Below are positions 1-64,000 of a stretch of DNA of 64,000 nucleotides, in pieces; the first letter of the stretch is position 1; each line of letters opens with the position of its first letter. Origin of the DNA: Timonella senegalensis JC301 (GTDB taxonomy: Bacteria > Actinomycetota > Actinomycetes > Actinomycetales > Cellulomonadaceae); contig NZ_HE978641.1 in NCBI RefSeq assembly GCF_000312125.1, forward strand, positions 367,436-431,435, read 5' to 3'. Under the pieces are notes generated by a model, which did not search any database, was not told where the DNA came from, and was given only the letters and a program-made list of their open reading frames with translations. The position numbers and the translations under genes were made by a program.

Positions 1-678
1 GCCGTCGTTCTTCTTGACCTCTGCGATCAGCCATTCAACGATCTTGTTGTCCCAGTCGTCACCACCGAGGCGGTTGTCACCGGAGGTTGCACGAACCTGA
101 ATGGTGGAGAAGTCGTCTTCATCCTTACCAACCTCAAGGAGGGAAACGTCAAACGTTCCACCACCGAGGTCGAACACGAGGATGAGCTCGTCTTCCTTGC
201 CCTTTTCCAGGCCGTACGCGAGTGCTGCCGCGGTTGGCTCGTTGACAATGCGAAGGACATTCAGACCAGCGATCTGGCCGGCGTCCTTGGTTGCCTGGCG
301 CTCAGCGTCGTTGAAGTACGCAGGAACGGTGATGACGGCGTCGGTGACAGCCTCGCCCAGGTACTCTTCAGCGTCGCGCTTGAGCTTGCCAAGGATGCGA
401 GCGGAGATTTCCTGCGAGGTGTACTTCTTGTCGTCGATCTCCTGGCTCCAGTCAGTACCGATGTGGCGCTTGACGGAGGAGATGGTGCGGTCAACGTTGG
501 TGACTGCCTGGCGCTTTGCAACCTCGCCGACGAGGACTTCGCCGGTCTTGGAGAATGCTACGACCGATGGGGTGGTGCGCTGGCCCTCAGCGTTGGCGAT
601 AACCGTTGGCTCGCCACCTTCGAGGACTGCAACTACCGAGTTGGTGGTTCCGAGGTCAATACCTACTGCACGTGACAT
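1..678 (-). CDS. dnaK: Chaperone DnaK (Hsp70), N-terminal part, cut by window edge
   Basis: Hsp70 chaperone, ATP-driven folding of cytosolic proteins with DnaJ and GrpE. The first 226 codons are present and the reading frame runs off the left edge. The ATPase domain is recognisable: the phosphate-1 motif GIDLGTTNS starts near residue 6, [11 protein letters not shown] near residue 143 and the phosphate-2 motif [10 protein letters not shown] near residue 169. The ATG at 678 is preceded by AAAGGAAGG about nine bases upstream, which fixes the start. Two HspR-type operators lie 130-220 bases upstream. In actinobacteria dnaK is usually followed by grpE, dnaJ and hspR, which would lie left of the window. 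Confidence 0.98.
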
Positions 679-811
679 ATGTGTATGCCTTCCTTTCGTG
701 AGCGGCGGCTTGTTTTCGCCTGGATTGTTCGCCGGACCCGACCTCCCGCGATCCTCTGCCTATCACGGGGATCGGTTGGCCGCTCCGGTCTGCGACCGTC
801 GCTCGAACTAC

Positions 812-832
812 ATTGAGTCTTCCACACTCAAG
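812..832. promoter_or_regulatory. HAIR operator 1 (HspR site) upstream of dnaK
   Basis: ATTGAGT-N7-ACTCAAG, one base off the HspR-associated inverted repeat CTTGAGT-N7-ACTCAAG. It lies in the dnaK leader/promoter region, so heat-shock repression by HspR is inferred. Confidence 0.88.
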
Positions 833-874
833 TTTGCGCTTAGGTGGCTTGCTGCGCAAGTCCTAAGTTCCAAA

Positions 875-895
875 CTTGAGTCTACTTCACTCAAC
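875..895. promoter_or_regulatory. HAIR operator 2 (HspR site) upstream of dnaK
   Basis: CTTGAGT-N7-ACTCAAC, one base off the HAIR consensus. It is 63 bases from the first site (six helical turns), an arrangement suited to cooperative HspR binding. Confidence 0.88.
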
Positions 896-1130
896 TTTGG
901 GTGGGCTGGGTTTATTCCGGGTGCTGCGGACTTTCTTTGGCGGGTTGCGTTTGCGCTTGTCAGCCCAGATTTTCGACGATCGGGCTGGGTCAGTTCTCGA
1001 GTTTTGTCGGGTGCAACTCGTTCTGCTCTGGGCTGAGCGCCCGGGGCTTTCCTAGTTCCCCTGCCTCCCCTCTTCCCCCTCGTTCTCGCCCTCCCTCTCC
1101 CAACCCCCTCACGCTCACCACCTCCCTCTC

Positions 1131-1210
1131 CCCTCCTCGCGAGTGCCGGGTTTCGGGGTCGAATGCCGGAACGCCGCGCCGGCACTCGCTGGCAAAATCC
1201 GGCACTCACC
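1131..1210. repeat. Palindromic intergenic repeat, copy 1 (four GAGTGCCGG elements)
   Basis: An 80-base unit with four copies of a 9-mer: GAGTGCCGG and GAATGCCGG in direct orientation, then two inverted copies ending in CCGGCACTC, with spacers of roughly 8-11 bases. It can fold as nested hairpins. A second copy at 1381-1460 differs at only two positions. Confidence 0.85.
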
Positions 1211-1380
1211 GAAACTTGCGCCGCCCCAAAGCCTCTGACGCGACGAAACCCTCCTCACGCCCGATGTTCACAACGCAGCGGGACCACGATCGTCGACAAT
1301 CCCGGCGTAAGCCGGCCATTTCCCACCCAGACACGGCACATCCCACTGATCCCACGCCAGCCCTCTCCCCGCTCATCTCT

Positions 1381-1460
1381 CCCTCCTCGCGAGTGCCGGG
1401 TTTCGGGGTCGAGTGCCGGAACGCCGCGCCGGCACTCGCTGCCAAAATCCGGCACTCACC
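1381..1460. repeat. Palindromic intergenic repeat, copy 2 (four GAGTGCCGG elements)
   Basis: Second copy of the 80-base unit, 250 bases after the first. Differences from copy 1: GAGTGCCGG instead of GAATGCCGG in the second element, and CTGCC instead of CTGGC before the last element. One change restores a perfect element, so the palindrome looks maintained. Confidence 0.85.
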
Positions 1461-1600
1461 AGCAAGCAATCGCGGGAAGTGGCGCAATGCGCGCTTCCGC
1501 GCTATCCACACGCGCCCGGGCCCCAGACACGTCCACAAAAACGGGTCATCAGCATTGCTCAAGCCCCCACAACTAGAGTCATTCCCCCTACGGTCAAGCC

Positions 1601-2596
1601 ATGCAGACACAGAACTGGAGAAAACAGCCGCAAGCACCAACGCCGCGCCAACTGCCAGAAGTCCTCGTGGCGCGCGAAGTAGATCGGACGGCCCTGAGTC
1701 GAGCGGTGAAGCGGCAACTCATGCGGCGGGTGCGCCCGGGGATTTACAGGTTCAGCGGCAACGACGAGATGCGCGCAGAGCGCTTCAAGCAGCATGAACT
1801 GGTAGTTCTCGAACGCATCTCGGCTGTTCGCAAGTTCCTCAGGGATGACGACTGCTTCTCGCATGTTTCGGCCGCGACACTATGGGGTCTACCGATCCCT
1901 CCGGGATACAGCAATCCGCACATCGCGAGCCCTCCCACGTCTGTGAACCACACGGCACCAATAGGGGTGATCCGGCATCGCGTGGAGGTTCCGCCGGAAC
2001 ATCGCACCATGCTCGGGGACGTCGCCGCTACAAGTTTGGAGCGCACGACCGTGGATTGCCTCCGACTCCTGCCGCCGGAGCTCGGCATCGCGATTGCGGA
2101 CAGTGCGCTGCGAGTCGGTATGGACCGCGATCTCGCCTTGGAAATTAACCAGACGATCCCCAACCGTAGGTTCCGCAAGCAGGCCCACGCACTCCTCGCC
2201 TTTGCGGACATCGGGGCGGAGTCGCCCAGGGAGTCACAGTTGCGGTTCCATTTGAGCGTTGCGGGGTGGCAAGAGCTGGAAACCCAGACATACGTTTACG
2301 CCGATGGCGCCGACTACTACCTCGATGTCACGGCATCGGGCTACCAAGTAGGATTTGAGTTCGACGGCCTGGGCAAGTACACGGCTGATGCGCTACGCCA
2401 AGAAAAGCTCAGGGACCACAAGCTCCGCGCAGCGGGCTGGCACATTGAACGCTTCATCTCGCGAGATCTAACTCCGCCAGACCTCTTGCAATCCCGCCTG
2501 CGCCAGATCGCCCGTGATAGGAACATTCCGCTGGGCACCTCAGAGTTACAACGGGTGCTCCAGCACTCTCCGCTCACTGCACGGCCGATTGCCTGA
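1601..2596 (+). CDS. AbiEi-like / DUF559 endonuclease-fold protein
   Basis: 331 residues. The N-terminal third resembles the winged-helix of AbiEi-type antitoxins (residues about 15-60, arginine-rich with RRVRPGIYR). The C-terminal part has the DUF559 (Vsr-like, restriction-endonuclease fold) pattern: SPRESQLR near residue 207, VGFEFDG near 250 and KLRDHKLRAAGW near 270; the E..D and acidic positions are those expected for metal binding in that fold. Such fused proteins are common in actinobacteria as orphans and their role is not established; DNA binding or cleavage is an inference. No AbiEii toxin gene is adjacent. Start chosen at the ATG six bases after a TACGGT box, implying a leaderless transcript; no Shine-Dalgarno is visible. 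Confidence 0.75.
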   Translation: MQTQNWRKQPQAPTPRQLPEVLVAREVDRTALSRAVKRQLMRRVRPGIYRFSGNDEMRAERFKQHELVVLERISAVRKFLRDDDCFSHVSAATLWGLPIPPGYSNPHIASPPTSVNHTAPIGVIRHRVEVPPEHRTMLGDVAATSLERTTVDCLRLLPPELGIAIADSALRVGMDRDLALEINQTIPNRRFRKQAHALLAFADIGAESPRESQLRFHLSVAGWQELETQTYVYADGADYYLDVTASGYQVGFEFDGLGKYTADALRQEKLRDHKLRAAGWHIERFISRDLTPPDLLQSRLRQIARDRNIPLGTSELQRVLQHSPLTARPIA

Positions 2597-2638
2597 GCCA
2601 GGCTTCCCAGCATGCGTTGAGTCCACCCCACGGACCAC

Positions 2639-3133
2639 CTACGAGCGGTGCCCGTCAGCCGGGGCGGAACCAGAATCGTCGAGAATCTGAGTCATTTCAC
2701 GGAGGAACCGGACGATTATGTCGATCTCCTCGCGGGAGAAACGTGTGGTTACTTCCCGCATGCGCTCATGCATGACGCCAAGCCGTGAGCGCACTTCTTC
2801 ATGGGCGTGAGCCGTCGCAATGATGTGGACGGAGCGGCCATCGGCCGCGTTGGGAGTTCGGCGGATGTGGCCAGATTCCTCGAGACGGTTGAGCAGTTTC
2901 GCGGTGGATGCAGTGGTGATTCCCAGTCCGGTGGCGAGGTCCCTCGCGGTGGCTGGAACCCCCTGCCGTTCGGCGGCGATCACGAGTTGGAGTGCCCTCG
3001 TGTCCGTCACCCCGACTTCCATGCCGCCAGCCATCCGCCGGCGCATGTCCAGGTCCGCACGTCCGTACTCACGCAACGCCTCAAGCACCAGGCGTTCCGG
3101 CGAATCGCGGTCGTACCAATACTTCTCGCTCAC
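2639..3133 (-). CDS. MarR-family transcriptional regulator
   Basis: 164 residues; winged-helix regulator. The wHTH runs about residues 45-110: TARDLATGLGITTASTAKLLN recognition region followed by the wing with DGRSVHIIAT. The GTG start at 3133 is preferred over upstream ATG-like codons because its first four bases overlap the TGA of the upstream glycosylase gene (GTGA), a typical translational coupling, with GGGAGAGG just upstream. It is the last gene of a three-gene minus operon with an MMPL exporter, so it probably controls that exporter, perhaps through the palindrome at 5788-5800. Its last codons contain one copy of the dispersed motif (2674-2686). Confidence 0.85.
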   Translation of the reverse strand: MSEKYWYDRDSPERLVLEALREYGRADLDMRRRMAGGMEVGVTDTRALQLVIAAERQGVPATARDLATGLGITTASTAKLLNRLEESGHIRRTPNAADGRSVHIIATAHAHEEVRSRLGVMHERMREVTTRFSREEIDIIVRFLREMTQILDDSGSAPADGHRS

Positions 3134-3594
3134 GGCCTCTCCCACGCCTCGATTCCTCCTTCCACCACCTTGAACAGTGGGTGCGTCAGGCGGCGCACCT
3201 GCGCAGGATCTGACCACATTATCGACGATTCAGCAGCTTCCAGCCCCATCACCATTTCCGGCGCCCTCTTCTCTAGCTTGGCACGCAGGTGCGCCAGCTC
3301 GAACTTGAGTTGGCCAGTGGTCACGGTAATGCGTGGAGTCGGCGCCTCGGCGTGGATTATCCGCGATTGATCGAACCGATATGTACGCCGCACTGCCTCA
3401 CTTTGGATGCCCTGCAGGTACATGCCTATCGCGACGAGGGGCTGAGGGTCGGCTTTGAATCTGTCGAGCTGGGGGTGGTTAGTGTATCCCTTGGTCTTCC
3501 CGGCAAGGACGGCTTGGGCGAGCAAGGTCTCGCGCCAACAAGCGACGAGCCCTGCCCGGTCCAAGAGTGCGGGATCGAGCGACCATACTCTCAC
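3130..3594 (-). CDS. Pyrimidine-dimer DNA glycosylase family protein (endonuclease V-like)
   Basis: 154 residues, matching the bacterial family related to T4 endonuclease V (Pyr_excise): it begins MRVWSLDPALLDRAGL and continues with WRETLLAQAVL and a GYTNHPQLDRF segment. T4 EndoV cuts at UV dimers using the N-terminal Thr2 amine; here residue 2 is Arg, so the same chemistry cannot be assumed. It begins five bases after the MMPL stop and overlaps the marR start by four bases. The location of a putative repair gene between an exporter and its regulator is unusual. Confidence 0.75.
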   Translation of the reverse strand: MRVWSLDPALLDRAGLVACWRETLLAQAVLAGKTKGYTNHPQLDRFKADPQPLVAIGMYLQGIQSEAVRRTYRFDQSRIIHAEAPTPRITVTTGQLKFELAHLRAKLEKRAPEMVMGLEAAESSIMWSDPAQVRRLTHPLFKVVEGGIEAWERP

Positions 3595-3598
3595 GCGA

Positions 3599-5764
3599 CT
3601 ATTCCTTTCCGGAGGCCAACGCAGATGGCCACCAGATTTTGCGCCCGATGTCGTAGCCGAGCGCGGGGACCAGAATGGTCCGCACTAGGAACGTATCGAG
3701 GAGAACTCCGAACGCGACAATGAATGCGATCTGGACGAGGAATAGGATCGGGATTACGGACAGTGCCGCGAATGTAGCGGCAAGCACGAGACCTGCCGAA
3801 GTGATAACGCCTCCCGTAATCGCAAGACCGCGGCTGATCCCAAGGTGGGTTCCGTGGTGCAAGGCTTCCTCACGAACTCGAGTCATGAGGAAGATGTTGT
3901 AGTCGATACCTAGCGCCACAAGGAACACGAAAGAGAACAGTGGTACGGCAGGATCAGCACCTGGGAAGTTGAAGACGTGGTTGAACACGACCGCTGAGAC
4001 ACCCAGAGCCGCACCGAACGAGAGCACTGTGGTTGCAATGAGTAGCAGTCGCGCCACGATCGCTCGTAGCAACAGTGCCAGGATCACTAGGATCACGGCC
4101 AGAATAATTGGGATGATCAGGTTGCGGTCGTGCAACGAGGCGTCGTTGGAATCGATGGCGGTCGCTGTCGTTCCACCGACCAGAGCTGTTCCCGCAAGTT
4201 CTGTCCGTAGTTCTCGTACCGTCTTGGCGGCAGCATCTGAATCAAACGTGTCATTTAGGGTCGCCTGAATGAGGACCTTCCCGTCTGCCACCGTAGGTTC
4301 AGCTTCGCGGCCTTGCTGTTGCACGAGAGCCCCTTGAGCGAACGGTACCGATCCCGCGGGCGAGTCGGTGGCCGTCACTGAAACCCCGGCTACTCCCGGG
4401 TGCTCCTCGAGAATCGTCCCTACAGTTTCGAGTTCGCCCTGTGGCGCGATCACATACACCGGGTTTCCTGATCCACCAGGGAAGTGCTCGGCGAGAATCT
4501 TCTGACCATCCCTAGCTTGGGAACTACCAAGGACGAGTTCGCTCTGTGCCACGCCGTCGGCCTTCAGTTGGAACACTCCCAGAGTGGCAAGCGCGAGTAT
4601 GGCCACGGAACCGATCCACAGCGCCCGCGGACGTCGGGAGACAAGTCCTGGCAGAGCCCGCCAAAGGCCCTTGCTTGGCATTTCGTCTTCCGCGCTCAGG
4701 GTGGAATCAAAGGCTGGCTTGCGAGGCCAATAGGCGGTGCGACCGAACGCATAAAGAAGGGCGGGAAGCAACGTGAACGCTGCCAGCATTGCAAACACGA
4801 TCCCGATTGCCGCAATCGGCCCAAGGTCTCGGTTTGATTGCAGATCCGAGAGCAGCAGACACAGTAGCCCGGCAATTACAGTTCCGCCGGATGCGAGGAT
4901 CGGCTCGAACGACCCCTTGAGTGCAGCTTTAGTTGCGTCCCACTTCTGCTCGTGGTGCTTTAACTCTTCTCGGTATCGCGACACGTACAGCAGGCCGTAG
5001 TCTGTGGCCGCACCGATTACCAGGATGAACAAGATGCCTTGGGTTTGGCCGGAGAGCAGAATGATACCCTCACGTGCTAGCAGCCACACGGTTCCTAGAG
5101 CTGCGCATAGTGCGAAAAGAGAAGTCATAAGCACGGTGAGCGGCAGAATTGGGGAACGGTACACAACAAGCAGAATGATGAGCACAGCACCGAGCGCTAC
5201 TAAGAGCAAGACGCCATCGATTCCTGCGAACGCGGCGGAAAGGTCGGCTGTGAACCCCGCCGGTCCAGCCACGTGGGCTGTGAGTCCTTCAGGAAGGCTC
5301 GAGGCGAGGTGTGCGGAAAGCGCTTCAACGTCCGCTGCAATGTCACTGGCGGTGTCCATTTGTGCAAAGATCTGGAGCGCCTTACCGTCCTCGGACGGAA
5401 TAGCGGGGCTTGATGCGAGGACGTTTGGGACGTCGTCAGCGAGTGACTGTGCGAGTTTCTGGACTTGCCCGACAGCTTGTTCGTTAAGTTTTGCTCCGCT
5501 TGAATCCTGCTCACCGCTGGCGTTTGTGACCACGATGATGGCTGGAATCGCATCGTCACCGAGGAAGTTGGTGAGCTGCTTTTGCACCTGAGTGGCTTCA
5601 GCACTGGACGGTAAGTAGGCGGTCGAATCGTTCGACGACACCTCATTTACTCGACCGAACAGCGGCCCGCCAAGCGCCCCTGCCGCGAGCCACGCAGCAA
5701 TAAGGATGGCCGGCACAAGGATACGTAGCCACCGAGGTACACCCCGGCTATTCTTCGCGTTCAT
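3599..5764 (-). CDS. MMPL/RND-family membrane exporter
   Basis: 721 residues; proton-driven RND-type exporter of lipids or hydrophobic compounds. Two repeats of one TM plus an extracytoplasmic domain and a five-TM bundle are visible. The TM4-like motif GAATDYGLLYVSRYREEL near residue 250 is echoed by ALGIDYNIFLMTRVREE near 630, each carrying the Asp-Tyr pair typical of proton relay. The ATG at 5764 follows GAGGGG with good spacing; the upstream extension lacks such a site and crosses the likely operator. First gene of the operon with the glycosylase and MarR. Confidence 0.92.
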   Translation of the reverse strand: MNAKNSRGVPRWLRILVPAILIAAWLAAGALGGPLFGRVNEVSSNDSTAYLPSSAEATQVQKQLTNFLGDDAIPAIIVVTNASGEQDSSGAKLNEQAVGQVQKLAQSLADDVPNVLASSPAIPSEDGKALQIFAQMDTASDIAADVEALSAHLASSLPEGLTAHVAGPAGFTADLSAAFAGIDGVLLLVALGAVLIILLVVYRSPILPLTVLMTSLFALCAALGTVWLLAREGIILLSGQTQGILFILVIGAATDYGLLYVSRYREELKHHEQKWDATKAALKGSFEPILASGGTVIAGLLCLLLSDLQSNRDLGPIAAIGIVFAMLAAFTLLPALLYAFGRTAYWPRKPAFDSTLSAEDEMPSKGLWRALPGLVSRRPRALWIGSVAILALATLGVFQLKADGVAQSELVLGSSQARDGQKILAEHFPGGSGNPVYVIAPQGELETVGTILEEHPGVAGVSVTATDSPAGSVPFAQGALVQQQGREAEPTVADGKVLIQATLNDTFDSDAAAKTVRELRTELAGTALVGGTTATAIDSNDASLHDRNLIIPIILAVILVILALLLRAIVARLLLIATTVLSFGAALGVSAVVFNHVFNFPGADPAVPLFSFVFLVALGIDYNIFLMTRVREEALHHGTHLGISRGLAITGGVITSAGLVLAATFAALSVIPILFLVQIAFIVAFGVLLDTFLVRTILVPALGYDIGRKIWWPSALASGKE

Positions 5765-5787
5765 TATTCCCCTCAAGATCCAGTTAT

Positions 5788-5800
5788 CTAGCCTGGCTAG
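5788..5800. promoter_or_regulatory. Candidate MarR operator palindrome
   Basis: CTAGCC-A-GGCTAG (read on the minus strand), a perfect 13-base palindrome 24 bases upstream of the MMPL start, where a -35/-10 region would be expected. Autoregulation by the MarR protein of the same operon is inferred from position only. Confidence 0.6.
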
Positions 5801-6045
5801 GTAAACAGTATGCCGGAGCAGGAGCTTTAGCAACCGATATGGAGAGCACGTTCCAGAGCACAAAAAACAGGGCTTTCCCGCGGAAGCGGGCAGAAAACCC
5901 GTCCACCAGCACCTTCACCCGGTCTGAGGTCCCCAAGACTTTTTTCAGTTTCAGGATGCGGAGCCAAAAATCCTATGCAAGGGTTTTATTTGAACCGACC
6001 ACGCATTGTGCGAGGTCAGAGGTACACGAAAGGTAGGCCGTAATC

Positions 6046-6306
6046 ATGAGCTTCATCGCTTGGATTTTGATCGGACTCATCATGGGAGCAATCGCCCGCG
6101 CAGTTCTTCCGGGGCGAGCAGACGGTGGCTGGGTCGTCACCCTCGTTGTCGGTGTCATCGGCGCAATCGTTGGTGGTTGGATTGCCAGTATGGTTGGTTC
6201 CTCCTCGAACAACGGGTTCTTCGACCTCAAGACGTGGATCTTCGCCTTCCTCGGATCCCTTGTAGTTCTGTTCGTCTGGGGTGCTGTCTCAGGAAACAAG
6301 AAATAG
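6046..6306 (+). CDS. GlsB/YeaQ/YmgE-family stress membrane protein
   Basis: 86 residues, transglycosylase-associated (GlsB/YeaQ/YmgE) family; function unknown beyond a link to stress. Three hydrophobic helices: residues 2-21, 27-50 with the family GGWIAS turn, and 62-80. AGGTAGG lies upstream of the ATG with normal spacing. A hairpin terminator follows. Single-gene unit. Confidence 0.9.
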   Translation: MSFIAWILIGLIMGAIARAVLPGRADGGWVVTLVVGVIGAIVGGWIASMVGSSSNNGFFDLKTWIFAFLGSLVVLFVWGAVSGNKK

Positions 6307-6327
6307 TCCCGTTCGCTAGGCATCAGC

Positions 6328-6349
6328 ACGTGACCGCCAGCGGTCACGT
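6328..6349 (+). terminator. Hairpin after the GlsB-like gene
   Basis: ACGTGACCG / CGGTCACGT, nine base pairs with a four-base loop, 22 bases after the stop, followed by a short T run. Confidence 0.65.
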
Positions 6350-6440
6350 TTGATCCAGCACCCGCGCGCCCCGCGGTACCGCAGCGGAACCCCGCGCCAC
6401 CACCGCGGAGACCCGCGCCCGCGCCATACCGCGCCACCAC

Positions 6441-6480
6441 CACGTGTGGGCGTCCCTCTTTCGAGGGACGCCCACACGTG
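6441..6480 (+). terminator. 18-bp perfect stem-loop before the SBF transporter
   Basis: Arms 6441-6458 and 6463-6480 are perfectly complementary (start CACGTGTGGGCG) with a TTTC loop, followed by TTTCC. It is either a second terminator for the upstream gene or an attenuator in the leader of the transporter that starts 42 bases later. The GC-rich stretch 6360-6440 before it contains no gene. Confidence 0.7.
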
Positions 6481-6521
6481 TTTCCTGATCAATCAAGTAG
6501 TCGATCAAGTACCATCGGCGC

Positions 6522-7562
6522 ATGGCTTCTTCCACTTCCCATCCGCGCCCCGGCATTGAGCGTCCCAAGGGCTTTGGGCCGTGGTTGATGTCCGTGACCA
6601 AGCGCATCGACCCCTTCCTTGCAGCACTCATCGGCGCAGTCGTCCTCGCATCGTTTTTGCCCGTGCGCGGTCAGGCCGCCGAGGCCTTCGACGTCCTTGT
6701 CGTTGTCGCCGTGGCGTGGCTGTTCTTCCTGTACGGCGTGCGACTCAAGACCTCCGAGGCCATCGCCGCCCTCAAAGATTGGCGACTCCACTCCGTCGTC
6801 CTCGCCTGCACCTACGTCCTGTTTCCGCTCGTCGGGTTGGCGTGCATGCTCATCCCGGACGCGGTCCTCCCCCACCAGCTCAAGCTTGGCGTGCTCTTCA
6901 TGACGCTCCTGCCGTCTACGGTTCAGTCGTCCATCGCGTTCGTCTCGATCGCACGGGGCAATGTCGCCGGCGCTGTCGTGGCAGCGAGCTTCTCCAACCT
7001 CGCGGGCGTCATCATCACGCCCCTCCTGGTTGCTGGCCTGATGGGTGCGCAGGTCGGTTTCTCCGCCTCTGCGATCGGCAAGATCGCCCTTCAATTACTA
7101 CTTCCCTTTGTCCTGGGCCAGTTGGTGCGCCGATGGCTTGCCGCTTGGGTGATCCGCCACCGCCGTCTGACCACCTTCACTGACCGCGGCTCCGTGGTCC
7201 TCGTGGTGTATTCCGCATTCTCCCGGGGCGTTGTGGATGGAATCTGGACCAAGGTCTCTGTGGGTAACGTGGTCACGCTTCTCATACTGTCCGCAATCGT
7301 GCTGGCCGTGATGCTGGGGACCAGCAATATCGTCGGTAAGAAAATGGGATTCAGCCGCGCCGATCAGGCGGTCATCCTGATGTGCGGGTCCAAAAAATCA
7401 CTGGCCACGGGCGTGCCCATGGCCACCGTGCTGTTCAGCGCGGCCACCGTGGGCATGATGGTTTTGCCCATCATGATCTTCCATCAACTGCAGCTGATTG
7501 TGTGTGCGGTGATCGCCCGGCGCCTCGGCGCCAGGGCGGAACCGCAGCCGGTGACCGTCTGA
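6522..7562 (+). CDS. Bile acid:sodium symporter-family (SBF, YfeH-like) transporter
   Basis: 346 residues with about nine or ten hydrophobic segments, an SBF-like fold shared with bile-acid symporters and Acr3. Diagnostic stretches are FMTLLPSTVQSSIAF near residue 127 and the mirrored CGSKKSLATGVP near 288, the two unwound-helix motifs of the family. Substrate is unknown; a small organic anion is likely. The ATG lacks a clear Shine-Dalgarno. A dispersed CGACGATC motif begins at the stop codon (7562-7574). Confidence 0.88.
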   Translation: MASSTSHPRPGIERPKGFGPWLMSVTKRIDPFLAALIGAVVLASFLPVRGQAAEAFDVLVVVAVAWLFFLYGVRLKTSEAIAALKDWRLHSVVLACTYVLFPLVGLACMLIPDAVLPHQLKLGVLFMTLLPSTVQSSIAFVSIARGNVAGAVVAASFSNLAGVIITPLLVAGLMGAQVGFSASAIGKIALQLLLPFVLGQLVRRWLAAWVIRHRRLTTFTDRGSVVLVVYSAFSRGVVDGIWTKVSVGNVVTLLILSAIVLAVMLGTSNIVGKKMGFSRADQAVILMCGSKKSLATGVPMATVLFSAATVGMMVLPIMIFHQLQLIVCAVIARRLGARAEPQPVTV

Positions 7563-7661
7563 TTTTCGACGATCGTGGTCACCCACCAGCACCTTTACCG
7601 TTCCGTGTGTGGCCGCGAAAATAAGTCGACAGGCGGCGCGCACTGCACTCACGATGAATCT

Positions 7662-8744
7662 ATGACCACTTTGACGTTCCACGAACTGACGGACCTTGCG
7701 GACCCGCAATCGGCCGACAGCGCCCTCATCCCCACGATCCACGAACTCGTGGTGCAGCAGAACCTGCGATCCATGGGGCACACGGACCTGGTGACTCCGC
7801 TGGAGACCCGGCGCCAAGCGATGTTGGGTTCGGAGTACACCACTCGGCTCTCTTTCGTGGCTGAGCGCGGCGGTGAGGTAGTCGGGATGCTCCACATGAG
7901 TCTCCCGCAGAAAGACAACCGGAGCCTCGTGTATGTGGACACTGTCGCGGTGGACGACGATGTGGAAATCCTCGATGCGCTGTTCACGCTTGCGGACGAG
8001 GTTGCGCGCAAGAACGGCCGCTCCATCCTGAGCACGTGGGAGCCGCACCGCGGCGAACCAGAGGCCGGGGACCCGAACGCCCTCGAGGCGCCGACCGGTG
8101 TGGGGCGCATCGACGCCTCTGAGCCTCTACCCGCGCTCTACCTCAAGCACGGCTGGAAACTCGAGCAGACCGAGCGGTACTCGGTGCTGCCACTTCCTGC
8201 TCCATCCGATCTGCTCGCGCGGCTCCACGCGAAGGCCCTGGCTAAGGCCGGGGCCGAGTACGAGATCGTGCACTGGCAGGACCACACGCCGGAGGAGTTC
8301 CTTGAGGGGCATGCGAGCCTCCAACGCGCGATGAGCACGGACGTTCCACACGGTGACCTCGAGATTGAGGAGACGGCGTATGACGCGGACCGCATCCTCT
8401 ACTTTGAGAAGCGGATCGCTGAGGAGGACCGCGGATACGTGCTCTTTGCCGCGCGGCACATCCCTACGGGCGACCTCGCGGGCTTCACGCGGATCGAGTA
8501 CGCCAAGGCCTATCAGGAACCGTGCTTCCAGGAGGAAACCCTGGTCAAGAAGGAGCACCGCGGTCACGCACTGGGAATGCTCGTCAAAACCGCGGCCATT
8601 GCGGAACTTGCGGTTGTGCGTCCCGGAGTAAAGCGCCTGCACACGTGGAATGCCGGGGAAAACTCGTACATGCTCGACATCAACGTGGCGCTCGGGTTTG
8701 AAAAGCACGGCATCGAGAGCGCGTGGCAGAAGAAGCTTTCCTGA
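7662..8744 (+). CDS. Two-domain GNAT-family N-acetyltransferase
   Basis: 360 residues with two tandem GNAT-like halves. Residues about 50-160 hold the first (VVGMLHMSLP, then VYVDTVAVDD). Residues about 215-360 hold the second, with the clearer acetyl-CoA region: ETLVKKEHRGHALGMLVKTA and the closing WNAGENSYMLDINVALGF. Actinobacteria use two-domain GNATs for mycothiol synthesis (MshD) and for drug modification, but I see no specific MshD signature, so the substrate is open. The upstream in-frame ATG at 7575 would add 29 unlikely residues; 7662 fits the domain start. Confidence 0.82.
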   Translation: MTTLTFHELTDLADPQSADSALIPTIHELVVQQNLRSMGHTDLVTPLETRRQAMLGSEYTTRLSFVAERGGEVVGMLHMSLPQKDNRSLVYVDTVAVDDDVEILDALFTLADEVARKNGRSILSTWEPHRGEPEAGDPNALEAPTGVGRIDASEPLPALYLKHGWKLEQTERYSVLPLPAPSDLLARLHAKALAKAGAEYEIVHWQDHTPEEFLEGHASLQRAMSTDVPHGDLEIEETAYDADRILYFEKRIAEEDRGYVLFAARHIPTGDLAGFTRIEYAKAYQEPCFQEETLVKKEHRGHALGMLVKTAAIAELAVVRPGVKRLHTWNAGENSYMLDINVALGFEKHGIESAWQKKLS

Positions 8745-8780
8745 CGCACCAGAACACCCTGCCACACCAAAAAACTATGC

Positions 8781-8820
8781 AGCGGTGCCCGCCAGCCTTC
8801 CTTGGCTGGCGGGCACCGCT
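8781..8820. terminator. Bidirectional 17-bp hairpin terminator
   Basis: Arms 8781-8797 and 8804-8820 are perfectly complementary (begin AGCGGTGCCCGCC). On the minus strand the stem is followed after four bases by a run of six T; on the plus strand by GTTT. It ends the GNAT gene and the converging membrane-protein gene. Confidence 0.88.
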
Positions 8821-8874
8821 GTTTCTAGGGCAATCGCGTGGAAAATTGAGTTCTTGCGCGTTAATGGAGCGCGT

Positions 8875-9471
8875 TTACAGCGCGGCCACCTGCGGCTGCA
8901 CCGCGCGGTTCCTAGCCCGGGCCATGTGCTCGCGGTACACCCGGAACATGGCGTAGAGCCCGAATATCTCGATGAGCCCGAGGAACGAATACTCATATCG
9001 TGGGACTTGTGTAAAGACGTTCAGGTCTACTCCACCAGCGGCCATCGCCCACCCATCAAAGTCCCACGAGATCTGGCTCGGCAGGGCCCCAAGCAGGACG
9101 AGCGAGACGGGAAACGCCCACTTGTGCACGAGCGTGTGATCGGGGGTCACCCGCAGGACCATATAGATCCATGCACCGATCGCCAGCGCGAGGAGGGCAA
9201 AGACAAGTGCGCGAGCCGTGTGGTCACTCGCCAAGCGGTCCCAGCCAAAGAGCCCATTGATGTAGAGCATGGCGCGGTCAACTCCGCTGTAGTAGTTCTC
9301 ACCGCCCGGCAGCCCCGCCGAGGCCACCAACTTGGCGGGGACGTTGCTCCCACTCTGCGAGAGTCCATTGACAAAGTAAAGGATCGAGCCGGCGAACAGA
9401 ATCAGTGCCGGAAGGATCAGGTTCTTGGCTAGCCGCTCACGGCGGGTGGGAACGCATTCGAACAACTGCAT
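8875..9471 (-). CDS. Integral membrane protein of unknown function
   Basis: 198 residues with four predicted helices: LILPALILFAGSILYFVNGL near residue 20, ARALVFALLALAIGAWIY near 96, WAFPVSLVLLGALPS near 128, and YSFLGLIEIFGLYAMFRVY near 165. The loop between helices 1 and 2 (GENYYSGVDRAMLYINGLFGWD) is likely extracytoplasmic. I do not recognise the family. Start at ATG 9471, before which GAGAG is the only weak ribosome-site candidate; the upstream extension looks non-coding. Single-gene minus unit. Confidence 0.7.
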   Translation of the reverse strand: MQLFECVPTRRERLAKNLILPALILFAGSILYFVNGLSQSGSNVPAKLVASAGLPGGENYYSGVDRAMLYINGLFGWDRLASDHTARALVFALLALAIGAWIYMVLRVTPDHTLVHKWAFPVSLVLLGALPSQISWDFDGWAMAAGGVDLNVFTQVPRYEYSFLGLIEIFGLYAMFRVYREHMARARNRAVQPQVAAL

Positions 9472-9605
9472 GTGCGGCTCTCTTCTCTGAGGCTCCGTTG
9501 AACGTTCTATTCGGAGACTAGCCAAGGTTCCGGACAATATCCATATCTTGGCGCCGATTCCCCATATGGACCGCCTCCCTGCGGTTCACTCCCCAGCAGT
9601 TGGTT

Positions 9606-10658
9606 CTACTGCGCCACGCGGATGAGTCTGACCCCGTCGCCCTGCGCCACGCTTAGGCCGCTCGGCAGCGCTGCGGTCAGTTCGCCGACCGCCGGCACGC
9701 TCACGCGCGCTATCGCGCGCCCGGATTGGAAAAGCTTATCCATGACAGTGCCCGCCAACTGCTCCGGTTCGCCCCCTGTGCGTGGCTGCTGTGTGAGCGC
9801 GGCCAGCGCGCTGCTGTCTACTGGCTCGCCGCGATGGTCGAGCTGGCCGAGCTGGCGCGCGAGTGTGTCGGCGCCCCCTGCGGCCAGGGTTTCCACAACC
9901 TCAAAGTCACAGGGTGCATAACCGTGGAAGGGGTCTTGCGAGAGCACAGCCTCGTAGCCGAGGAACTCGGCCACCTGAGCGGTTGCGGGGCGACGCCACA
10001 GCCGCTCGGGGATGTCGAGTTGGAGGACCTTGCCACCCATCATGACTGCCACACGGTCGCACACAGTGAACGCCTCGTCCTGATCGTGCGTCACAAACAC
10101 CGCGGTGGTTCCCGTGGAACGCAGGATTCCGCGCAGGTCCAGGGCAAGGCGCTCGCGCAGTTCGCGGTCGAGCGCCGAGAGCGGCTCATCGAGCAGGAGC
10201 ACACGTGGCGCGGGCGCGAGTGCCCGCGCGAGCGCAACGCGCTGCTTCTCCCCGCCGGACAGGAGCGTGACGTTCCGGTTTTCGTAGCCCTCGAGTCCCA
10301 CGAGTTTCAATAGCTCGGCAACCCGGGCGTCACGTTCCACGCGTGAAAATCGGCGCTTGGGCAGCCCATACTCAATATTGGCCGCCACGGACTTGTGCGA
10401 GAACAGTTGGCCATCCTGGAACATGAATCCAAAGCCACGCTTGTGCACGGGAGCCCCTATAAGGTCGACCCCATCCCACAGAACGCGTCCCTGGTCCGGC
10501 GCAATAAGCCCGGAGATGACCCGAAGCAGCGTTGACTTGCCGCAGCCCGATGGCCCGAGAAGGCCGATGATCTCGCCCTCGGCCGCCGTGAAACTGACCT
10601 CAGCGACCGCCGCAAGGTCACCAAAGCTCACGTGAATGTTGTCAACGCTCAGCGTCAT
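9606..10658 (-). CDS. thiQ: Thiamine ABC transporter, ATP-binding protein
   Basis: 350 residues. Walker A GPSGCGKST near residue 35, ABC signature LSGGEKQR near 133 (Glu for the common Gln), Walker B VLLLDEP and the H-loop VTHDQDEA. The C-terminal extension (residues about 235-350) is longer than classic ThiQ and resembles the regulatory domain of CUT1/Fe-type ATPases. The ATG shares one base with the thiP stop (TGATG), so it is translationally coupled. Thiamine is inferred from the TPP riboswitch heading the operon and the substrate-binding partner. Confidence 0.9.
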   Translation of the reverse strand: MTLSVDNIHVSFGDLAAVAEVSFTAAEGEIIGLLGPSGCGKSTLLRVISGLIAPDQGRVLWDGVDLIGAPVHKRGFGFMFQDGQLFSHKSVAANIEYGLPKRRFSRVERDARVAELLKLVGLEGYENRNVTLLSGGEKQRVALARALAPAPRVLLLDEPLSALDRELRERLALDLRGILRSTGTTAVFVTHDQDEAFTVCDRVAVMMGGKVLQLDIPERLWRRPATAQVAEFLGYEAVLSQDPFHGYAPCDFEVVETLAAGGADTLARQLGQLDHRGEPVDSSALAALTQQPRTGGEPEQLAGTVMDKLFQSGRAIARVSVPAVGELTAALPSGLSVAQGDGVRLIRVAQ

Positions 10659-12391
10659 CAGAACTCTCCTGCATGTGTTGAGCGAAGCCGCTCAGCGAGC
10701 ATCATGATCGCGGCCGAAACTAGTGCAAGGATCACGGAGGCCGCGAGCGCCATCCCGTAATTCTCCGCGCCGGGCTTAGAAATGAGCCGGAAGATGACGA
10801 TGGGTAGGGTCGCGGTTTCCGGACGCGACAGGAACGACGTGGCGCCAAACTCCCCCAGGGACACCGCAAACGCCATCCCGGCGGCGAGGCCGAGACCACG
10901 CAGCGCGAGCGCCCAGTCGATCGTGAGCGCTACGCGCAGCGGGGATGCCCCGAGGGTCGCGGCGACCTCGCGCTGGCGCGGGTCGATAGCGCGGAGGACC
11001 GGAAGAACGGTGCGGATCACCAGCGGAATGGCCACTACCGCCTGCGCGATGGGTACAAGCCAGCCGCTGGAACGCAGGTCCACGCCGAGCCCGAGCGGGC
11101 GGTCCAAGGTGATGAGGAAACCAAATCCCACAGTCACGGCAGAGACCCCCAGCGGGAGCATAAACGCGGCATCGAGAAGGCCCAACGTCCGCCGGCCTGC
11201 CGCTGAGGCAGGCCTACGCGACACCACGAACGCGACCATCGAGCCGATCGCAAGCGCCATGAGTGCTGCATAAAGCGCAATCACCACGGAGTTATAGAGC
11301 GCCTCGTACACGCTCACGCTGAGTGCGTTACCCGAACCGGTCCCAGTCAGCGCGCGGAAGTTGTCCAACGTCCAGTGCCCAGATCGTCGAAAAGCAGAGG
11401 CTAACAAGTTGACCAGCGGCCAGGCGATGAGCCCGACCGCAACGATCGCGGTCACCGCGATCGCGAGCGCGTCAGCGCGAAGGCTTAAGGGCTGGGGGTT
11501 CGCGGAGGCAGGGGCGAGTGCGAGCGCGCGCTCCTGGCGCGAGCGAGCCCTGCCCGAAACCCACAGCGAGAGAGCAACCACAACAAGTTGGAGAACGGAC
11601 AGCACTGCTGCGGCCCGCAGGTCGAGGAACTGGACAGTTTGCATCCAGATTTCGGTCTCAATGGTCCCGTAGCCCTGCCCACCCAGCACCATGACCGTGC
11701 CAAAAGCGGTGGCGCAGAACAGGAACACCACGGCCCCGGCCGACGCGACCGCCGGTGCCAGTTGGGGAAGCGTCACCGTGAAGAACGCGCGCGCCCGGGA
11801 GGCGCCAAGCGTACGCGCGGCCTGGGCGGCACGCGGGTCCACACGCTCCCACAGCCCGCCCACGGTGCGCACCACCACGGAGTAGTTGAAGAACACGAGC
11901 GCGGCCACGACCGCCCAAAACGTACCGTCCAGGCCCCACGAACCCAGGGGGCCGGAGGTGGTAAAGAGCGCCCGGAATGCCACGCCCACCACCACAGTGG
12001 GCAGCACAAACGGCATTGTCACAAACCCACGCACGAGCATGCGTCCGGGGAAGGTGCAGCGGTACAGGACGTACGCGCCGGGGATTCCGAGGAGCAGTGA
12101 CACCGCGGTACCGACGAGGCCTTGGGCGAGCGTGATTCCAATCAGGCGCCAGGTTCGCGGCGCGGACAGGACCTCGCTGAACCCAGTCAGGTCTAGGGCG
12201 CCATCCGCAACGAACCCGCGGGCCACAAGCGCGGCCACCGGCCACGCAAAGAACACGCCAAGGAAGAATAGCGGGATGGCGGCGGCACCGCCCCAGGTGA
12301 GGGTACGCCTCAGGGCGGCACCACCCGCGCTGCGGCGGGCGGTGCCGGAAAGTCCAGCGGACTTACCCTCGAGTTGGCCTACGTCAGCCAA
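10658..12391 (-). CDS. thiP: Thiamine ABC transporter, permease
   Basis: 577 residues, a fused double permease with about twelve helices and two EAA-type loops: QAARTLGASRARAFFTVTLPQL near residue 192 and EVAATLGASPLRVALTIDW near 470. This fused form is typical of ThiP and ferric-iron permeases. A TTG start at 12391 overlaps the thiB end by eight bases; no ATG/GTG alternative lies before the first helix. Imports thiamine or its phosphates with ThiB and ThiQ. Confidence 0.92.
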   Translation of the reverse strand: MADVGQLEGKSAGLSGTARRSAGGAALRRTLTWGGAAAIPLFFLGVFFAWPVAALVARGFVADGALDLTGFSEVLSAPRTWRLIGITLAQGLVGTAVSLLLGIPGAYVLYRCTFPGRMLVRGFVTMPFVLPTVVVGVAFRALFTTSGPLGSWGLDGTFWAVVAALVFFNYSVVVRTVGGLWERVDPRAAQAARTLGASRARAFFTVTLPQLAPAVASAGAVVFLFCATAFGTVMVLGGQGYGTIETEIWMQTVQFLDLRAAAVLSVLQLVVVALSLWVSGRARSRQERALALAPASANPQPLSLRADALAIAVTAIVAVGLIAWPLVNLLASAFRRSGHWTLDNFRALTGTGSGNALSVSVYEALYNSVVIALYAALMALAIGSMVAFVVSRRPASAAGRRTLGLLDAAFMLPLGVSAVTVGFGFLITLDRPLGLGVDLRSSGWLVPIAQAVVAIPLVIRTVLPVLRAIDPRQREVAATLGASPLRVALTIDWALALRGLGLAAGMAFAVSLGEFGATSFLSRPETATLPIVIFRLISKPGAENYGMALAASVILALVSAAIMMLAERLRSTHAGEF

Positions 12392-13475
12392 TGATCGCGG
12401 CGCTCCAGTCCTTGATCCACTGGTCGCGGTTCTTGGCGATCAAAGCTGGGTCCAGCTCGTTGGTGGAGTGCGGAACGGGCGCAAACTTGGCCCAGTCATC
12501 AGGCAGGGTTGCGGTGTCCGAGACCGGGTACATGTACATCGCACCCGGAATGGTGTTCTGGTATTCATCGCTCAGCAGGTAGTCGATGAACGCCTGAGCA
12601 CCCTCGGGGTTCTTGGCGCCCTCGAGTACTCCCGCATACTCAACCTGGCGGAAGCAGGTGTCAAGCAGCGCTTCCGTGGTGGTCCGGGAACCGTCCTCGG
12701 TCAGCGTGACTGCCGGGGACGAAGCATAGGAGAGCACGACAGGGCGGTCCCCATCACCGGTTGCAGTGAAGTCCACGTAGTACGCGTCCTCCCAGCCGTC
12801 CACGATCTTCAGCCCGTTGTCCTTGAGCTGCTTCCAGTAGTCCAGGTAGCCGTCCTCGCCGTACTTAGAGATCGTGGCGAGCAGGAAGGAGAGCCCTGGA
12901 GAGGAGGTCGCAGGATTGGTCACCACAGCCATGCCCGCGTTGGCAGGGTTGAAGAACCCGTTCTTCTCCAGAGGCTCCACCAGGTCAACGGTGGCGAAGT
13001 GATCGGAATCGATGTTCAAGCACACGTCGCCGTAGTCCACGGCCGTGAGCGTGTCATCGCCCTCGATGCGCATGGATTTGCCCTGCTCCCCCTCAACCGT
13101 GGAGGTATAGGGCGCAAACACGTTTTCGTCGAGGCCGCGGGAAGCAAACGTGTTGTCCACGCCGTAGGCAACGTCGCCGAGTGGCGAGTCCTTGGTCAAA
13201 ATGAGCTTGTTGACCAGCGCGCCACCATCACCGTTGGTCACGATCTCGAGGTCGTAACCGGTTTTTTCGGTGAACGACGCCTTCTGCTCATCCGACAATT
13301 GGAACGAGTCGTGGACGACTACGCGCACGGTCGAGCTCTGGGTGGAGCCGCTCGCATCTCCGCTCGGGGTGTCCTTGTCCCCGCTGTTTCCAGATGGGAC
13401 ACAGGCAGTCAGCGCGAGGACCGAAGCGAGCGCGGTTACAGCAAAAAAAGATAAACGGCGCGATGGCACAGCCAT
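12384..13475 (-). CDS. thiB: Thiamine ABC transporter, substrate-binding lipoprotein
   Basis: 363 residues. Lipoprotein signal with lipobox LTAC near residue 26, followed by a Gly/Ser/Asp linker and the bilobal solute-binding fold: VRVVVHDSFQLSD at the start, SPLGDVAYGVDNTFASR and the aromatic SYASSPAVTL. AAGGAGG lies seven bases before the ATG at 13475 and is sequestered by the riboswitch platform. First gene of thiBPQ; captures thiamine outside the membrane. Confidence 0.93.
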   Translation of the reverse strand: MAVPSRRLSFFAVTALASVLALTACVPSGNSGDKDTPSGDASGSTQSSTVRVVVHDSFQLSDEQKASFTEKTGYDLEIVTNGDGGALVNKLILTKDSPLGDVAYGVDNTFASRGLDENVFAPYTSTVEGEQGKSMRIEGDDTLTAVDYGDVCLNIDSDHFATVDLVEPLEKNGFFNPANAGMAVVTNPATSSPGLSFLLATISKYGEDGYLDYWKQLKDNGLKIVDGWEDAYYVDFTATGDGDRPVVLSYASSPAVTLTEDGSRTTTEALLDTCFRQVEYAGVLEGAKNPEGAQAFIDYLLSDEYQNTIPGAMYMYPVSDTATLPDDWAKFAPVPHSTNELDPALIAKNRDQWIKDWSAAIIG

Positions 13476-13483
13476 TTCCGTTG

Positions 13484-13506
13484 CCTCCTTGTAATGAAAA
13501 AGGAGG
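13484..13506 (-). promoter_or_regulatory. Shine-Dalgarno / anti-Shine-Dalgarno switch of the TPP riboswitch
   Basis: The thiB Shine-Dalgarno AAGGAGG (13484-13490) is preceded by its exact complement CCTCCTT (13500-13506) with a nine-base loop. Pairing would hide the ribosome site. A separate hairpin CCACAC/GTGTGG (13511-13528) lies between this and the aptamer. This reads as a translational OFF switch. Confidence 0.78.
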
Positions 13507-13539
13507 GGTTCCACACGTATATGTGTGGCGAGAAAGCCC

Positions 13540-13627
13540 GACTCCCTACGCCGGCACTAACCGGATCAGGTTCGAGGGTCTGCTGAAATCAGCACTCTCA
13601 GCGCATATGCGCTCCCCTGTCGTACTC
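13540..13627 (-). ncRNA. TPP riboswitch (THI element)
   Basis: On the minus strand the conserved TPP aptamer elements are in order: ACAGGGGAGC, then GCTGAGAG in the P2-side loop, ACCC, and GAACCTGATCCGGTTAGTGC followed by GGCGTAGGGA closing P1. A TAAACT -10-like box (13632-13637) places transcription start just before the aptamer. It controls thiBPQ in response to thiamine pyrophosphate. Confidence 0.96.
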
Positions 13628-13781
13628 CTTCAGTTTAGCCCCACTTCACCCGGACACTTTTGAGGTGTTCAGTACGCGGGATTCCACCACCTACGGCGCG
13701 GTCAGTTCGCGCGCGCGGAACTCTGCCACTAGGTTGGAAGTTAACTTCTCAAGAGCAATCGCAACTGGCCAGGAGGTCACA

Positions 13782-14075
13782 ATGGGCACTAACACCACAA
13801 CCGAAAAGCCATCGGGTGCAGAAAAGATCGCAGCGCTCGCGATCTCGTTTGCGGCAGGTTGGGTTGCGCAGAAGGTCGTTGAGAAGGTCTGGGCCAAGTC
13901 CACCGGCGGCTTGTCACACAACATTGACGACGATGATGCTCGCGTCGCTTCACTCGTCACCTTCTCAGCGGTGAGCGCTATTGCGGCAACCCTGACCCAG
14001 GTTCTGGCAAAGCGCGGCTCTAAGCGCGTGGTCGCCCGCTTCGCGGCTCCAGCAAAGCAACTCTCGAACGACTGA
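13782..14075 (+). CDS. DUF4235 membrane protein
   Basis: 97 residues. DUF4235 pattern with a hydrophobic helix near residues 15-33 (ISFAAGWVAQKVVEKVW), a second near 60-80 and the C-terminal RGSKRVVARF. Function unknown. AGGAGG sits seven bases before the ATG, a strong ribosome site. Followed by a 22-bp terminator; single-gene unit. Confidence 0.88.
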   Translation: MGTNTTTEKPSGAEKIAALAISFAAGWVAQKVVEKVWAKSTGGLSHNIDDDDARVASLVTFSAVSAIAATLTQVLAKRGSKRVVARFAAPAKQLSND

Positions 14076-14085
14076 CCCAGTATTC

Positions 14086-14131
14086 AACGCGGGCGGGGCG
14101 CACCACTAAAGTGGTGCGCCCCGCCCGCGTT
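14086..14131 (+). terminator. 22-bp stem terminator after DUF4235 gene
   Basis: Arms 14086-14107 and 14110-14131 are complementary (begin AACGCGGGCGGGG), with a tiny loop, followed by TTGCG. Begins eleven bases after the stop codon. Confidence 0.85.
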
Positions 14132-14169
14132 TGCGTTCCCCCACCCCAATCCGCTCCCACCCCTCTCAA

Positions 14170-14241
14170 CGAGATCTATCGTGGGGGTTCGAGATCTATC
14201 GGCGGCCGGTAGATCTCGAACCCCAAAGGTAGATCTCGGCC
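14170..14241. repeat. Four-fold palindromic intergenic repeat (GAGATCTAYC type)
   Basis: Two direct GAGATCTATCG elements followed by two inverted GGTAGATCTCG elements; the spacer GGGGGTTC is matched by GAACCCC on the other side. The layout (two direct, two inverted) is the same as in the repeats at 1131 and 1381, though the element sequence differs. Confidence 0.8.
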
Positions 14242-14362
14242 GGACACGAAGCGACCTTCCCCTCCCACTCCCCCCAACCTTCCCCGTACTGGGTGCTTCT
14301 GACGCCTAGGAATCACCCGATGCGGGCTCCAGTCCCCCATAGTTCGTACCGATATACGCACT

Positions 14363-15388
14363 ATGGACACGCTGCCCGAATCTACGTCAACACCCCAGGC
14401 AGGCAATGCCCCCTCGCGCCGGACGCTTCACGCTGATGCATACTTGGCCGAGCAGGAGCACAAGCCGCTCGTTGCTCGAGGCACCGCCGGTGGAGGCGTC
14501 GAGCAGCTCGCACGAAAGATCGCACGCGCCAACAAGTACGCGCCAACACCTGGCAGGGCGAGCGCTGCCGAGGCGTATGCGCGGGGAGCTGCGGGCGAGC
14601 AGGCCGTAGCACAGCACCTGCAGTGGCTCGACGGCCACGGCTATTGGGTTCTACACGACCAGCCCTGGCCCGACCGCCCCAAGGCCAACATCGATCACAT
14701 CGTCATCGGCACCTCGGGCGTGTTCGTGATCGACGCCAAGAACTGGTCGGGGAAGCTCGAAATCGGCCCCAATGGCCTCACTCAGAATGGGCTGAATCGC
14801 AACACCGCGATCACGAGCATGCGTGAGCAGGCCCGTGCAGTACGCCGACTGATTCGCTCCCTCAAGATCGAGGGCGCCGATTCCATCAACGTCATCCCAG
14901 TCCTCGCGTTCCTCAGCGAGGACGCGCCGTTCGTCTCCCGTGACGGAGTCACGGTCCTCCCACTGTCTGCGCTGGCACAGCACATTGGGACGCAGCCGGC
15001 CAATATCGTCGAAAATCAGGTGGGCGAACTGTCCTACAGGCTCGAGGAGGCGCTCGAGCAGAACCGGAAGTACACGTTCCACAAGTACACGGAACGCAAG
15101 GCGGCTGCTCTGGTCGCCGCGAACAAGCGGCCCCTGTCCGAGAACCGCGGCCAGGGGCCGCGCACTCAAACACCGGCGCAGACTCGACCAACCCAAACGC
15201 ACGAACGCTCCTACCGCAACCAGCGTTCAAGGAACAGTGCGCGCAAGCGCATGAAGTCCTTCCTCCAGCTGCTCGTTGCGCTTGGGATCTTGGCTGTGCT
15301 CGTTTACCAGCCCTCTCTAGTGACCGATGCCGCGGCCAAGTTTGGCGAGGCTGTGTCCACGATGATCACGGACATCGTGGCAAAGTGA
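14363..15388 (+). CDS. NERD-domain (nuclease-related) membrane-anchored protein
   Basis: 341 residues. The NERD domain spans about residues 70-190: AAGEQAVAQHL, then DHIVIGTSGVFVIDAKNWSGKLEI, which gives the conserved D...E/D-x-K nuclease-like core (VIDAKNW). A basic, Gln/Thr-rich stretch (about 250-300) leads to one C-terminal helix LLVALGILAVLVY near 307-320, so the NERD domain probably faces the cytoplasm. DNA processing is inferred from fold only. A GATATA box lies six bases before the ATG, suggesting a leaderless mRNA. Confidence 0.82.
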   Translation: MDTLPESTSTPQAGNAPSRRTLHADAYLAEQEHKPLVARGTAGGGVEQLARKIARANKYAPTPGRASAAEAYARGAAGEQAVAQHLQWLDGHGYWVLHDQPWPDRPKANIDHIVIGTSGVFVIDAKNWSGKLEIGPNGLTQNGLNRNTAITSMREQARAVRRLIRSLKIEGADSINVIPVLAFLSEDAPFVSRDGVTVLPLSALAQHIGTQPANIVENQVGELSYRLEEALEQNRKYTFHKYTERKAAALVAANKRPLSENRGQGPRTQTPAQTRPTQTHERSYRNQRSRNSARKRMKSFLQLLVALGILAVLVYQPSLVTDAAAKFGEAVSTMITDIVAK

Positions 15389-15472
15389 CGGGGACCCAAC
15401 GCGCCCAACACCCCAACTCCACCCAACGCACCCCACTCCACCAGCTTTTAACCGTCCCGCGGAAACAAATCA

Positions 15473-15509
15473 AGGACTTTCGCCCCGTCCGATTAGGGAC
15501 TACAGACCC
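15473..15509. promoter_or_regulatory. Two DosR/DevR-like boxes upstream of the SDR gene
   Basis: AGGACTTTCGCCCC (15473-15486) matches 11 of 14 and GGGACTACAGACCC (15496-15509) matches 12 of 14 positions of the DosR core GGGACT-WW-AGTCCC. Centres are 23 bases apart, about two helical turns. A TAGTTAT stretch at 15538-15544 would put the nearer box around -45 from transcription start. Confidence 0.5.
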
Positions 15510-15586
15510 GCCAAAACCCCAAATGATCCCATGAAAATAGTTATGTAAAGAAAACTCAAGGATCACAGAAAAAGGGGCGTGACCTC

Positions 15587-16594
15587 ATGCAACGCGTTCT
15601 CGTCATCGGCGGCACCGGACTCCTCGGCTACCACACCACCCTCGAACTGCTGGGCAAGGGCTACGCAGTTACCTCGCTCGCACTTCCTCCCATGCCTGTT
15701 GAGAACCTCTTCCCAGAAGAGGTCACCACCGTCCTCGCCGACATCAACGAGTACACCGACGAGGCCCTCGCGGAGCTCATCAGCGGCCACTACGCCATCA
15801 TGTACGCGGCTGGTGCCGACGAGCGTGTAGTCCCCGACTTCCCATCGGCCAAGTTCTTCTACGAACAGAACGTCCGCCCAGTCCAGCGCGTGGCACGTAT
15901 CGCCGCAGCTGAGGGCGTCAAGAAGTTCGTCCTGTTCAATTCCTACACCGCAGAGTGGGGCGAGCAGTGGCCTGACCTCGGATACCGCGAGCGCAACGGA
16001 TACCCACGTACCCGCCTCCTCCAGGAAGAGATCGCGATCATGGAGGGCAACGGCGCGATGGACGTCACCTCGCTTCGCCTTCCCTACATCTTTGGCACCA
16101 TGCCCGGCCGCCAGCCACTGTGGCACATGTTCATCGACATCGCCGAGGGATCCCCAGAGCGCGTCACCACGCAGATGGGTTCGACCTCCTCGGTCACCGT
16201 CAAGCAGGTTGCACAGTCGGCAGTGGGCGCGATGGAGAAGGGCGTCCACGGCGCCAAGTACCCCATCAACGGCTACAACCTGAAGTACACCGAGTTCATG
16301 GGCTACGTCTGCGAGGCCCTTGGCCGCTCTGCCGACGAGGTCATGGGCATCCCTTACGAGGCCGTCAAGGACTACCTCGTGCAGGCCGACGCCCAGGTTG
16401 CCGCCGCCGGCAAGGAACACGGAATCCACCTTGTGGACTCCGTCCAGTTCCAGGCCCGTGACGCCGTCTCGGACCCAGCGCCCGTCATGGCCGCGATCGG
16501 CTACGAGGCAGACGACGTTGTGGCTTCCATCAAGGAAACCCTCGCGTACTGCATGGATAACCGCGCGCTCTACAAGTCCTGGCAGAACGCCTGA
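15587..16594 (+). CDS. NAD-dependent epimerase/dehydratase family protein (SDR)
   Basis: 335 residues, atypical extended short-chain dehydrogenase. The dinucleotide-binding GGTGLLG sits at residues 8-14. The usual YxxxK catalytic pair is replaced by YPRTR near residue 141, so a redox role by the standard mechanism is doubtful; ligand sensing or a different reaction is possible. LPYIFGTMPGRQPLW is the substrate-loop-like region. AAAGGGG lies about ten bases before the ATG. Probably a single-gene unit, ended by the 25-bp terminator, with DosR-like boxes upstream. Abundant C-ending codons suggest good expression. Confidence 0.82.
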   Translation: MQRVLVIGGTGLLGYHTTLELLGKGYAVTSLALPPMPVENLFPEEVTTVLADINEYTDEALAELISGHYAIMYAAGADERVVPDFPSAKFFYEQNVRPVQRVARIAAAEGVKKFVLFNSYTAEWGEQWPDLGYRERNGYPRTRLLQEEIAIMEGNGAMDVTSLRLPYIFGTMPGRQPLWHMFIDIAEGSPERVTTQMGSTSSVTVKQVAQSAVGAMEKGVHGAKYPINGYNLKYTEFMGYVCEALGRSADEVMGIPYEAVKDYLVQADAQVAAAGKEHGIHLVDSVQFQARDAVSDPAPVMAAIGYEADDVVASIKETLAYCMDNRALYKSWQNA

Positions 16595-16639
16595 CGCCTG
16601 CACGTCCGGCAGCTAGGTGCGGACACGCCGCACACATAA

Positions 16640-16695
16640 ATTAACGACGATCGGGGTGACGTTCTCATAGGAACGTCACCCCGATCGTCGTTAAT
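16640..16695. terminator. 25-bp perfect bidirectional terminator built from an inverted motif pair
   Basis: Arms 16640-16664 and 16671-16695 are perfectly complementary (begin ATTAACGACGATCGG), loop TCATAG. It lies between the converging SDR and VOC genes. Each arm begins with the dispersed ATTnnCGACGATC motif, like uptake-sequence pairs in other bacteria. Confidence 0.92.
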
Positions 16696-16731
16696 CAGTT
16701 GGTCCGGGGCACCCGGACCGGAACTCTACGG

Positions 16732-17754
16732 TCAGCCGACAGAGACGGCAATCTTGTTCTTCCATGGGTCCTCGAAGTGGAGGGCCGCACCGTCGTGGTG
16801 CGAACTGAAGCCGCCGAGTTTGAGACGGTCAGACAGGGCCGCAATCTCGTCGTTGTTGGGGACGAGGATCGAGACCTCGCCCAAGCCGAGCGAGGACGCG
16901 CGAGGGCCAGCGCCACGCGAATTCCACACGTTCATCGCCATGTGGTGGTGGTATCCGCCGGCAGCAACAAACAGAGCGCCGGGCATCTCGGAGGTGGCCT
17001 CAAACCCGAGCGCATCCACGTAGAAGGTGCGGGCAGCCTTGGTGTCTCCAACCTGCAGGTGCACGTGCCCCACCTTGGCTTCTTCCGCCTCGGGGGCGTC
17101 GAGCGCCTCCTGCGTGACATGTTCCTGGACAAACTTGTTGGGATCGAGCCACAGCGAGTCCATGACCACACTGGCGCCGTCCCAGCTCCACTGATCGCGT
17201 GGACGGTCCCAGTAGAGTTCGATGCCGTTGCCCTCCGGGTCGTTGAGGTAGAAGGCCTCGGACACGAGGTGGTCGGCGGAGCCCGTGTACAGGCTTCCAG
17301 CCAGCTTGGCCACGCGGACAATGACGGCTGCGAGGGCAGCCTTGGACTCGAACAGGATCGCGGTGTGGAAGAGTCCGGCCTGGCCGGACTGCGCGAACGG
17401 CAGGTTTGGCTCGTGGCGCAGAACCATGATGGGAGTCGTTCCGCGGCCGAGCGTGACCACACCCTCGCGCTTATCGTTTGCGGCGGACGTACGACCGTTG
17501 CCCTCAATGACGTTGAGCGAGATGACCTTGGTGTAGAACTCGACCATGGCGTCAATGTCGCGCACGTAGAGCGTGACCGCGTCCATATCGAGATCCTTGG
17601 ACAGCAGGTCAGAGGTGCCCAGCGCGTGGGCGTCTGGCACACGAACTCCTGCATGGACTGGGAGGACAGCGCCCTCTTGGGCTGTTAGGGCCGTGGTCAG
17701 GTGTGCGCTCTCGCCCATGCCTGTCTGCGATTCTGGCTCGGTATTGCGGTTCAC
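16732..17754 (-). CDS. Two-domain VOC-family protein (catechol 2,3-dioxygenase/CatE-like)
   Basis: 340 residues with two vicinal-oxygen-chelate modules: about 57-180 (VTLYVRDIDAMVEFYTKVI ... LFHTAILF ... GNGIELYWDRP) and about 228-340 (VGHVHLQVGDTKAARTFYVDALGF ... HHHMAMNVWNSRG). The His and Glu residues that ligate metal in CatE-type enzymes are present (GHVH, HHHMAMN). Ring cleavage or another VOC reaction cannot be told apart. GTG start at 17754 with GAAG upstream; an inner ATG at residue 13 is an alternative. Confidence 0.82.
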   Translation of the reverse strand: MNRNTEPESQTGMGESAHLTTALTAQEGAVLPVHAGVRVPDAHALGTSDLLSKDLDMDAVTLYVRDIDAMVEFYTKVISLNVIEGNGRTSAANDKREGVVTLGRGTTPIMVLRHEPNLPFAQSGQAGLFHTAILFESKAALAAVIVRVAKLAGSLYTGSADHLVSEAFYLNDPEGNGIELYWDRPRDQWSWDGASVVMDSLWLDPNKFVQEHVTQEALDAPEAEEAKVGHVHLQVGDTKAARTFYVDALGFEATSEMPGALFVAAGGYHHHMAMNVWNSRGAGPRASSLGLGEVSILVPNNDEIAALSDRLKLGGFSSHHDGAALHFEDPWKNKIAVSVG

Positions 17755-18019
17755 TTCTTCACCCCGTGATCGATTGATGGTTCAAGTTTCTCATGCATTA
17801 ATTGAAGCGTCAAGCAATGGGGGTGGCTGCCGATGCGCGGCCAATGATTGCCCTCTGCCCGCGCCTTCTCTGCGCTCAACCCCTCTCTTCGCCCTCCCAG
17901 ACCGCCCCCTCCCTCCACCCGCAGCACCACTCACACCCCTACCCCGACACCAGTCCCACCTCCACCCGCGCCACACTGGGAACGGGAATAGGGCGCACAC
18001 CGATTCGGTTGCCAGCGAT

Positions 18020-18685
18020 ATGAGTTCACCGCTAAAAGTAGATATTTGGTCCGACATCGCTTGCCCTTGGTGCTACATCGGCAAGCGCAAGTTTGAGGAA
18101 GGGCTGTCCCAGTTCGCCGGGCGCGACGACGTCGAGGTCGAGTACCATTCGTTCGAGCTGGCGCCTGACACCCCCGTGGACTTTGAGGGTTCCGAGATTG
18201 ACTTCCTGGCCAAGCACAAGGGCATGCCCAAGGCCCAGGTTGAGCAGATGCTCGACCACGTAACCGGCATCGCCGCCGAGGTTGGCCTTGAGTACCGGTT
18301 TGACCAGCTCAAGCACACCAAGACCCTGCAGGCTCACCAGCTCCTGCACTTTGCCAAGTCCCAGGGCAAGCAGCGCGAGATGAAGGAGCGCCTCCTGAAG
18401 GCTTACTTCACCGAGGGCAAGCACGTGGGCAAGAACGACACCCTCGTGGAACTGGCAGGCGAAATCGGCCTGGACAAGGATGCCGCCCGCGCAGCGCTTG
18501 AGTCCGGAGAGTTCGCTTCCGACGTCCAAGCAGACCTCAACATGGCCCGCGAGTACGGCATCAATGGCGTCCCATTCTTCGTGTTCAACAACAAGTACGG
18601 CGTGTCGGGCGCACAGGCTCCTGAGACGTTCACGCAGGTCCTCGACCAGGTCGCCGGGGAACTGGAAGCCGAGTCGGCCAAGTAA
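18020..18685 (+). CDS. DsbA-family oxidoreductase (FrnE-like)
   Basis: 221 residues, cytosolic DsbA/FrnE-type thioredoxin-fold protein. The CPWC active site is at residues 15-18 in IWSDIACPWCYIGK; the helical insertion follows, and the cis-proline loop is NGVPFFVFNNKYGVSGAQ near 183-200. Members act in disulfide exchange or polyketide chemistry. No signal peptide. The ATG at 18020 starts exactly at the domain; upstream in-frame sequence is low complexity. Its stop TAA shares a base with the ATG of the next small ORF. Confidence 0.88.
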   Translation: MSSPLKVDIWSDIACPWCYIGKRKFEEGLSQFAGRDDVEVEYHSFELAPDTPVDFEGSEIDFLAKHKGMPKAQVEQMLDHVTGIAAEVGLEYRFDQLKHTKTLQAHQLLHFAKSQGKQREMKERLLKAYFTEGKHVGKNDTLVELAGEIGLDKDAARAALESGEFASDVQADLNMAREYGINGVPFFVFNNKYGVSGAQAPETFTQVLDQVAGELEAESAK

Positions 18686-18855
18686 TGACCACCTCACCCA
18701 AACCTCCAAGCCAGGACGAAGCCACACCAGAAACGGAAAACCAGCCGCCTGCGCCCCTGGTCCAGCCGCTTCAGACCCCGGCGTTTGGGGGCCTCGCATC
18801 GCTCGGCATCACGGTGGACGAGTCCGCAGTGTGCGGCCCTGACGGCTGCCTCTAA
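18685..18855 (+). CDS. 56-residue peptide coupled to the DsbA-like gene
   Basis: Small ORF whose ATG overlaps the preceding stop by one base (TAATG), implying translational coupling. Sequence: Pro/Gln/Glu-rich N-terminal half starting MTTSPKPPSQDE, then PAFGGLASLGITVDESA and the C-terminal VCGPDGCL. Two cysteines four residues apart close to the C-terminus make it a candidate partner or substrate of the adjacent CPWC enzyme. I do not recognise the family. A palindromic repeat begins five bases after the stop. Confidence 0.65.
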   Translation: MTTSPKPPSQDEATPETENQPPAPLVQPLQTPAFGGLASLGITVDESAVCGPDGCL

Positions 18856-18859
18856 CCAT

Positions 18860-18915
18860 CGAGAGTGGGCTGGAGCCTACTCTCCCTTTCGAGAGTGGGC
18901 TGGAGCCCACTCTCG
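18860..18915. repeat. Tandem hairpin repeat (GAGAGTGGGC units)
   Basis: Two units, 18860-18884 and 18890-18915, each folding GAGAGTGGGC-TGGA-GCCYACTCTC, one base different. Possible double terminator for the DsbA-like operon, but no T run follows; the dispersed motif begins at 18921. Confidence 0.75.
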
Positions 18916-18995
18916 TTGTGATTGTCGACGATCTTGGTCACCCTGCCCGGTAGGCTAGGGGCAGTTCAATCGCACGGTCAGACAGGCAGATACCC

Positions 18996-19382
18996 ATGGA
19001 CATTAAGTACTACTCGCAGGTCACCAAACTCCTCCGCCGTAAAGGCATTGACGACGACCGCATCCTGCAGACCCTGAACGACATCAAGGGCTGGGAGCGC
19101 ACGCACCCCGACGCCTACCTTTCCGAGCACTTTGGCCCGCCGGCCGCTCTCGTGCGTGACATGCCCAAGGGGAACGCCATCCAAGCGCCGCAAAAGGTCT
19201 TGGCCGCGACTCTCGGCATCACGTTCTTGCTCGTGTTCGCGCAGATCATCTTTGGCATGTTTGGGATTCCACTCATCCCGGGCATGCCGCTTGCGATGTG
19301 GGGAATCGTCGCTCTGATCATCGGAATGATCGTGTTCCTATCCGTTGGCGGCAAGCTGCCGGAGAACTTCCGCGTCGACTGA
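18996..19382 (+). CDS. Small membrane protein, unknown
   Basis: 128 residues. A soluble N-terminal helical part (MDIKYYSQVTKLLRRKGIDD, residues 1-55) is followed by two helices, VLAATLGITFLLVFAQIIFGM near 69-89 and MWGIVALIIGMIVFLSV near 101-118. The N-terminal part resembles HAAS/DUF1700-type helical domains only loosely. No strong ribosome site. Family not recognised. Confidence 0.7.
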   Translation: MDIKYYSQVTKLLRRKGIDDDRILQTLNDIKGWERTHPDAYLSEHFGPPAALVRDMPKGNAIQAPQKVLAATLGITFLLVFAQIIFGMFGIPLIPGMPLAMWGIVALIIGMIVFLSVGGKLPENFRVD

Positions 19383-19469
19383 CGCTCGGCGCTTCAACCG
19401 CATCCAGCACACAGAGAACACCCAGCACACCAACAACGTTCCAGTAGCGGTTGCCCAACGAGGCGGCCG

Positions 19470-20801
19470 CTACTTCTTTCTGTACGTCTTCCAGGCCTCG
19501 CGCACGGGCGGAACCACGATCCCACGCTCTCGATAGTCCTCACGGGTGTTCTTCTTTGTCACCACAAAACCGACGAGGCCCACCGCAAGCGGCACGAGCA
19601 TTACTGAGAACGCGGTGCGGAAGTCCGCCAAATCGTACTGACCTGAGGGGCGCAGGCGGTCGAGGACCACGCCCACGGCAAGGATGCACAGGAATCCGCC
19701 CACGAACCCTCCCATGTTGGCGATTCCGCTGCCCACCCCAAGTTGTGCGGTCGGGTTGGAGGTGCGCGCAAAGTCGAGCCCGATAAGGCTCGCAGGCCCA
19801 CCCACCGCAATCATCGTGCAGCTTACGATGAGCACCCACAGCGGCAGTGGCTGAGTGGGGAGAAGCATGACGAGCCAGGCACAAACCACACCTGCCACGA
19901 TCGCGTAAACCAGCCAAGATCGTCGTAAAGGATGGCGGGCACAGAACATGCCGATCAGCGGCCCACTAACCATGCCAACCAGTGTCATGCAGGTAATCAC
20001 CAGCGAGACCTGAGCTTGGCTCAGGTCATGGCCAAGGCGCAGGAACGGCGTTCCCCACAGGAAAATGAACACGTTGAACGAGAACGCCGTGATGAGGTGG
20101 GTCCAGAACCCCAGCCAGGATCCGGACGTGGACATGGCGCCGCGCAATGGCGAGATGTCCACCCGGTGCGGGACCACGTCGATGGGCCGTGGCGGCCTAG
20201 CGGCTGTCCCCAACGGCCCCACCTCCGGGAAGTCCCTCACCCACGCTAGTGTCCACAGGGAGGCGAAAACTCCCACGATCCCCAGGATCGTGTACGCCTG
20301 GCTCCACCCCAGATTATTTACGACGATCACGAACGGCACCGCCGAAATGATCTGTCCCGTCTGGGCAATTTGGCCCGTTAGCTGGGACAGGAGAGGAGCC
20401 TTGGACGGCGGAAACCACACGGCAACCAGTTTGAGCACGGACACGAACGTGGTCGCGTCGCCAGCACCAATCAAGACGCGAGCAGCGAGGGCAAGTGGGA
20501 TGGAGTCAGCAAACGCCATGCCGAACTGGCCCACTGCCATCATGAGTGCGCCGAGCGCAATGAGCTTGCGCGCACCGATTTTGTCGAGCGCTACCCCCAC
20601 AGGGACCTGCGCGGCTGCATAGACGCACAGCTGCACCACGGTGAACAGGGAAAGTTCGGCTGCGGATGCGCCAAATCGCTGTGCCGCTTCAAGCCCGGTG
20701 AGCCCCAGCGATGTGCGATGCACGATCGCCACAATGTACGCAGCCGTGGCTACGGCCCAGATGAAGTAGGCCTTGCAGGCGGAGTACCGTGCCTCGCTCA
20801 T
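19470..20801 (-). CDS. MFS transporter
   Basis: 443 residues with about twelve helices. MFS signature features: GVALDKIGARKLIALGALMM after helix 2 (the motif-A equivalent), RVLIGAGDATTFVSVLKLVAVWFPP in helices 4-5, and IGMFCARHPLRRSW as the second-half equivalent. The GDATTF stretch resembles nitrate/organic-anion type carriers, but the substrate is not determinable. GGGGAGG precedes ATG 20801. Two internal copies of the dispersed motif (19918, 20316) lie on opposite strands. Confidence 0.88.
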   Translation of the reverse strand: MSEARYSACKAYFIWAVATAAYIVAIVHRTSLGLTGLEAAQRFGASAAELSLFTVVQLCVYAAAQVPVGVALDKIGARKLIALGALMMAVGQFGMAFADSIPLALAARVLIGAGDATTFVSVLKLVAVWFPPSKAPLLSQLTGQIAQTGQIISAVPFVIVVNNLGWSQAYTILGIVGVFASLWTLAWVRDFPEVGPLGTAARPPRPIDVVPHRVDISPLRGAMSTSGSWLGFWTHLITAFSFNVFIFLWGTPFLRLGHDLSQAQVSLVITCMTLVGMVSGPLIGMFCARHPLRRSWLVYAIVAGVVCAWLVMLLPTQPLPLWVLIVSCTMIAVGGPASLIGLDFARTSNPTAQLGVGSGIANMGGFVGGFLCILAVGVVLDRLRPSGQYDLADFRTAFSVMLVPLAVGLVGFVVTKKNTREDYRERGIVVPPVREAWKTYRKK

Positions 20802-20862
20802 GTTTACCTCCCCAAGTAATCCTATTTTATTTGGGTTGGAGCGCGCCGAGGCGCGCCAGTTC

Positions 20863-20875
20863 ATTACCGACGATC
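20863..20875 (+). other. Dispersed motif copy ATTACCGACGATC
   Basis: Intergenic copy of the window-wide motif between the MFS start and the candidate small RNA. See finding on the dispersed motif. Confidence 0.6.
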
Positions 20876-20913
20876 ACCACAAGACCCTTCGCCCGCAAAA
20901 TTCTCTTGAAATA

Positions 20914-20927
20914 GGGACTTTGGGCCC
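20914..20927 (+). promoter_or_regulatory. DosR/DevR-like box upstream of candidate small RNA
   Basis: GGGACTTTGGGCCC matches 12 of 14 positions of the DosR core. Its centre is about 41 bases upstream of the start expected from the -10-like TATTGA (20949-20954), the usual position for a DosR-activated promoter. It could also serve the MFS gene on the other strand, 113 bases away. Confidence 0.45.
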
Positions 20928-20961
20928 GGCTAGACCCCTGTCCGAGGGTATTGAATAAGAG

Positions 20962-21073
20962 AGTCGAATTGCTCAGACGTGAGGATGAGGCCGGCACCAT
21001 TTTGACCCCTCTGTATGGTGCCTGGACGTCCTCATTGGGCGGGAGGAAGCGCGGGCTCCTCCCGCCCTTTTTT
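20962..21073 (+). ncRNA. Candidate structured small RNA or leader with intrinsic terminator
   Basis: No ORF, but clear RNA structure: GGCACCAT/ATGGTGCC (20993-21000 with 21015-21022), outer pairing of ATGAGG with CCTCAT, and a strong terminator (stem 21037-21046 / 21058-21067, then six T at 21068-21073). A -10-like box lies at 20949-20954. It ends 93 bases before the GNAT gene, which has its own -10 box, so an independent small RNA is favoured over a riboswitch. No known class matched. Confidence 0.6.
21037..21073 (+). terminator. Rho-independent terminator of the candidate small RNA
   Basis: GGGCGGGAGG / CCTCCCGCCC, ten base pairs, followed directly by TTTTTT. Confidence 0.92.
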
Positions 21074-21166
21074 ATGCCCGCGCGTAAACCACAGGGCCCG
21101 TCATAACCCACGGCATTTTCTCCGCGAAATTTCTTTCCCTGCGCCGCGCCAACTTAGAGTAGTCGC

Positions 21167-21790
21167 ATGACTTCCTACTCCATTCGCAAGGTCAATGCTG
21201 ACAACCCTGCCGAGATCGACCGTCTCTACGAAATCTGCCTTCTGACCGGCGACAGCGGCAAGGACGCCTCCGACCTTTACACCGACCCGCGGCTCATCGG
21301 GGAGCTGTACGTTGGCGCATACCCCACCTACCACCCCGAATTCTGCTTTGTGCTCGTGGACGAGAACGATGTTCCCGTGGGCTACACCGTGGGTGTCCCG
21401 GACTCCGTCGCGTTTGACGCCCAGCTAGACGCCACGTGGTGGCCTCCTCTGCGCGAGAAGTACTCAGCGGTTCAGTTCCCTGCAGACAGCAAGGACGCGG
21501 GGCTTGTGCAGACCCTCATGAACTGGGGTCACACCAACACGGATCTTGCCGCCGAATACCCCGCCCACCTCCACATCGACATCCTCCCCGAGGCACAGGG
21601 TGGTGGAAACGGTAAGAAGCTTCTGTTCACGCTCATCGACGCATTCCGCGACGCAGGAATCAAGGGCTTCCACCTAGGTGTAGGCGGAGCCAACGAAAAC
21701 GCCATCGGCTTCTACCAGCACGTAGGGCTGGAAGTAGTGGTCGACCACGAGTGGGGCAAGACCATGGGGATGCACCTCACAAAGGACTGA
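21167..21790 (+). CDS. GNAT-family N-acetyltransferase
   Basis: 207 residues, single GNAT domain. Motif A region HIDILPEAQGGGNGKKLLFTLID near residue 126-148 (the Q/G-x-x-G-x-G acetyl-CoA loop) and ending HLGVGGANENAIGFYQHVGLE. The N-terminal half (SVAFDAQLDATWWPPLREKY) resembles the extended GNATs related to the O-GlcNAcase C-terminal domain. TAGAGT lies six bases before the ATG, consistent with leaderless transcription. Confidence 0.85.
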   Translation: MTSYSIRKVNADNPAEIDRLYEICLLTGDSGKDASDLYTDPRLIGELYVGAYPTYHPEFCFVLVDENDVPVGYTVGVPDSVAFDAQLDATWWPPLREKYSAVQFPADSKDAGLVQTLMNWGHTNTDLAAEYPAHLHIDILPEAQGGGNGKKLLFTLIDAFRDAGIKGFHLGVGGANENAIGFYQHVGLEVVVDHEWGKTMGMHLTKD

Positions 21791-21873
21791 CACCGCCTGA
21801 CCTGCCTCCCGTATGGCGGCGTGCCGCAAAGCCTATGCACCGCTGACCGGCGCCTCCACGGAACCGTTCGGAA

Positions 21874-22010
21874 ACTATAGTCAATAGTCTCGTTCCTGCT
21901 TCTGCGGGTCTTGCCTCCAGACACAATGGCTGGCCGGACTTACAGTCCCTCCACGGGCGTTTAACGTCTCCCTGGAACTTCAAGGCGACAAGGTTTCTCG
22001 TTAGGCCACC
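21874..22010 (-). ncRNA. Candidate omega RNA / right end of a TnpB element
   Basis: Read on the minus strand, the sequence after the tnpB stop has features typical of IS605-type right ends: CGCCCGTGGAGGGAC, GCAGAAGCAGGAACGAG and a terminal ACTAT/ATAGT hairpin at 21874-21888. In IS605-type elements the guide RNA overlaps the tnpB 3' end and runs to this right end. The exact end is not defined. Confidence 0.4.
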
Positions 22011-23223
22011 AAGCCCATGTCAATGCCTGCTACCTGCGCGAGTAAGTTACGTGCGGCATTCACGTCACGATCATGACGCACCCCGCACACACAAACCCAC
22101 ACACGGTCCTTGAGGGTCAACGAAGCGTTGATAGCCCCACAGGCACGGCATAACCTCGAGGACGCAAACCACCGGTCCGCAACCACGATTTCAGAGCCGT
22201 ACCATTCGGCTTTGTACTGCAACTGGCGAGCGAACTCGGCCCACCCCTGCTCGCTGATCGCGCGGGCCAGGCGCCGGTTTTTTACCATTCCAGCCACATT
22301 CAGATCCTCGATAACGATCGCTGTCTTGGTTCTCGTCAGCGACGTCGTGAGTTTGTGGTGGAAGTCTTTGCGCGCGTTCACGGCATCCACATGCGCGGCA
22401 GCAAGACGATCACGCGTCTTGCCCCAGTTGCTCGATCCCTTAACGCGGCGAGCGAGCTCCTTGTTCAGGCGACGGACTCTACGCCGTGTCTTCTTCACAG
22501 CCGCAGGCAAACGGATTTCCTCGACCTGACCGTCTGAGCTAGCAATGGTTGCGAACGTCTTAATGCCCACATCAATACCAACGCTCGGTCCTCCGGAAGG
22601 CACGGTGTGCCGCTCGTTAATGTCGGTGCGGTCCACTTCCAGTTGGAAAGACACGAACCATCGTCCGGCCTGACGGGTCACTTTCGAGCCAAGGACACGG
22701 GCACGAGAGTCAGCAATCCGCTCGGTCAGCCACCCCATGTTTTCCCGGGTCGTAATCTTCCCAACGTTTGGGACGGACACAGTCCATTCGCCTACGGGCT
22801 TCAAACGTGCTTCATCAATACGGAAGTGTTCACCGTGTTTGCGGACCTTGTGTTTCGGGAATCCCATGCGACGGCCCCGACGCGTGCCCTTGCGTGAATC
22901 GCTAAAGTTCTTTAAGGCCGAAGCGAGGTTACGGCACGCTTCTTTCGGCACGCGCGAGGACATGTTCTCGCTAGCGAACCACTCGCACTCGTGGGCGACG
23001 CTACGCCAGTATCGTTCGAGTGCGGGCGCGGACCATCCGAGCAGGTCGGGAAGTTCATTGTCTGAGACTCCTGCTTCACGCGCTATTCTCCGTGCGTCGA
23101 GGGTTCTCTTGACCTCATCCAGGCAACGGCTATACACAACACGAGTGAGGCCAGTGTGCGAAGCAAGCCGCGCGACCTGTTCGGGAGTGGGGCGAGTTCG
23201 ATCTTGAAGCCCTGCTTCTTAAG
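22001..23223 (-). pseudogene. TnpB-family RNA-guided nuclease, N-terminal frameshift
   Basis: IS200/IS605-type TnpB. Intact frame from GTG 23137 to 22001 (378 codons). RuvC catalytic residues are all present: Asp in GIDVGIKTF (about codon 188), Glu in VIEDLN (about 276), Asp in DRDVNAARN (about 358). The zinc ribbon CRAC...CVCG is also intact. The first 28 or so residues are in another frame: KKQGFKIELAPLP (from about 23220) continues as EQVARLASHTGLTRVVYSRCLDEV only if one base is added at the C run at 23183-23185 (CTCCCG where CTCCCCG is expected). No clear start codon precedes KKQGF. No TnpA is present. A left-end-like hairpin GCGTGCC/GGCACGC lies at 23271-23295. Confidence 0.85.
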
Positions 23224-23270
23224 ACCACCCCTCCCCTGGAAACGATTCGAACTGGTGTACGAATATCGTA

Positions 23271-23295
23271 GCGTGCCTCGACTATCGGGGCACGC
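23271..23295. repeat. Subterminal hairpin, possible left end of the TnpB element
   Basis: GCGTGCC (23271-23277) and GGCACGC (23289-23295), located upstream of the TnpB frame as expected for an IS605-type left end. Attribution is by position only. Confidence 0.35.
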
Positions 23296-23478
23296 TTTCG
23301 TGGGGGTGTCCTCGATTTGTAGATCAAACGAAACGAAAACGTATGATCGACTACTCTTCCAGCCAACAGCTAGAACCCCACAGGGAGGCCCGGAGCGGGT
23401 GAAACGGGCCGTTCTGTGACGCAGAAAACACCCCAATGTGGCGTAAGCATTTGCCAAATACTCGTAAAGTTCTGGCAT

Positions 23479-23507
23479 TTGACAGCCTGAACCGCTAGAG
23501 TTAACGC
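23479..23507 (+). promoter_or_regulatory. Promoter of the cold-shock gene
   Basis: TTGACA (23479-23484), 17-base spacer, TAACGC (23502-23507). Start near 23514 gives a leader of about 130 bases. Confidence 0.75.
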
Positions 23508-23513
23508 GAAGTT

Positions 23514-23646
23514 GCAGTGCCTCGCACGTCGCGCAAACCGCCTAGCGGATGAGCGTTCTTGATCCTCAAGAGTTTGACGACGATCACCGTGACGTCAAGC
23601 TTCCAGCTCTGGAAGCGGTCTCACAAAACTCTTGAAGGAGTACAAA
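23514..23646 (+). ncRNA. Structured 5' leader of the cold-shock gene
   Basis: A ten-base stem TCAAGAGTTT (23566-23575) pairs with AAACTCTTGA (23626-23635), whose last two bases (GA) begin the Shine-Dalgarno GAAGGAG (23634-23640). Inside it is a perfect CTTCCAG-CT-CTGGAAG hairpin (23600-23615). A dispersed motif copy (23573-23585) spans the stem edge. A temperature-dependent leader, as for E. coli cspA, is an inference. Confidence 0.6.
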
Positions 23647-23850
23647 ATGGCAATCGGAACCGTGAAGTGGTTCAACAACGAAAAGGGCTATGGATTCATC
23701 GCCCCTCAGGACGGCTCGGCTGACGTGTTCGCACACTACAGCGCAATCGAGTCCAACGGATACCGTTCCCTCGAAGAGAACCAGCAGGTTGAGTTCGAGG
23801 TTACCCAGGGTCCAAAGGGTCCTCAGGCTGAGCACATCCGCCCACTCTGA
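23647..23850 (+). CDS. Cold-shock protein (CspA family)
   Basis: 67 residues, single cold-shock domain binding RNA/ssDNA. RNP1 KGYGFIAP and RNP2-like VFAHYSAI are intact; begins [10 protein letters not shown]. The ATG at 23647 follows GAAGGAG; an upstream in-frame ATG at 23632 overlaps the ribosome site and is rejected. Long structured leader and a strong terminator bracket the gene. Confidence 0.96.
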
Positions 23851-23877
23851 TCTCTCCTGAACGAATCTCGTTCATAA

Positions 23878-23913
23878 CAAAGGGTGGCCACTCGCAAGAG
23901 TGGTCACCCTTTG
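23878..23913 (+). terminator. 16-bp terminator after the cold-shock gene
   Basis: Arms 23878-23893 and 23898-23913 (begin CAAAGGGTG) with one G-T pair and a GCAA tetraloop; the T run is inside the descending arm (CCCTTTG). Confidence 0.88.
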
Positions 23914-24361
23914 TGGTTCCCACGATAGTGTTTCCCACGATCTGCCAACTGCGCTGCGTCCTCGAGGTGTTTGCCAAAGCTCGGACGATTCGAAATGGCT
24001 GGTAATGATCCGCCGCGGAATTAATCAATACTGCAATATGGGTTCCGGTTAATGAAGAATTAACATTCACACAGGATCCCTGAGTGTTACCTGGGCCTCA
24101 CATAACTTCACGCGGGAATCAAAACGATTCGATTGGCCGAGTTTTTTCCCTGTGCCCGTCCACCAGTGGTTTCGAACTGGCAAAGCAGCCGCACACGCCC
24201 AGCAAACATGCCCAAGACCGTCGAAAATCTTGGAAAAAGCGTGGGGCGAAGTACCCACTTGAATGCATTTTGCCAGTCCCCACAAAAAAGTGACCTGTTG
24301 GTAAGAGTTTCACCCATAGAATATTTGAGTGAGTTCCAATCCGCCCGATAGGTTTAGCCCC
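23914..24361. other. Intergenic region before the sigma-factor cluster
   Basis: About 450 bases without a supported gene; noticeably more A/T-rich than its neighbours. It holds one single-mismatch copy of the dispersed motif (24216-24228, minus) and a TAGGTT -10-like box at 24349-24354. Confidence 0.5.
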
Positions 24362-24598
24362 ATGACTTGGAAGAAAAGCGCGCTCGTAAACTCCGCCCAC
24401 TCCTGGTTGCCCATTCAGGGCGAGAGCGCACGCACCATTCCACTTGCGAGTCTGCTTCACGTAGACTCGAGAATCTCCGCTGCCAAACTGTTCAACCCAG
24501 AAGAGTCGTCTTTCTCAACCAGCAACATCGCGTTCGCTCCACTCTCTGGCACCGCAGCTGGCGCCGCCCCGCTCCCCCAACGGATCTCCTGCCTCTAA
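24362..24598 (+). CDS. Possible small protein ahead of the sigma cluster
   Basis: 78 residues, starting MTWKKSALVNSAHSW and ending PLPQRISCL. Its ATG lies seven bases after TAGGTT, the leaderless pattern seen at several genes here, and third codon positions favour C/G. No family recognised, no signal or TM helix. It ends 37 bases before the GTG of the first sigma fusion. It may be a real small regulator or chance. Confidence 0.35.
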   Translation: MTWKKSALVNSAHSWLPIQGESARTIPLASLLHVDSRISAAKLFNPEESSFSTSNIAFAPLSGTAAGAAPLPQRISCL

Positions 24599-24635
24599 CA
24601 ATGCACGAACCGCCAGACCCATTGGATTACTCTCC

Positions 24636-26390
24636 GTGGTTAGCAACACAACCTCTGACGCCCACCTCTTAGAGCAAGCAGCGCTCGGCAACATGGCTGC
24701 CTTTGCAACACTCTGGTCACGGCATGAGGCGGCCGCGCGCTTGGCCGCACTACACCTCTCAAACCACATCGATGAGGATGACGTTGTACAAGAGGTGTTC
24801 GCCAACCTGTATGAGGCTGTGCGCGCTGAGGGCGCATCGGCGTTTGAGGGTCCGTTCCGGCAGTACCTGTATGTCTCCGTACGCCACGTGGTCGAAGAAC
24901 ATCACAACATTGCGACATCGGGGGTCCTCCCCCTTGCAGAGTCCGAGGCCGAACCTGCTGAGTTCACCGACGCGATCCTAGACTCCGAGCTGCTCAGCCT
25001 CGCGTTCTCCTCGCTATCCAGCGAGTGGCGCACAATCCTCTGGTACACCGAGGTGGAGCGCATGACGCCCACGGAGATCGCGCCCATCCTTGGGCTCTCT
25101 CCAAACGCAGCATCAGCGCTCGCCTACCGCGCCCGCGAAGGACTACGAGCAGCTTGGCTCCAAGCCCACCTCAAAGCCGCCGACAATGCCGGCGAGTGCG
25201 GGTGGACGATTGGCAAGCTTGGTACGTACACCCGTGGCGTGCTCTCGCGCAGGAAGAGCGAACGCGTAACTGCTCACCTCGAGCACTGTGCGAGCTGCCG
25301 CGGGCTCCACGGAGTTGTTCACGAGGCCGCATCCGCGCTACAGAGCAACATTCTCCCCGCGCTCCTATCCCTCGGAGTACTGCGGTTCGGCGTGGGATCC
25401 CTGTTGGTTCAGGCTCCCGCGAGCGCAACTGCGTCCGCTGCCCTATCCGCTGTCTCGTCCGCGGCCGCTGCGGGAGCGGGGGCAGGTGCAGTCGGAATCG
25501 CGACAAGTTCAGCGGCTAGTACCACCGCGATCACGAGCCTCGTGGCCGCAAGCTCAGCCGTGGCAATCAGCGCGTCGGTGTTCTTGGGGGATCCAGCGCC
25601 CCTCAACCCGGAACTGCACGCCGAGGTTGACAGCTCCACCAACGTGTTGAGTGTGGCGCCCAATGCCTCCTCGGACTTGGGCCATCCCGCGAAATACCCC
25701 AACCGCGAACTCACAGAGTTCCCATTTCACGGCGCCATTGGCCTGCGCGCCGACACGCCCCTAACAGTGGTACCGGGAGGGACAACCGACCCCACCAGCA
25801 CCACCCAAACCCACGTGTCACCCGCCCCTACCCCCAAGCCCCAGGAGCAAAGCGGCGTCCTCGTCACACAGCTAGGGCAGCCCTTCAGTCACGGCTCCAG
25901 CCCGAACCAGTCTCCTGTGCCCGCTTCAGCCCCGACGCCTCCCTCCACAAACGAGGCCGGACCGGGGGTTGGGGCTATCCCGGGTCCTCCCACTGCCTGG
26001 TCACCTGGCTCCGGAGGCGATTCCGGAGCGATCTTGCCGGGCCAGACTCCAGGCGGGTCGGGAGACCTTGGTCTCGGCGGAACGGTTCCGCCCGACGCAG
26101 GGCTTGGTTCGCTCGCTCCATGGGCGCCCACAGGCCCCGCAGACCCTGCAGAAGTTCAACCCGTATTGCCAATGGATCCCGACGATTCAGATTCCAGCGG
26201 CTGGGTGATGCCGCCACCAGACCCACCCCAGTGCAAAGGTGAGGGAGGCGCGTTGGCGGGGCCAGAATCGTCGTTTATCACGGAGGTAAATGGCTCCTGC
26301 CCAGGCCATGAGGTGCCAACGGAAACTAGCCCGCCAACAGTCTGGCCGGAGGACAGCAGCAACGTCGCTGTTCAGGGCAACGAGAACTAG
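24636..26390 (+). CDS. ECF sigma factor fused to zinc anti-sigma motif, TM segment and proline-rich tail (paralogue A)
   Basis: 584 residues. Sigma region 2 about residues 8-80 (DEDDVVQEVFANLYEAVR), region 4 about 115-170 (LSSEWRTILWYTEVERMTPTEIAPILGLSPNAASAL). A ZAS-like zinc motif HLEHCASC is near residue 214. A hydrophobic Ala/Ser/Val-rich stretch about 270-332 probably spans the membrane, followed by about 250 residues rich in Pro, Gly, Ser and Thr, presumably outside the cell. Sigma, anti-sigma and sensor are thus one polypeptide, as in actinobacterial ECF classes with fused anti-sigma domains. GTG start at 24636; no Shine-Dalgarno seen. Two cysteines (PPQCKGEG, GSCPG) occur near the C-terminus. 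Confidence 0.82.
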   Translation: MVSNTTSDAHLLEQAALGNMAAFATLWSRHEAAARLAALHLSNHIDEDDVVQEVFANLYEAVRAEGASAFEGPFRQYLYVSVRHVVEEHHNIATSGVLPLAESEAEPAEFTDAILDSELLSLAFSSLSSEWRTILWYTEVERMTPTEIAPILGLSPNAASALAYRAREGLRAAWLQAHLKAADNAGECGWTIGKLGTYTRGVLSRRKSERVTAHLEHCASCRGLHGVVHEAASALQSNILPALLSLGVLRFGVGSLLVQAPASATASAALSAVSSAAAAGAGAGAVGIATSSAASTTAITSLVAASSAVAISASVFLGDPAPLNPELHAEVDSSTNVLSVAPNASSDLGHPAKYPNRELTEFPFHGAIGLRADTPLTVVPGGTTDPTSTTQTHVSPAPTPKPQEQSGVLVTQLGQPFSHGSSPNQSPVPASAPTPPSTNEAGPGVGAIPGPPTAWSPGSGGDSGAILPGQTPGGSGDLGLGGTVPPDAGLGSLAPWAPTGPADPAEVQPVLPMDPDDSDSSGWVMPPPDPPQCKGEGGALAGPESSFITEVNGSCPGHEVPTETSPPTVWPEDSSNVAVQGNEN

Positions 26391-26470
26391 TCCGGGCACC
26401 GCAGGCATTCACCCGAGATTTCGCGTAACACTTTGGGCACGTTCGAGTCTGTACTTATGTAAAGCAATTC

Positions 26471-26980
26471 ATGGAGTTCGCAACGTCCACCCCGGTTGGC
26501 GTGGCAACCCCACTGCCCATTGGAATTCGCATGCTCGCACCTCAGTATTACGCGCCAGAACTAGCGGCTCAGTCCGTGACGGCACAGGCATACGCGTCTC
26601 TCCCTGGAGAAATGCGAGAGCTCCTGTGGTACCTCGACGTAGAGCATCTCTCGGTCGAGGAGGTCGTCACCTACTCCGGTCTGCCACCGGAGGCAGTCCG
26701 GATGGCTTCCTCGGTGGCCCGCGCGCGCTTTAGGAAGGCCTGGGCCTCCATGCAAACTAAGAACCCGCGCGTGCCTCCGGCTTGCGCGGAGTTTACGAGG
26801 GACGCGATTTTGTTCGAACGACACGAGCTGCCCCAAGCCGTCCGCGATTCCATAGATGACCACCTCGTGCGCTGCATTCGATGCGCAATTCTTGCGGAAG
26901 AAGTTCACCATCTCGAAGAACACCTCGATGCAGCGCTCCTCCCGCTCGTGGTAGGTCCGCCCATCCCGGATGCCCACTAG
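26471..26980 (+). CDS. Truncated sigma region 4 plus zinc motif (paralogue B)
   Basis: 169 residues. It retains a region-4-like part (SLPGEMRELLWYLDVEHLSVEEVVTYSGLPPEAVRMA, residues about 42-80) and a zinc motif HLVRCIRC near residue 136, but has no recognisable region 2, no TM segment and no tail. Either a decayed member of the tandem family or a soluble regulator that competes with or titrates its neighbours. Upstream, CGTAACACTTTGGGCACG may be an ECF-type promoter. Confidence 0.65.
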   Translation: MEFATSTPVGVATPLPIGIRMLAPQYYAPELAAQSVTAQAYASLPGEMRELLWYLDVEHLSVEEVVTYSGLPPEAVRMASSVARARFRKAWASMQTKNPRVPPACAEFTRDAILFERHELPQAVRDSIDDHLVRCIRCAILAEEVHHLEEHLDAALLPLVVGPPIPDAH

Positions 26981-27093
26981 AACAACACACGCCGCCGTTC
27001 GCCTGGGGGGACCGTGAACTATTCACTAATTCAACCTTTCTATGCAACAATGGCCAGCGAGCAGCGTCCTTTCACCCTTTACCCAAGATAGAC

Positions 27094-29217
27094 ATGGCTG
27101 AGCACTCCACCACATCAACAAGCTCCAGTCTCCCCGACACCGACCTCATCGAGGCCTTACGTTCCGGGGATGAATCCGCATACTCCATACTGTGGGAAAG
27201 GCACTATCCAGCGGCGGTTCGGGCAGCACGGGCAATGACGTCCACGCACGAACCGGAAGACCTCGCTCAAGAGGCTTTTACGCGGATCTACCAGTCGCTT
27301 CTCAATGGCAAGGGCCCAACAGAGGCGTTCCGTGCCTACCTATACACAACGCTCAAGAGCGTCTCCATTGCGTGGTCCGGCAAGGTCGCTTCCACCGTGG
27401 ATATCACCACGCAAGAGCACGAACTCATCTCTGAAGAGGACCTCGCCTCACTGACCGAGGACAAGGCCTTCACCGCACGCGCATTCAAGAACCTCCCCAC
27501 CGACTGGCGCACAGTCCTCTGGTACACGGAGGTCGAAGGAATGACCCCAGCGGAGGTCGCTCCGCTCATGGGCCTTTCCGCCCGAGCCGTATCCACACTG
27601 GCTTTCCGTGCTCGCGAGGGTTTGAGGTCCTCGTGGCTCCAAGCACACGTGTCTGGTGGCAGCGACCGCCCAACGCAGGAATGCGAGTGGACCGAGAACA
27701 ACCTCGCCGCGTATGCCCGCGACTCGCTGAGCGCGCGGCGCACCGAGCGCATCCAGGCGCACCTCAATGAGTGCACGCGCTGCTCGCTCATGTTTATCGA
27801 ACTTCAAGAGGTTGAGTCTTCCCTGCGTGGAATTCTGCTCCCTCTCCTCCTCGGCGTCGCTCCAGCATCCCTGTGGGCTGTTGGTGGTACTGGGACAGCT
27901 GCTGTGGGGGCAACATCCCTCACGGGTGCCCTCACTCAGATTCCTGGGAAGATCCGCGACTGGGCGGCCGCAAACACTGGCACGGCTGCCGTAGCAGGCA
28001 CTAGTGGCGCTTTGGCCGTTGCCCTTGCTGTCACTGCAGCCGTCGCCCTGAACGATCCCGAACCGACACCGCCGCCTGCGGCCACGGGCCCGAGCGCACC
28101 CGCAGCAGTGAGTGCTCCCGGAAGTGGTTCTGCCACACAACCAGCACCCACTGACGCGGACAGCCCCGAATCTGACGAGCCGTCCGAGACGACCACACCG
28201 ATCAACCCGCCTACCGCCCAGGTTCCTAGTGCCGGGCCTCTCCCCTCTACGAGCGCGCCACAACCACCTCCGGCGACCCCGAGCGCTACCCAGACTCCAG
28301 ACGTGGCCCCGCCAAATAAGTTCCCGACGCTTCCCCCGATCAAGCCTGTGGTGCCGCTCCCACCGCTTCCAACGGTTGATCCGACGCCTACTGAAGAGCC
28401 AACTGAGGAGCCCACGGGCGAACCCACTGTTGACCCAACACCCACGGACGAACCCACCGATGAGCCAACAGAGGAACCCACCACTCCCCCAGCGGACCTC
28501 GTAGTCGCGGACTTCTCCACCGAACCGAGCTACTGGTTCCCCCAGCTAAGCGGTACAGCCACTCCAGGGAGCACAATCCAACTTGTTGACGTGAACGGCT
28601 CAACAACCCGCTCCACGTTCACCGCAGGATCGGATGCTCAGTTGACCTCCCAAGCTGGGAAGGTTCTGGGATCCGTTGCCACAGGCCAAGACGGCGCGTG
28701 GACGCTCTCGGTGTCTGCCGAGGTCCTCACGAGCGGTGTACGCTCCTACCAGATCCAGCAGCTTGTGGACGGTGAGTTCAAGGACGCAACGTCGTTCTCA
28801 TTCGAGTACATGACACCGGACTCAGCGTTCCCGATCTCAAACTTGGTGGAGTGTTACAAGAGCGGCAACTCCTGGAACCTGGTCTCCAACTGGTACGACA
28901 TCACCCCTGACGTACCGCTGCGTACCACCAACCGTGACATCACGCTGTGCGTGTACTTCGAGGTCCCATCTGGTTCGAACGGCCAGGGCAACAAGCCATT
29001 CGAGTATGTAGATGTTGAGGCAAACGGAGTGGTCATGCGAGAGGAACTCCGAATCTCCGCTCGCCTCAAGCGCGCCTACATTGTGTGGGAGACCAACACG
29101 GGAACCCTCAACGATCTCAACTCGCTGCGCCTGCGTGCCCTCGTGGGGCCACAGGATGACCAGCCTACGGACTGGACCTCCCCATTCACCTTTGGCTACG
29201 TCGAGACCAGCGGCTAG
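27094..29217 (+). CDS. ECF sigma factor fused to zinc anti-sigma motif, TM helix and exported domain (paralogue C)
   Basis: 707 residues. Region 2 about 15-80 (EPEDLAQEAFTRIYQSLL), region 4 about 125-185 (LPTDWRTVLWYTEVEGMTPAEVAPLMGLSARAVSTL), zinc motif HLNECTRC near 223, TM helix GALAVALAVTAAVAL about 304-318. Then a Pro/Thr/Glu linker (325-470) with PTEEPTEEPT-type repeats, and a C-terminal beta-rich domain (470-707; Ig-like SGTATPGSTIQLVDVNGST start). The layout suggests an extracytoplasmic sensing or wall-binding domain tied directly to a sigma factor. ATG 27094 chosen at the domain start. Closest to paralogue A in the sigma part (WRTxLWYTEVExMTPxEx). Confidence 0.84.
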   Translation: MAEHSTTSTSSSLPDTDLIEALRSGDESAYSILWERHYPAAVRAARAMTSTHEPEDLAQEAFTRIYQSLLNGKGPTEAFRAYLYTTLKSVSIAWSGKVASTVDITTQEHELISEEDLASLTEDKAFTARAFKNLPTDWRTVLWYTEVEGMTPAEVAPLMGLSARAVSTLAFRAREGLRSSWLQAHVSGGSDRPTQECEWTENNLAAYARDSLSARRTERIQAHLNECTRCSLMFIELQEVESSLRGILLPLLLGVAPASLWAVGGTGTAAVGATSLTGALTQIPGKIRDWAAANTGTAAVAGTSGALAVALAVTAAVALNDPEPTPPPAATGPSAPAAVSAPGSGSATQPAPTDADSPESDEPSETTTPINPPTAQVPSAGPLPSTSAPQPPPATPSATQTPDVAPPNKFPTLPPIKPVVPLPPLPTVDPTPTEEPTEEPTGEPTVDPTPTDEPTDEPTEEPTTPPADLVVADFSTEPSYWFPQLSGTATPGSTIQLVDVNGSTTRSTFTAGSDAQLTSQAGKVLGSVATGQDGAWTLSVSAEVLTSGVRSYQIQQLVDGEFKDATSFSFEYMTPDSAFPISNLVECYKSGNSWNLVSNWYDITPDVPLRTTNRDITLCVYFEVPSGSNGQGNKPFEYVDVEANGVVMREELRISARLKRAYIVWETNTGTLNDLNSLRLRALVGPQDDQPTDWTSPFTFGYVETSG

Positions 29218-29243
29218 GGTCCGCCACCAGGAACTGGCGTCGG

Positions 29244-31445
29244 CTATTTCTCGCCAACTTCAAGGGCAGGGATTGACTCCTGCACATGTTTGGTGAGAGT
29301 TGCCGCGTAGGTTGCGGTGATGTGCTCGCTGTCGCGGTAAACCATAACGTTTCCGACCACGGCAGGGCAGATGTCGTCGGTGCAGAACCAGTCGGACGTG
29401 TCCACAAACGTAACGTGCTTTGACTCTTCAGCAGCCTCTGCCTGGTAGTCGTCCACGAACGACTCGTCGCGGTCCTTTGCGCATGCGCTGGGGTCCTTTG
29501 AGTTCAGCGCGACGCAGTCCCTCGTTTCATCGCCGTTGAGCGATCGCGGGTTGTCACCCAGCACGACAACATCCTTGCCGCTCTTGGAGAGTGTGGACCA
29601 CGCCTTTTTGAACCCATCGGTTGGGTCCGGCCCATGGCTCCGGTCCCACTTCACGTTGGTTCGATTCGACGTGACCACAAGATCGATCGAGTCGTCTGCG
29701 GCGACTTCCCTGAGGGTGTCTTCGTTTGATGCTAGGCAGGGTTTGCCCAGCGCTGCGTCGGACGCCCGGACAGCGAGGCTGAATGGGCAGGCGGCGTGGA
29801 AGTATGTCAGGATTCTGATGTCGTTATCCTTGGCGATCTCCTGGAACGCCGGCAGGTACTGTTCAATGTGTGAGTCGCCAACAAGCGCAACCGTCAGCTT
29901 CGCGTTGTCGTTGCCAAACTCGCAGCGTGGGGTGAAGGCTTCGTTCTGTTCGGACTTGCACTCGGCGTTGTTCTGGCCCTCAGGCACGTCCTGACGCACC
30001 ACCTGCGGCGCCGGGATCAGAACCTCATCACTGGTCACGTAGACCTCGTAAGAGTCCTTGCCAAGTGCACCCGAGCCCAGCTCTTCCGGCGGGTTTGCCA
30101 GGATACTCTCACGTTCACTCGCCTCTTGAGCCAGCTGGGTGCGTCCCTGCGCTTCCGGAACCATCGATACCGTCAGCGCCACCGCCGCGAGTGCGGCCGT
30201 GGCTGCAAGGACCCTACGTGGCCTCCACTCGCGGATCTGTCCGTGTTGTACGGGCAGCTCAATCCACTTTCTCGACGCCGCAGCCGCTGCCAGCGCGATC
30301 GGCAGTACCAGCAACGGCAGCTGCGCTGGCGTGGCCTCCCGGAACATGAATGGCGCGAGCACAATCAGCGGCCAGTGCCACAGGTACAGCGAGTAGGACA
30401 CATCTCCCAGCCATTGCACGCCCTTATTTTCGACGATCTTGGCTCGGTTCCTGCCCAAGGAACCTTGGAGGGCGGTGGGGGCCGCGTTGAGGCGTACTGC
30501 GATGTAGATCAGTACGGCTGTGCACAGGGTTGGAAGCAGTGCAGCGGGCCCGGGGAACGGCGTCGAGTCGTTGTATTGGAGAGCGCCAACCACAAGAGCG
30601 GAAACGACGAAAACCTCAGCTCCGAGCAGTGCCCGAGGGTAACGGACAACGCGGCTGGCTGCATTGGTGTAGTGAACAGTGAAGGCGAGAAGAGCACCGA
30701 CTCCTAGTTCCCAGGCGCGCGCGTGCGTGACGAAGTACGCGGCGGGATCAGCGCTTGAGACCATCCGGGCGGACAGTACGAAGGACCCGATTGTTGCGGA
30801 GACCAGGAGCGCAAAGATCACCCGCCTTGCAACTGCGCGCTGGCGGCTCGCGTCGGCTGTAAATGTGGATTTGAGCAGCCGTGCAATCAGGGAGATGAGC
30901 GCAATGACCAGGACAAACAGAACCGGCCACAGGATGTAGAACTGTTCCTCGACGGACAGGGACCAGAAGTGCTGGAAGGCACTGGGCGCCTGATCCTGCG
31001 CGAGGTAGTCCACCGAGTCGCGTGCGAGAAGGAAGTTCTCCACGTAAACAAGGGATGCCTTGGCGTGCCGGGTTGTGTCCTGCCACCACGTGTTGGGAAC
31101 TACAAGCATGGTGAGCACAGCGGTGGTCACGATAGTCAGGGTCGCGGCGGGAAGGATACGGCGGGCTCGCCTGGCGTAGAAGTTTGCCAAGCTGAGTTTA
31201 CCTGAGCGTTCGAATTCTCGGATCATCCCAGCCGTGATCAGGTATCCGGAAACTACAAAGAACATGTCGACGCCGATAAAGCCACCACTGATGGTGTGTG
31301 GCCACAGGTGGTAGACCACGACGAACAAGACCGCGATCGCCCTCAGCACTTGAATCTCGCGCGAGAACGATGGTCTTTTCTCTTGGCATTGCTGCGGTTG
31401 TCCAGCGGTGACGCCTGCCGTGCGGATGTCTTGCGGTGTGTGCAT
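29244..31445 (-). CDS. Acyltransferase-3 / SGNH-fused O-acyltransferase (OafA-like)
   Basis: 733 residues. N-terminal acyltransferase-3 domain, about 35-400, with ten or so helices: LRAIAVLFVVVYHLWP, GVDMFFVVSGYLIT and FWSLSVEEQFYILWP are the family hallmarks (catalytic His in VVYHLWP). C-terminal periplasmic-type SGNH domain, about 500-733: block I VALVGDSHIEQY and the closing YRDSEHITATYA with the Asp-x-x-His dyad. It O-acetylates cell-envelope glycans or glycolipids; target unknown. ATG 31445 is preferred to upstream frames, which run through a terminator. Confidence 0.93.
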   Translation of the reverse strand: MHTPQDIRTAGVTAGQPQQCQEKRPSFSREIQVLRAIAVLFVVVYHLWPHTISGGFIGVDMFFVVSGYLITAGMIREFERSGKLSLANFYARRARRILPAATLTIVTTAVLTMLVVPNTWWQDTTRHAKASLVYVENFLLARDSVDYLAQDQAPSAFQHFWSLSVEEQFYILWPVLFVLVIALISLIARLLKSTFTADASRQRAVARRVIFALLVSATIGSFVLSARMVSSADPAAYFVTHARAWELGVGALLAFTVHYTNAASRVVRYPRALLGAEVFVVSALVVGALQYNDSTPFPGPAALLPTLCTAVLIYIAVRLNAAPTALQGSLGRNRAKIVENKGVQWLGDVSYSLYLWHWPLIVLAPFMFREATPAQLPLLVLPIALAAAAASRKWIELPVQHGQIREWRPRRVLAATAALAAVALTVSMVPEAQGRTQLAQEASERESILANPPEELGSGALGKDSYEVYVTSDEVLIPAPQVVRQDVPEGQNNAECKSEQNEAFTPRCEFGNDNAKLTVALVGDSHIEQYLPAFQEIAKDNDIRILTYFHAACPFSLAVRASDAALGKPCLASNEDTLREVAADDSIDLVVTSNRTNVKWDRSHGPDPTDGFKKAWSTLSKSGKDVVVLGDNPRSLNGDETRDCVALNSKDPSACAKDRDESFVDDYQAEAAEESKHVTFVDTSDWFCTDDICPAVVGNVMVYRDSEHITATYAATLTKHVQESIPALEVGEK

Positions 31446-31550
31446 TAGTCCGGTTGCGCTGCCTGGCGCTTCTAGTTGGCTCGTTATCGTACCGTGATCA
31501 TTTTTCCAGAGAAATCTGGGAGGTGCCTCTCCATCATTGGTCCGAAGGCA

Positions 31551-31593
31551 GCAGAAACGCCCTCCGGCGGATCCGTCGAGAGGGCGTTTCTGC
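31551..31593 (-). terminator. 14-bp hairpin between META-domain and acyltransferase genes
   Basis: GCAGAAACGCCCTC (31551-31564) with GAGGGCGTTTCTGC (31580-31593), 15-base loop. Ends the META-domain gene on the minus strand; no long T run. Confidence 0.7.
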
Positions 31594-31641
31594 ACTTCAG
31601 AAGCCTAAACTGCAGGTTTCGTGGAGATTGGGTGGGCAGAA

Positions 31642-32172
31642 CTACCGATCGTCTTCGTCGTTATCGCCACTGTCTTTATCGTCTTCATCGTCATAGTCGT
31701 CGGCGTTGCGATAGTCATCATCATCGGCATCGTCGCCTTCTGGGCCCTCTTCTGGTTCGCGAGCGGGACTACCAGACTCGTCGAACACTCCGCCTGAGCC
31801 AGCCCTGCGGTCAGCCGCACCGGGGAGACCCACCTCCGGCGCTTCAAGTACTGCCTCCACCGTCCCCAGTTCAGTGGTTCCGATCGTCAGAATGCCTTCC
31901 TTGAACACCACGGGGCGCTCACCATCAAGTACCTTGAGGAACGCCCGCTCCTGCTCCATCGCTTCGGGTGGTCCCGCCATCATGGTGGATCCGAGCGCGC
32001 CGAAGGACAGTACGTTCTCCTTATAGGTAAAGGGGCCAAAGAAGCGGTTAATGCTTGCGCGTCCCGTAATTTGCCCCTCAGCGTTGAACTCAAACTCTGG
32101 AGTAAAGTCCGCCATCACAGGCTGGCCATTTACTGCGGTTACCCGCCACTTTCCACTCATCAACTCGTCCAT
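31642..32172 (-). CDS. META-domain protein with acidic C-terminal tail
   Basis: 176 residues. META/HslJ-like domain about residues 5-108: GKWRVTAVNGQPV, the NRFFGPFTY turn and MEQERAFLKVLDG. No signal peptide, unlike most HslJ proteins. The last 60 residues are extremely rich in Asp and Glu (DDADDDDYRN, DDYDDEDDKD), a low-complexity tail of unknown use. ATG 32172 is six bases after TACTTT, a leaderless pattern; upstream frame overlaps a tRNA terminator. Confidence 0.8.
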   Translation of the reverse strand: MDELMSGKWRVTAVNGQPVMADFTPEFEFNAEGQITGRASINRFFGPFTYKENVLSFGALGSTMMAGPPEAMEQERAFLKVLDGERPVVFKEGILTIGTTELGTVEAVLEAPEVGLPGAADRRAGSGGVFDESGSPAREPEEGPEGDDADDDDYRNADDYDDEDDKDSGDNDEDDR

Positions 32173-32249
32173 AGTGCGAAAGTAGCACCACGATTGGGGA
32201 ATAGCACGGCCACTTGCGTAAATACACCCGGCGGAGGGGAAACAAAAAA

Positions 32250-32269
32250 CCCCACCGTTTCCGGTGGGG
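32250..32269 (-). terminator. Terminator of first tRNA-Arg
   Basis: CCCCACCG / CGGTGGGG stem, followed on the minus strand by six T (A run at 32244-32249). Confidence 0.9.
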
Positions 32270-32277
32270 CTTGTCTG

Positions 32278-32350
32278 TGCGCTCGGAGGGATTCGAACCC
32301 CCAACCTTCTGATCCGTAGTCAGATGCTCTATCCGTTGAGCTACGAACGC
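32278..32350 (-). tRNA. tRNA-Arg (anticodon ACG), copy 1
   Basis: 73-base cloverleaf: acceptor GCGTTCG/CGAGCGC, D-arm AGCTCAACGGATAGAGC, anticodon loop CTACGGA (anticodon ACG, read as ICG), T-arm GGGGGTTCGAATCCC. CCA is not encoded. Identical to the copy at 35410-35482. Confidence 0.98.
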
Positions 32351-32425
32351 CCGGCGATCCAAGACTAAAGCCTCGTTCGCTCCTCGATAAGTCTACCCAT
32401 AGTTACGCCCGAACTAAAACCAAAA

Positions 32426-32474
32426 TCCCCCGAACGCGAGCAAGGCCACAGTTTTGCGGAGCTGCGTTCGAGGG
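32426..32474 (-). terminator. Hairpin after the lipoprotein gene
   Basis: Minus strand: CCCTCGAACGC ... GCGTTCGGGGG with imperfect pairing, followed by ATTTTGGTTTT. Confidence 0.6.
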
Positions 32475-32498
32475 ACTTAGGAGAAATGCCTCAGAAGG

Positions 32499-33065
32499 TC
32501 ACTTGTCCGAGTTCTGGGTGACGACGACCCAAGCCTCTGGGCCACCGAGTGCGCCAACGATGTACTTGTTAGCAATGTCAGTTGCCTCGGCCTTGGCGTC
32601 AGCAGAGTCGCATGCAGCGAACTTAGGAGTGGTTGCATCCTGTGCAATGAAGCCCCAGGTGACTACGGAAGCGTCGTCGCACTGAGTGACACCGCGAACT
32701 ACGCCACCGTAGTACTTGCCGGTCTCGGAGCCGAGCTTGGTTGCTTCGCCCTTGAATGCCATGACATTGTCTACGTCAGGTCCAGCACCTTCCATGGTCG
32801 CTGCGGCAGCCTCGTAAGCCTTTACGTCAGGCTCGTAGAGAACTGCGTCAAAGCGGGACTGCACGTCCTTCATCATGTTCTCTGGAAGTGGAGCCAGGCG
32901 GTCAAAGGTGACCTTCGAACCGTCGGTCATCGTGTACTCGCGTGCGTCGGCCATTGCGGTCGAGTTGTCAGTTCCATCAGATGGCTTCGCGCCATTGTCT
33001 GAGTCGGAGGAACAAGCGGAGAGGAAGGCCAAAGAAATTACTGCGAGAGCGGCAACGCGCTTCAT
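32499..33065 (-). CDS. Lipoprotein of unknown function
   Basis: 188 residues. Signal peptide MKRVAALAVISLAFLSAC with lipobox LSAC, then a Ser/Asp linker. The mature domain (about 45-188) has two cysteines, in VTQCDDAS and FAACDSAD, that could form a disulfide. Family not recognised. ATG 33065 gives the correct signal-peptide length; ATG 33077 (four residues longer) is possible. Upstream, TGGGAC/GTCCCA (33163-33180) and GGGTCAC/GTGACCC (33232-33252) are inverted repeats that could be operators. Confidence 0.8.
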   Translation of the reverse strand: MKRVAALAVISLAFLSACSSDSDNGAKPSDGTDNSTAMADAREYTMTDGSKVTFDRLAPLPENMMKDVQSRFDAVLYEPDVKAYEAAAATMEGAGPDVDNVMAFKGEATKLGSETGKYYGGVVRGVTQCDDASVVTWGFIAQDATTPKFAACDSADAKAEATDIANKYIVGALGGPEAWVVVTQNSDK

Positions 33066-33162
33066 AAGTTCACCCATTTGTTTTTGTATGAATGGAAAGC
33101 AAGCGTGCAGTGTTAGCACGACGGTAGCGACCTGCGCTCATCGCGTGGCCACCGGGTAAACA

Positions 33163-33252
33163 TGGGACGATCCGGTCCCACGTTTTAACCCGTCTATCCT
33201 ACCTTTTCGCGGGTAAACCTTCGAGTTAATAGGGTCACATTCCGCGTGACCC
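33163..33252. promoter_or_regulatory. Two inverted repeats upstream of the lipoprotein gene
   Basis: TGGGAC-N6-GTCCCA at 33163-33180 and GGGTCAC-N7-GTGACCC at 33232-33252. Regulator unknown; listed because both are perfect six/seven-base dyads in one promoter region. Confidence 0.4.
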
Positions 33253-33296
33253 GGGTAGCGATTCCTTGTGCGGTCTGGCACATACCGAGCCACGCA

Positions 33297-33593
33297 CTAG
33301 CCACCTAGGGACTGAGCACTGGGATCGGGCCTCATTGAGGCCAGCCCGCGCCCGTCAGACTCGGGCAGAAATGAAACAAGCACGAGTGCGACGAGCCACA
33401 CGAGTGCAACTAGCGCTACCGCTCCCATTACATCCGAATAACTCTGGACATAGCGTGACGTACCAACGTAGTACTCGCGACTCCGAGCTTCTCCCGCCCA
33501 CTGCGGCGAGGGCTCATTGCCGTCCGCATACCCTGCAGGAACACCATAGTGAAGAGAGTCTGGGTGCTGGCCAATGGCAAATTCCGAAGTCAC
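33297..33593 (-). CDS. Possible small membrane protein
   Basis: 98 residues from a GTG at 33593. The N-terminal 50 residues are hydrophilic and aromatic (EYYVGTSRYVQSYSD), followed by one clear helix AVALVALVWLVALVLVSFL near 58-76. The plausible helix and lack of a better gene in this 770-base gap favour it, but there is no strong ribosome site and no recognised family. Confidence 0.42.
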   Translation of the reverse strand: MTSEFAIGQHPDSLHYGVPAGYADGNEPSPQWAGEARSREYYVGTSRYVQSYSDVMGAVALVALVWLVALVLVSFLPESDGRGLASMRPDPSAQSLGG

Positions 33594-33842
33594 TGTTCCA
33601 TTCTGCCGATTTCACCCGCGAATGTAACCAGCCCTCGGGAGCACTCCCCATCATCCCGTGGGATCCGGACCGCGTGCATCGCAGATACGCGAGTCTGACA
33701 GAGGGAACTTGGGTGTTCGTGAACAGGACGAGCCGTATATTCGCCCAGTCTTACGGCATGCCGGACGAAATCGGAAAAAACCATTCACAGAAGACACTCA
33801 GACAGATAATCTATAGGCTTCCCCTACTCCTGAGGAGAATTA

Positions 33843-35162
33843 ATGAAACTAACCTCGCGGATCCTCGTTGCGGCACCTCTCGCAGCAGCCCTCACCTTTG
33901 GGCTAGCAGCTGTTCCGGCAACCGCAGCACCGGCGGCAACAAGCGTTGCCGGCGTCTACACCGCAACCGTCGCAGTACCCAAAATTACCAGCCAGCCAAA
34001 GTCAACCACCGTGGTTTCCGGCAAGACAGCAACATTCACCGTCAAGGCTTCATCCAGCGGACTCAAGTACCAGTGGTACGTGAAGAGCCCTGGCTCAACC
34101 AAGTGGGTCAAGATCTCTGGCACCGCCGCCACCAAGTCGTCCTACTCGGTCAAGACAACCACCAAGCTCAACAAGGCACAGTACCGCGTTAAGGTCTCCA
34201 ACAAGCGGGGTTCCGTAACCTCCAGCGCCGCCACGCTCGCGGTTGTCACAACCCCCAAGATCACGTCCCAGCCAAAGGATGTCTCTACTCCAGTTGGCGC
34301 ATCTACCACACTCAAGGTGTCGACCTCCGGCGGTTCGCTGTCGTATAAGTGGCAGAAGTACTACTCCACGGGATGGAAGACCATCTCTGGCGCCACCAAG
34401 AGCTCCTTCACCACCAAGGCAACTAAGGGTACAAACAAGTACCGTGTGATCGTCTCGAACAAGGCTGGCAAGGTAACTTCACGCACGACCTCCGTCATCG
34501 GCACCAAGCCAAAGATCACCACACAGCCTAAGAACTTTGAAGCCGACACTGGCACTACCGTCACGTTCAAGGTCGCAGCTTCCGGATCTCCGCTCACCTA
34601 CAAATGGCAGCGAAAGCTGAGCGACTCGGATACCTGGAAGACTATTAGTGGGGCTACTTCCTCCACCTTGAAGTTCACTGCCGACTCCTCGCTTGAGCTT
34701 TCGTCCTACCGCGTGATCGTTACCAACAGCGTTGGAAGTGTCACGTCCTCGACAGTCGACTTGTTTGTAAATTCGAGCGTGACTGACCCCATCCAGGACA
34801 ACCAGACTTTTGCTCTATGGAACTGGCTCGGTGCGGTCTTCGACCAGTACAAGGAAGCGGATCCTTATGACTCGGAGCGCATGGACCTCTGGGCCAGCAT
34901 CGATCTGATGAACTGGAGCGATGAGTACCTAGACCCTTCGTATGACATCGCGATCCTCTACCAGGCCGCAAACGGTCAGCTCTTCGATTCCAATGGTTAC
35001 TTTGTAGAGGGCAACGGCATTGACTCGCTCGGCTACATGTCCCCGGCCGAATGGGCGACTGCTGCAATCCTCGCGAACGTGCCTGCGGGGGCAGAAATTG
35101 GCGGCGTTTGGGTCATCTACGATGCCTCTGGCGACGTCGTACAGTACATCGCCGGTTTCTAG
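33843..35162 (+). CDS. Secreted protein with three Ig-like domains
   Basis: 439 residues. Signal peptide with cleavage after about residue 29 (LAAVPATA-AP). Three bacterial Ig-like repeats follow, each starting PKITSQPK or PKITTQPK (about residues 46, 139, 222) and holding the YQWYVK / YKWQKYY / YKWQRKL tryptophan and closing YRVxVSN. The C-terminal 130 residues (from DPIQDNQTFALW) are acidic, with no sortase LPXTG signal, so the protein is probably released or bound non-covalently. GAGGAG precedes the ATG. Ends before an 8-base tandem repeat. Confidence 0.88.
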   Translation: MKLTSRILVAAPLAAALTFGLAAVPATAAPAATSVAGVYTATVAVPKITSQPKSTTVVSGKTATFTVKASSSGLKYQWYVKSPGSTKWVKISGTAATKSSYSVKTTTKLNKAQYRVKVSNKRGSVTSSAATLAVVTTPKITSQPKDVSTPVGASTTLKVSTSGGSLSYKWQKYYSTGWKTISGATKSSFTTKATKGTNKYRVIVSNKAGKVTSRTTSVIGTKPKITTQPKNFEADTGTTVTFKVAASGSPLTYKWQRKLSDSDTWKTISGATSSTLKFTADSSLELSSYRVIVTNSVGSVTSSTVDLFVNSSVTDPIQDNQTFALWNWLGAVFDQYKEADPYDSERMDLWASIDLMNWSDEYLDPSYDIAILYQAANGQLFDSNGYFVEGNGIDSLGYMSPAEWATAAILANVPAGAEIGGVWVIYDASGDVVQYIAGF

Positions 35163-35300
35163 GCCCTGCTCCAAGTCGGACGGCAAAGGGTGGAGCGGGG
35201 CGAGGTGTCGAAGGCGTAAAGGAGAGGGCATGTGCGAAATGCGAAGCCGCACATGCCTCGACAGCCAAGACACCCGCCCCGCGACACCCAAAACCGAAAA

Positions 35301-35343
35301 CCCTAGAGCCCTAGAGCCCTAGAGCCCTAGAGCCCTAGAGCCC
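35301..35343. repeat. (CCCTAGAG)5 microsatellite
   Basis: Five full tandem copies of the 8-mer CCCTAGAG plus CCC, between the Ig-like gene and the second tRNA-Arg terminator. Unit length is not a multiple of three and no ORF reads through it. The rest of 35163-35370 shows no gene. Confidence 0.95.
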
Positions 35344-35370
35344 GGAAAATCTAGCACTCGGGCAAACAAA

Positions 35371-35404
35371 AAGTCCCGCTACTTCCTAGGAAGTAGCGGG
35401 ACTT
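35371..35404 (-). terminator. Terminator of second tRNA-Arg
   Basis: AAGTCCCGCTACTTCC / GGAAGTAGCGGGACTT, 16 base pairs, continuing into TTTTTG on the minus strand. Confidence 0.9.
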
Positions 35405-35409
35405 GTCTG

Positions 35410-35482
35410 TGCGCTCGGAGGGATTCGAACCCCCAACCTTCTGATCCGTAGTCAGATGCTCTATCCGTTGAGCTACGAACGC
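35410..35482 (-). tRNA. tRNA-Arg (anticodon ACG), copy 2
   Basis: Identical in all 73 bases to 32278-32350; the identity extends to 85 bases in all (35402-35486), while the terminators are unrelated. Confidence 0.98.
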
Positions 35483-35578
35483 CCGGTCTGTTGACCGAAG
35501 AAAACTTTACCCGCTCCCAGGCCTCTCTCTCAAATCGAGCACACGTGACGCGTAACACGTTGAGCACATCGGGGCCAA

Positions 35579-35666
35579 GATCGTCGAAGATCAGGGCTTT
35601 CACCTGCGTAAACGCGCCCCGCGTCCGCCGACAGGCGGACCGCTGCGTCCGGCCAGGGCCGGACGC
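35579..35666. repeat. Dispersed motif and two GC-rich hairpins before the ABC operon
   Basis: Motif copy on the minus strand at 35579-35591, then GTCCGCC/GGCGGAC (35623-35640) and GCGTCCGGCC/GGCCGGACGC (35645-35666). Could be a leader structure of the ABC operon; no class recognised. Confidence 0.55.
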
Positions 35667-35729
35667 TCGCCGCCAAACCACCGACCCTCGCCCGACGACC
35701 CGACGGATCTGCGAGCGCAGGATGGAGGG

Positions 35730-36449
35730 ATGAACACACACTCCGCCCCTCTGATCGCAAAGAATCTGGTTAAGCGCTACGGCGAGCAGACCATGGCACT
35801 TGATGGCGTGGATCTGAGGATCGAGCCTGGCGAATCCGTGGCGATTATGGGACCGTCCGGCTCTGGCAAGACCACTCTGCTGCACTCGTTGGCGGGCGTC
35901 ATCACGCCCACCTCGGGGGATGTGCAGTGGAAGGATCGCGAGATGTCGTCGATGCGTGATGGTGAGCGGACGCGGCTGCGCCGCAACGACTTTGGCTTTG
36001 TGTTCCAGTCGGGGCAGCTCCTACCCGAGCTGCCGTGCGTCGAGAACGTGGCGCTGCCTCTGATGCTGCAGGGCACCTCGCGGGTTGAGGCCGTGAACCG
36101 GGCGATGCCGATCTTGGCGCAGTTGGGGCTTGGCGGGATGGAATCGCGCCGCCCGGGCGAGCTATCTGGCGGTCAGGCGCAGCGGGTTGCAATTGCCCGA
36201 GCCCTCATCACCACGCCGGGTGTGGTGTTTGCGGACGAACCGACCGGCGCCTTAGACCAGCACACTAGCGCGGAGGTCATGGAGATCCTGACGTCGTCCA
36301 CTCGGGCATATGGCGCCTCGCTTGTGGTGGTCACGCACGATCCGAATGTCGCCCGCTGGTGCTCGCGCACCGTCATGATGCAGGACGGCAAGATTTTCAG
36401 CGAGTTCCGTGCGCCTTCCGACGCAACCACGCAGGAGTCTGCCCGATGA
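35730..36449 (+). CDS. ABC transporter ATP-binding protein (MacB/LolD/BceA type)
   Basis: 239 residues. Walker A GPSGSGKTT near residue 40, Q-loop FVFQSGQLLPELPCVENVALPL, signature LSGGQAQR, Walker B VVFADEPTGALD and H-loop VVVTHD. The DEPTGALD form marks the MacB/LolD/BceA group that works with FtsX-like permeases. GGAGGG lies directly before the ATG. Its stop overlaps the next gene (ATGA). Confidence 0.93.
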   Translation: MNTHSAPLIAKNLVKRYGEQTMALDGVDLRIEPGESVAIMGPSGSGKTTLLHSLAGVITPTSGDVQWKDREMSSMRDGERTRLRRNDFGFVFQSGQLLPELPCVENVALPLMLQGTSRVEAVNRAMPILAQLGLGGMESRRPGELSGGQAQRVAIARALITTPGVVFADEPTGALDQHTSAEVMEILTSSTRAYGASLVVVTHDPNVARWCSRTVMMQDGKIFSEFRAPSDATTQESAR

Positions 36450-37774
36450 ATCTCCTGCACCTGTGGGTCCTGCTGCGTAAGCGCACCCGCGAGGCGAACC
36501 GTGATTTCGGTGATCCAGGCGCCATCACCGGAGTCCTGACTGTTATTGCCTTTGCCTCCGTGACAGCACTCCTGCTGGTTGTGGTGGGTGGGGTGGGCGC
36601 GTTTGCGGCTCGGGCCGAGCTCCCGAACGCGAGTGAAAACGCTCAAACCTATCTGGTGTTTGCGTACATCGCCGCGGGGCTCCTGTTGGTTCCGCTTGCC
36701 ACGATGGGTGGCGCGGCTGCGCGGCTGATTGTTGCGCGCAGGGATGAGCGGCTGGCTAACCTCCGCCTGCTGGGCGCCACAACCTCCCAGATCACCGGCC
36801 TGTCTGCTCTCGATGCCGCGAGCCAGTCTATTGCGGGCGCACTGCTTGGCGCGGTGGCATACTTTGGCTTAATTCCGCTGGTTGGGCTCGTACCCTTCGA
36901 GGGACACGGCTTTGGATTTGCGGAACTGTGGGTGGGAGCACCTCTGCTTGTTGGCGTAGTTGTGGCCGTGGTCGTCCTGGGAATCGCGTCCGCAGTCCTC
37001 GGCCTGCGCCGCGTCGTGGTGTCGCCGCTCGGGGTAACCAAACGGGAATCCACTCCGGGTCTGGGGGCCATCCGCCTCGCCGTGCTTGCGGTTGCTCTCA
37101 TCGCGATGGTCGTTGCCACAAGCACTCCCGCCGCAAGCATTGCGTTCATCGCGATTGTCCTCGTCATCGGACTCGCTACCCTGAACGTAGTCGGACCCTT
37201 CTTTGTTGGTGTGGTCGGCCGGTTGTATGTGAGTGGGGCGCGTTCCGCGCCCGATCTGCTCGCTGCACGTCGAATTATCGACGATCCCAAGACCGCTTGG
37301 AGGAGCGTTGGCGGTGTCGCTTTGGCTACGTTTATTGCCGGACTTGCCAGCGTGATGGCGCTCTTCTCCAAGGCCTCAAACCCTGAAGAACAGCTCTTCA
37401 TGACCGATGTGTCCACCGGCGGCTACCTGACACTTGCGATCGCCGGCGTGCTTGCTGCGATCTCGACGGGTGTCACGCAGGCAGGTCGAGTCATTTCGCA
37501 GCGCGAGCAGTACCGCAACCTGCACCTCGCGGGAGCAGAGGTTGAGGTGCTGGAGAAGGCACGGATGCGGGAGACGGTCGTACCCATGGTCGCGGTTGTC
37601 GGGCTCGCACTGGGTGCTTCCGCACTGTTCATGCTTCCGGTCCTCGGCGCAGGTTTCTTCTCCAGCATCCCTGTTTTGCTACGGTTCGTTGCCTCAGTGG
37701 TGTTCGCCGTGGGTCTCGTGCTGCTGGGCGCGGGAGCCTCGCGCGGGCTGGCCAGAGCGGCCGCTGCGCTCTAG
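36446..37774 (+). CDS. FtsX-like ABC permease
   Basis: 442 residues with about eight to ten helices; the FtsX-like module shows in the N-terminal half (AARLIVARRDERLANLRLLGATTSQI) and again in the second (VISQREQYRNLHLAGAEVEVLEKARMRE). Smaller than MacB/BceB and lacking their large external domain. Coupled to the ATPase by an ATGA overlap. Probably exports or extracts an envelope-active compound. Confidence 0.87.
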   Translation: MNLLHLWVLLRKRTREANRDFGDPGAITGVLTVIAFASVTALLLVVVGGVGAFAARAELPNASENAQTYLVFAYIAAGLLLVPLATMGGAAARLIVARRDERLANLRLLGATTSQITGLSALDAASQSIAGALLGAVAYFGLIPLVGLVPFEGHGFGFAELWVGAPLLVGVVVAVVVLGIASAVLGLRRVVVSPLGVTKRESTPGLGAIRLAVLAVALIAMVVATSTPAASIAFIAIVLVIGLATLNVVGPFFVGVVGRLYVSGARSAPDLLAARRIIDDPKTAWRSVGGVALATFIAGLASVMALFSKASNPEEQLFMTDVSTGGYLTLAIAGVLAAISTGVTQAGRVISQREQYRNLHLAGAEVEVLEKARMRETVVPMVAVVGLALGASALFMLPVLGAGFFSSIPVLLRFVASVVFAVGLVLLGAGASRGLARAAAAL

Positions 37775-37825
37775 CCGGCCCGAGGCTTTTCGCGTGTACT
37801 CCGACGCTTGCGTACGCTGATTCGT

Positions 37826-39085
37826 GTGACTTCCACCCCCGCCACGTCGAGCGACGCTTCTAGCCTCGCGCCAAGCAAGAAGACGCGCAATGCACGCGTC
37901 GCCGTCTCCACGTTCTTCTTCACCAACGGCGTGCTGTACGCGAGCATGGTCCCTCACTACCCGGGCATCAAGGCTGACCTCGGCCTCGACAACTCGATGT
38001 ATGGGCTTGCCATCGCGGCGTATCCTGCGGGCGCGATCACGCTCGGACTTCTCGCAGGGTGGCTCATCAGGCGGATGTCGTCCGCGCTCGTCTCGGTGGT
38101 GTTCTCGTGCGTGACCGCAGCGAGCCTCATCCTTGTGGCAATGTCCGGGAGCTTCTTCCTTCTGGTTCCGCTGCTCTTCCTCGCCGGAGGCGCGGATGCA
38201 CTTGCGGACGTGGGCCAGAACGCCCACGGCCTGCGGGTGCAAAAGGAGTATGGACGCTCCATCAATAACAGCTTCCACGCGATTTGGTCGATCGGCGCCG
38301 TGACTGGAAGTTCACTCGCCGCCCTGCTCATCACACTCGATGTCCCACGCACCGCGCACATCATCGGCGTGGCCGTCCTAGCGGCGACCCTCCAGTTCAC
38401 CGCGTATAGGTACAGGCTCCCCGGCTCCGACACGTCCGTCGACGAGGTCGAGTTGGCGGACGCTGCCGACGGCGCCACTCCTAATACTGCAGCCCGCCGC
38501 TCCGTGTCACCCCGGACGATCTTCATCCTGGCAGCACTCGTCCTCCTCGGCGTCGCTGGTGCACTGATCGAGGACGCTGGAAGTTCGTGGGCCGCGCTCT
38601 ACCTGGGCGGCTCGCTCGGGGCCGCTGCGGGCCTGGCAACCTCCGGATACATCGCGCTCGTAGGTGCCCAGTTCGTGGGGCGCCTCCTTGGGGACCCCCT
38701 GGTGGATCGCTTTGGCCAGCGCACCATCGCCTACGCTGGCGGTGTGCTTGTCCTCGGCGGCATGAGTTTCGCCCTCGCGTTTCCCTCGATCCCCGCCACG
38801 ATTGTCGGATTCGGCCTCGCCGGATTCGGCTCCGCAACCCTCATCCCCGCCGCCTTCCAGGGCGCGGACGAACTCCCCGGCCTGAAGCCTGGCACCGGCC
38901 TGACCGTGGTGTCGTGGCTCCTGCGCCTGGGTTTCCTGCTCTCCCCACCGATCGTCGGGTTAGTCGCCGACGCGACCTCGCTCCGCACGGGTCTGCTGGT
39001 CCTTCCGCTCGCCGGGCTCGTGGTCCTACTGACTGCGGGAGTGCTCGACAACCGCAAGCGCGGGGACGTGTTCGCGCGGCAGTAG
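37826..39085 (+). CDS. MFS transporter
   Basis: 419 residues, about twelve helices, with FFFTNGVLYASMVPHYPGIKADLGL at the start and GQNAHGLRVQKEYGRSINNSFHAIWSIG in the centre, a pattern of the YbjJ/fucose-like MFS group. Substrate unknown. GTG 37826 chosen: TACGCT lies seven bases upstream (leaderless pattern). Its end is followed by the inverted motif pair at 39135-39163. Confidence 0.88.
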   Translation: MTSTPATSSDASSLAPSKKTRNARVAVSTFFFTNGVLYASMVPHYPGIKADLGLDNSMYGLAIAAYPAGAITLGLLAGWLIRRMSSALVSVVFSCVTAASLILVAMSGSFFLLVPLLFLAGGADALADVGQNAHGLRVQKEYGRSINNSFHAIWSIGAVTGSSLAALLITLDVPRTAHIIGVAVLAATLQFTAYRYRLPGSDTSVDEVELADAADGATPNTAARRSVSPRTIFILAALVLLGVAGALIEDAGSSWAALYLGGSLGAAAGLATSGYIALVGAQFVGRLLGDPLVDRFGQRTIAYAGGVLVLGGMSFALAFPSIPATIVGFGLAGFGSATLIPAAFQGADELPGLKPGTGLTVVSWLLRLGFLLSPPIVGLVADATSLRTGLLVLPLAGLVVLLTAGVLDNRKRGDVFARQ

Positions 39086-39134
39086 CCGCGCTCGCCACCA
39101 CCGCTCGGCTGCGCGCGTGCTGTGACGTGACCAC

Positions 39135-39163
39135 AATCGTCGTAAATAAAATTAACGACGATT
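39135..39163. terminator. Inverted pair of the dispersed motif after the MFS gene
   Basis: AATCGTCGTAAAT (39135-39147) and ATTAACGACGATT (39151-39163) form a stem with one mismatch and an A/T-rich loop. Terminator function is likely by analogy with the pair at 16640. Confidence 0.6.
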
Positions 39164-39230
39164 CTGAACGCTTTCCAGCACCATAAAACCAGCCGCTTTT
39201 AATGCGGAACGTCAGCAAACCCGCATTTAA

Positions 39231-39250
39231 CCCGAGACTAAAGTCCCAAC
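39231..39250. promoter_or_regulatory. DosR/DevR-like box upstream of nrdD
   Basis: CCCGAGACTAAAGTCCCAAC; the core GAGACTAAAGTCCC matches 13 of 14 positions of the mycobacterial DosR consensus GGGACT-WW-AGTCCC. It lies 113 bases upstream of the nrdD start. Confidence 0.65.
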
Positions 39251-39362
39251 TTTCGGTTTTTGACGTGTGCGGGACGAGCGGGCGCCGATCCCAAGTTGTA
39301 GTGTTCATTAGCAGGATCGAACACAACATGTAGTGGACAAGTTCACAGAGGGAAGTGGCTCA

Positions 39363-41648
39363 ATGGTTTCAATGGCTGATATTGCGCTGATCGACCGTGG
39401 GAATTCGGAAATGCGCCTCGACATTAACGTTATTAAGCGGGACGGCAGACTCCTCCCGTTTGATGCAGTCCGAATTGAACGCGCTGTGGGTAAGGCTTTC
39501 GTCGAAATTTACGGCGAGCTCACTCCCGTGCACCTGCGCATCTTGGACGACATCGTCCACACCGCCGTAGCCGAGATCTCGGATCGCTTTGTGGGTTCGG
39601 TCAAGATCTACGAGATCCAGTCGATCGTGGAGCAGGTGCTGCTCGACTCGCACGAGTACGAGGTCGCACGCGCCTACATTGACCACCGAGTGAACCAGGA
39701 CTTCGATCGCCGCCGCGCCACCGACGTCAACCACTCCATCAACCGACTGCTCCGCAAGGACCAGGCCGTGGTACATGAGAACGCCAACAAGGACGCCGAC
39801 GTGTTCAACACGCAACGCGACCTGACCGCCGGCGCCGTGGGCAAGGCGATTGGTTTGCGCCTCCTGCCACCACACGTAGCGAACGCGCACATCAAGGGTG
39901 ACATCCACTACCACGACCTCGATTACCACCCCTACACGCCGATGACGAACTGCTGCCTCATCGACTTCCAGACCATGTTTGACACCGGGTTCCGCCTGGG
40001 CAACGCGCAGGTTGAATCCCCTCGCTCGATTCAGACCGCAACTGCCCAGATCACCCAGATCATTGCGAACGTCTCCTCGAGCCAGTACGGCGGATGCACC
40101 GTTAACCGCATTGATGAACTGCTTGCGCCGTTCGCGCTCAAGAACTACGAGAAGCACTTGGCAGATGCGCGCATGTGGATCTCCGAGGAGTCGCGCCACG
40201 ACGAGTACGCACGAGAGAAGACCGCCAAGGACATCTACGACTCGATGCAGTCGCTCGAGTACGAGATCAACACCCTGTTCACATCGAACGGCCAGACCCC
40301 GTTTACGTCCGTGGGCTTCGGCCTCGGGAGCAGCTGGGTCGAGCGCGAGATCCAGCGCGCGATCCTGCAGATTCGCATCAAGGGCCTTGGCCGTGAGGGT
40401 CGCACGGCAATCTTCCCCAAGCTTCTGTTCACCATCAAGGATGGGCTCAACCACAAGCCGAGCGATCCTAACTACGACATCAAGCAGCTCGCGCTCGAGT
40501 GCTCCACCAAGCGCATGTACCCGGACGTGTTGAACTACGAGAAGATCGTGGAGCTCACCGGTAGCTTCAAGGCGCCCATGGGCTGCCGCTCGTTCCTGCC
40601 ATCCTGGAAGGACGAAAACGGCAACGAGGTGTCCGAGGGCCGCATGAACCTGGGCGTGGTCACGCTCAACCTGCCGCGCATCGCACTGGAGGCTCGAGGG
40701 TCGCTCGAATCGTTCTGGACAATCCTTGAGGAGCGCTTGACCACTGTCCACGACGCCCTCGAGTTCCGCATCAACCGGTGCAAGGAAGCCACACCTGTTA
40801 ACGCCCCGATCTTGTACATGCACGGCGCGTTCGGCAAGAAGCTCGGACCGGACGACGAGGTTGACCAGCTGTTCCGCAACGGACGCGCAACCATCTCCCT
40901 GGGCTACATCGGCCTGTACGAGGCAGCTGCGGCGTTCTTTGGCGGAGGTTGGGAAGGCAACCAGGAAGCCAAGGACTTCACGCTTGAGATCATCCGCAAC
41001 CTCCACGCTCATGCCGAGGCGTGGCGCGCGGAGAGCGGCTACCACTACAGCCTTTACTCCACCCCGTCCGAATCCCTGACCGACCGCTTCTGCCGCCTAG
41101 ACCGCGAGCGCTTCGGCGAGGTCGACGACATCACGGACAAGGAGTACTACACCAACTCCTTCCACTACGACGTGCGTAAGGCGCCAACTCCGTTTGAAAA
41201 GATCGACTTCGAGCAGGAGTACGCGCCCTACACGTCCGGCGGGTTCATACACTACTGTGAGTACCCCGTTCTCCAGCAGAACCCCTCCGCGCTTGAGGCT
41301 GTGTGGGACTACGCGTTCAGCCGCGTGGGCTACCTGGGCACCAACACCCCGATCGACCGCTGCATGGAGTGCGGATATGAGGGCGACTTCTCCCCGCTTG
41401 CGTCCGGCTTCGCCTGCCCAAGTTGCGGCAACAACGACCCGAGCACCTGTGACGTGGTCAAGCGGACGTGCGGGTACCTTGGTAACCCACAGCAGCGCCC
41501 GATGGTCCGCGGCCGCCACGTAGAGATCTCCTCTCGCGCCAAGCACCTGCGCGGATCCGAGGCGGGGATTGGCGGTGCCGGAGGCACTGGCGGCGCTGGC
41601 GGAGCCGACGGAGTCGTCGGATCTGTCGAGGGCGAGGAGTCACTGTAG
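39363..41648 (+). CDS. nrdD: Anaerobic ribonucleoside-triphosphate reductase (class III)
   Basis: 761 residues. N-terminal ATP-cone about residues 10-95 (KRDGRLLPFDAVRIERAV). Catalytic region with NCCLIDFQ, PFTSVGFG and the PLASGFACPSC zinc site (CMEC near 667, CPSC near 685). The glycyl-radical motif RTCGYLGNPQQRP is near residue 702. Makes deoxynucleotides without oxygen after activation by NrdG. GAGGGA precedes ATG 39363; an upstream GTG at 39333 lacks one. The C-terminal tail after RHVEISSRAKH is a Gly/Ala-rich stretch of about 27 residues, not usual for the family. Confidence 0.97.
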   Translation: MVSMADIALIDRGNSEMRLDINVIKRDGRLLPFDAVRIERAVGKAFVEIYGELTPVHLRILDDIVHTAVAEISDRFVGSVKIYEIQSIVEQVLLDSHEYEVARAYIDHRVNQDFDRRRATDVNHSINRLLRKDQAVVHENANKDADVFNTQRDLTAGAVGKAIGLRLLPPHVANAHIKGDIHYHDLDYHPYTPMTNCCLIDFQTMFDTGFRLGNAQVESPRSIQTATAQITQIIANVSSSQYGGCTVNRIDELLAPFALKNYEKHLADARMWISEESRHDEYAREKTAKDIYDSMQSLEYEINTLFTSNGQTPFTSVGFGLGSSWVEREIQRAILQIRIKGLGREGRTAIFPKLLFTIKDGLNHKPSDPNYDIKQLALECSTKRMYPDVLNYEKIVELTGSFKAPMGCRSFLPSWKDENGNEVSEGRMNLGVVTLNLPRIALEARGSLESFWTILEERLTTVHDALEFRINRCKEATPVNAPILYMHGAFGKKLGPDDEVDQLFRNGRATISLGYIGLYEAAAAFFGGGWEGNQEAKDFTLEIIRNLHAHAEAWRAESGYHYSLYSTPSESLTDRFCRLDRERFGEVDDITDKEYYTNSFHYDVRKAPTPFEKIDFEQEYAPYTSGGFIHYCEYPVLQQNPSALEAVWDYAFSRVGYLGTNTPIDRCMECGYEGDFSPLASGFACPSCGNNDPSTCDVVKRTCGYLGNPQQRPMVRGRHVEISSRAKHLRGSEAGIGGAGGTGGAGGADGVVGSVEGEESL

Positions 41649-41650
41649 TC

Positions 41651-42250
41651 ATGCCGCGCGATCCGGAGGAGGGCTGGCAGGCAGGAAGGCTCAGCCAGCT
41701 GCACGTTGCCGATTACAAGCCGTTCGTCTTTGTCGACGGCGAGGGCGTGCGGTGCAGCCTGTACGTGTCTGGCTGTCTGTTCGCCTGCGATGGCTGCTTC
41801 AACGAGGCAACGTGGAACTTCCGTTACGGCACCCCGTACACCCCGGAGCTGGAGGAACGAATCCTCGCCGACCTGGCACACGAGTCCGTTCGCGGCCTGA
41901 GCCTGCTCGGCGGGGAGCCGTTCCTCAACACCCAGGTGTGCCTCTCGCTGGTGCGCCGGGTGCGTGAGGAGTTCGGTCACACCAAGGACGTCTGGTGCTG
42001 GACGGGGTACCGGTTCGAGGAAATCGTTTCCGCAGGTCAGACCGGTATTTCTGAGGACAAGATGGAACTCCTTTCACACCTCGACGTCTTGGTGGACGAT
42101 CGATTCCTGATCGAGCAGCGCGACCTCACACTTGCGTTTCGGGGCAGCCGTAACCAGCGCATCCTCGACGTCCAGGAATCCTTGGCCTGTGGCGAGGCGC
42201 GCTGGCGCGCGGGCTACAACTTGAGCGACATGAGGTCGCAGTCGGCGTAA
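41651..42250 (+). CDS. nrdG: Anaerobic ribonucleotide reductase-activating protein
   Basis: 199 residues, radical-SAM enzyme that generates the glycyl radical on NrdD. The CxxxCxxC iron-sulfur motif is CLFACDGC near residue 42-49, followed by the SAM motif LLGGEP and DVWCWTGY. It begins two bases after the nrdD stop, so the two are one operon. Its last 37 bases overlap the converging GNAT gene. Confidence 0.96.
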   Translation: MPRDPEEGWQAGRLSQLHVADYKPFVFVDGEGVRCSLYVSGCLFACDGCFNEATWNFRYGTPYTPELEERILADLAHESVRGLSLLGGEPFLNTQVCLSLVRRVREEFGHTKDVWCWTGYRFEEIVSAGQTGISEDKMELLSHLDVLVDDRFLIEQRDLTLAFRGSRNQRILDVQESLACGEARWRAGYNLSDMRSQSA

Positions 42251-42717
42251 ACTCCGCCGATCTTGGAGTGGTTGGTGAACGTGGCGAATCTCGTGAACCC
42301 GAACTTTCGATACAGTTCGATGGCCCGCACGTTCGAGGTGTTGACGGTCAGCGTGATCATCTCGAGGTGCGCAACGTCCCGAGCGTACGCGATCGCCTCC
42401 TCCATGAGCCTGGTTCCCAGGCCCTTGCCCCACCACTTCTTCCTGACCGAGATACCCAACTCCGCACGGTGCTCCATACGCGGCTTATTCGAGGTCGCCA
42501 GGGTGACCGCACCCGCCAGTTTGTTCCCGTCGTATGCAACTAGGTAGAGCTGTTTGGGGTTGGCGTAGGTTGCTTCTAGGAATTCTTGCTCCTGCAAGAG
42601 CGTCAGCGACACTCCCTCGGGCCCAAACGACAGGTTGTCGGTCTCCCCGCCGATGATTCGGCTGTATTCCAGAATGTCCTCGGCGTCGTCGGCGCGCGCC
42701 TTGCGTGTTGTGATCAC
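42214..42717 (-). CDS. GNAT-family N-acetyltransferase
   Basis: 167 residues. Complete GNAT: AELGISVRKKWWGKGLGTRLMEEAI (motif A, acetyl-CoA loop near residue 93) and VNTSNVRAIELYRKFGF. Resembles RimJ/RimL-like or YhhY-like enzymes. GTG start at 42717 with AGGAGCG upstream. The 3' ends of this gene and nrdG overlap, so antisense effects are possible. Confidence 0.87.
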   Translation of the reverse strand: MITTRKARADDAEDILEYSRIIGGETDNLSFGPEGVSLTLLQEQEFLEATYANPKQLYLVAYDGNKLAGAVTLATSNKPRMEHRAELGISVRKKWWGKGLGTRLMEEAIAYARDVAHLEMITLTVNTSNVRAIELYRKFGFTRFATFTNHSKIGGVYADCDLMSLKL

Positions 42718-42803
42718 GTCACGCTCCTGTGGTGTGGGCTTGGGTTCAGTCCCATTATTTCCGGCGCACAGCCTAGTGTCTTGTCAGGCTTACGCCTGAC
42801 CTT

Positions 42804-42816
42804 ATTCACGACGATC
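42804..42816 (+). other. Dispersed motif copy ATTCACGACGATC
   Basis: Intergenic, followed by TTGGTCCCG, close to the full consensus. Lies between the GNAT start and the tRNA-Ser terminator. Confidence 0.7.
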
Positions 42817-42906
42817 TTGGTCCCGACCCAGCAGATCCCCGGCCCCAGCCGAATCGCAGGCAAGAATTTCACCTTGCCCACGCTTGCCTGCCTCAGGGTA
42901 CGAAAA

Positions 42907-42936
42907 AGGCCCGGAACCACAATGGATTCCGAGCCT
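42907..42936 (-). terminator. Terminator of tRNA-Ser (GCT)
   Basis: AGGCTCGGAA / TTCCGGGCCT (one mismatch) followed on the minus strand by TTTTTC. Confidence 0.88.
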
Positions 42937-42941
42937 ATCTG

Positions 42942-43028
42942 CGGAGACGGAGGGATTCGAACCCTCGAGGGGCTTGCGCCCCTAACACCTTAGCAGGGTG
43001 CCCGATTCGGCCACTCTCGCACGTCTCC
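42942..43028 (-). tRNA. tRNA-Ser (anticodon GCT)
   Basis: 87-base class II tRNA: acceptor GGAGACG/CGTCTCC, anticodon loop CTGCTAA, long variable arm AGGGGCGCAAGCCCCT, T-arm GGGTTCGAATCCC. CCA not encoded. Confidence 0.97.
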
Positions 43029-43161
43029 TTGCCCGTAAATCTACGAGCGAGTTACAGGCTACCTGAGCATGCGCCCCAATAGCAAAACGGTAGGGCCGCA
43101 GTGGGGAGACCAGACCAAACTCACATGCCGGGGACGTGTGCGGACCGCTTGCGGTGACCAT

Positions 43162-43174
43162 GATCGTCGTGAAT
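43162..43174 (-). other. Dispersed motif copy ATTCACGACGATC
   Basis: Minus-strand copy followed by ATGGTCACCG, one of the best matches to the full motif, 30 bases beyond the ThrE-like stop. Confidence 0.75.
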
Positions 43175-43203
43175 CAGAACAAGAAAAACGTGATGGGCAG
43201 GAC

Positions 43204-44508
43204 CTACTTGGCACTATCGAGCCAGTGCTGCTCCGTCAAGGAGCGAGCAAAAGTGAGGCCCACGGCGACGGCGATGACCACGAAGATCGCGTTGAATCCA
43301 TAGGTGAGCGCCTGGAGGGTGTCGCCGGCGTTGAGGTAGAAGATCGAGCGGTAGCCAGCGGCGCCGGGGATCATGATGACCACAGCCGGAACTGAGAGTG
43401 TGATGCGCGGGATATTGAGGCGAGGCGCGATGAGGTTGGACAGAACTCCGACGATGAGCCCCGCGATGAACGCGGCGCCCTGGACAAACATGCCCTGGTC
43501 CACAAACACAAGACGCGCAGTATTTGCGATCATGCCGATCCCCGCTGCAATCAGAGCGACCTTCCACGGCGAGTTAAAGATCATCGCAAAGCCCCACACG
43601 CCCAGTGCAGAGGCGACAAGACGCAGGGTGAGGAATAATGCCCCGTTGAGGTCGAGAGGCTCTGGAGGCGACGGCTCGAGGCCAAGAACAGCGGAGACCG
43701 CCCAGAGGCTCAGTGCGGCGGAAATCATGATCATGAGCGCGTACGAAAGCCTCGACATACCCGCGGAGAAGTCCAGGCGGGAAAGGTCGAGTGCGGCCGT
43801 GATCAGCGGGAAGCCCGGCACCAAGAAGAGGACAGCAGAGACGTAACCAGACTCGTGCAGGGTTTCAACCACACCGGCAGAGTAGAGGCCATTCGCGATG
43901 GCGAGATACAGGAACGAAGCGACCGCTGCAGCGATCATGGTCACGGCAAGCTGGTTGAGGCCACGGTGAAGCATGAGCCTACGGACATACTGCCCAAGCG
44001 CCGCACCGCAGAATACGGCGAGGACCTCGAAGATCCCGCCGTCGTTGAGGAACGCAAAGGCCGCACAGGCTACCGCGGCAAAGAGCGAGTTGGCGATGTC
44101 GTGGTACAGGTGCGGGCGGGCCTCAACCTCGTCTAGGAAGGCCTCGAGTTCGTCCATGCGGGCGCCAATCTCGGCAGCGCTGGCGTTCTCCGGGGCCGGT
44201 TCCAACTCCTCACAGTAGTTTTGGATGAGACCAATGCGATCCGAGTTCACTCCAATCGTCGAGGACTGTGCAACCTCCGTGCGGTAAATGGCGCCCCTGT
44301 GGCAGGTGGCCGTGATCTCATTGATGGTGACCTGTGCGTGGATGGATGTCATCCCCAAAGCAGCACCCGCCTGCTGCATGACGGTCTTGACCCGGTAGCT
44401 ACCGCTGCCTGCGGTGAGGAGCGCTCTACCCATGCGTACTACGAGGCGGGAAGCCCGAATCATCTCAACAGGTTCGAACTTTGACTCACTCACAAATATC
44501 TCTGCCAC
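43204..44508 (-). CDS. Threonine/serine exporter-family protein (ThrE-like)
   Basis: 434 residues. Cytosolic N-terminal ThrE domain (about 15-190: GSGSYRVKTVMQQAGAALGM, then SIHAQVTINEITATCHRG) and ten or so helices. The ThrE-type motif VPGFPLITAALDLSRLD near residue 240 and the second-half VPAVVIMIPGAAGYRSIFYL near 365 are the two repeats. Likely effluxes threonine and serine. GTG 44508 is preferred; the frame extends 79 codons upstream through a strong hairpin and is unlikely to be translated. Confidence 0.9.
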   Translation of the reverse strand: MAEIFVSESKFEPVEMIRASRLVVRMGRALLTAGSGSYRVKTVMQQAGAALGMTSIHAQVTINEITATCHRGAIYRTEVAQSSTIGVNSDRIGLIQNYCEELEPAPENASAAEIGARMDELEAFLDEVEARPHLYHDIANSLFAAVACAAFAFLNDGGIFEVLAVFCGAALGQYVRRLMLHRGLNQLAVTMIAAAVASFLYLAIANGLYSAGVVETLHESGYVSAVLFLVPGFPLITAALDLSRLDFSAGMSRLSYALMIMISAALSLWAVSAVLGLEPSPPEPLDLNGALFLTLRLVASALGVWGFAMIFNSPWKVALIAAGIGMIANTARLVFVDQGMFVQGAAFIAGLIVGVLSNLIAPRLNIPRITLSVPAVVIMIPGAAGYRSIFYLNAGDTLQALTYGFNAIFVVIAVAVGLTFARSLTEQHWLDSAK

Positions 44509-44605
44509 TGTCCAATCATGCCCTGTGATTCCGCTAGATCGCAGGACAACAGTCCTTTTGGACAGTCTTGTTGGGGCACATGCGTGGAGTAAATCAAGAA
44601 AAAGT

Positions 44606-44637
44606 GTGGGGCCGCCAGACTCCTCCGGCGGCCCCAC
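44606..44637 (-). terminator. Hairpin in the leader of the ThrE-like gene, possible attenuator
   Basis: GTGGGGCCGCC / GGCGGCCCCAC, 11 base pairs, followed on the minus strand by ACTTTTTC. No minus-strand gene ends upstream of it, so it probably regulates read-through into the ThrE-like gene 98 bases downstream. Confidence 0.75.
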
Positions 44638-44930
44638 GTTTCTTAGACACCGCCAGCCCCGAACCGGGTCACGGTGGTCTGTGGGCTGCTCCGTCGCAGC
44701 CATCTGAGTACCCGTCCCGCAACGGATACCGCAGCTAATGAGCACGAAAACCTAAAACTCGCCGTACTCCTACTACCCGCGAGGGACCACATGCCTGTGC
44801 GAAGGCCATGTGGATCTGGGTGATTACTTAACACCATACGGTGCAAAAAAGCCGCCCTCGTGAGACTTAATACCCGCATTGCTGGACGGTTTTATGTGAC
44901 AGGCCATGGTGTGTGGCGAAGACAACGAAT
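44638..44930. other. Leader/promoter region of the ThrE-like gene
   Basis: No supported gene. Contains CCACATG/CATGTGG hairpin arms (about 44787-44813) and the palindrome CACC-GTAT-GGTG (44832-44843, minus), an operator candidate next to a TTGCAC -35-like element. A short minus-strand ORF starting MAATEQPTDHRD runs into the hairpin and could be a leader peptide. Confidence 0.4.
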
Positions 44931-45350
44931 CTAGGACGGCAGCCAGCCGAGAAGTATCCGGTCACGACGTGGTAGAGCAGACACGATGAGGTCGTACGAG
45001 TCCTCAATCATGTCCACCAGGTGCACGGCCCTGAGACCGTCAATTTGTGGCGTCCACGGAAGGTCCAGAATCACGGAGTTCCAGTGCCTCTTGTTCATGT
45101 GATAGCCCGGAATAACCTCGCTGTATGAGTCCCTCAACTGGACGGCAAGTACCGGATCGCACTTCAGGTTGATTCGCAGCCCCTGCGGCGATCGCCACAG
45201 CAGAGCAAACACTTTGGAGGCAGAATCAACTGTGGCACGAACGCGCATCACGGCCGTCTCGGGCCCGAAGGGGAAGTCCTCATAAGCGCCAGGGAAGTCT
45301 AGGCAGACTTTGCGGATGTCCTCGTACGTAAGCGTGCTGAACGCTTCCAT
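44931..45350 (-). CDS. MmcQ/YjbR-family protein
   Basis: 139 residues, YjbR (CyaY-like) fold: DIRKVCLDFPGAYEDFPFGPETAVMRV at the start and GYHMNKRHWNSVILD in the middle. DNA binding is claimed for some members; role unknown. GAGAGGA lies before ATG 45350; the upstream frame reads through the sortase microprotein and is rejected. Confidence 0.88.
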   Translation of the reverse strand: MEAFSTLTYEDIRKVCLDFPGAYEDFPFGPETAVMRVRATVDSASKVFALLWRSPQGLRINLKCDPVLAVQLRDSYSEVIPGYHMNKRHWNSVILDLPWTPQIDGLRAVHLVDMIEDSYDLIVSALPRRDRILLGWLPS

Positions 45351-45378
45351 GGATGCGGTCCTCTCGCGGTCAACTCGG

Positions 45379-45537
45379 CTAGCCGCCCATGTTTGGGTCG
45401 AAGTCCATGAAGGTATCTGATGCCCACGGATACACCCACGTGAAGAGCGCATACACAACCGCTGCAAGGATCAGGAGAGTCCAGATGATCTTCAACCAGA
45501 TCGGACCCGGGAGCAGCCTAAACAGTGCGGCATACAT
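45379..45537 (-). CDS. 52-residue sortase-associated membrane microprotein
   Basis: Begins MYAALFRLLPGPIWLKII and ends FDPNMGG, with one helix WTLLILAAVVYALFTWVYP. It starts two bases after the sortase stop. Very similar short proteins follow class E sortases in many actinobacteria. Function unknown; a membrane partner of the sortase is plausible. Confidence 0.82.
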   Translation of the reverse strand: MYAALFRLLPGPIWLKIIWTLLILAAVVYALFTWVYPWASDTFMDFDPNMGG

Positions 45538-45539
45538 GG

Positions 45540-46289
45540 TTACTTGACCTCCGGGTCGTTAAGGACTTGCTCTGGCATGCCATCGGCTCGATCCATCCAG
45601 CCAACAAACTTTGAGTGGGTGACCCACCGGTGGTCGTTGCCCCACTCACCCATGGTGACGGAGTGACAGGTGGTCATGGTCATCATGCGCTCAGTAGGCT
45701 GCTCGTTGGGCTTTCCTGGAACCGGAGCGATGACCTCTACCTGGTTTGGCAGCACGATCTCATGCCCCGTGACCTCATAGATGTACCAGGTGTCTTTGGT
45801 TTCAACGATGACTTGGTCACCCTTTTCCAGCAGGTCAATCCTACGGAATGAGTTTCCGTGGCTGCGGCGGTGACCCGCAACGGAGAAGTTCCCGATCTCG
45901 CCGGGCATCGCGGTGTTCTCGTAGTGTCCAGCTGCAGCCTGATCCAGAACCGCCGGGGTTGTACCCTCCTTGAGTGGCATGGCGTTGTTAGTGATTCCAT
46001 ACCACTTAGGGACGATCAAGATGCCGAAGGTATCACCGGAAATTGCCTGCGTTACTGGGGGCGGGTCGCCCTCAGTCTTGATCTCGGCAGCCTGCCTAGG
46101 AGCGGGTTCGAGTTCCCCTTGGAAGTCCGCCACGCTCTTCTCGGCCACTGCTGCGGACTGATTCGAATCCCACCAAACGTTCCACAGAATGTACCCGCCG
46201 ATAAGCAGACCGGCAGTGATCATGAGTTCACCAAGGACACCGAGGACTATAGAGCCGACCCCGATCTTCCTGTCTCTAGCGTGTTGCAC
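45540..46289 (-). CDS. Class E sortase
   Basis: 249 residues. One N-terminal helix (VLGVLGELMITAGLLIGGYIL), then the sortase beta-barrel with catalytic His in SVAGHRR, Cys in MTTCHSVT and Arg in NDHRWVTHSKF. Class E sortases recognise LAXTG signals and attach surface proteins or pilins to peptidoglycan. AAGGGGAA four bases before GTG 46289 favours that start over ATG 46313. No LAXTG or LPXTG substrate is coded in the window. Confidence 0.93.
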   Translation of the reverse strand: MQHARDRKIGVGSIVLGVLGELMITAGLLIGGYILWNVWWDSNQSAAVAEKSVADFQGELEPAPRQAAEIKTEGDPPPVTQAISGDTFGILIVPKWYGITNNAMPLKEGTTPAVLDQAAAGHYENTAMPGEIGNFSVAGHRRSHGNSFRRIDLLEKGDQVIVETKDTWYIYEVTGHEIVLPNQVEVIAPVPGKPNEQPTERMMTMTTCHSVTMGEWGNDHRWVTHSKFVGWMDRADGMPEQVLNDPEVK

Positions 46290-46539
46290 AGATTCCCCTT
46301 GGCTTCGAACCATAACTTTGACTGCCGCGCTTACATCGAATGACGCACATCCGCGTACGTCGCACCCCTAATTTATCAGCGCATTCTGAGCAAAGTGTGC
46401 TTGGTCTACGAACCTTCAAACGGAGGCCTCCAGTTCAGCACAATTCCACCTGGCAAGCGGGTCTCTGCGCGTGGCTTATGCCTGACCATGGCACAATTAT
46501 TACTAATTCTTTCCACTTGCCTCCACTAGGGACACGGCG

Positions 46540-47949
46540 TTGAACCGCTCTCTCCGATTCATCGTTTCCAGCACACTCACCGGCCTCCTGCTTGCCTTCT
46601 TAGGTGGTTGCTCAAGTGATGGCAGAGTCACTCAAACCCTCAACCCAGAAGACCTCAAGGGATTCGCGCTTTTCGCTGCCGACGGCAGTGAGGCCAAACC
46701 CACGTCATGGACCCTGAGTGACGCAGGCGAACTCGAGGACGCGTTCGACGTATTACTCACGGGCGTCCCAGACCCCGCCGTGCGGGAGCGGCAATGCCGG
46801 GTCAAGTACACAATGGTCGATGAGATCGACGCTGATGTCTTCCTAGCGGTCTCGCATACGGAACAGCGCTGCGCACACGGCGCGAACAACGAGGTGCTCA
46901 ACGCGATCGGCATATACGCGCAGGGGCGCTTCACTCCCCTACCGCTGGAGGGCGATACTGCCGCGGGTCCTTCTGGTCCTGTCTTCGCCGCTACGACCGA
47001 TGGTGAGACCGTGGCGTGGCTCCAACAGGACCTGGGCGATCCCAACGACGTCATGCGCGCCTACAGTGCTCCGCTACAGGGAGGCCAGCAGAGAGCCCTA
47101 GGAATCGTAGAAACGATGGCTGGTGCCGAGAAGTACCACGTAGACATCAGGATCGCTGAAGGGCGCGTGTACTTCTCCCTCCCTATCCAGCGAACGTCTC
47201 GCCCTGAAGCACCCATCCAAGTAGATGACCGCAACTTCTCCTATGACGGAACACCCTTTGTGGTGTACTCCAGCGACCTGACCACACCAGACCTCCGGGC
47301 CGAAGCCACAGATGCATCGCACTACATCGTGTCATCCGCGGCCAACTATCTCCTCACCTACGCACGAATGTGGCAGTACGGAGAGCGCGCCACTGGTGAC
47401 TTTGCTGATCGCGAGGTCTACTCACCGCGACAAGTCATCAGCGAGACTGACGGTGAGCTCCGCGTTCTCGCCCAAGACTTGAAGCCCCGTGTCGCAACGT
47501 CGCTGGGCACTCTTGCTCAAACCACGGATGGCATACTCTTTAGCCGCGGACGCACCCTCGTGGTGTACAACGAGGCTGAGGACTCCTTCACGTCCTACAC
47601 CTCTGCTCTGCCCAGTTCCAACGTTCCGCCATCCGACGACGTGCCCGCCCCCGACGTAAGCACGGATTCCGACCCGGACACGTCCAACTACACCACCCTC
47701 TTCACAGACACTGGCACCGACATGCCCGAGATCACGTGGCTCGACACTTGGGGAGACTACGTGGTGTGGACCGAAACCACCACCGGTTCGCTCACCACCA
47801 GCCTGGTCGTGCTCAACCTAGAGGACAACCAAGTCTGGCGGAGCATCATCCCCGGTAAGCCCGCCGTGACGCTCACCGGCGCCACACTCTCCTGGTGGCA
47901 GGGCCAGGATGGCGACCGGACCCAACGCGCGATCAAGCTCGACGAGTAG
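46540..47949 (+). CDS. Lipoprotein, possibly beta-propeller-like
   Basis: 469 residues from a TTG at 46540. Lipobox LGGC after a helix (FIVSSTLTGLLLAFLGGC). The mature part has alternating strands with recurring Trp/Tyr blocks (ETVAWLQQD, GRVYFSLP, TWLDTWGDYVVWTETT, GATLSWWQG), suggestive of a beta-propeller, without a recognised family. Translation from TTG is unusual but no ATG/GTG precedes the signal. TAGGGA seven bases upstream hints at a leaderless start. Confidence 0.75.
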   Translation: MNRSLRFIVSSTLTGLLLAFLGGCSSDGRVTQTLNPEDLKGFALFAADGSEAKPTSWTLSDAGELEDAFDVLLTGVPDPAVRERQCRVKYTMVDEIDADVFLAVSHTEQRCAHGANNEVLNAIGIYAQGRFTPLPLEGDTAAGPSGPVFAATTDGETVAWLQQDLGDPNDVMRAYSAPLQGGQQRALGIVETMAGAEKYHVDIRIAEGRVYFSLPIQRTSRPEAPIQVDDRNFSYDGTPFVVYSSDLTTPDLRAEATDASHYIVSSAANYLLTYARMWQYGERATGDFADREVYSPRQVISETDGELRVLAQDLKPRVATSLGTLAQTTDGILFSRGRTLVVYNEAEDSFTSYTSALPSSNVPPSDDVPAPDVSTDSDPDTSNYTTLFTDTGTDMPEITWLDTWGDYVVWTETTTGSLTTSLVVLNLEDNQVWRSIIPGKPAVTLTGATLSWWQGQDGDRTQRAIKLDE

Positions 47950-48012
47950 CTCAGATTCTTTATCGTGCCGCGCACGCTAGTACAAGGCACCTGCGCTGGT
48001 TGTGGAAACGAC

Positions 48013-48044
48013 GAAGGGCCCCGTTGCGAACAACGGGACCCTTC
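48013..48044. terminator. Bidirectional terminator between lipoprotein gene and tRNA-Ser
   Basis: GAAGGG(C)CCCGTTG / CAACGGG(A)CCCTTC with one mismatch and a CGAA loop; TTCTTC follows on the plus strand. Confidence 0.85.
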
Positions 48045-48049
48045 TTCTG

Positions 48050-48135
48050 CGGAAGCGGCGGGATTTGAACCCGCGAGACTGTTGAGGTCTACCGGTTTTC
48101 AAGACCGGCGCATTCGGCCGCTCTGCCACACTTCC
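48050..48135 (-). tRNA. tRNA-Ser (anticodon TGA)
   Basis: 86-base class II tRNA: acceptor GGAAGTG/CGCTTCC, anticodon stem GCCGGT/ACCGGT with loop CTTGAAA, variable arm, T-arm GGGTTCAAATCCC. CCA not encoded. Confidence 0.97.
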
Positions 48136-48199
48136 AGCTGACGCTTTGATAGCGCCTGTCTATTGTGCCACGCGCGAGCACAAAACCCGAAACCAGATG

Positions 48200-48246
48200 G
48201 GCGCTTGGCTTGGGAACGTGCTGGAACCAACACCTCGCCAAGCGCC
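48200..48246 (-). terminator. Hairpin after the conservon
   Basis: GGCGCTTGGC / GCCAAGCGCC, ten base pairs, enclosing an inner TTGG/CCAA stem; located 44 bases after the CvnD-like stop. No T run. Confidence 0.6.
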
Positions 48247-48290
48247 GAGCACCACCTAGTCATTGGCGGCTCCCCGCGGTGGCTCTTACG

Positions 48291-48905
48291 CTACGCGCGC
48301 GCAGCGACCTGCAAACGCTCCATAGCGTGCTGAACGAGCGAGATCAGAGTCTGCTTGGTCGCAGCTCTCGAACGCGCATCCGTGTAGAGCATTGGCACGT
48401 GTGCTGGAATCTGAAGCGCCTCGCGGACGTCTTCGAGCCGGTGCTTGGCTACTCCGTCGAAGCAGTTCACACCAACCACGAACGGAATGCCACGGGACTC
48501 GAAGTAGTCGATTGCTGGGAAGCACTGTTCCAAGCGCTCGGTGTCCACGAGAACCACTGCGCCGATTGCGCCGCGGGAGAGGTCGTCCCACATGAAGAGG
48601 AAGCGGTCCTGCCCGGGTGTACCAAAGAGGTACAGCCACAGCGACCCCGGAAGCTCGATACGTCCAAAGTCCATTGCGACGGTGGTCGTGGTCTTGCGGT
48701 CAGTCACGCCACCGGCGTCGTCGACGCCGACCGAGTGCTCCGTCATCGCTGCTTCGGTGTTAAGTGGCTCGATATCGGAGATGGAACCGATGAAAGTTGT
48801 CTTACCAACGGCGAAGCCACCCGCAACAACAATCTTTACGGTCGTTGGTGCCGCGGTCGCGGTAGCTGTAGCGCCCGTGTCGCTACTAGAGGGCTGAAAT
48901 ACCAT
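48291..48905 (-). CDS. Conservon GTPase-like protein (CvnD type)
   Basis: 204 residues, small Ras-like ATP/GTP-binding protein of actinobacterial conservons. P-loop GGFAVGKTT near residue 30, switch region with DFGRIELP and LFGTPGQDRF (the DxxG equivalent is GTPGQ), and NCFD in the NKxD position. Works with a roadblock protein, DUF742 protein and kinase-like sensor. ATG 48905 with GAGAG upstream; its start lies within the 3' end of the DUF742 gene (20-base overlap). Confidence 0.92.
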   Translation of the reverse strand: MVFQPSSSDTGATATATAAPTTVKIVVAGGFAVGKTTFIGSISDIEPLNTEAAMTEHSVGVDDAGGVTDRKTTTTVAMDFGRIELPGSLWLYLFGTPGQDRFLFMWDDLSRGAIGAVVLVDTERLEQCFPAIDYFESRGIPFVVGVNCFDGVAKHRLEDVREALQIPAHVPMLYTDARSRAATKQTLISLVQHAMERLQVAARA

Positions 48906-49290
48906 TGAGAACACTCTCTAACACACTCAGGGACATGGCAGGGTTCTGACCGTGACCTGTATGGACGTTGACTGGCGTTGACGTGTGAACCTTGAGATAT
49001 CCCTCGTCTGCGAGGTCAGAAATCAGGATGCGAACCACTCCCAGAGGCATCCGCAGCAGAGCGGAAACCTCGGCGATCGACACGTAGTTATGAGCGGCGT
49101 GCTGGAGAATCGAACGCTTCTCTGGTGTGAGACCGGACGAGTTCACCGCCCCTGGCAGAACCTCAATGAGGGTCTCCAGTGGGAGATTGGATGTCGCCGA
49201 ACGTACGCGACCTCCAGTGACCGCGTAAGGTCGCACCGTCGAGACCTCATAGTGACCACCATCGAGGTGACCTTCAGAATGACGAGTCAT
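48886..49290 (-). CDS. Conservon DUF742 protein (CvnC type)
   Basis: 134 residues. DUF742 pattern VRPYAVTGGRVRS near residue 19 and a winged-helix-like half with HNYVSIAEVSALLRMPLGVVRILISDLADEGYL. Thought to be an adaptor or DNA-binding part of the conservon. Third gene of the operon; eight bases after the roadblock stop. Confidence 0.92.
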   Translation of the reverse strand: MTRHSEGHLDGGHYEVSTVRPYAVTGGRVRSATSNLPLETLIEVLPGAVNSSGLTPEKRSILQHAAHNYVSIAEVSALLRMPLGVVRILISDLADEGYLKVHTSTPVNVHTGHGQNPAMSLSVLESVLNGISAL

Positions 49291-49298
49291 GTTGATCC

Positions 49299-49748
49299 CT
49301 ATCCCATAGCAGCGCGCTTAGCCCCATCAACGGGCAACGATCCACGCATTTCAGAGATGAGTTGCGGGGTGAGCGTCGCTTCCGTACGGGACACCAGCAT
49401 AGCCATTTCATAGCCGATCAGGCCTACATCGCAGTTAGAGTCTGCAACGGCGGCGAGAACCGACCCATTGGACACGTTCATGAGGAACAAGAATCCGTTG
49501 TCCATCTCAACGATTGACTGGCGGACTGAGCCGCCGTTGAGTTGGCGGGAAGCTCCTCGAGTAAGGCTCGACATGCCGGAGACGATCGCTGCGAGTTGGT
49601 CGCCGCTCGTACGGTCCAAGTTGTCCGACATGGCCATCAAAAGGCCATCCGCGGACACAACTAGGGTGTGCCGAGTAGCGGGAACAGTACGCACAAAGTT
49701 GTCCAGCAACCATCCAAAGTTCGTTGCTTCGGTGCTGAGCGTGCTCAT
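49299..49748 (-). CDS. Conservon roadblock/LC7 protein (CvnB type)
   Basis: 149 residues, roadblock/LC7 fold: FGWLLDNFVRTVPATRHTLVVSADGLLMA at the start, then SVLAAVADSNCDVGLIGYEMAMLV. Roadblock proteins regulate the small GTPase as GAP-like partners. GAAGGAG precedes ATG 49748. Confidence 0.93.
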   Translation of the reverse strand: MSTLSTEATNFGWLLDNFVRTVPATRHTLVVSADGLLMAMSDNLDRTSGDQLAAIVSGMSSLTRGASRQLNGGSVRQSIVEMDNGFLFLMNVSNGSVLAAVADSNCDVGLIGYEMAMLVSRTEATLTPQLISEMRGSLPVDGAKRAAMG

Positions 49749-49789
49749 GCTTTCTCCTTCTAAGGTGTGTCTATCAGGCAAATAAGTTG

Positions 49790-52700
49790 TTATCGGCTAC
49801 TTGCCGAGTCAGGCACACGTGTAGGCAATTCGTTACCCATTTCCCCCTGCGCTGACTGCGCGCTTGCAACGCCGTCCTGTCGGCCACGAGTTGTCGCAGA
49901 CTGGAAGGCTGAGAGACGTGCCCGAAGTTGGGCGGCGTCGCGGCTGATCTTTTGCGCGCTCGAATCGTCCTCGGGACGATCCATTTGTGTCCGAACACGA
50001 CGTGTGAGGTTAGATCCCCCACCCGTTGTCACTGCGTTCGGACGGTAGGCAGACAGTTCGCTCAGCTCTGCGAAAGCCTGTTCTTGGATTGATGACTGCA
50101 GTGCAAACGCCGGGTTGTCTCCAAAGTTCGTTGGAGGCTCCCAGTGGCTCTCCTGCACCCCAAACGCAGGTGCGCTGGCTGGCGCAGTGGTTTGTCCCAT
50201 GGCGGAAGGCTGGGTGGATGGAGAGTACGTTTCGGCGGTTTCACGCGCGGGTAGGAAGTCAGCGGTTACGTTGGCGACGTGGCTCTGCACTGGCTCTTGC
50301 TCCTCGATGGGAGCCGGCGTGAAGGACTGTGGCGCAGTGTTGCGCTCTGAAAGAGGCTGGAAGGCCGAGTTCAGAGGTGCGGATTCCTGAGCTGCCCCGC
50401 GTCCGATCGCGCTTAGGCGCTCCACGGGCGCCTGGCGAGGCTCAAACCCGCCCAGGGCGGAAGTCAGCTCGGCAGGTTGGGACACTGCCCACTCCCCACG
50501 CACGGAGTGGTTCGCTCCGACAGGCGACGTCGAGTTCACTCGGCGATCCGTGCTCAATGGCGCAGCCGACTCAGGCTGTGCACCGAACCCGAATGGAGTC
50601 GACTCAGGTTGAAGGGCCGCAGTGAACTCTGAGCGCTGAGCTTCCTGTGTCGCTGGCTGACCAAATGGCGAGCCACTCACAGGAGTAAACGGAGAGTTGC
50701 TGCTCGGGGCTGCAGGCGTGAAGTGAGGGGTGAGAGCGCCGGACTCCTTCTTGCCGAACAGTCGGGCAAAGAGGCCCTTCTTCTTTGGCTGCTGAACAGG
50801 CGTCGCACTTGCCATCATCTCGTTGAAGCTTGGAGTCGCAACAACGTGTGGGATCGCGCTGCGAGCGTCAGTGCCAGTGGCCTGTTCCCTTGGTGAAGGG
50901 GCAGACGACGCGCTCAACGGCGTGAACGGGTGCGCAGGATTCGCGGGGGTCTCGGCAAGTGGAGCCGGAGACTGAGCGACCGGTGCTTCCTGATCGATGA
51001 TCAAGTCAGACGCGTCGAACTGCGCAGTCTCGTCGTTTGAACCATAGCCCAAGCCAAACGACGGCTGCTCAGCGGGTGCTATCGGCGTGTACGGGCTACC
51101 TGCCTGCGGCATGGCGGCCTCGTCCGGCTCCTCAAACTGTGGCACGAAGGCGTGTGAGGTGTTTCCAGCGCTGAAACCTGTCGAGTCAGCGCGAGCTGCC
51201 TCGAGCGCAACGTGGTCTGGCTCTGGGTAGTCCGGAGCTTCAACAGCGCTGCGGGACGCAAGGAGTGCCTCACGTGCCCTCGACGCGCGAGTAGGAAGGT
51301 TTCCGAACCTGTCTGCGCTGGTCGACTCGCTCGACGACCAGGAAGCGGGCGACGTGGACTCTGGCGCGTGACCATCAAACGGTGCGTACGAGGGTGGAAG
51401 GTCCTGCGCTGGCTGTGCAATGTTTGGAGCTGCCTGGTCGGCGTGTACCGTCGACGCCTCCGGGGTTGCCTGAGCTACAGGTGCTTGGTACTCGACCGGC
51501 GCAACAGGCTCTTCAGCAACCACCGCGGCCGGCGCGAACGCGGCGTCCTGCTCGTCTACGAACCCTGGAATGAACTCATTGGAGTCCTCGACCAGTGCGG
51601 GGACCCCGCCAAACGTTGGGGTGCTGGCAACTTCAGGTGACGCTGCGTCAGCTTGCAAGTCAGCGGGGTTGAAGGAACGGAAGTTCGAGAACATCGCCGA
51701 ACGCTTCTCAGGCTCTGCAGGGGCGCTGAACTCCTCTTCAACCAGAGCGGCTGCCGCGGGGCTCGATTCGCTCAACCGACGGGTAGGCAATCCGGCGCGA
51801 GTCTCAACGTGCAGGGTCTCCGGAGCCCAACCTTCACTCGCGTCATCCATCACGGGGAGGAATGGCGTCTCGAGTGGAGGAAGCACCATCTCTGGTGAGT
51901 CGTTCGAAAGGTCCGGGGAAACTCCGGCGCTCTGGCCTCGTGCTGGAAGCGAACCGGCGAGTGGCTGAGCCCCATCCGCGAACTGTGGAGTGAATGGCTC
52001 AGCAGACGGAAGCTCGCTTGCGGAGGTGACCCGTCGACGAGGCATTCCGGTGCTGGTGGTGCCGTCCATCATCGATGGCAGGTCAACTTCCGCAACGAGC
52101 GGAGCCTCTGCTTGGGACCACGACTGCGCCGCGTCCTGCGTCGCATTAACGAGTGGATCAGTTGGCTCAGGCAGAGGCGTGGCGGTGTCATCAGCAAAGA
52201 GTGACCGCGGGAAGGTCAGCAGAACGACCGTGCCGTTCGAGCCATCAGATGGGCGCGAGAACGCAATGTGCACACCAAGGCGGTCGGCGAGTCGGCCGAC
52301 CACGAAGAGCCCCACTCGCTGCACTCCAACTACGTCGGAGGCTGCTCGTGAGGAAACCTTCTTGTTTGCCTCCGCGATGTCCTCTTCGCTCATACCGAGG
52401 CCATAATCGCGAATGGTTACGGTCACGAAGCTCTTGGTTGCGGCGGTGGTAACTTCAACCGGCGTATTCGGCTCGGAGAAGTTGGTTGCATTCTCAAGGA
52501 GCTCTGCAATCAGGTGTGCGGAGTTCAGAGCGTTGTGGCCCAGGATTCGTGGGTCTGCCTGCAGGTCGAGCTGGACGCGGTCGTAAAGCTCAATCTCGGA
52601 GGACGCCGTACGGACAACGTCCGACATTGCCATCGCGTCGCGAACGCGACGTCCTGAATCGATTCCTGCGAGAACCAGGAGCGACTCCGAGTTACGACGC

Positions 52701-54073
52701 ATTCGGGTTGCAAGGTGGTCGAGACGGAAGAGGTTGGCTAGGGTAGTTGGGTCTTCTTCCGCACGCTCAAGTTCATCGAGGAACCCAAGCTGACGGTTGA
52801 GGAGCACGTGGTCACGTCGTGCCACGTTAACGAACATTTCCGCGATCGAACCACGAAGCGCTGCCTGCTCCTTGGCAACCTCAATCGTGGTGGCGTTCAC
52901 CGCGTTGAAGGATTCCGCGAGCTGGCCGACCTCGTCCCTTGACTTAACCTTGATCTCGGTGAGTTCGAGGTCCGGCCCCTGACCGGGGACAGCCACTTGC
53001 TCAACGAGTCGTGGGAGCTCGGTCTTAACGCGGTCTGCTGCTTCGGCAAGGTGCTTCAGGGGCTGGGTGATCGAACGAGAGATCAGGTATGCAATACCAA
53101 GGGAAGCGGCGAGCGTCAGGACCATGAGTCCGATCGTGATGAACGCGGCGTTTCGCGTGCTGGAAACCCAAGCTTTCGCTGCGCTGTCCATCTCGTCGAT
53201 GATCTTGTCTCGCACAGGAGCGATCTTGGCAACCTCGGTCTCCGCGAGCGTCGTCCATGTTGCTGCGACGTCAGAGGACACTGCACCAGCGTTGGTGGTC
53301 GCGAGGTACTGACGGATCGATGTGTACTTTGCTTCTGGCGTTGCCAGTTCAACGCCCGGAATGTCTAGACGCTTGATCGAAAGACGCGCCGTTTCACGCT
53401 CGGAGTTTGTCAGACGAACCGAGGTAGCAACCTCAGCGAAGACTCGCGCCTGCGGGTCTGCGTCTTCCACTGCGGCGAGAGCCTCGTTAATACGCGGGAT
53501 CTCCTCGGTCACACGGTCGAGGTAGTTGAAGGTGTCCACGTATGACAGCGCAGCGTTACCAAGTCGACGGTCTTCAGCGGTGTTACCAATAGTGGTAGCA
53601 ACGCGGAGCATCATCTGGATCGAGTCGTCATAGCGCTGGGAGATGACGGCGGTGGTGGCGACACCACGCCTAGCCTCATCCTGTGCGGCTTCGAGGTTGT
53701 ATCGAAGGTCTCGGTTCACAGCCTCGAGTGCGGTTCGCACTTCCTCGGGAACCAAGTTGAAGGAGTCAAGTCCTTGGAACTCTTTACCGAGCTCGTTGAG
53801 CGCAGCGTTTCGGTACGTAACAGACTTCTGCCACACTTCCTCGCCACCGAGCGTCCCTGCACGGTAGTCAATTGCTGCCTTTCGCTCATTCTGGATGACG
53901 CCGATGAACTGCTGGCCTTTGAGGATGAGCGCGTTGAGTTGCTGGTACTGCTCTGCTCGACGCCAGTCCTGAATGGACTGAACGGAGAACACGGTTGCCG
54001 CAACCAAAACGACGATGATCGGAACCGCGAGGGTTGCAAGGATCTTGTTCTGCACGCTGAGGCGATTGAGCAT
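49790..54073 (-). CDS. Conservon nitrate-sensor-like histidine kinase (CvnA type) with very long C-terminal tail
   Basis: 1427 residues. TM1 near 10-33, extracytoplasmic NIT-type helical sensor about 45-305, TM2 AAFITIGLMVLTLAASLGIAY about 316-338, HAMP about 340-405, dimerisation helices with VARRDHVLLNRQLGFLDELE near 440, and an ATPase domain about 525-640 (NAT in ELLENATNF, DYGLGMSEEDIAEAN, GLFVVGRLA). The tail of nearly 800 residues is Ala/Pro/Glu/Ser-rich and apparently disordered, broken by a basic segment KKKGLFARLFGKKE about residue 1095. The phospho-acceptor His region is atypical, as usual for CvnA. AAGGATCAAGG precedes ATG 54073. Confidence 0.92.
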   Translation of the reverse strand: MLNRLSVQNKILATLAVPIIVVLVAATVFSVQSIQDWRRAEQYQQLNALILKGQQFIGVIQNERKAAIDYRAGTLGGEEVWQKSVTYRNAALNELGKEFQGLDSFNLVPEEVRTALEAVNRDLRYNLEAAQDEARRGVATTAVISQRYDDSIQMMLRVATTIGNTAEDRRLGNAALSYVDTFNYLDRVTEEIPRINEALAAVEDADPQARVFAEVATSVRLTNSERETARLSIKRLDIPGVELATPEAKYTSIRQYLATTNAGAVSSDVAATWTTLAETEVAKIAPVRDKIIDEMDSAAKAWVSSTRNAAFITIGLMVLTLAASLGIAYLISRSITQPLKHLAEAADRVKTELPRLVEQVAVPGQGPDLELTEIKVKSRDEVGQLAESFNAVNATTIEVAKEQAALRGSIAEMFVNVARRDHVLLNRQLGFLDELERAEEDPTTLANLFRLDHLATRMRRNSESLLVLAGIDSGRRVRDAMAMSDVVRTASSEIELYDRVQLDLQADPRILGHNALNSAHLIAELLENATNFSEPNTPVEVTTAATKSFVTVTIRDYGLGMSEEDIAEANKKVSSRAASDVVGVQRVGLFVVGRLADRLGVHIAFSRPSDGSNGTVVLLTFPRSLFADDTATPLPEPTDPLVNATQDAAQSWSQAEAPLVAEVDLPSMMDGTTSTGMPRRRVTSASELPSAEPFTPQFADGAQPLAGSLPARGQSAGVSPDLSNDSPEMVLPPLETPFLPVMDDASEGWAPETLHVETRAGLPTRRLSESSPAAAALVEEEFSAPAEPEKRSAMFSNFRSFNPADLQADAASPEVASTPTFGGVPALVEDSNEFIPGFVDEQDAAFAPAAVVAEEPVAPVEYQAPVAQATPEASTVHADQAAPNIAQPAQDLPPSYAPFDGHAPESTSPASWSSSESTSADRFGNLPTRASRAREALLASRSAVEAPDYPEPDHVALEAARADSTGFSAGNTSHAFVPQFEEPDEAAMPQAGSPYTPIAPAEQPSFGLGYGSNDETAQFDASDLIIDQEAPVAQSPAPLAETPANPAHPFTPLSASSAPSPREQATGTDARSAIPHVVATPSFNEMMASATPVQQPKKKGLFARLFGKKESGALTPHFTPAAPSSNSPFTPVSGSPFGQPATQEAQRSEFTAALQPESTPFGFGAQPESAAPLSTDRRVNSTSPVGANHSVRGEWAVSQPAELTSALGGFEPRQAPVERLSAIGRGAAQESAPLNSAFQPLSERNTAPQSFTPAPIEEQEPVQSHVANVTADFLPARETAETYSPSTQPSAMGQTTAPASAPAFGVQESHWEPPTNFGDNPAFALQSSIQEQAFAELSELSAYRPNAVTTGGGSNLTRRVRTQMDRPEDDSSAQKISRDAAQLRARLSAFQSATTRGRQDGVASAQSAQGEMGNELPTRVPDSASSR

Positions 54074-54239
54074 CCTTGATCCTTCCAAGTGTGGTGCGTT
54101 CGCCAGTTGGCGAAACTTTTACGCTCTGTGATGATCGACAGATAGCTGCCGATCCTTGAGGGGTGAAAAGCGTTAGGTCAGTCACCAAGACTAGGCTTTA
54201 GTGGGGTGAAAGTTCAATCCGCTGGACGAGGGAGAAGTA

Positions 54240-55265
54240 ATGCGCGCGGTCATTTGTGAGGAAACAGGCGGCACCGGCGAGGGCTCCTACACCCTCAAGA
54301 CTGTCCACTTGGAAACCAAGGAGCCTGCGTTTGAGCAGGTCAGTGTTGATATTTACGCGAGCGGGGTTAATCGTGCGGATGTTCTTCAGGCACGGGGACT
54401 TTACCCCGCACCAAAAGGGGAATCTCCCACCTTAGGGCTCGAGTTCGCTGGAATCGTCTCGGGCCTTGGCCCTGGGACACATCGGTTCAAACCGGGAACA
54501 CGGGTCATGGGGCTGGTGGGATCAGGCGGATACGCGGAGTCGATCACGGTCCACGAGGACTTGCTGGTCGAAATCCCAGAGAACCTAAGCCTCATCGACG
54601 CCGGCGGGATTATGGAGGCCGCCTGCACGGTGTGGTCCAACCTGTATGACTCCGCCCAGCTGAAACCCGGTGAGTCGGTCCTCATCCATGGTGCGTCCGG
54701 TGGCGTCGGTTCGTTCGCCGTTCAACTTGCGTCGGCCCTGGGCATGCGCGTCCTCGCCACGGCGAGAACGCCCGAACGGGTAGCCCGGTGCGTGGAACTC
54801 GGCGCGGAAACCGGGTTTGCCTACCACCGCGATCAAGACGGGCCGCCGTTTACGCAGGACCTGCCCAACCTCATAAAGGAGGCCACGGGCGGCAAGGGCG
54901 TGGACGTCATCCTCGATGTCCTAGGCGCCGAGTACCTCGACGCGAACCTCCGCTCATTGGCTCCCAGCGGACGCCTCGTGGTCATCGGCATGCAGCGCGG
55001 GGCCAGCGCGCCGATCGATCTGGGTCGGCTCCTCTCTCGCCGCTTAACCGTCTCGGGAACTACCCTGCGCTCCCGCCCGCACGCGGAGAAGGCAGCGATC
55101 GTGGACGCAGTACGCACCCACGTCCTGCCCTTGCTCGCGTCGGGCGCCATCAGGCCGCTCACCCACGCGACCTTCCCCCTTGAGCACGCCTCAGAGGCGC
55201 ACGCCCTCCTCAACTCCGGTGAGGTGTTCGGCAAGGTGGTGCTGGAAGTCCGTCAATCGTCGTAA
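54240..55265 (+). CDS. Zinc-type quinone oxidoreductase (NADPH:quinone reductase, PIG3-like)
   Basis: 341 residues, MDR superfamily. N-terminal GroES-like part with NRADVLQARGLYPAPKGESPTLGLEFAG; no structural zinc cysteines; Rossmann part with HGASGGVGSFAVQLA near residue 151 and the PIG3-like RGASAPIDLGRLLSRRLTVSGTTLRSRP. Reduces quinones with NADPH. GGGAGAAG precedes the ATG. Its last codons contain a copy of the dispersed motif. Confidence 0.92.
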   Translation: MRAVICEETGGTGEGSYTLKTVHLETKEPAFEQVSVDIYASGVNRADVLQARGLYPAPKGESPTLGLEFAGIVSGLGPGTHRFKPGTRVMGLVGSGGYAESITVHEDLLVEIPENLSLIDAGGIMEAACTVWSNLYDSAQLKPGESVLIHGASGGVGSFAVQLASALGMRVLATARTPERVARCVELGAETGFAYHRDQDGPPFTQDLPNLIKEATGGKGVDVILDVLGAEYLDANLRSLAPSGRLVVIGMQRGASAPIDLGRLLSRRLTVSGTTLRSRPHAEKAAIVDAVRTHVLPLLASGAIRPLTHATFPLEHASEAHALLNSGEVFGKVVLEVRQSS

Positions 55266-55309
55266 ATAATGCGGCTCTCGCCGCAAAAATGATTCACGAC
55301 GAGAGCCGC
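55255..55309. terminator. Terminator region with motif pair between converging genes
   Basis: Stem GCGGCTCTCG (55271-55280) with CGAGAGCCGC (55300-55309). The flanks carry the dispersed motif on the minus strand (55255-55267, ATTTACGACGATT) and a diverged copy on the plus strand (55292-55304, ATTCACGACGAGA). Serves the quinone reductase and the sugar permease. Confidence 0.8.
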
Positions 55310-55329
55310 ACTTCCAGCGCGCGCTGCGG

Positions 55330-56256
55330 TTAGCCCTTGACGGACCCCGCAAGGAGTCCGCGGACAAAGTAGCGCTGGAGGGCGAGGAACACGATGACCG
55401 GGACGACCATCGAGACGAACGCGCCAGCGGACAGGAGGTACCACGCTTGCCCACGGGTACCAGCTAGCTCCGCAACTCGTACGGTTAGCGGCGCGACATT
55501 CTGGTCGCCACCCGCAAAGGTCAACGCAACAAGAAGGTCGTTCCATACCCAGAGGAACTGGAAGATAGCGAAGGACGCGATCGCCGGCACCAGCAGTGGC
55601 ATGAGCACCTGGAAGAAGATCTTGACGTGCCCTGCACCATCCACACGTGCCGCCTCCACGAGTTCCCGCGGGATTTCCTTCATGAAGTTGTGAAGAAGGA
55701 AGATCGCCAGCGGCAATGCAAAGATCGAGTGAGAGAGCCACACTGTCCAGAATGAACCCGCCAACCCCCACTTCACGTACTGCGTGAGCAGGGGGATGAG
55801 TGTGACCTGGATAGGCACCACTTGGAGCGCGAACACTGCGACGAACAGGATATTGCGGCCCTTGAAGTCGATCCACGCGAATGCGTAGGCGGCGAGAAGC
55901 GCGAGAGTGATCGGGATGATCACCGCTGGCAATGTAATAACGATGGAGTTCACAAAGAATGTGGAGAGCTCAAAACGACTTCCGGTGAGCACCTCAACGT
56001 AGTTATCAATCGTGGTGTTGAAGTTTGTGAACCACGTCCACCAACCTGACTTCTTGATGTCGGCTTCTGGCCGGAATGAGGTGATGAAGAGTCCGAGCGT
56101 GGGGATGGTCCAGAGCACTGCAATGACGATCGCTACGACTGACGCAACTCTTGAGCCAAGGGTTACACGCGCTTTGTCCGCGCGCATGTCCAGCTTTTCA
56201 AAGTTTGAAGGCTCTGGTGTAGCCGGTGATGCGGCTGATTCGGTGATCGTGCTCAT
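55330..56256 (-). CDS. Carbohydrate ABC transporter permease (MalG-like)
   Basis: 308 residues, six helices, CUT1 family. The EAA loop is ELVEAARVDGAGHVKIFFQVLMPLLVPA near residue 198. Pairs with the MalF-like permease upstream (four-base overlap ATGA). No ATPase gene is present in the operon, so a shared MsmK-type ATPase is expected elsewhere. Confidence 0.94.
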   Translation of the reverse strand: MSTITESAASPATPEPSNFEKLDMRADKARVTLGSRVASVVAIVIAVLWTIPTLGLFITSFRPEADIKKSGWWTWFTNFNTTIDNYVEVLTGSRFELSTFFVNSIVITLPAVIIPITLALLAAYAFAWIDFKGRNILFVAVFALQVVPIQVTLIPLLTQYVKWGLAGSFWTVWLSHSIFALPLAIFLLHNFMKEIPRELVEAARVDGAGHVKIFFQVLMPLLVPAIASFAIFQFLWVWNDLLVALTFAGGDQNVAPLTVRVAELAGTRGQAWYLLSAGAFVSMVVPVIVFLALQRYFVRGLLAGSVKG

Positions 56257-57260
56257 CGCATTTCCTCCGATTTCCTCATCTGGAACACGTTGTAAACGAT
56301 CAGTGGCACCACAAAAATAAACAGGATCACCGCTAGTGCGGACCCTAGCCCGTAGTTAGCTTGCTTGAACGATTGGGTGTAGAACTCGTTGGCGATCACG
56401 CCGGTACCGAAGTTTCCACCAGTCATCGTGCGCACGATGTCGAACACCTTGAGCGTGCTCATGGCGATTGTGGTTAGCACGACCACTAAGGCTGGACGAA
56501 CGCTGGGGATCGTAATGGACGTGAAGAGTCGCATTCCTCCGGCTCCATCAAGGCGCGCTGCTTCCATGGTGTCGTCAGGGATGGCCTTGATCGCAGCGGA
56601 GAGGATCGTCATTGCAAAACCAGACTGGATCCAGATCATGACGATCATGAGGAACAGGTTGTTCCATGGTCCGTTGAGGAGGAACTGTTGCGGTTCGAGT
56701 CCGAGCCAAATGAGCACTTGGTTGAGCAAACCGATCTGGGCAGGTTGCCTCTCGGGTGCGAGACCTTCAATCACGGCCTTGTACTCATACATGAACTTCC
56801 AGATGATCGAGGCACCGACCATGGAGATTGCCATTGGCATGAACATCAGTGTCTTGGCGAATTTTTCCACCCGGGTACGGTCAACGAGTACCGCGTATAC
56901 GAGCCCAATTACTGTGGACAGAATTGGTACCAATAGTGTCCAGGCGAGTGTATTGCCAAGCACTTGCTGGAATGAATCCTCAGTAAAAGCGGTGACATAG
57001 TTATCCGCTCCCACAAATGTCTCACCGTTCGCGTCGTAGAACGACGCCTTGACAGTGGTCAGGGCCGGATACACCAAGCCGAAGGCCAACCCGATCAGAG
57101 CTGGTCCCATGAACCCCAGCACGAGCACCCACTTGGGTGGCCGCGAAATCCTATCAACAACAAACAGAATCACGCCCATAACGAGTACAAAGAGCGCGAT
57201 TGCAACGAACATGAGAAGGAACTTCTCACCGGTTGTGTCTGCCTGCTTGAGCCATTCCAT
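56253..57260 (-). CDS. Carbohydrate ABC transporter permease (MalF-like)
   Basis: 335 residues. Begins MEWLKQADTTGEKF; seven or eight helices; EAA loop DTMEAARLDGAGGMRLFTSITIPSVRP near residue 225. GGAGG lies before ATG 57260; the longer frame passes through an Arg-rich non-coding stretch. Second gene of the sugar uptake operon. Confidence 0.94.
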   Translation of the reverse strand: MEWLKQADTTGEKFLLMFVAIALFVLVMGVILFVVDRISRPPKWVLVLGFMGPALIGLAFGLVYPALTTVKASFYDANGETFVGADNYVTAFTEDSFQQVLGNTLAWTLLVPILSTVIGLVYAVLVDRTRVEKFAKTLMFMPMAISMVGASIIWKFMYEYKAVIEGLAPERQPAQIGLLNQVLIWLGLEPQQFLLNGPWNNLFLMIVMIWIQSGFAMTILSAAIKAIPDDTMEAARLDGAGGMRLFTSITIPSVRPALVVVLTTIAMSTLKVFDIVRTMTGGNFGTGVIANEFYTQSFKQANYGLGSALAVILFIFVVPLIVYNVFQMRKSEEMR

Positions 57261-57350
57261 GAGTCCTCCATGGGTCGCAGGGAAATATATGTGCGCCCTT
57301 GCGCGGCGGCGGCGCCTGCGCACATGGGCGGAAGAATGCGTTAATTGCGC

Positions 57351-57385
57351 GGTGAGCAAGCGGGGCAATGCCCCGCTTGCTCACC
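57351..57385 (-). other. 16-bp intercistronic stem-loop between binding protein and permease genes
   Basis: GGTGAGCAAGCGGGGC / GCCCCGCTTGCTCACC, perfect, three-base loop, no T run. Position matches the malE-malF type of stem that stabilises the binding-protein message and limits read-through. Confidence 0.8.
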
Positions 57386-57432
57386 GTTTGCGCCTATTGC
57401 AGTCCGAGTTTCAGTACTGGGCTAGATTCCAG

Positions 57433-58821
57433 TTACTTCCATGATGCTTGGATAGCATCGAGGACCTGAGTGTCGGACTTGTTTTCTGCGATCCATGAAG
57501 TCATCTCGGTCCAGAATGATCCCGCTCCAACATTTCCGGGCATCAGGTCTGAGGCGTCAAAACCAAAGTCCTGAGAAGTGTCGGAAAGGAGGGAGAACGA
57601 GAGCTTGTCAATTGGCGACACCAAGTTCTCTGGGTCAAGTCCAGAGTTCGCAGACACCCAGCCGCCAGCGGGGGTTGCCTTTGCCTTAGCGTTAGCCCAT
57701 TCCGGTGAAGAGAGGTAAGCCTGGAACGCAGCGACTTCAGGACGGTCAGCGAACGCGGCCACAAACTCGCCACCACCGAGGACTGGTCGTGAGTCGGCTG
57801 TCATGCCTGGGAAGTAGAAGGCAAACACGTCGCCTTCCTCAGATACGTCCGTGCCCTCTGGCCAGTTTGCTGCGTAGAAGGACGCTTGACGGTGCATGAA
57901 GCAGTTGCCGTCAAGGATTGGCAGGCCACCGTCTTGGAATTCGGTTGTGGCAATCGACTTAACGTCACCGATGCCACCGTTGACGTACTTATCGTTCTTA
58001 AGGATCGCGCCCACCTTGCCCAGTGCTGCGGCGATCTGTGGGTCGTTGAACTTGACCTCGTTCGTGATCCACTTGTTGTAGACGTCGATGCCTGCCTCGC
58101 GCAGAACTAGGTCCTCAAGCCAGTCGGTTGCTGGCCAACCAGTGGCCTCACCCGAGCCGATGCCTGCGCACCAAGGCTTGATGCCTTCAGCACCATGGTC
58201 TGCAACGATCTTGTCGGAGAGCGCAATCAGTTCGTCATAGGTCTTTGGAATCTCATAACCGTTGTCCGCAAACATTGATGGTGAATACCAGACGAACGAC
58301 TTCACGTTTGCGCCGAGCGGTGCAGCGTAGAACTTTCCGTCAACGGTGCCGTAACCCTTCCAAGACGCTGCGTAGTACTTGTCAACGTTCGCAGATGTCC
58401 CTGCAGAGGCCTCAACGATCGAGTCGGGGAACTGGCCAACAATCGTCTTGAGCAGCCCAGGCTGAGGGATGTACGCAATGTCAGGCGCGTTTCCAGCCTT
58501 CAGGCGAACTTGAAGTTGGGTCTCGAACTCCTTAGAGCCCTCGTACTTGATGCTCGCTCCGGTGCACTCCTCGAATGGCTTGTAGGAGTCAATGTGTGGT
58601 TGGTCCTCGGGTGCCACGATGGAGGTGTAGACCGTGACGGTCTTACCGGAGAGGTCGCCGTAGCTCTCATATGCGGCGCAGTCACCAGAGGCGGTGCCCG
58701 TTCCGGTTCCCGAGCCTTCTGGCTTCTCGGGTGTGTCGCTGCCACAGGCAGCAAGTGATAGCGCGAGCGTCACAGAGGACGCAATCGCAACGACGTGGTG
58801 TCGCTTCATGGTGCTCTTCAT
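57433..58821 (-). CDS. Sugar ABC transporter substrate-binding lipoprotein
   Basis: 462 residues. Signal with lipobox LAAC near residue 26, Gly/Thr linker, then the MalE-like fold: TVTVYTSIVAPEDQPHIDSY, NAPDIAYIPQPGLL, KSFVWYSPSMFADNGYEIPKTYDEL and a LGGGEFVAAFADRPEV region. Resembles alpha-glucoside/AglE-type binding proteins; sugar not certain. GAGGA precedes ATG 58821. Operator for a LacI repressor lies about 65-75 bases upstream. Confidence 0.92.
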   Translation of the reverse strand: MKSTMKRHHVVAIASSVTLALSLAACGSDTPEKPEGSGTGTGTASGDCAAYESYGDLSGKTVTVYTSIVAPEDQPHIDSYKPFEECTGASIKYEGSKEFETQLQVRLKAGNAPDIAYIPQPGLLKTIVGQFPDSIVEASAGTSANVDKYYAASWKGYGTVDGKFYAAPLGANVKSFVWYSPSMFADNGYEIPKTYDELIALSDKIVADHGAEGIKPWCAGIGSGEATGWPATDWLEDLVLREAGIDVYNKWITNEVKFNDPQIAAALGKVGAILKNDKYVNGGIGDVKSIATTEFQDGGLPILDGNCFMHRQASFYAANWPEGTDVSEEGDVFAFYFPGMTADSRPVLGGGEFVAAFADRPEVAAFQAYLSSPEWANAKAKATPAGGWVSANSGLDPENLVSPIDKLSFSLLSDTSQDFGFDASDLMPGNVGAGSFWTEMTSWIAENKSDTQVLDAIQASWK

Positions 58822-58884
58822 TCTCATCCTCACAACTTTGTAGAGGTTGGCGGGCATAGAAACTTCTATGTCCCTCATCACAAA

Positions 58885-58898
58885 TGCAAGCGCTTACA
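58885..58898. promoter_or_regulatory. LacI-family operator
   Basis: TGCAAGCGCTTACA, with the central AAGCGCTT palindrome typical of LacI/CcpA-type sites. It lies between the repressor stop and the binding-protein start. A second possible dyad AACGA-AAT-TCGTT lies near 58977-58989. Confidence 0.8.
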
Positions 58899-59058
58899 TC
58901 AAGCAATTGCAAGTGCGGAAACGCTCCCACACTCACAACTCAGCCTAGCCATGCAGCTCCAACTCGGCTCCTTGAAACGAAATTCGTTACCAAGTCGCAA
59001 GATATTGCGGAAAAGTACCTGGTACTCACCACGCCCTGCAACGCATTACGGTTTGGTA

Positions 59059-60078
59059 TCAGTTATCGGTAGTACCAGCAAACGGTCCAGTACTCGGGCG
59101 CTCTACCAGCGAAATCTTGCCCAGGGTGGTCATCGGAAGTTCTTCACCAGCGAGCGCCCGGAGCAGGAGTTCGGCCGCAGCCTTGCCCTGTTGCTCTGGA
59201 CTCTGCCGAATCGTGGTGAGACCCAAATGCGCTGAAATCTCCTCATCGTCAACACCCACGATCGCAAAGTCCCGACCTACTACGAACCCTCTCTCGCGCG
59301 CAGCGTGCATCGCGCCAAGTGCCACGGTATCGGTAGCCGCGAACAGGGCAGTCAGTTCGGGCGCTTCGTCCAGAAGGGCATGAGCCGCCCTGTGCGCAGC
59401 CTCCCACGTGAAAGACGTAGGAGTCATCCAGTTCGCCGGCGCATGGATCCCACGCTTGCCAAGGGCTTCCCGCCAGCCTTGGAACCTGCCCAGGGAGGGG
59501 CTCAAAGGAAACTGGTCCCAGTCCGCACCGGCTAGGTGCCCGATGTTTCGATGCCCCATATCCCACAGGTGCTCAACTGCCATCCGGCCGATAGCGTGGT
59601 CGTCCACACCAACCGTGGCATGGTCTCGGTGGCCGGGCCCCGCAAACACGATGGGAACACCCAAGGTCTCCAGGTCGCGTACCTCGTGGTCAGTGAGCTG
59701 CATTCCAAGAACAAGCACACCGTCCACACGCCTTCGCAGGGCAGCAGGATCTACCGCCATGCGCGGATGTGTAGGCGTCTCATGGAAGGAAAACAAGAGC
59801 GCGTCGAAACCATCGGCATGAAGGCGCTTCTGCGCTCCCTCTATGACGTTGGCAAAGAACCACCGGTTGACCCACGGAGTCAGCAGGCCGATCGTGCGGG
59901 TCCGGCCAGAGGCGAGCCGAGACGCCGCCGGAGAGGCCACATAGCCCATCTCCTCGGCAATGGCCTGAACCCGGGCCAGAGTCTCAGGTTTTACGCTCGT
60001 GAGTCCACGCAGTGCCCGAGAAGCAGTCGCGGTGGAAACACCAGCGCGACGGGCAACGTCTTCCAGATTCTGCGTCAT
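59059..60078 (-). CDS. LacI-family transcriptional repressor
   Basis: 339 residues. N-terminal HTH NLEDVARRAGVSTATASRALRG, hinge, and a periplasmic-binding-protein-like effector domain (TIGLLTPWVNRWFFANVIEGAQ ... VGVDDHAIGRMAVEHL ... AIVGVDDEEIS). Most likely controls the sugar ABC operon directly downstream, through the operator at 58885. Confidence 0.94.
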   Translation of the reverse strand: MTQNLEDVARRAGVSTATASRALRGLTSVKPETLARVQAIAEEMGYVASPAASRLASGRTRTIGLLTPWVNRWFFANVIEGAQKRLHADGFDALLFSFHETPTHPRMAVDPAALRRRVDGVLVLGMQLTDHEVRDLETLGVPIVFAGPGHRDHATVGVDDHAIGRMAVEHLWDMGHRNIGHLAGADWDQFPLSPSLGRFQGWREALGKRGIHAPANWMTPTSFTWEAAHRAAHALLDEAPELTALFAATDTVALGAMHAARERGFVVGRDFAIVGVDDEEISAHLGLTTIRQSPEQQGKAAAELLLRALAGEELPMTTLGKISLVERPSTGPFAGTTDN

Positions 60079-60135
60079 GGCTTACATCCTTGGGCGAACG
60101 GCAAACACCAGCATGCCGCACCACGACGGAACGCG

Positions 60136-60939
60136 CTATCCGACCAGCAGTCTCTCGAGGACTGGCGCGAGTCCATCGTCGAGAATTGGGAGCGTGATCT
60201 CATCAGCTGCAGCAATGACCTCGGCCGACGCGTGGCCCATGGCCACGCCCCTACCCGCCCAGGCGAGCATTTCGATGTCATTCTCGGCGTCGCCAACGGC
60301 GACGGTGTTCTCGATTCCGACCCCCAGCAGAGCACGCAAGCGCTCCAATCCATAGGCCTTGGTGATGCCGTCGGGAGCCAGGTCCATCCAGTGGGTGCCG
60401 GCGATGGAGTAGTACGTGTCGCGCAAGCCAAGGGACTCAACCCGCTTGCTGAACTGGCGGTCAGCGTGCGAAGCACGCGCCACCACCACGCGGGAGGTTT
60501 CCATCTGGCGGAGTTCCGGCACGGCTGTGATCGTGTGGGCGCCGTGCAGTTTGGACGAGTTAAAGTCCTCGCTGATGTAGTAGCCCACACCGATCTGCTC
60601 GAGCGCGATCATCGCCTCGGGCATGTACTCGTGCAGCGCGGCAACGGCCTGATCAGCCTGGAACATCACGGCGTGCTCAACTTCGTACCCGCCCGGAAGT
60701 TCCGAGTCGATGTGGGCGGTAACGGAGCCGTTCGAGCAGACCGCCCAACCCTTGTCGATGCCTAGTTCCTTCAGGACGGGCAGCGTAGCTACGAGCGGAC
60801 GGCCCGTGGACAGCACAACCTGGTGCCCACGGAGCCGCAACTCGGCAATGGCCGCACGGACCTCTGCCGAGATGAATTCGTCATACGACATGATCGTGCC
60901 GTCAATGTCGAGGCCGATCATGTAGTTGGCGTCAGCCAC
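60136..60939 (-). CDS. HAD-superfamily phosphatase (Cof type)
   Basis: 267 residues. HAD motif I GLDIDGTI near residue 9, motif II LSTGRP, motif III Lys in the DGITKAYGL region and motif [14 protein letters not shown]. Acts on phosphorylated small molecules, possibly sugar phosphates or FMN. GTG 60939 overlaps the serS stop by eight bases (coupled); ATG 60921 is an alternative. Frames extending to 61251 are out-of-frame readings of serS. Confidence 0.92.
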
Positions 60940-62218
60940 GGGCAACCGGCTCCAGCACCTCGAGGCCGCCCAGGTATGGACGCAAGCCCTCGGGAACACG
61001 CACCGAGCCGTCTGGCTGCTGGTGGTTCTCGAGGATCGCGACGATCCAGCGGGTGGTGGCGAGGGTTCCGTTGAGGGTCGCAACCATGCGCGTCTCAGAC
61101 TTGCCGTTGACCTCCGCGCGCTCGCGTACGTTAAGGCGGCGTGCCTGGAACGTAGTGCAGTTCGAGGTCGAGGTGAGCTCGAGGAAGCGCTCCTGAGTGG
61201 GCAGCCATGCCTCGCAGTCGAACTTGCGGGCGGCGGAGGAGCCCAAGTCACCGGCGGCCGTGTCGATCACGCGGTACGGGAGTTCGCACTTCTTGAGCAT
61301 CTCCTCTTCCCACGCGAGCAGGCGCTGGTGCTCTGCCGCAGCGTCCTCAACCTTGCAGTACGAGAACATCTCAACCTTGTGGAACTGGTGCACACGGATG
61401 ATGCCGCGCACGTCCTTGCCGTGCGATCCGGCCTCACGGCGGTAGCACGCGCTCCAGCCTGCGTAGCGCTTGGGGCCGTCCTCGAGGTCAATGATCTCCT
61501 CGGAGTGGTAGCCCGCGAGCGCAACCTCAGACGTACCCACAAGGTACTGGTCGTCTGCATTCAGGTAGTAGATTTCGTCCGCATGAGCTCCGAGGAAGCC
61601 GGTTCCCCGCATGATGTTTGGGTTGACGATCGTTGGGGTGATCATCGGGGTGAAGCCGGCCTGGACGGCCTGGTCCACTGCAGCATTGAGGAGGGCAAGC
61701 TCGAGGCGCGCGCCAACTCCGGTGAGGTAGTAGAAGCGGGAGCCGGAGACCTTGGCACCGCGCTCGGTGTCGATTGCCTTGAGGCCCTCACCGAGTGCGA
61801 GGTGGTCCTTGGGCTCGAAGCCCTCGGCTGCGAAGTCGCGTGGGGTGCCCTCGTGGCGCAGGACGATGTAGTCTTCCTCGCCACCTGCTGGGGCGCCCTC
61901 GACGAGGTTACCGATCGAGGACATGAGCTGAGCTAGGGTCTCGCCGGACTCGTTCGCCACTGCCTGGAGGCGCTTGACCTCGGCGGCCAGCTCCTTGGTG
62001 CGAGCAAGAAGCGCCTGCTTCTCCTCGCCCTGGGCCTTGGCTACGACCTTACCAAGGGACTTCTGCTCTGCACGCAAGTTTTCGAACTCGACCAGAGACG
62101 ATCGACGTACCGAATCAGCCTCGAGGATCGAGTCAACGATCGCTGGGTCATCGCCGCGCACAATCTGGCTCTGGCGGACAAGGTCTGGGTTTTCGCGGAG
62201 GATACGTAGATCAATCAC
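60932..62218 (-). CDS. serS: Seryl-tRNA synthetase
   Basis: 428 residues, class II synthetase. N-terminal coiled-coil arm about 30-100 ([22 protein letters not shown]), motif 2 [14 protein letters not shown] and motif 3 [19 protein letters not shown]-like sequence ([10 protein letters not shown]). Charges both tRNA-Ser genes seen here. GTG start at 62218, six bases after TAATCT: a leaderless transcript is likely. Forms an operon with the HAD gene. Confidence 0.98.
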
Positions 62219-62274
62219 CTCACTAGATTACCTACAACACGCAAATCTGTGGCAATGAGGGATAACGTGGTGGC

Positions 62275-63495
62275 ATGAATGCCGATCAGTGGTTACTTGT
62301 TGCGACTATCGTTCTGCTCGCGGCGGTTGTCGCGGTTGGCCTTGTTGCCGTGCTTGAGTTGCGTGCGCTGCGCGCGTTCCGGCATGGGGAAGCGGCGGCT
62401 GGAACCGCTGACCTGCTTCACGACGATATTCCAAGCACTCCCCCTCCTCCCCTTCTCGCTTTTGTTGCGAACCCGTCAAAACCCAACATTGCCGCCCTCA
62501 AGTCTCCTGTTCTTGCTCGGTGTGCGGCCGAGGGCTTGCCTGAGCCGCTGTGGCTTGAGACCACGGTCGACGACCCAGGCAGGGGTCAGGCTGCCGAGGC
62601 GGTCGCGCGTGGCGCGAGCCTCGTGGTGGCGATGGGCGGGGATGGCACGGTTCGATCTGTGGCCTCCCACATGGTGACCACTGACGTGCCCATGGGAATC
62701 ATCCCCGTGGGCACGGGAAACCTACTGGCCCGAAACCTTGACATTCCAATCGCTTCGTTGGACGAGGCATTCGACATCATCATCCAGGGGATCGACCGCC
62801 CGATCGATGTGGGGTGGCTCCAAGTCATCGAGCCCGACACATCCGCTCTTGCCCAACTCGAGGACAGGGCCAAGAACGCCCGCCGTCAGAGTGAACGGAG
62901 CAAGGCGCAGGCCGCGATCGACGCGGGCGAGGCCCAGCCTGCGGGCACTGAGAAGCACCTATTCCTTGTCATCTCCGGGGTGGGCTTCGACGCGGCAATG
63001 ATCGCGGATGCGGACGCAACCCTCAAGGCGAAGATGGGTTGGGTTGCCTACTTTGTGGCGGGCATGCGTCACCTGCACGGGAGCCGGCTCAACGCTCGCA
63101 TCAGCCTAGACGGCAGGAGATTCCAGACCCAGCTGCGCACCCTGCTCATAGGGAACTGCGGCAAACTTCCGGGCGGGATCACCCTCATCCCCGACGCCGT
63201 GATCGATGACGGCATCCACGACGTGGCGGCGGTGGATACCCGCGGAGGGATTGCAGGCTGGGTCCAACTCTTTGGCGAAGTAGTGCTGCAGGGTTACGGC
63301 CTTAAAAACGAGCTCCCTACAAAAGTGGGGCGTATCGACCACATTCAGGCGAAAACCACGGAGATTCTCATCCTCGAGGGAGCTCAAGCGCAGGTGGACG
63401 GTGACATCGTGGGCCGGGCCAAGCGCGTCAAGACGTGGGTCGACCCGAAGGCTCTCGTGGTCCGCACCCCCGTGCCGAGCCTAGAAACCCGCTAG
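62275..63495 (+). CDS. Diacylglycerol/lipid kinase-family protein
   Basis: 406 residues. N-terminal TM helix LLVATIVLLAAVVAVGLVAVL, then the DAGK catalytic domain: FVANPSKPN near 63, MGGDGTVRSVA near 120 and PVGTGNLLARNLDIP near 144. The C-terminal half has GVGFDAAMI and the GGITLIPDA strand. Phosphorylates a lipid or sphingoid-type substrate in the membrane. Divergent from serS; TAACGT lies six bases before the ATG (leaderless). Confidence 0.92.
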   Translation: MNADQWLLVATIVLLAAVVAVGLVAVLELRALRAFRHGEAAAGTADLLHDDIPSTPPPPLLAFVANPSKPNIAALKSPVLARCAAEGLPEPLWLETTVDDPGRGQAAEAVARGASLVVAMGGDGTVRSVASHMVTTDVPMGIIPVGTGNLLARNLDIPIASLDEAFDIIIQGIDRPIDVGWLQVIEPDTSALAQLEDRAKNARRQSERSKAQAAIDAGEAQPAGTEKHLFLVISGVGFDAAMIADADATLKAKMGWVAYFVAGMRHLHGSRLNARISLDGRRFQTQLRTLLIGNCGKLPGGITLIPDAVIDDGIHDVAAVDTRGGIAGWVQLFGEVVLQGYGLKNELPTKVGRIDHIQAKTTEILILEGAQAQVDGDIVGRAKRVKTWVDPKALVVRTPVPSLETR

Positions 63496-63613
63496 GGCTG
63501 GCACATCCCCTCGGTTTCTGGATAATTCCTGCACGCAGCCCGTGCGCGCAATCCTCACAGAGAATGACGAAGTTACGCCCAAGAACGCGCAGTGCGTCAA
63601 TTAGGCTGGTGGG

Positions 63614-64000
63614 GTGCCTCTCGCTTCCTTAGTTCCCCAACTGCGCTCCCGCACAGCGCCTGCGCTCCTTGCAGCCGTCTGTGCACTGGTGTGCGCTCTG
63701 GTCCTCACCCCGGCGGGTGCTCTTGCCAGCGGTTTCCCCAGTTCGTCGGACACGGTCGCTCAGGTTGCTACGGCTGCCACGGCGCGTACCTCGACCACTG
63801 CCATAACCGCGCTGGCCACCACACCAGACACCGCACCCGTGGCGACGAGCGAAAACGTGCAGGGCAACCGGGTAGTGTTCATCGGCGCTTCGGGGTTGCG
63901 ATGGGCCGACGTCTCCGCAGACCACATGCCAAGCGTGAACAGGTTCGCACACACAGCGGCCATCGGAAATCTCATCACCCGGACCGTGTACACCTCAGCT
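63614..64000 (+). CDS. Secreted/membrane protein, N-terminal part, cut by window edge
   Basis: First 129 codons of a frame open to the right edge. Signal peptide LLAAVCALVCALVLTPAGALA near 19-39, Ala/Thr-rich linker, then VVFIGASGLRWADVSADHMPSVNRFA near 87. The last part resembles actinobacterial integral-membrane proteins with an alkaline-phosphatase-like N-terminal region; this is a tentative reading. GTG 63614 is six bases after TAGGCT. Confidence 0.7.
   Translation, partial: MPLASLVPQLRSRTAPALLAAVCALVCALVLTPAGALASGFPSSSDTVAQVATAATARTSTTAITALATTPDTAPVATSENVQGNRVVFIGASGLRWADVSADHMPSVNRFAHTAAIGNLITRTVYTSA

Follow-up and report, generated by a model that had tools for sequence, protein, structure and literature searches.

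The stretch of DNA analysed here, hereafter the window, covers 64,000 nucleotides from the gut actinobacterium Timonella senegalensis JC301. It carries three neighbouring genes on the + strand, P1, P2 and P3. The features of the two long genes, P1 and P3, are listed by window position.

24636..26390, + strand: P1, fused ECF sigma, ZAS anti-sigma, membrane helix and Pro/Ser/Gly-rich tail; 584 aa, GTG start
24735..24887, + strand: P1 sigma region 2, residues 34-84; Pfam Sigma70_r2, 15 bits, below cut-off
24990..25139, + strand: P1 sigma region 4, residues 119-168; Pfam Sigma70_r4_2, 22 bits, below cut-off
25200..25301, + strand: P1 zinc anti-sigma domain, residues 189-222; Pfam zf-HC2, above cut-off
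25530..25586, + strand: P1 likely single membrane helix, residues 299-317; hydropathy and charge bias
25587..26387, + strand: P1 Pro/Ser/Gly-rich tail, placed outside, 267 aa
27094..29217, + strand: P3, fused ECF sigma, ZAS, membrane helix, PT linker and beta-domain tail; 707 aa
27190..27366, + strand: P3 sigma region 2, residues 33-91; Pfam, above cut-off
27481..27618, + strand: P3 sigma region 4, residues 130-175; Pfam, above cut-off
27682..27783, + strand: P3 zinc anti-sigma domain, residues 197-230; Pfam zf-HC2, above cut-off
27829..27885, + strand: P3 first hydrophobic segment, residues 246-264; hydropathy, model helix 228-262
27988..28044, + strand: P3 likely single membrane helix, residues 299-317; hydropathy and charge bias, low model confidence
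28483..28809, + strand: P3 Ig-like beta domain, residues 464-572; AlphaFold model and structure comparison
28840..29145, + strand: P3 second predicted beta region, residues 583-684; model, mostly low confidence

An initial annotation had proposed three neighbouring genes combining sigma region 4 with an anti-sigma zinc motif, two of which would also carry region 2, a membrane segment and long tails. Profile searches bore this out for P1 and P3, and alignment did so for P2; domain search and hydropathy assigned the additional parts to P1 and P3. Both proteins exceeded the cut-off of the NCBIfam sigma70-ECF model TIGR02937 (49.0 bits for P1 and 57.7 bits for P3 against 42.9), a membrane helix was predicted in each, and with sigma2 and sigma4 as their only sigma regions they are ECF sigma factors. 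The Pfam scores of the two sigma regions of P1 were below cut-off, yet their positions are correct. For P3, the ATG at 27094 was preferred over the ORF start at 26881. The ZAS zinc motif follows directly after sigma4 in P1, in P3 and in all 38 of the 38 aligned family members.

In the AlphaFold model of P3, sigma2, sigma4 and the ZAS were predicted with confidence, and a long helix (residues 228-262) was placed after the zinc motif, in the position expected for anti-sigma helix 4. In ASDI, helices 1-3 contact sigma4 and helix 4 contacts sigma2 (PMC7406223), and the first hydrophobic segment of P3 is read here as this helix 4 and not as a membrane span. The placement of sigma2 and sigma4 in the model differed by an rmsd of 9.8-14.6 A from anti-sigma-bound chains (5wur, 1or7, 4cxf, 4nqw) and by 23-28 A from polymerase-bound chains (6jbq, 6dv9, 5zx2, 9m9e). 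This is weak evidence that the modelled chain is nearer to the anti-sigma-bound arrangement, because predictors favour compactness, the model came without pairwise error and the rmsd is still about 10-15 A.

The middle gene, P2, encodes a protein of half length with the following features.

26471..26980, + strand: P2, sigma region 4 and ZAS only, 169 aa
26570..26761, + strand: P2 predicted sigma4 fold; AlphaFold pLDDT >90 in the core
26783..26884, + strand: P2 zinc anti-sigma core, C105, H131, C135 and C138; ligands kept in 4/4 orthologues
26924..26956, + strand: P2 segment for anti-sigma helix 4, with ...ALLPLVVG at its end; conserved across P2s as well as full-length proteins

No region 2, membrane helix or tail was found in P2 by Pfam/NCBIfam and hydropathy, and the space upstream is too small for region 2. 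Its sigma region 4 scored 14.1 bits in Pfam, below cut-off, and its predicted sigma4 fold matched SigL sigma4 (3hug) with a Z of 9.7 at 3.7 A over 73 residues. Pfam gave no zf-HC2 match at E up to 1; in the alignment, all four zinc ligands of its C-H-C-C motif (HLVRCIRC) are in register with 66 relatives. In 4/4 orthologues P2 carries the class I anti-sigma motif, Hx3Cx2C with an upstream Cys/His ligand. With region 4 only, P2 is not an ECF sigma factor, for which both sigma2 and sigma4 are required. The equivalents of P250 and E236 are present in 4/4 P2s. The equivalent of R172 is present in none of the four P2s, against 65 of the 66 full-length relatives in the alignment. R172 aligns to R176 of E. 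coli sigmaE, which contacts G-35 (PMC6713349), and in the window P2 V82 stands in place of this conserved -35-contacting arginine. A conserved P2 lacking region 2 and this key DNA-contact residue is the feature that the initial annotation had missed. A misread or frameshifted full-length gene was ruled out by the clean open frame in four genomes, and the fact that just 80 bases separate P1 from P2 also counted against it.

Relatives were collected by a scan of genome contigs with a 15-row alignment, which gave 80 loci and replaced a scan with P3 alone, whose peptide patterns were too specific and gave 0 confirmed relatives. P1/P3-type relatives were found in 46 of the 59 sampled related genomes and in several actinobacterial families. 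P2, in contrast, is known from four genomes of three genera only, at the same place in each; its orthologues in G014, G016 and G200 are 31-35% identical to the window P2. P1 has orthologues in G016 and G200 and P3 has one in G014. The clades of P2 (100/97), P3 (99/95) and P1 (97/89) are supported in the tree, and an origin of P1 and P3 by recent duplication within the T. senegalensis genome was rejected (p-AU 0.0007). The trees indicate an ancestral P1-P2-P3 triad from which P3 was lost in one genus and P1 in another, while P2 was kept everywhere.

The distribution and form of P2 could also be explained if it were a slowly decaying, functionless relic of a full-length paralogue, with P1 and P3 acting as ordinary ECF48/52/53-like proteins. 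P2 has lost region 2, membrane helix and tail, its branches are long (that of G014 most of all), the genomes are few and the Pfam scores are below cut-off. In the same domain, the evolutionary rate of P2 is also about double that of P1, so that relaxed constraint is possible. However, dN is well below dS (0.49 against 2.9 within one genus), so P2 is under purifying selection and therefore not debris. The open frame, the zinc ligands and helix 4 were moreover retained in three genera at the low identities given above, and P2 stayed in all four genomes while P1 or P3 went missing. We regard decay as unlikely.

The reading that we favour, with middling confidence, is that P1 and P3 are one-component ECF sensors anchored in the membrane and P2 is a soluble sigma4-anti-sigma buffer. 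The cytoplasmic sigma2-sigma4 part of P1 and P3 would be held by the fused zinc anti-sigma domain, with the three-helix bundle sitting on sigma4 and helix 4, the first hydrophobic segment, on sigma2. The single membrane helix would carry a Pro-rich arm outside, ending in P3 in Ig-like domains, and a signal on the arm would release the active sigma, most likely via regulated intramembrane proteolysis. P2 would be the soluble third component, without sigma2 or an anchor but with sigma4 and an anti-sigma domain complete in its four helices. With its own sigma4 filling its zinc bundle, helix 4 would be available to capture sigma2 from P1 or P3 after their release, the most likely target, making P2 a co-encoded anti-sigma buffer, possibly sensitive to zinc or redox. 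Against this, the sigma4 of P2 might take up the entire anti-sigma domain, so that no part of it is left to bind a second protein. More tentatively, P2 may be the founder of stand-alone soluble sigma4-anti-sigma regulators, derived from a fused ECF that lost sigma2, its membrane helix and the ability to recognise promoters, and, as the constant middle member of the ancestral triad, acting in trans on both membrane relatives. P2 would then show a route, gene duplication and loss of parts, by which a one-component membrane system gains a soluble regulator.

P2 could instead act with the opposite sign, as an anti-anti-sigma decoy: its degenerate sigma4 would compete for the zinc bundles in P1 and P3, helping to free their sigma parts. 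Its sigma4 core is kept and the DNA-contact arginine is gone, as expected of a mimic, and sigma mimicry is a known principle (PMC4814048), the sigma-like domain of PhyR titrating NepR. P2 may resemble PhyR/NepR in that its sigma-like domain has ceased to drive transcription and regulates by protein binding. However, PhyR is a mimic of a whole sigma with a receiver domain, and Pfam/NCBIfam found neither a receiver nor a whole sigma-like domain in P2, which consists of sigma4 and the anti-sigma domain only. Since P2 has no receiver or other switch domain, and its complete anti-sigma domain would satisfy its sigma4 in cis, the decoy appears improbable. Soluble zinc anti-sigmas are common. The class I anti-sigmas (ChrR, RsiW, RslA) resemble P2 and the fused domains in their C-H-C-C zinc motif and four-helix arrangement, but in P2 the anti-sigma domain is preceded by a fused sigma4. 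A search of the open literature, subscription journals lying mostly outside its scope, turned up no account of a protein that links sigma4 to an anti-sigma domain and lacks region 2.

P1 and P3 themselves belong to a known kind of actinobacterial ECF, in which an anti-sigma factor is fused to the sigma (groups ECF48/52/53), as each has one or two membrane helices by a simple hydropathy predictor, with charge bias, and a long extension. ECF48 and ECF53 are likewise from Actinobacteria, with a C-terminal ZAS fusion, 1-2 membrane helices and an extension of up to about 400 residues (PMC8999054); the likeness is drawn at the level of this kind, and no account of a linked sigma4-ZAS protein was found for these groups. 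The experimental case is SCO4117 of Streptomyces coelicolor, an ECF52 (PMC5826349). Like P1 and P3 it joins an actinobacterial ECF sigma to a zinc-finger anti-sigma, a membrane region and a long Pro-rich outside extension (PMC5826349), and release of its sigma by proteolysis was proposed. In contrast, ECF52 ends in a C-terminal carbohydrate-binding module, whereas the P3 tail ends in Ig-like domains. Pfam gave no match to such a module in P1, in P3 or among the 38 members scanned, and for want of it P1 and P3 were not filed as ECF52. SCO4117 is also the sole ECF52 of its genome, whereas T. senegalensis has a half-length protein next to two full ones. What is unusual here is this conserved P2 between two fused proteins of known kind, both of which it may tune. 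Such proteins are common in Actinobacteria, few are characterised and their switching is mostly guessed; P2, a natural half-protein that kept the anti-sigma and discarded sigma2 and the promoter contact, offers a probe of the contacts holding them off.

The earlier proposal of sigma, anti-sigma and sensor in one chain agrees with the domains and with the charge bias. P1 and P3, like most relatives, have two hydrophobic segments, the second of which is likely the single membrane helix, and the tail is placed outside because of the charge on either side of this segment, a bias with the same sense in 46 of 59 relatives and reversed in 1. As had been described, the 390-residue P3 tail consists of a PT/E linker followed by a beta domain, and that of P1 is rich in Pro, Ser and Gly; domain search identified no domain in the latter. 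The modelled Ig-like domain of P3 matched SiiE and Bap with a Z of about 10 and an rmsd of 2.2-2.5 A over about 80 residues. Such different tails side by side had been taken to suggest a diversified surface-sensing family. They do not set this array apart, as Pro/Thr linkers with or without Ig-like domains are usual across the wider family, in which tails range from <100 to >1700 residues.

Release by proteolysis, also suggested earlier, is the published model for fused-anti-sigma ECFs (PMC8999054, PMC5826349), and site-2-protease homologues are present in the genome; for P1 and P3 it would be the probable route. Alternatively, they could signal by a change of shape, the tail loosening the anti-sigma domain by pulling or binding so that the tethered sigma acts uncleaved: a cleavage site is not readable from the sequence, and no dedicated site-1 protease was found in the scanned part of the neighbourhood. 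SCO4117 and IutY nevertheless favour release of a truncated sigma (PMC5826349, PMC8999054), and we hold signalling without cleavage to be distinctly unlikely. IutY (Pseudomonas putida, ECF243) is, like P1 and P3, a sigma fused to a membrane anti-sigma and is freed by Prc and RseP (PMC8999054), although it belongs to a Gram-negative iron-signalling partner system and has an unrelated tail. Very unlikely is that P1 and P3 are not surface sensors at all: both segments, which exceed the hydropathy cut-off in most relatives, could span the membrane and leave the tail in the cytoplasm, but the charge bias at the second segment disfavours two spanning helices, the first sits at the helix-4 position retained in soluble P2, and Ig-like domains of the adhesin type, like PT linkers, are typically located outside.

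A shared promoter motif had been suggested as a check on the array. The wider family has a strong one, GCGTCAT-N16-CGTCTC, upstream of its genes; the 64-kb window contains no good site for it, and its use as an autoregulatory promoter of the triad was rejected. The one exact match in G014 falls within the coding region of P2; its frequency there is close to that of the reversed-pattern control, and it was set aside. One weak candidate was noted upstream of P2.

26416..26455, + strand: weak candidate ECF-type promoter, GCGTAACAC-N14-AGTCTG; 6.9 bits, unproven

The family sites have a median of 28.8 bits against the 6.9 bits of this candidate, and the strong motif of the wider family provides a direct handle on target genes.

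The three-gene array of tandem sigma/anti-sigma fusions with exported tails, proposed in the initial annotation, was upheld, and ECF models were passed in both full-length genes, P1 and P3. The genes lie in a genome of 3,009,940 bases (6 contigs; G+C about 60% within the window):

24636-26390, same strand as P2 and P3: P1, 584 aa, with sigma regions 2 and 4, zinc anti-sigma domain (ZAS), hydrophobic segments and long tail
26471-26980, same strand as P1 and P3: P2, 169 aa, with sigma region 4 and a CHCC motif only
27094-29217, same strand as P1 and P2: P3, 707 aa counted from the ATG fitting the family alignment, with sigma regions 2 and 4, ZAS, hydrophobic segments and long tail

P1 scored 49.0 bits with the general ECF model (cut-off 42.9), its separate Pfam region-2 and region-4 scores being low; P3 passed all models, general ECF and Pfam. 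P2 passed no curated model cut-off and was read from alignment, conservation and an AlphaFold model (mean pLDDT 82.5), the N-terminal part of which matches solved sigma4 domains (SigL sigma4: Z 9.7, 3.7 A, 73 residues).

The fused genes P1 and P3 are further members of an already known kind; what sets the locus apart is the conserved half-length partner P2. With the sigma-ZAS part of P3 as query, matches at E 1e-5 or better were found in 46 of 59 related genomes, and scanning with an alignment turned up relatives in Microbacteriaceae, Promicromonosporaceae, Demequina, Nocardioides, Kribbella, Pseudonocardiaceae and Glycomyces. P1 and P3 therefore belong to a widespread actinobacterial kind. 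Family tails range from fewer than 100 to more than 1700 residues and carry Pro/Thr linkers, to which some members add Ig-like, cadherin-like or CARDB domains. P1 and P3 resemble ECF48, ECF52 and ECF53, groups in which sigma likewise continues into a ZAS domain, then one or two membrane helices and a long extension; proteolytic activation is expected for them, and SCO4117 (ECF52) is the experimental case (PMC8999054, PMC5826349). They were not filed as ECF52, because the carbohydrate-binding module of that group was not found by Pfam in P1, P3 or the scanned family members.

Most relatives have two hydrophobic segments. Around the second, the 15 residues before were more positive than the 15 after in 46 of 59 relatives (reverse in 1, tie in 12), a sequence pattern consistent with one membrane helix at that segment and an outside tail. 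The first segment lies as far behind the zinc motif as does anti-sigma helix 4, the sigma2-binding helix of class I anti-sigma factors (PMC7406223); a long helix (228-262) occupies this position in the P3 model, and the segment is retained in P2, which is predicted to be soluble. The P3 tail contains an Ig-like domain (464-572) resembling SiiE/Bap domains (Z 9.8-10, rmsd 2.2-2.5 A, about 80 residues). The sigma2/sigma4 layout of the model lies 9.8-14.6 A from anti-sigma-bound structures against 23-28 A from polymerase-bound ones and weakly suggests autoinhibition.

P2 has orthologues at the equivalent chromosomal position in one genome of the genus g15 (G014) and two of the genus g17 (G016, G200). 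One flank carries the MFS-transporter and GNAT genes; the opposite flank, in g17, carries a 206-aa gene. P2 precedes the full gene in g15; in g17 the full gene comes first, with 25-38 bases between. The P2s form one clade (100/97), the monophyly of which rests partly on synteny because its branches are long. P3 grouped with the g15 full gene (99/95; 100/99 on the whole sigma-ZAS region) and P1 with the g17 full genes (97/89; 99/99). A P1+P3 clade, meaning a recent duplication, was rejected (p-AU 0.0007). These groupings are most simply explained by a P1-P2-P3 triad in the ancestor, from which g17 lost P3 and g15 lost P1, P2 being kept everywhere. No second tandem of the fused-sigma kind was found among 100 loci checked with flanks, and no further stand-alone P2 among the matches listed from 221 family and 396 order genomes.

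Four P2s were compared with 66 full-length relatives (P3 numbering). The zinc ligands C197, H223, C227 and C230, the sigma4 core (L134, L142, W143, E148, G160, A173, R174) and helix-4 residues E236 and P250 were kept in all four. R178 was lost in three, and R172, present in 65 of the 66 relatives, in all four. Since R172 aligns with R176 of E. coli sigmaE, which contacts the -35 base G-35 (PMC6713349), P2 looks like an intact anti-sigma domain attached to a sigma4 that has stopped reading promoters.

P1 and P3 would most likely be surface sensors that hold themselves inactive until cleavage frees their sigma part; the host genome has two M50 site-2-protease-type genes. The zinc bundle of P2 would be satisfied by its own sigma4, and helix 4, thus left free, would capture the sigma2 of P1 or P3 once released, so that P2 would act as a soluble buffer of the released sigma. 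One main rival is the mirror image, in which the retained sigma4 of P2 would serve as a decoy, an anti-anti-sigma by analogy with PhyR. The other is that P2 is a relic. Between the two g17 genomes P2 has dN 0.49 and dS 2.9 (saturated), P1 dN 0.38 and dS 1.39; codon positions 1 and 2 are better preserved than 3, and these substitution patterns indicate that P2 changes faster but under purifying selection and is not decaying.

An ECF-type promoter motif, GCGTCAT-N16-CGTCTC, is shared upstream of 39 of 80 fused-sigma loci (L088-L167). Hits to the search pattern reach 0.875 per kb upstream, about 14 times the 0.064 per kb of the loci as a whole; the most frequent bipartite word turned up in 24 of the 80 upstream regions, compared with 6-8 after shuffling. 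The motif points toward the sigma gene in some loci, away in others and both ways in L106 and L112. At many loci where it points away, a conserved divergent gene encodes a protein of about 270-300 aa that carries the motifs DPLTGL and GGD/GGE, for example:

L139:4990-5838, minus: divergent DPLTGL/GGD-GGE gene
L150:628-1488, minus: the same
L161:4967-5773, minus: the same
L130:5014-5817, minus: the same

Relatives were found in more than 50 loci. A Pfam search of the product gave no domain; by its motifs it looks like a degenerate GGDEF protein, a possible tie between the sigma family and c-di-GMP-type regulation. The window triad stands without such a neighbour, and its one promoter candidate is a weak motif site upstream of P2 (26416-26455, 6.9 bits). 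In both g17 genomes a palindrome-like site, GTTCGGC(T/A)GTCCGAACAATTTAGT, possibly an operator, lies directly upstream of the full sigma gene, the P1 orthologue (L069, about 9370-9400, and L070).

Four other window ORFs were noted:

22001-23137, minus: resembles IS605-type OrfB/TnpB with a C-terminal zinc ribbon; directly upstream of the sigma array and absent from syntenic loci
101-1036, plus: no Pfam domain; piecewise 80-95% identity to ORFs that neighbour sigma genes with giant tails in other genera (L080-L082), so probably overlapping, or antisense to, something highly conserved
31642-32304, minus: META-domain protein whose C-terminal tail is rich in Asp/Glu and very acidic
33843-35162, plus: two immunoglobulin I-set-like domains (E 3e-15) in one protein, unusual for a bacterium
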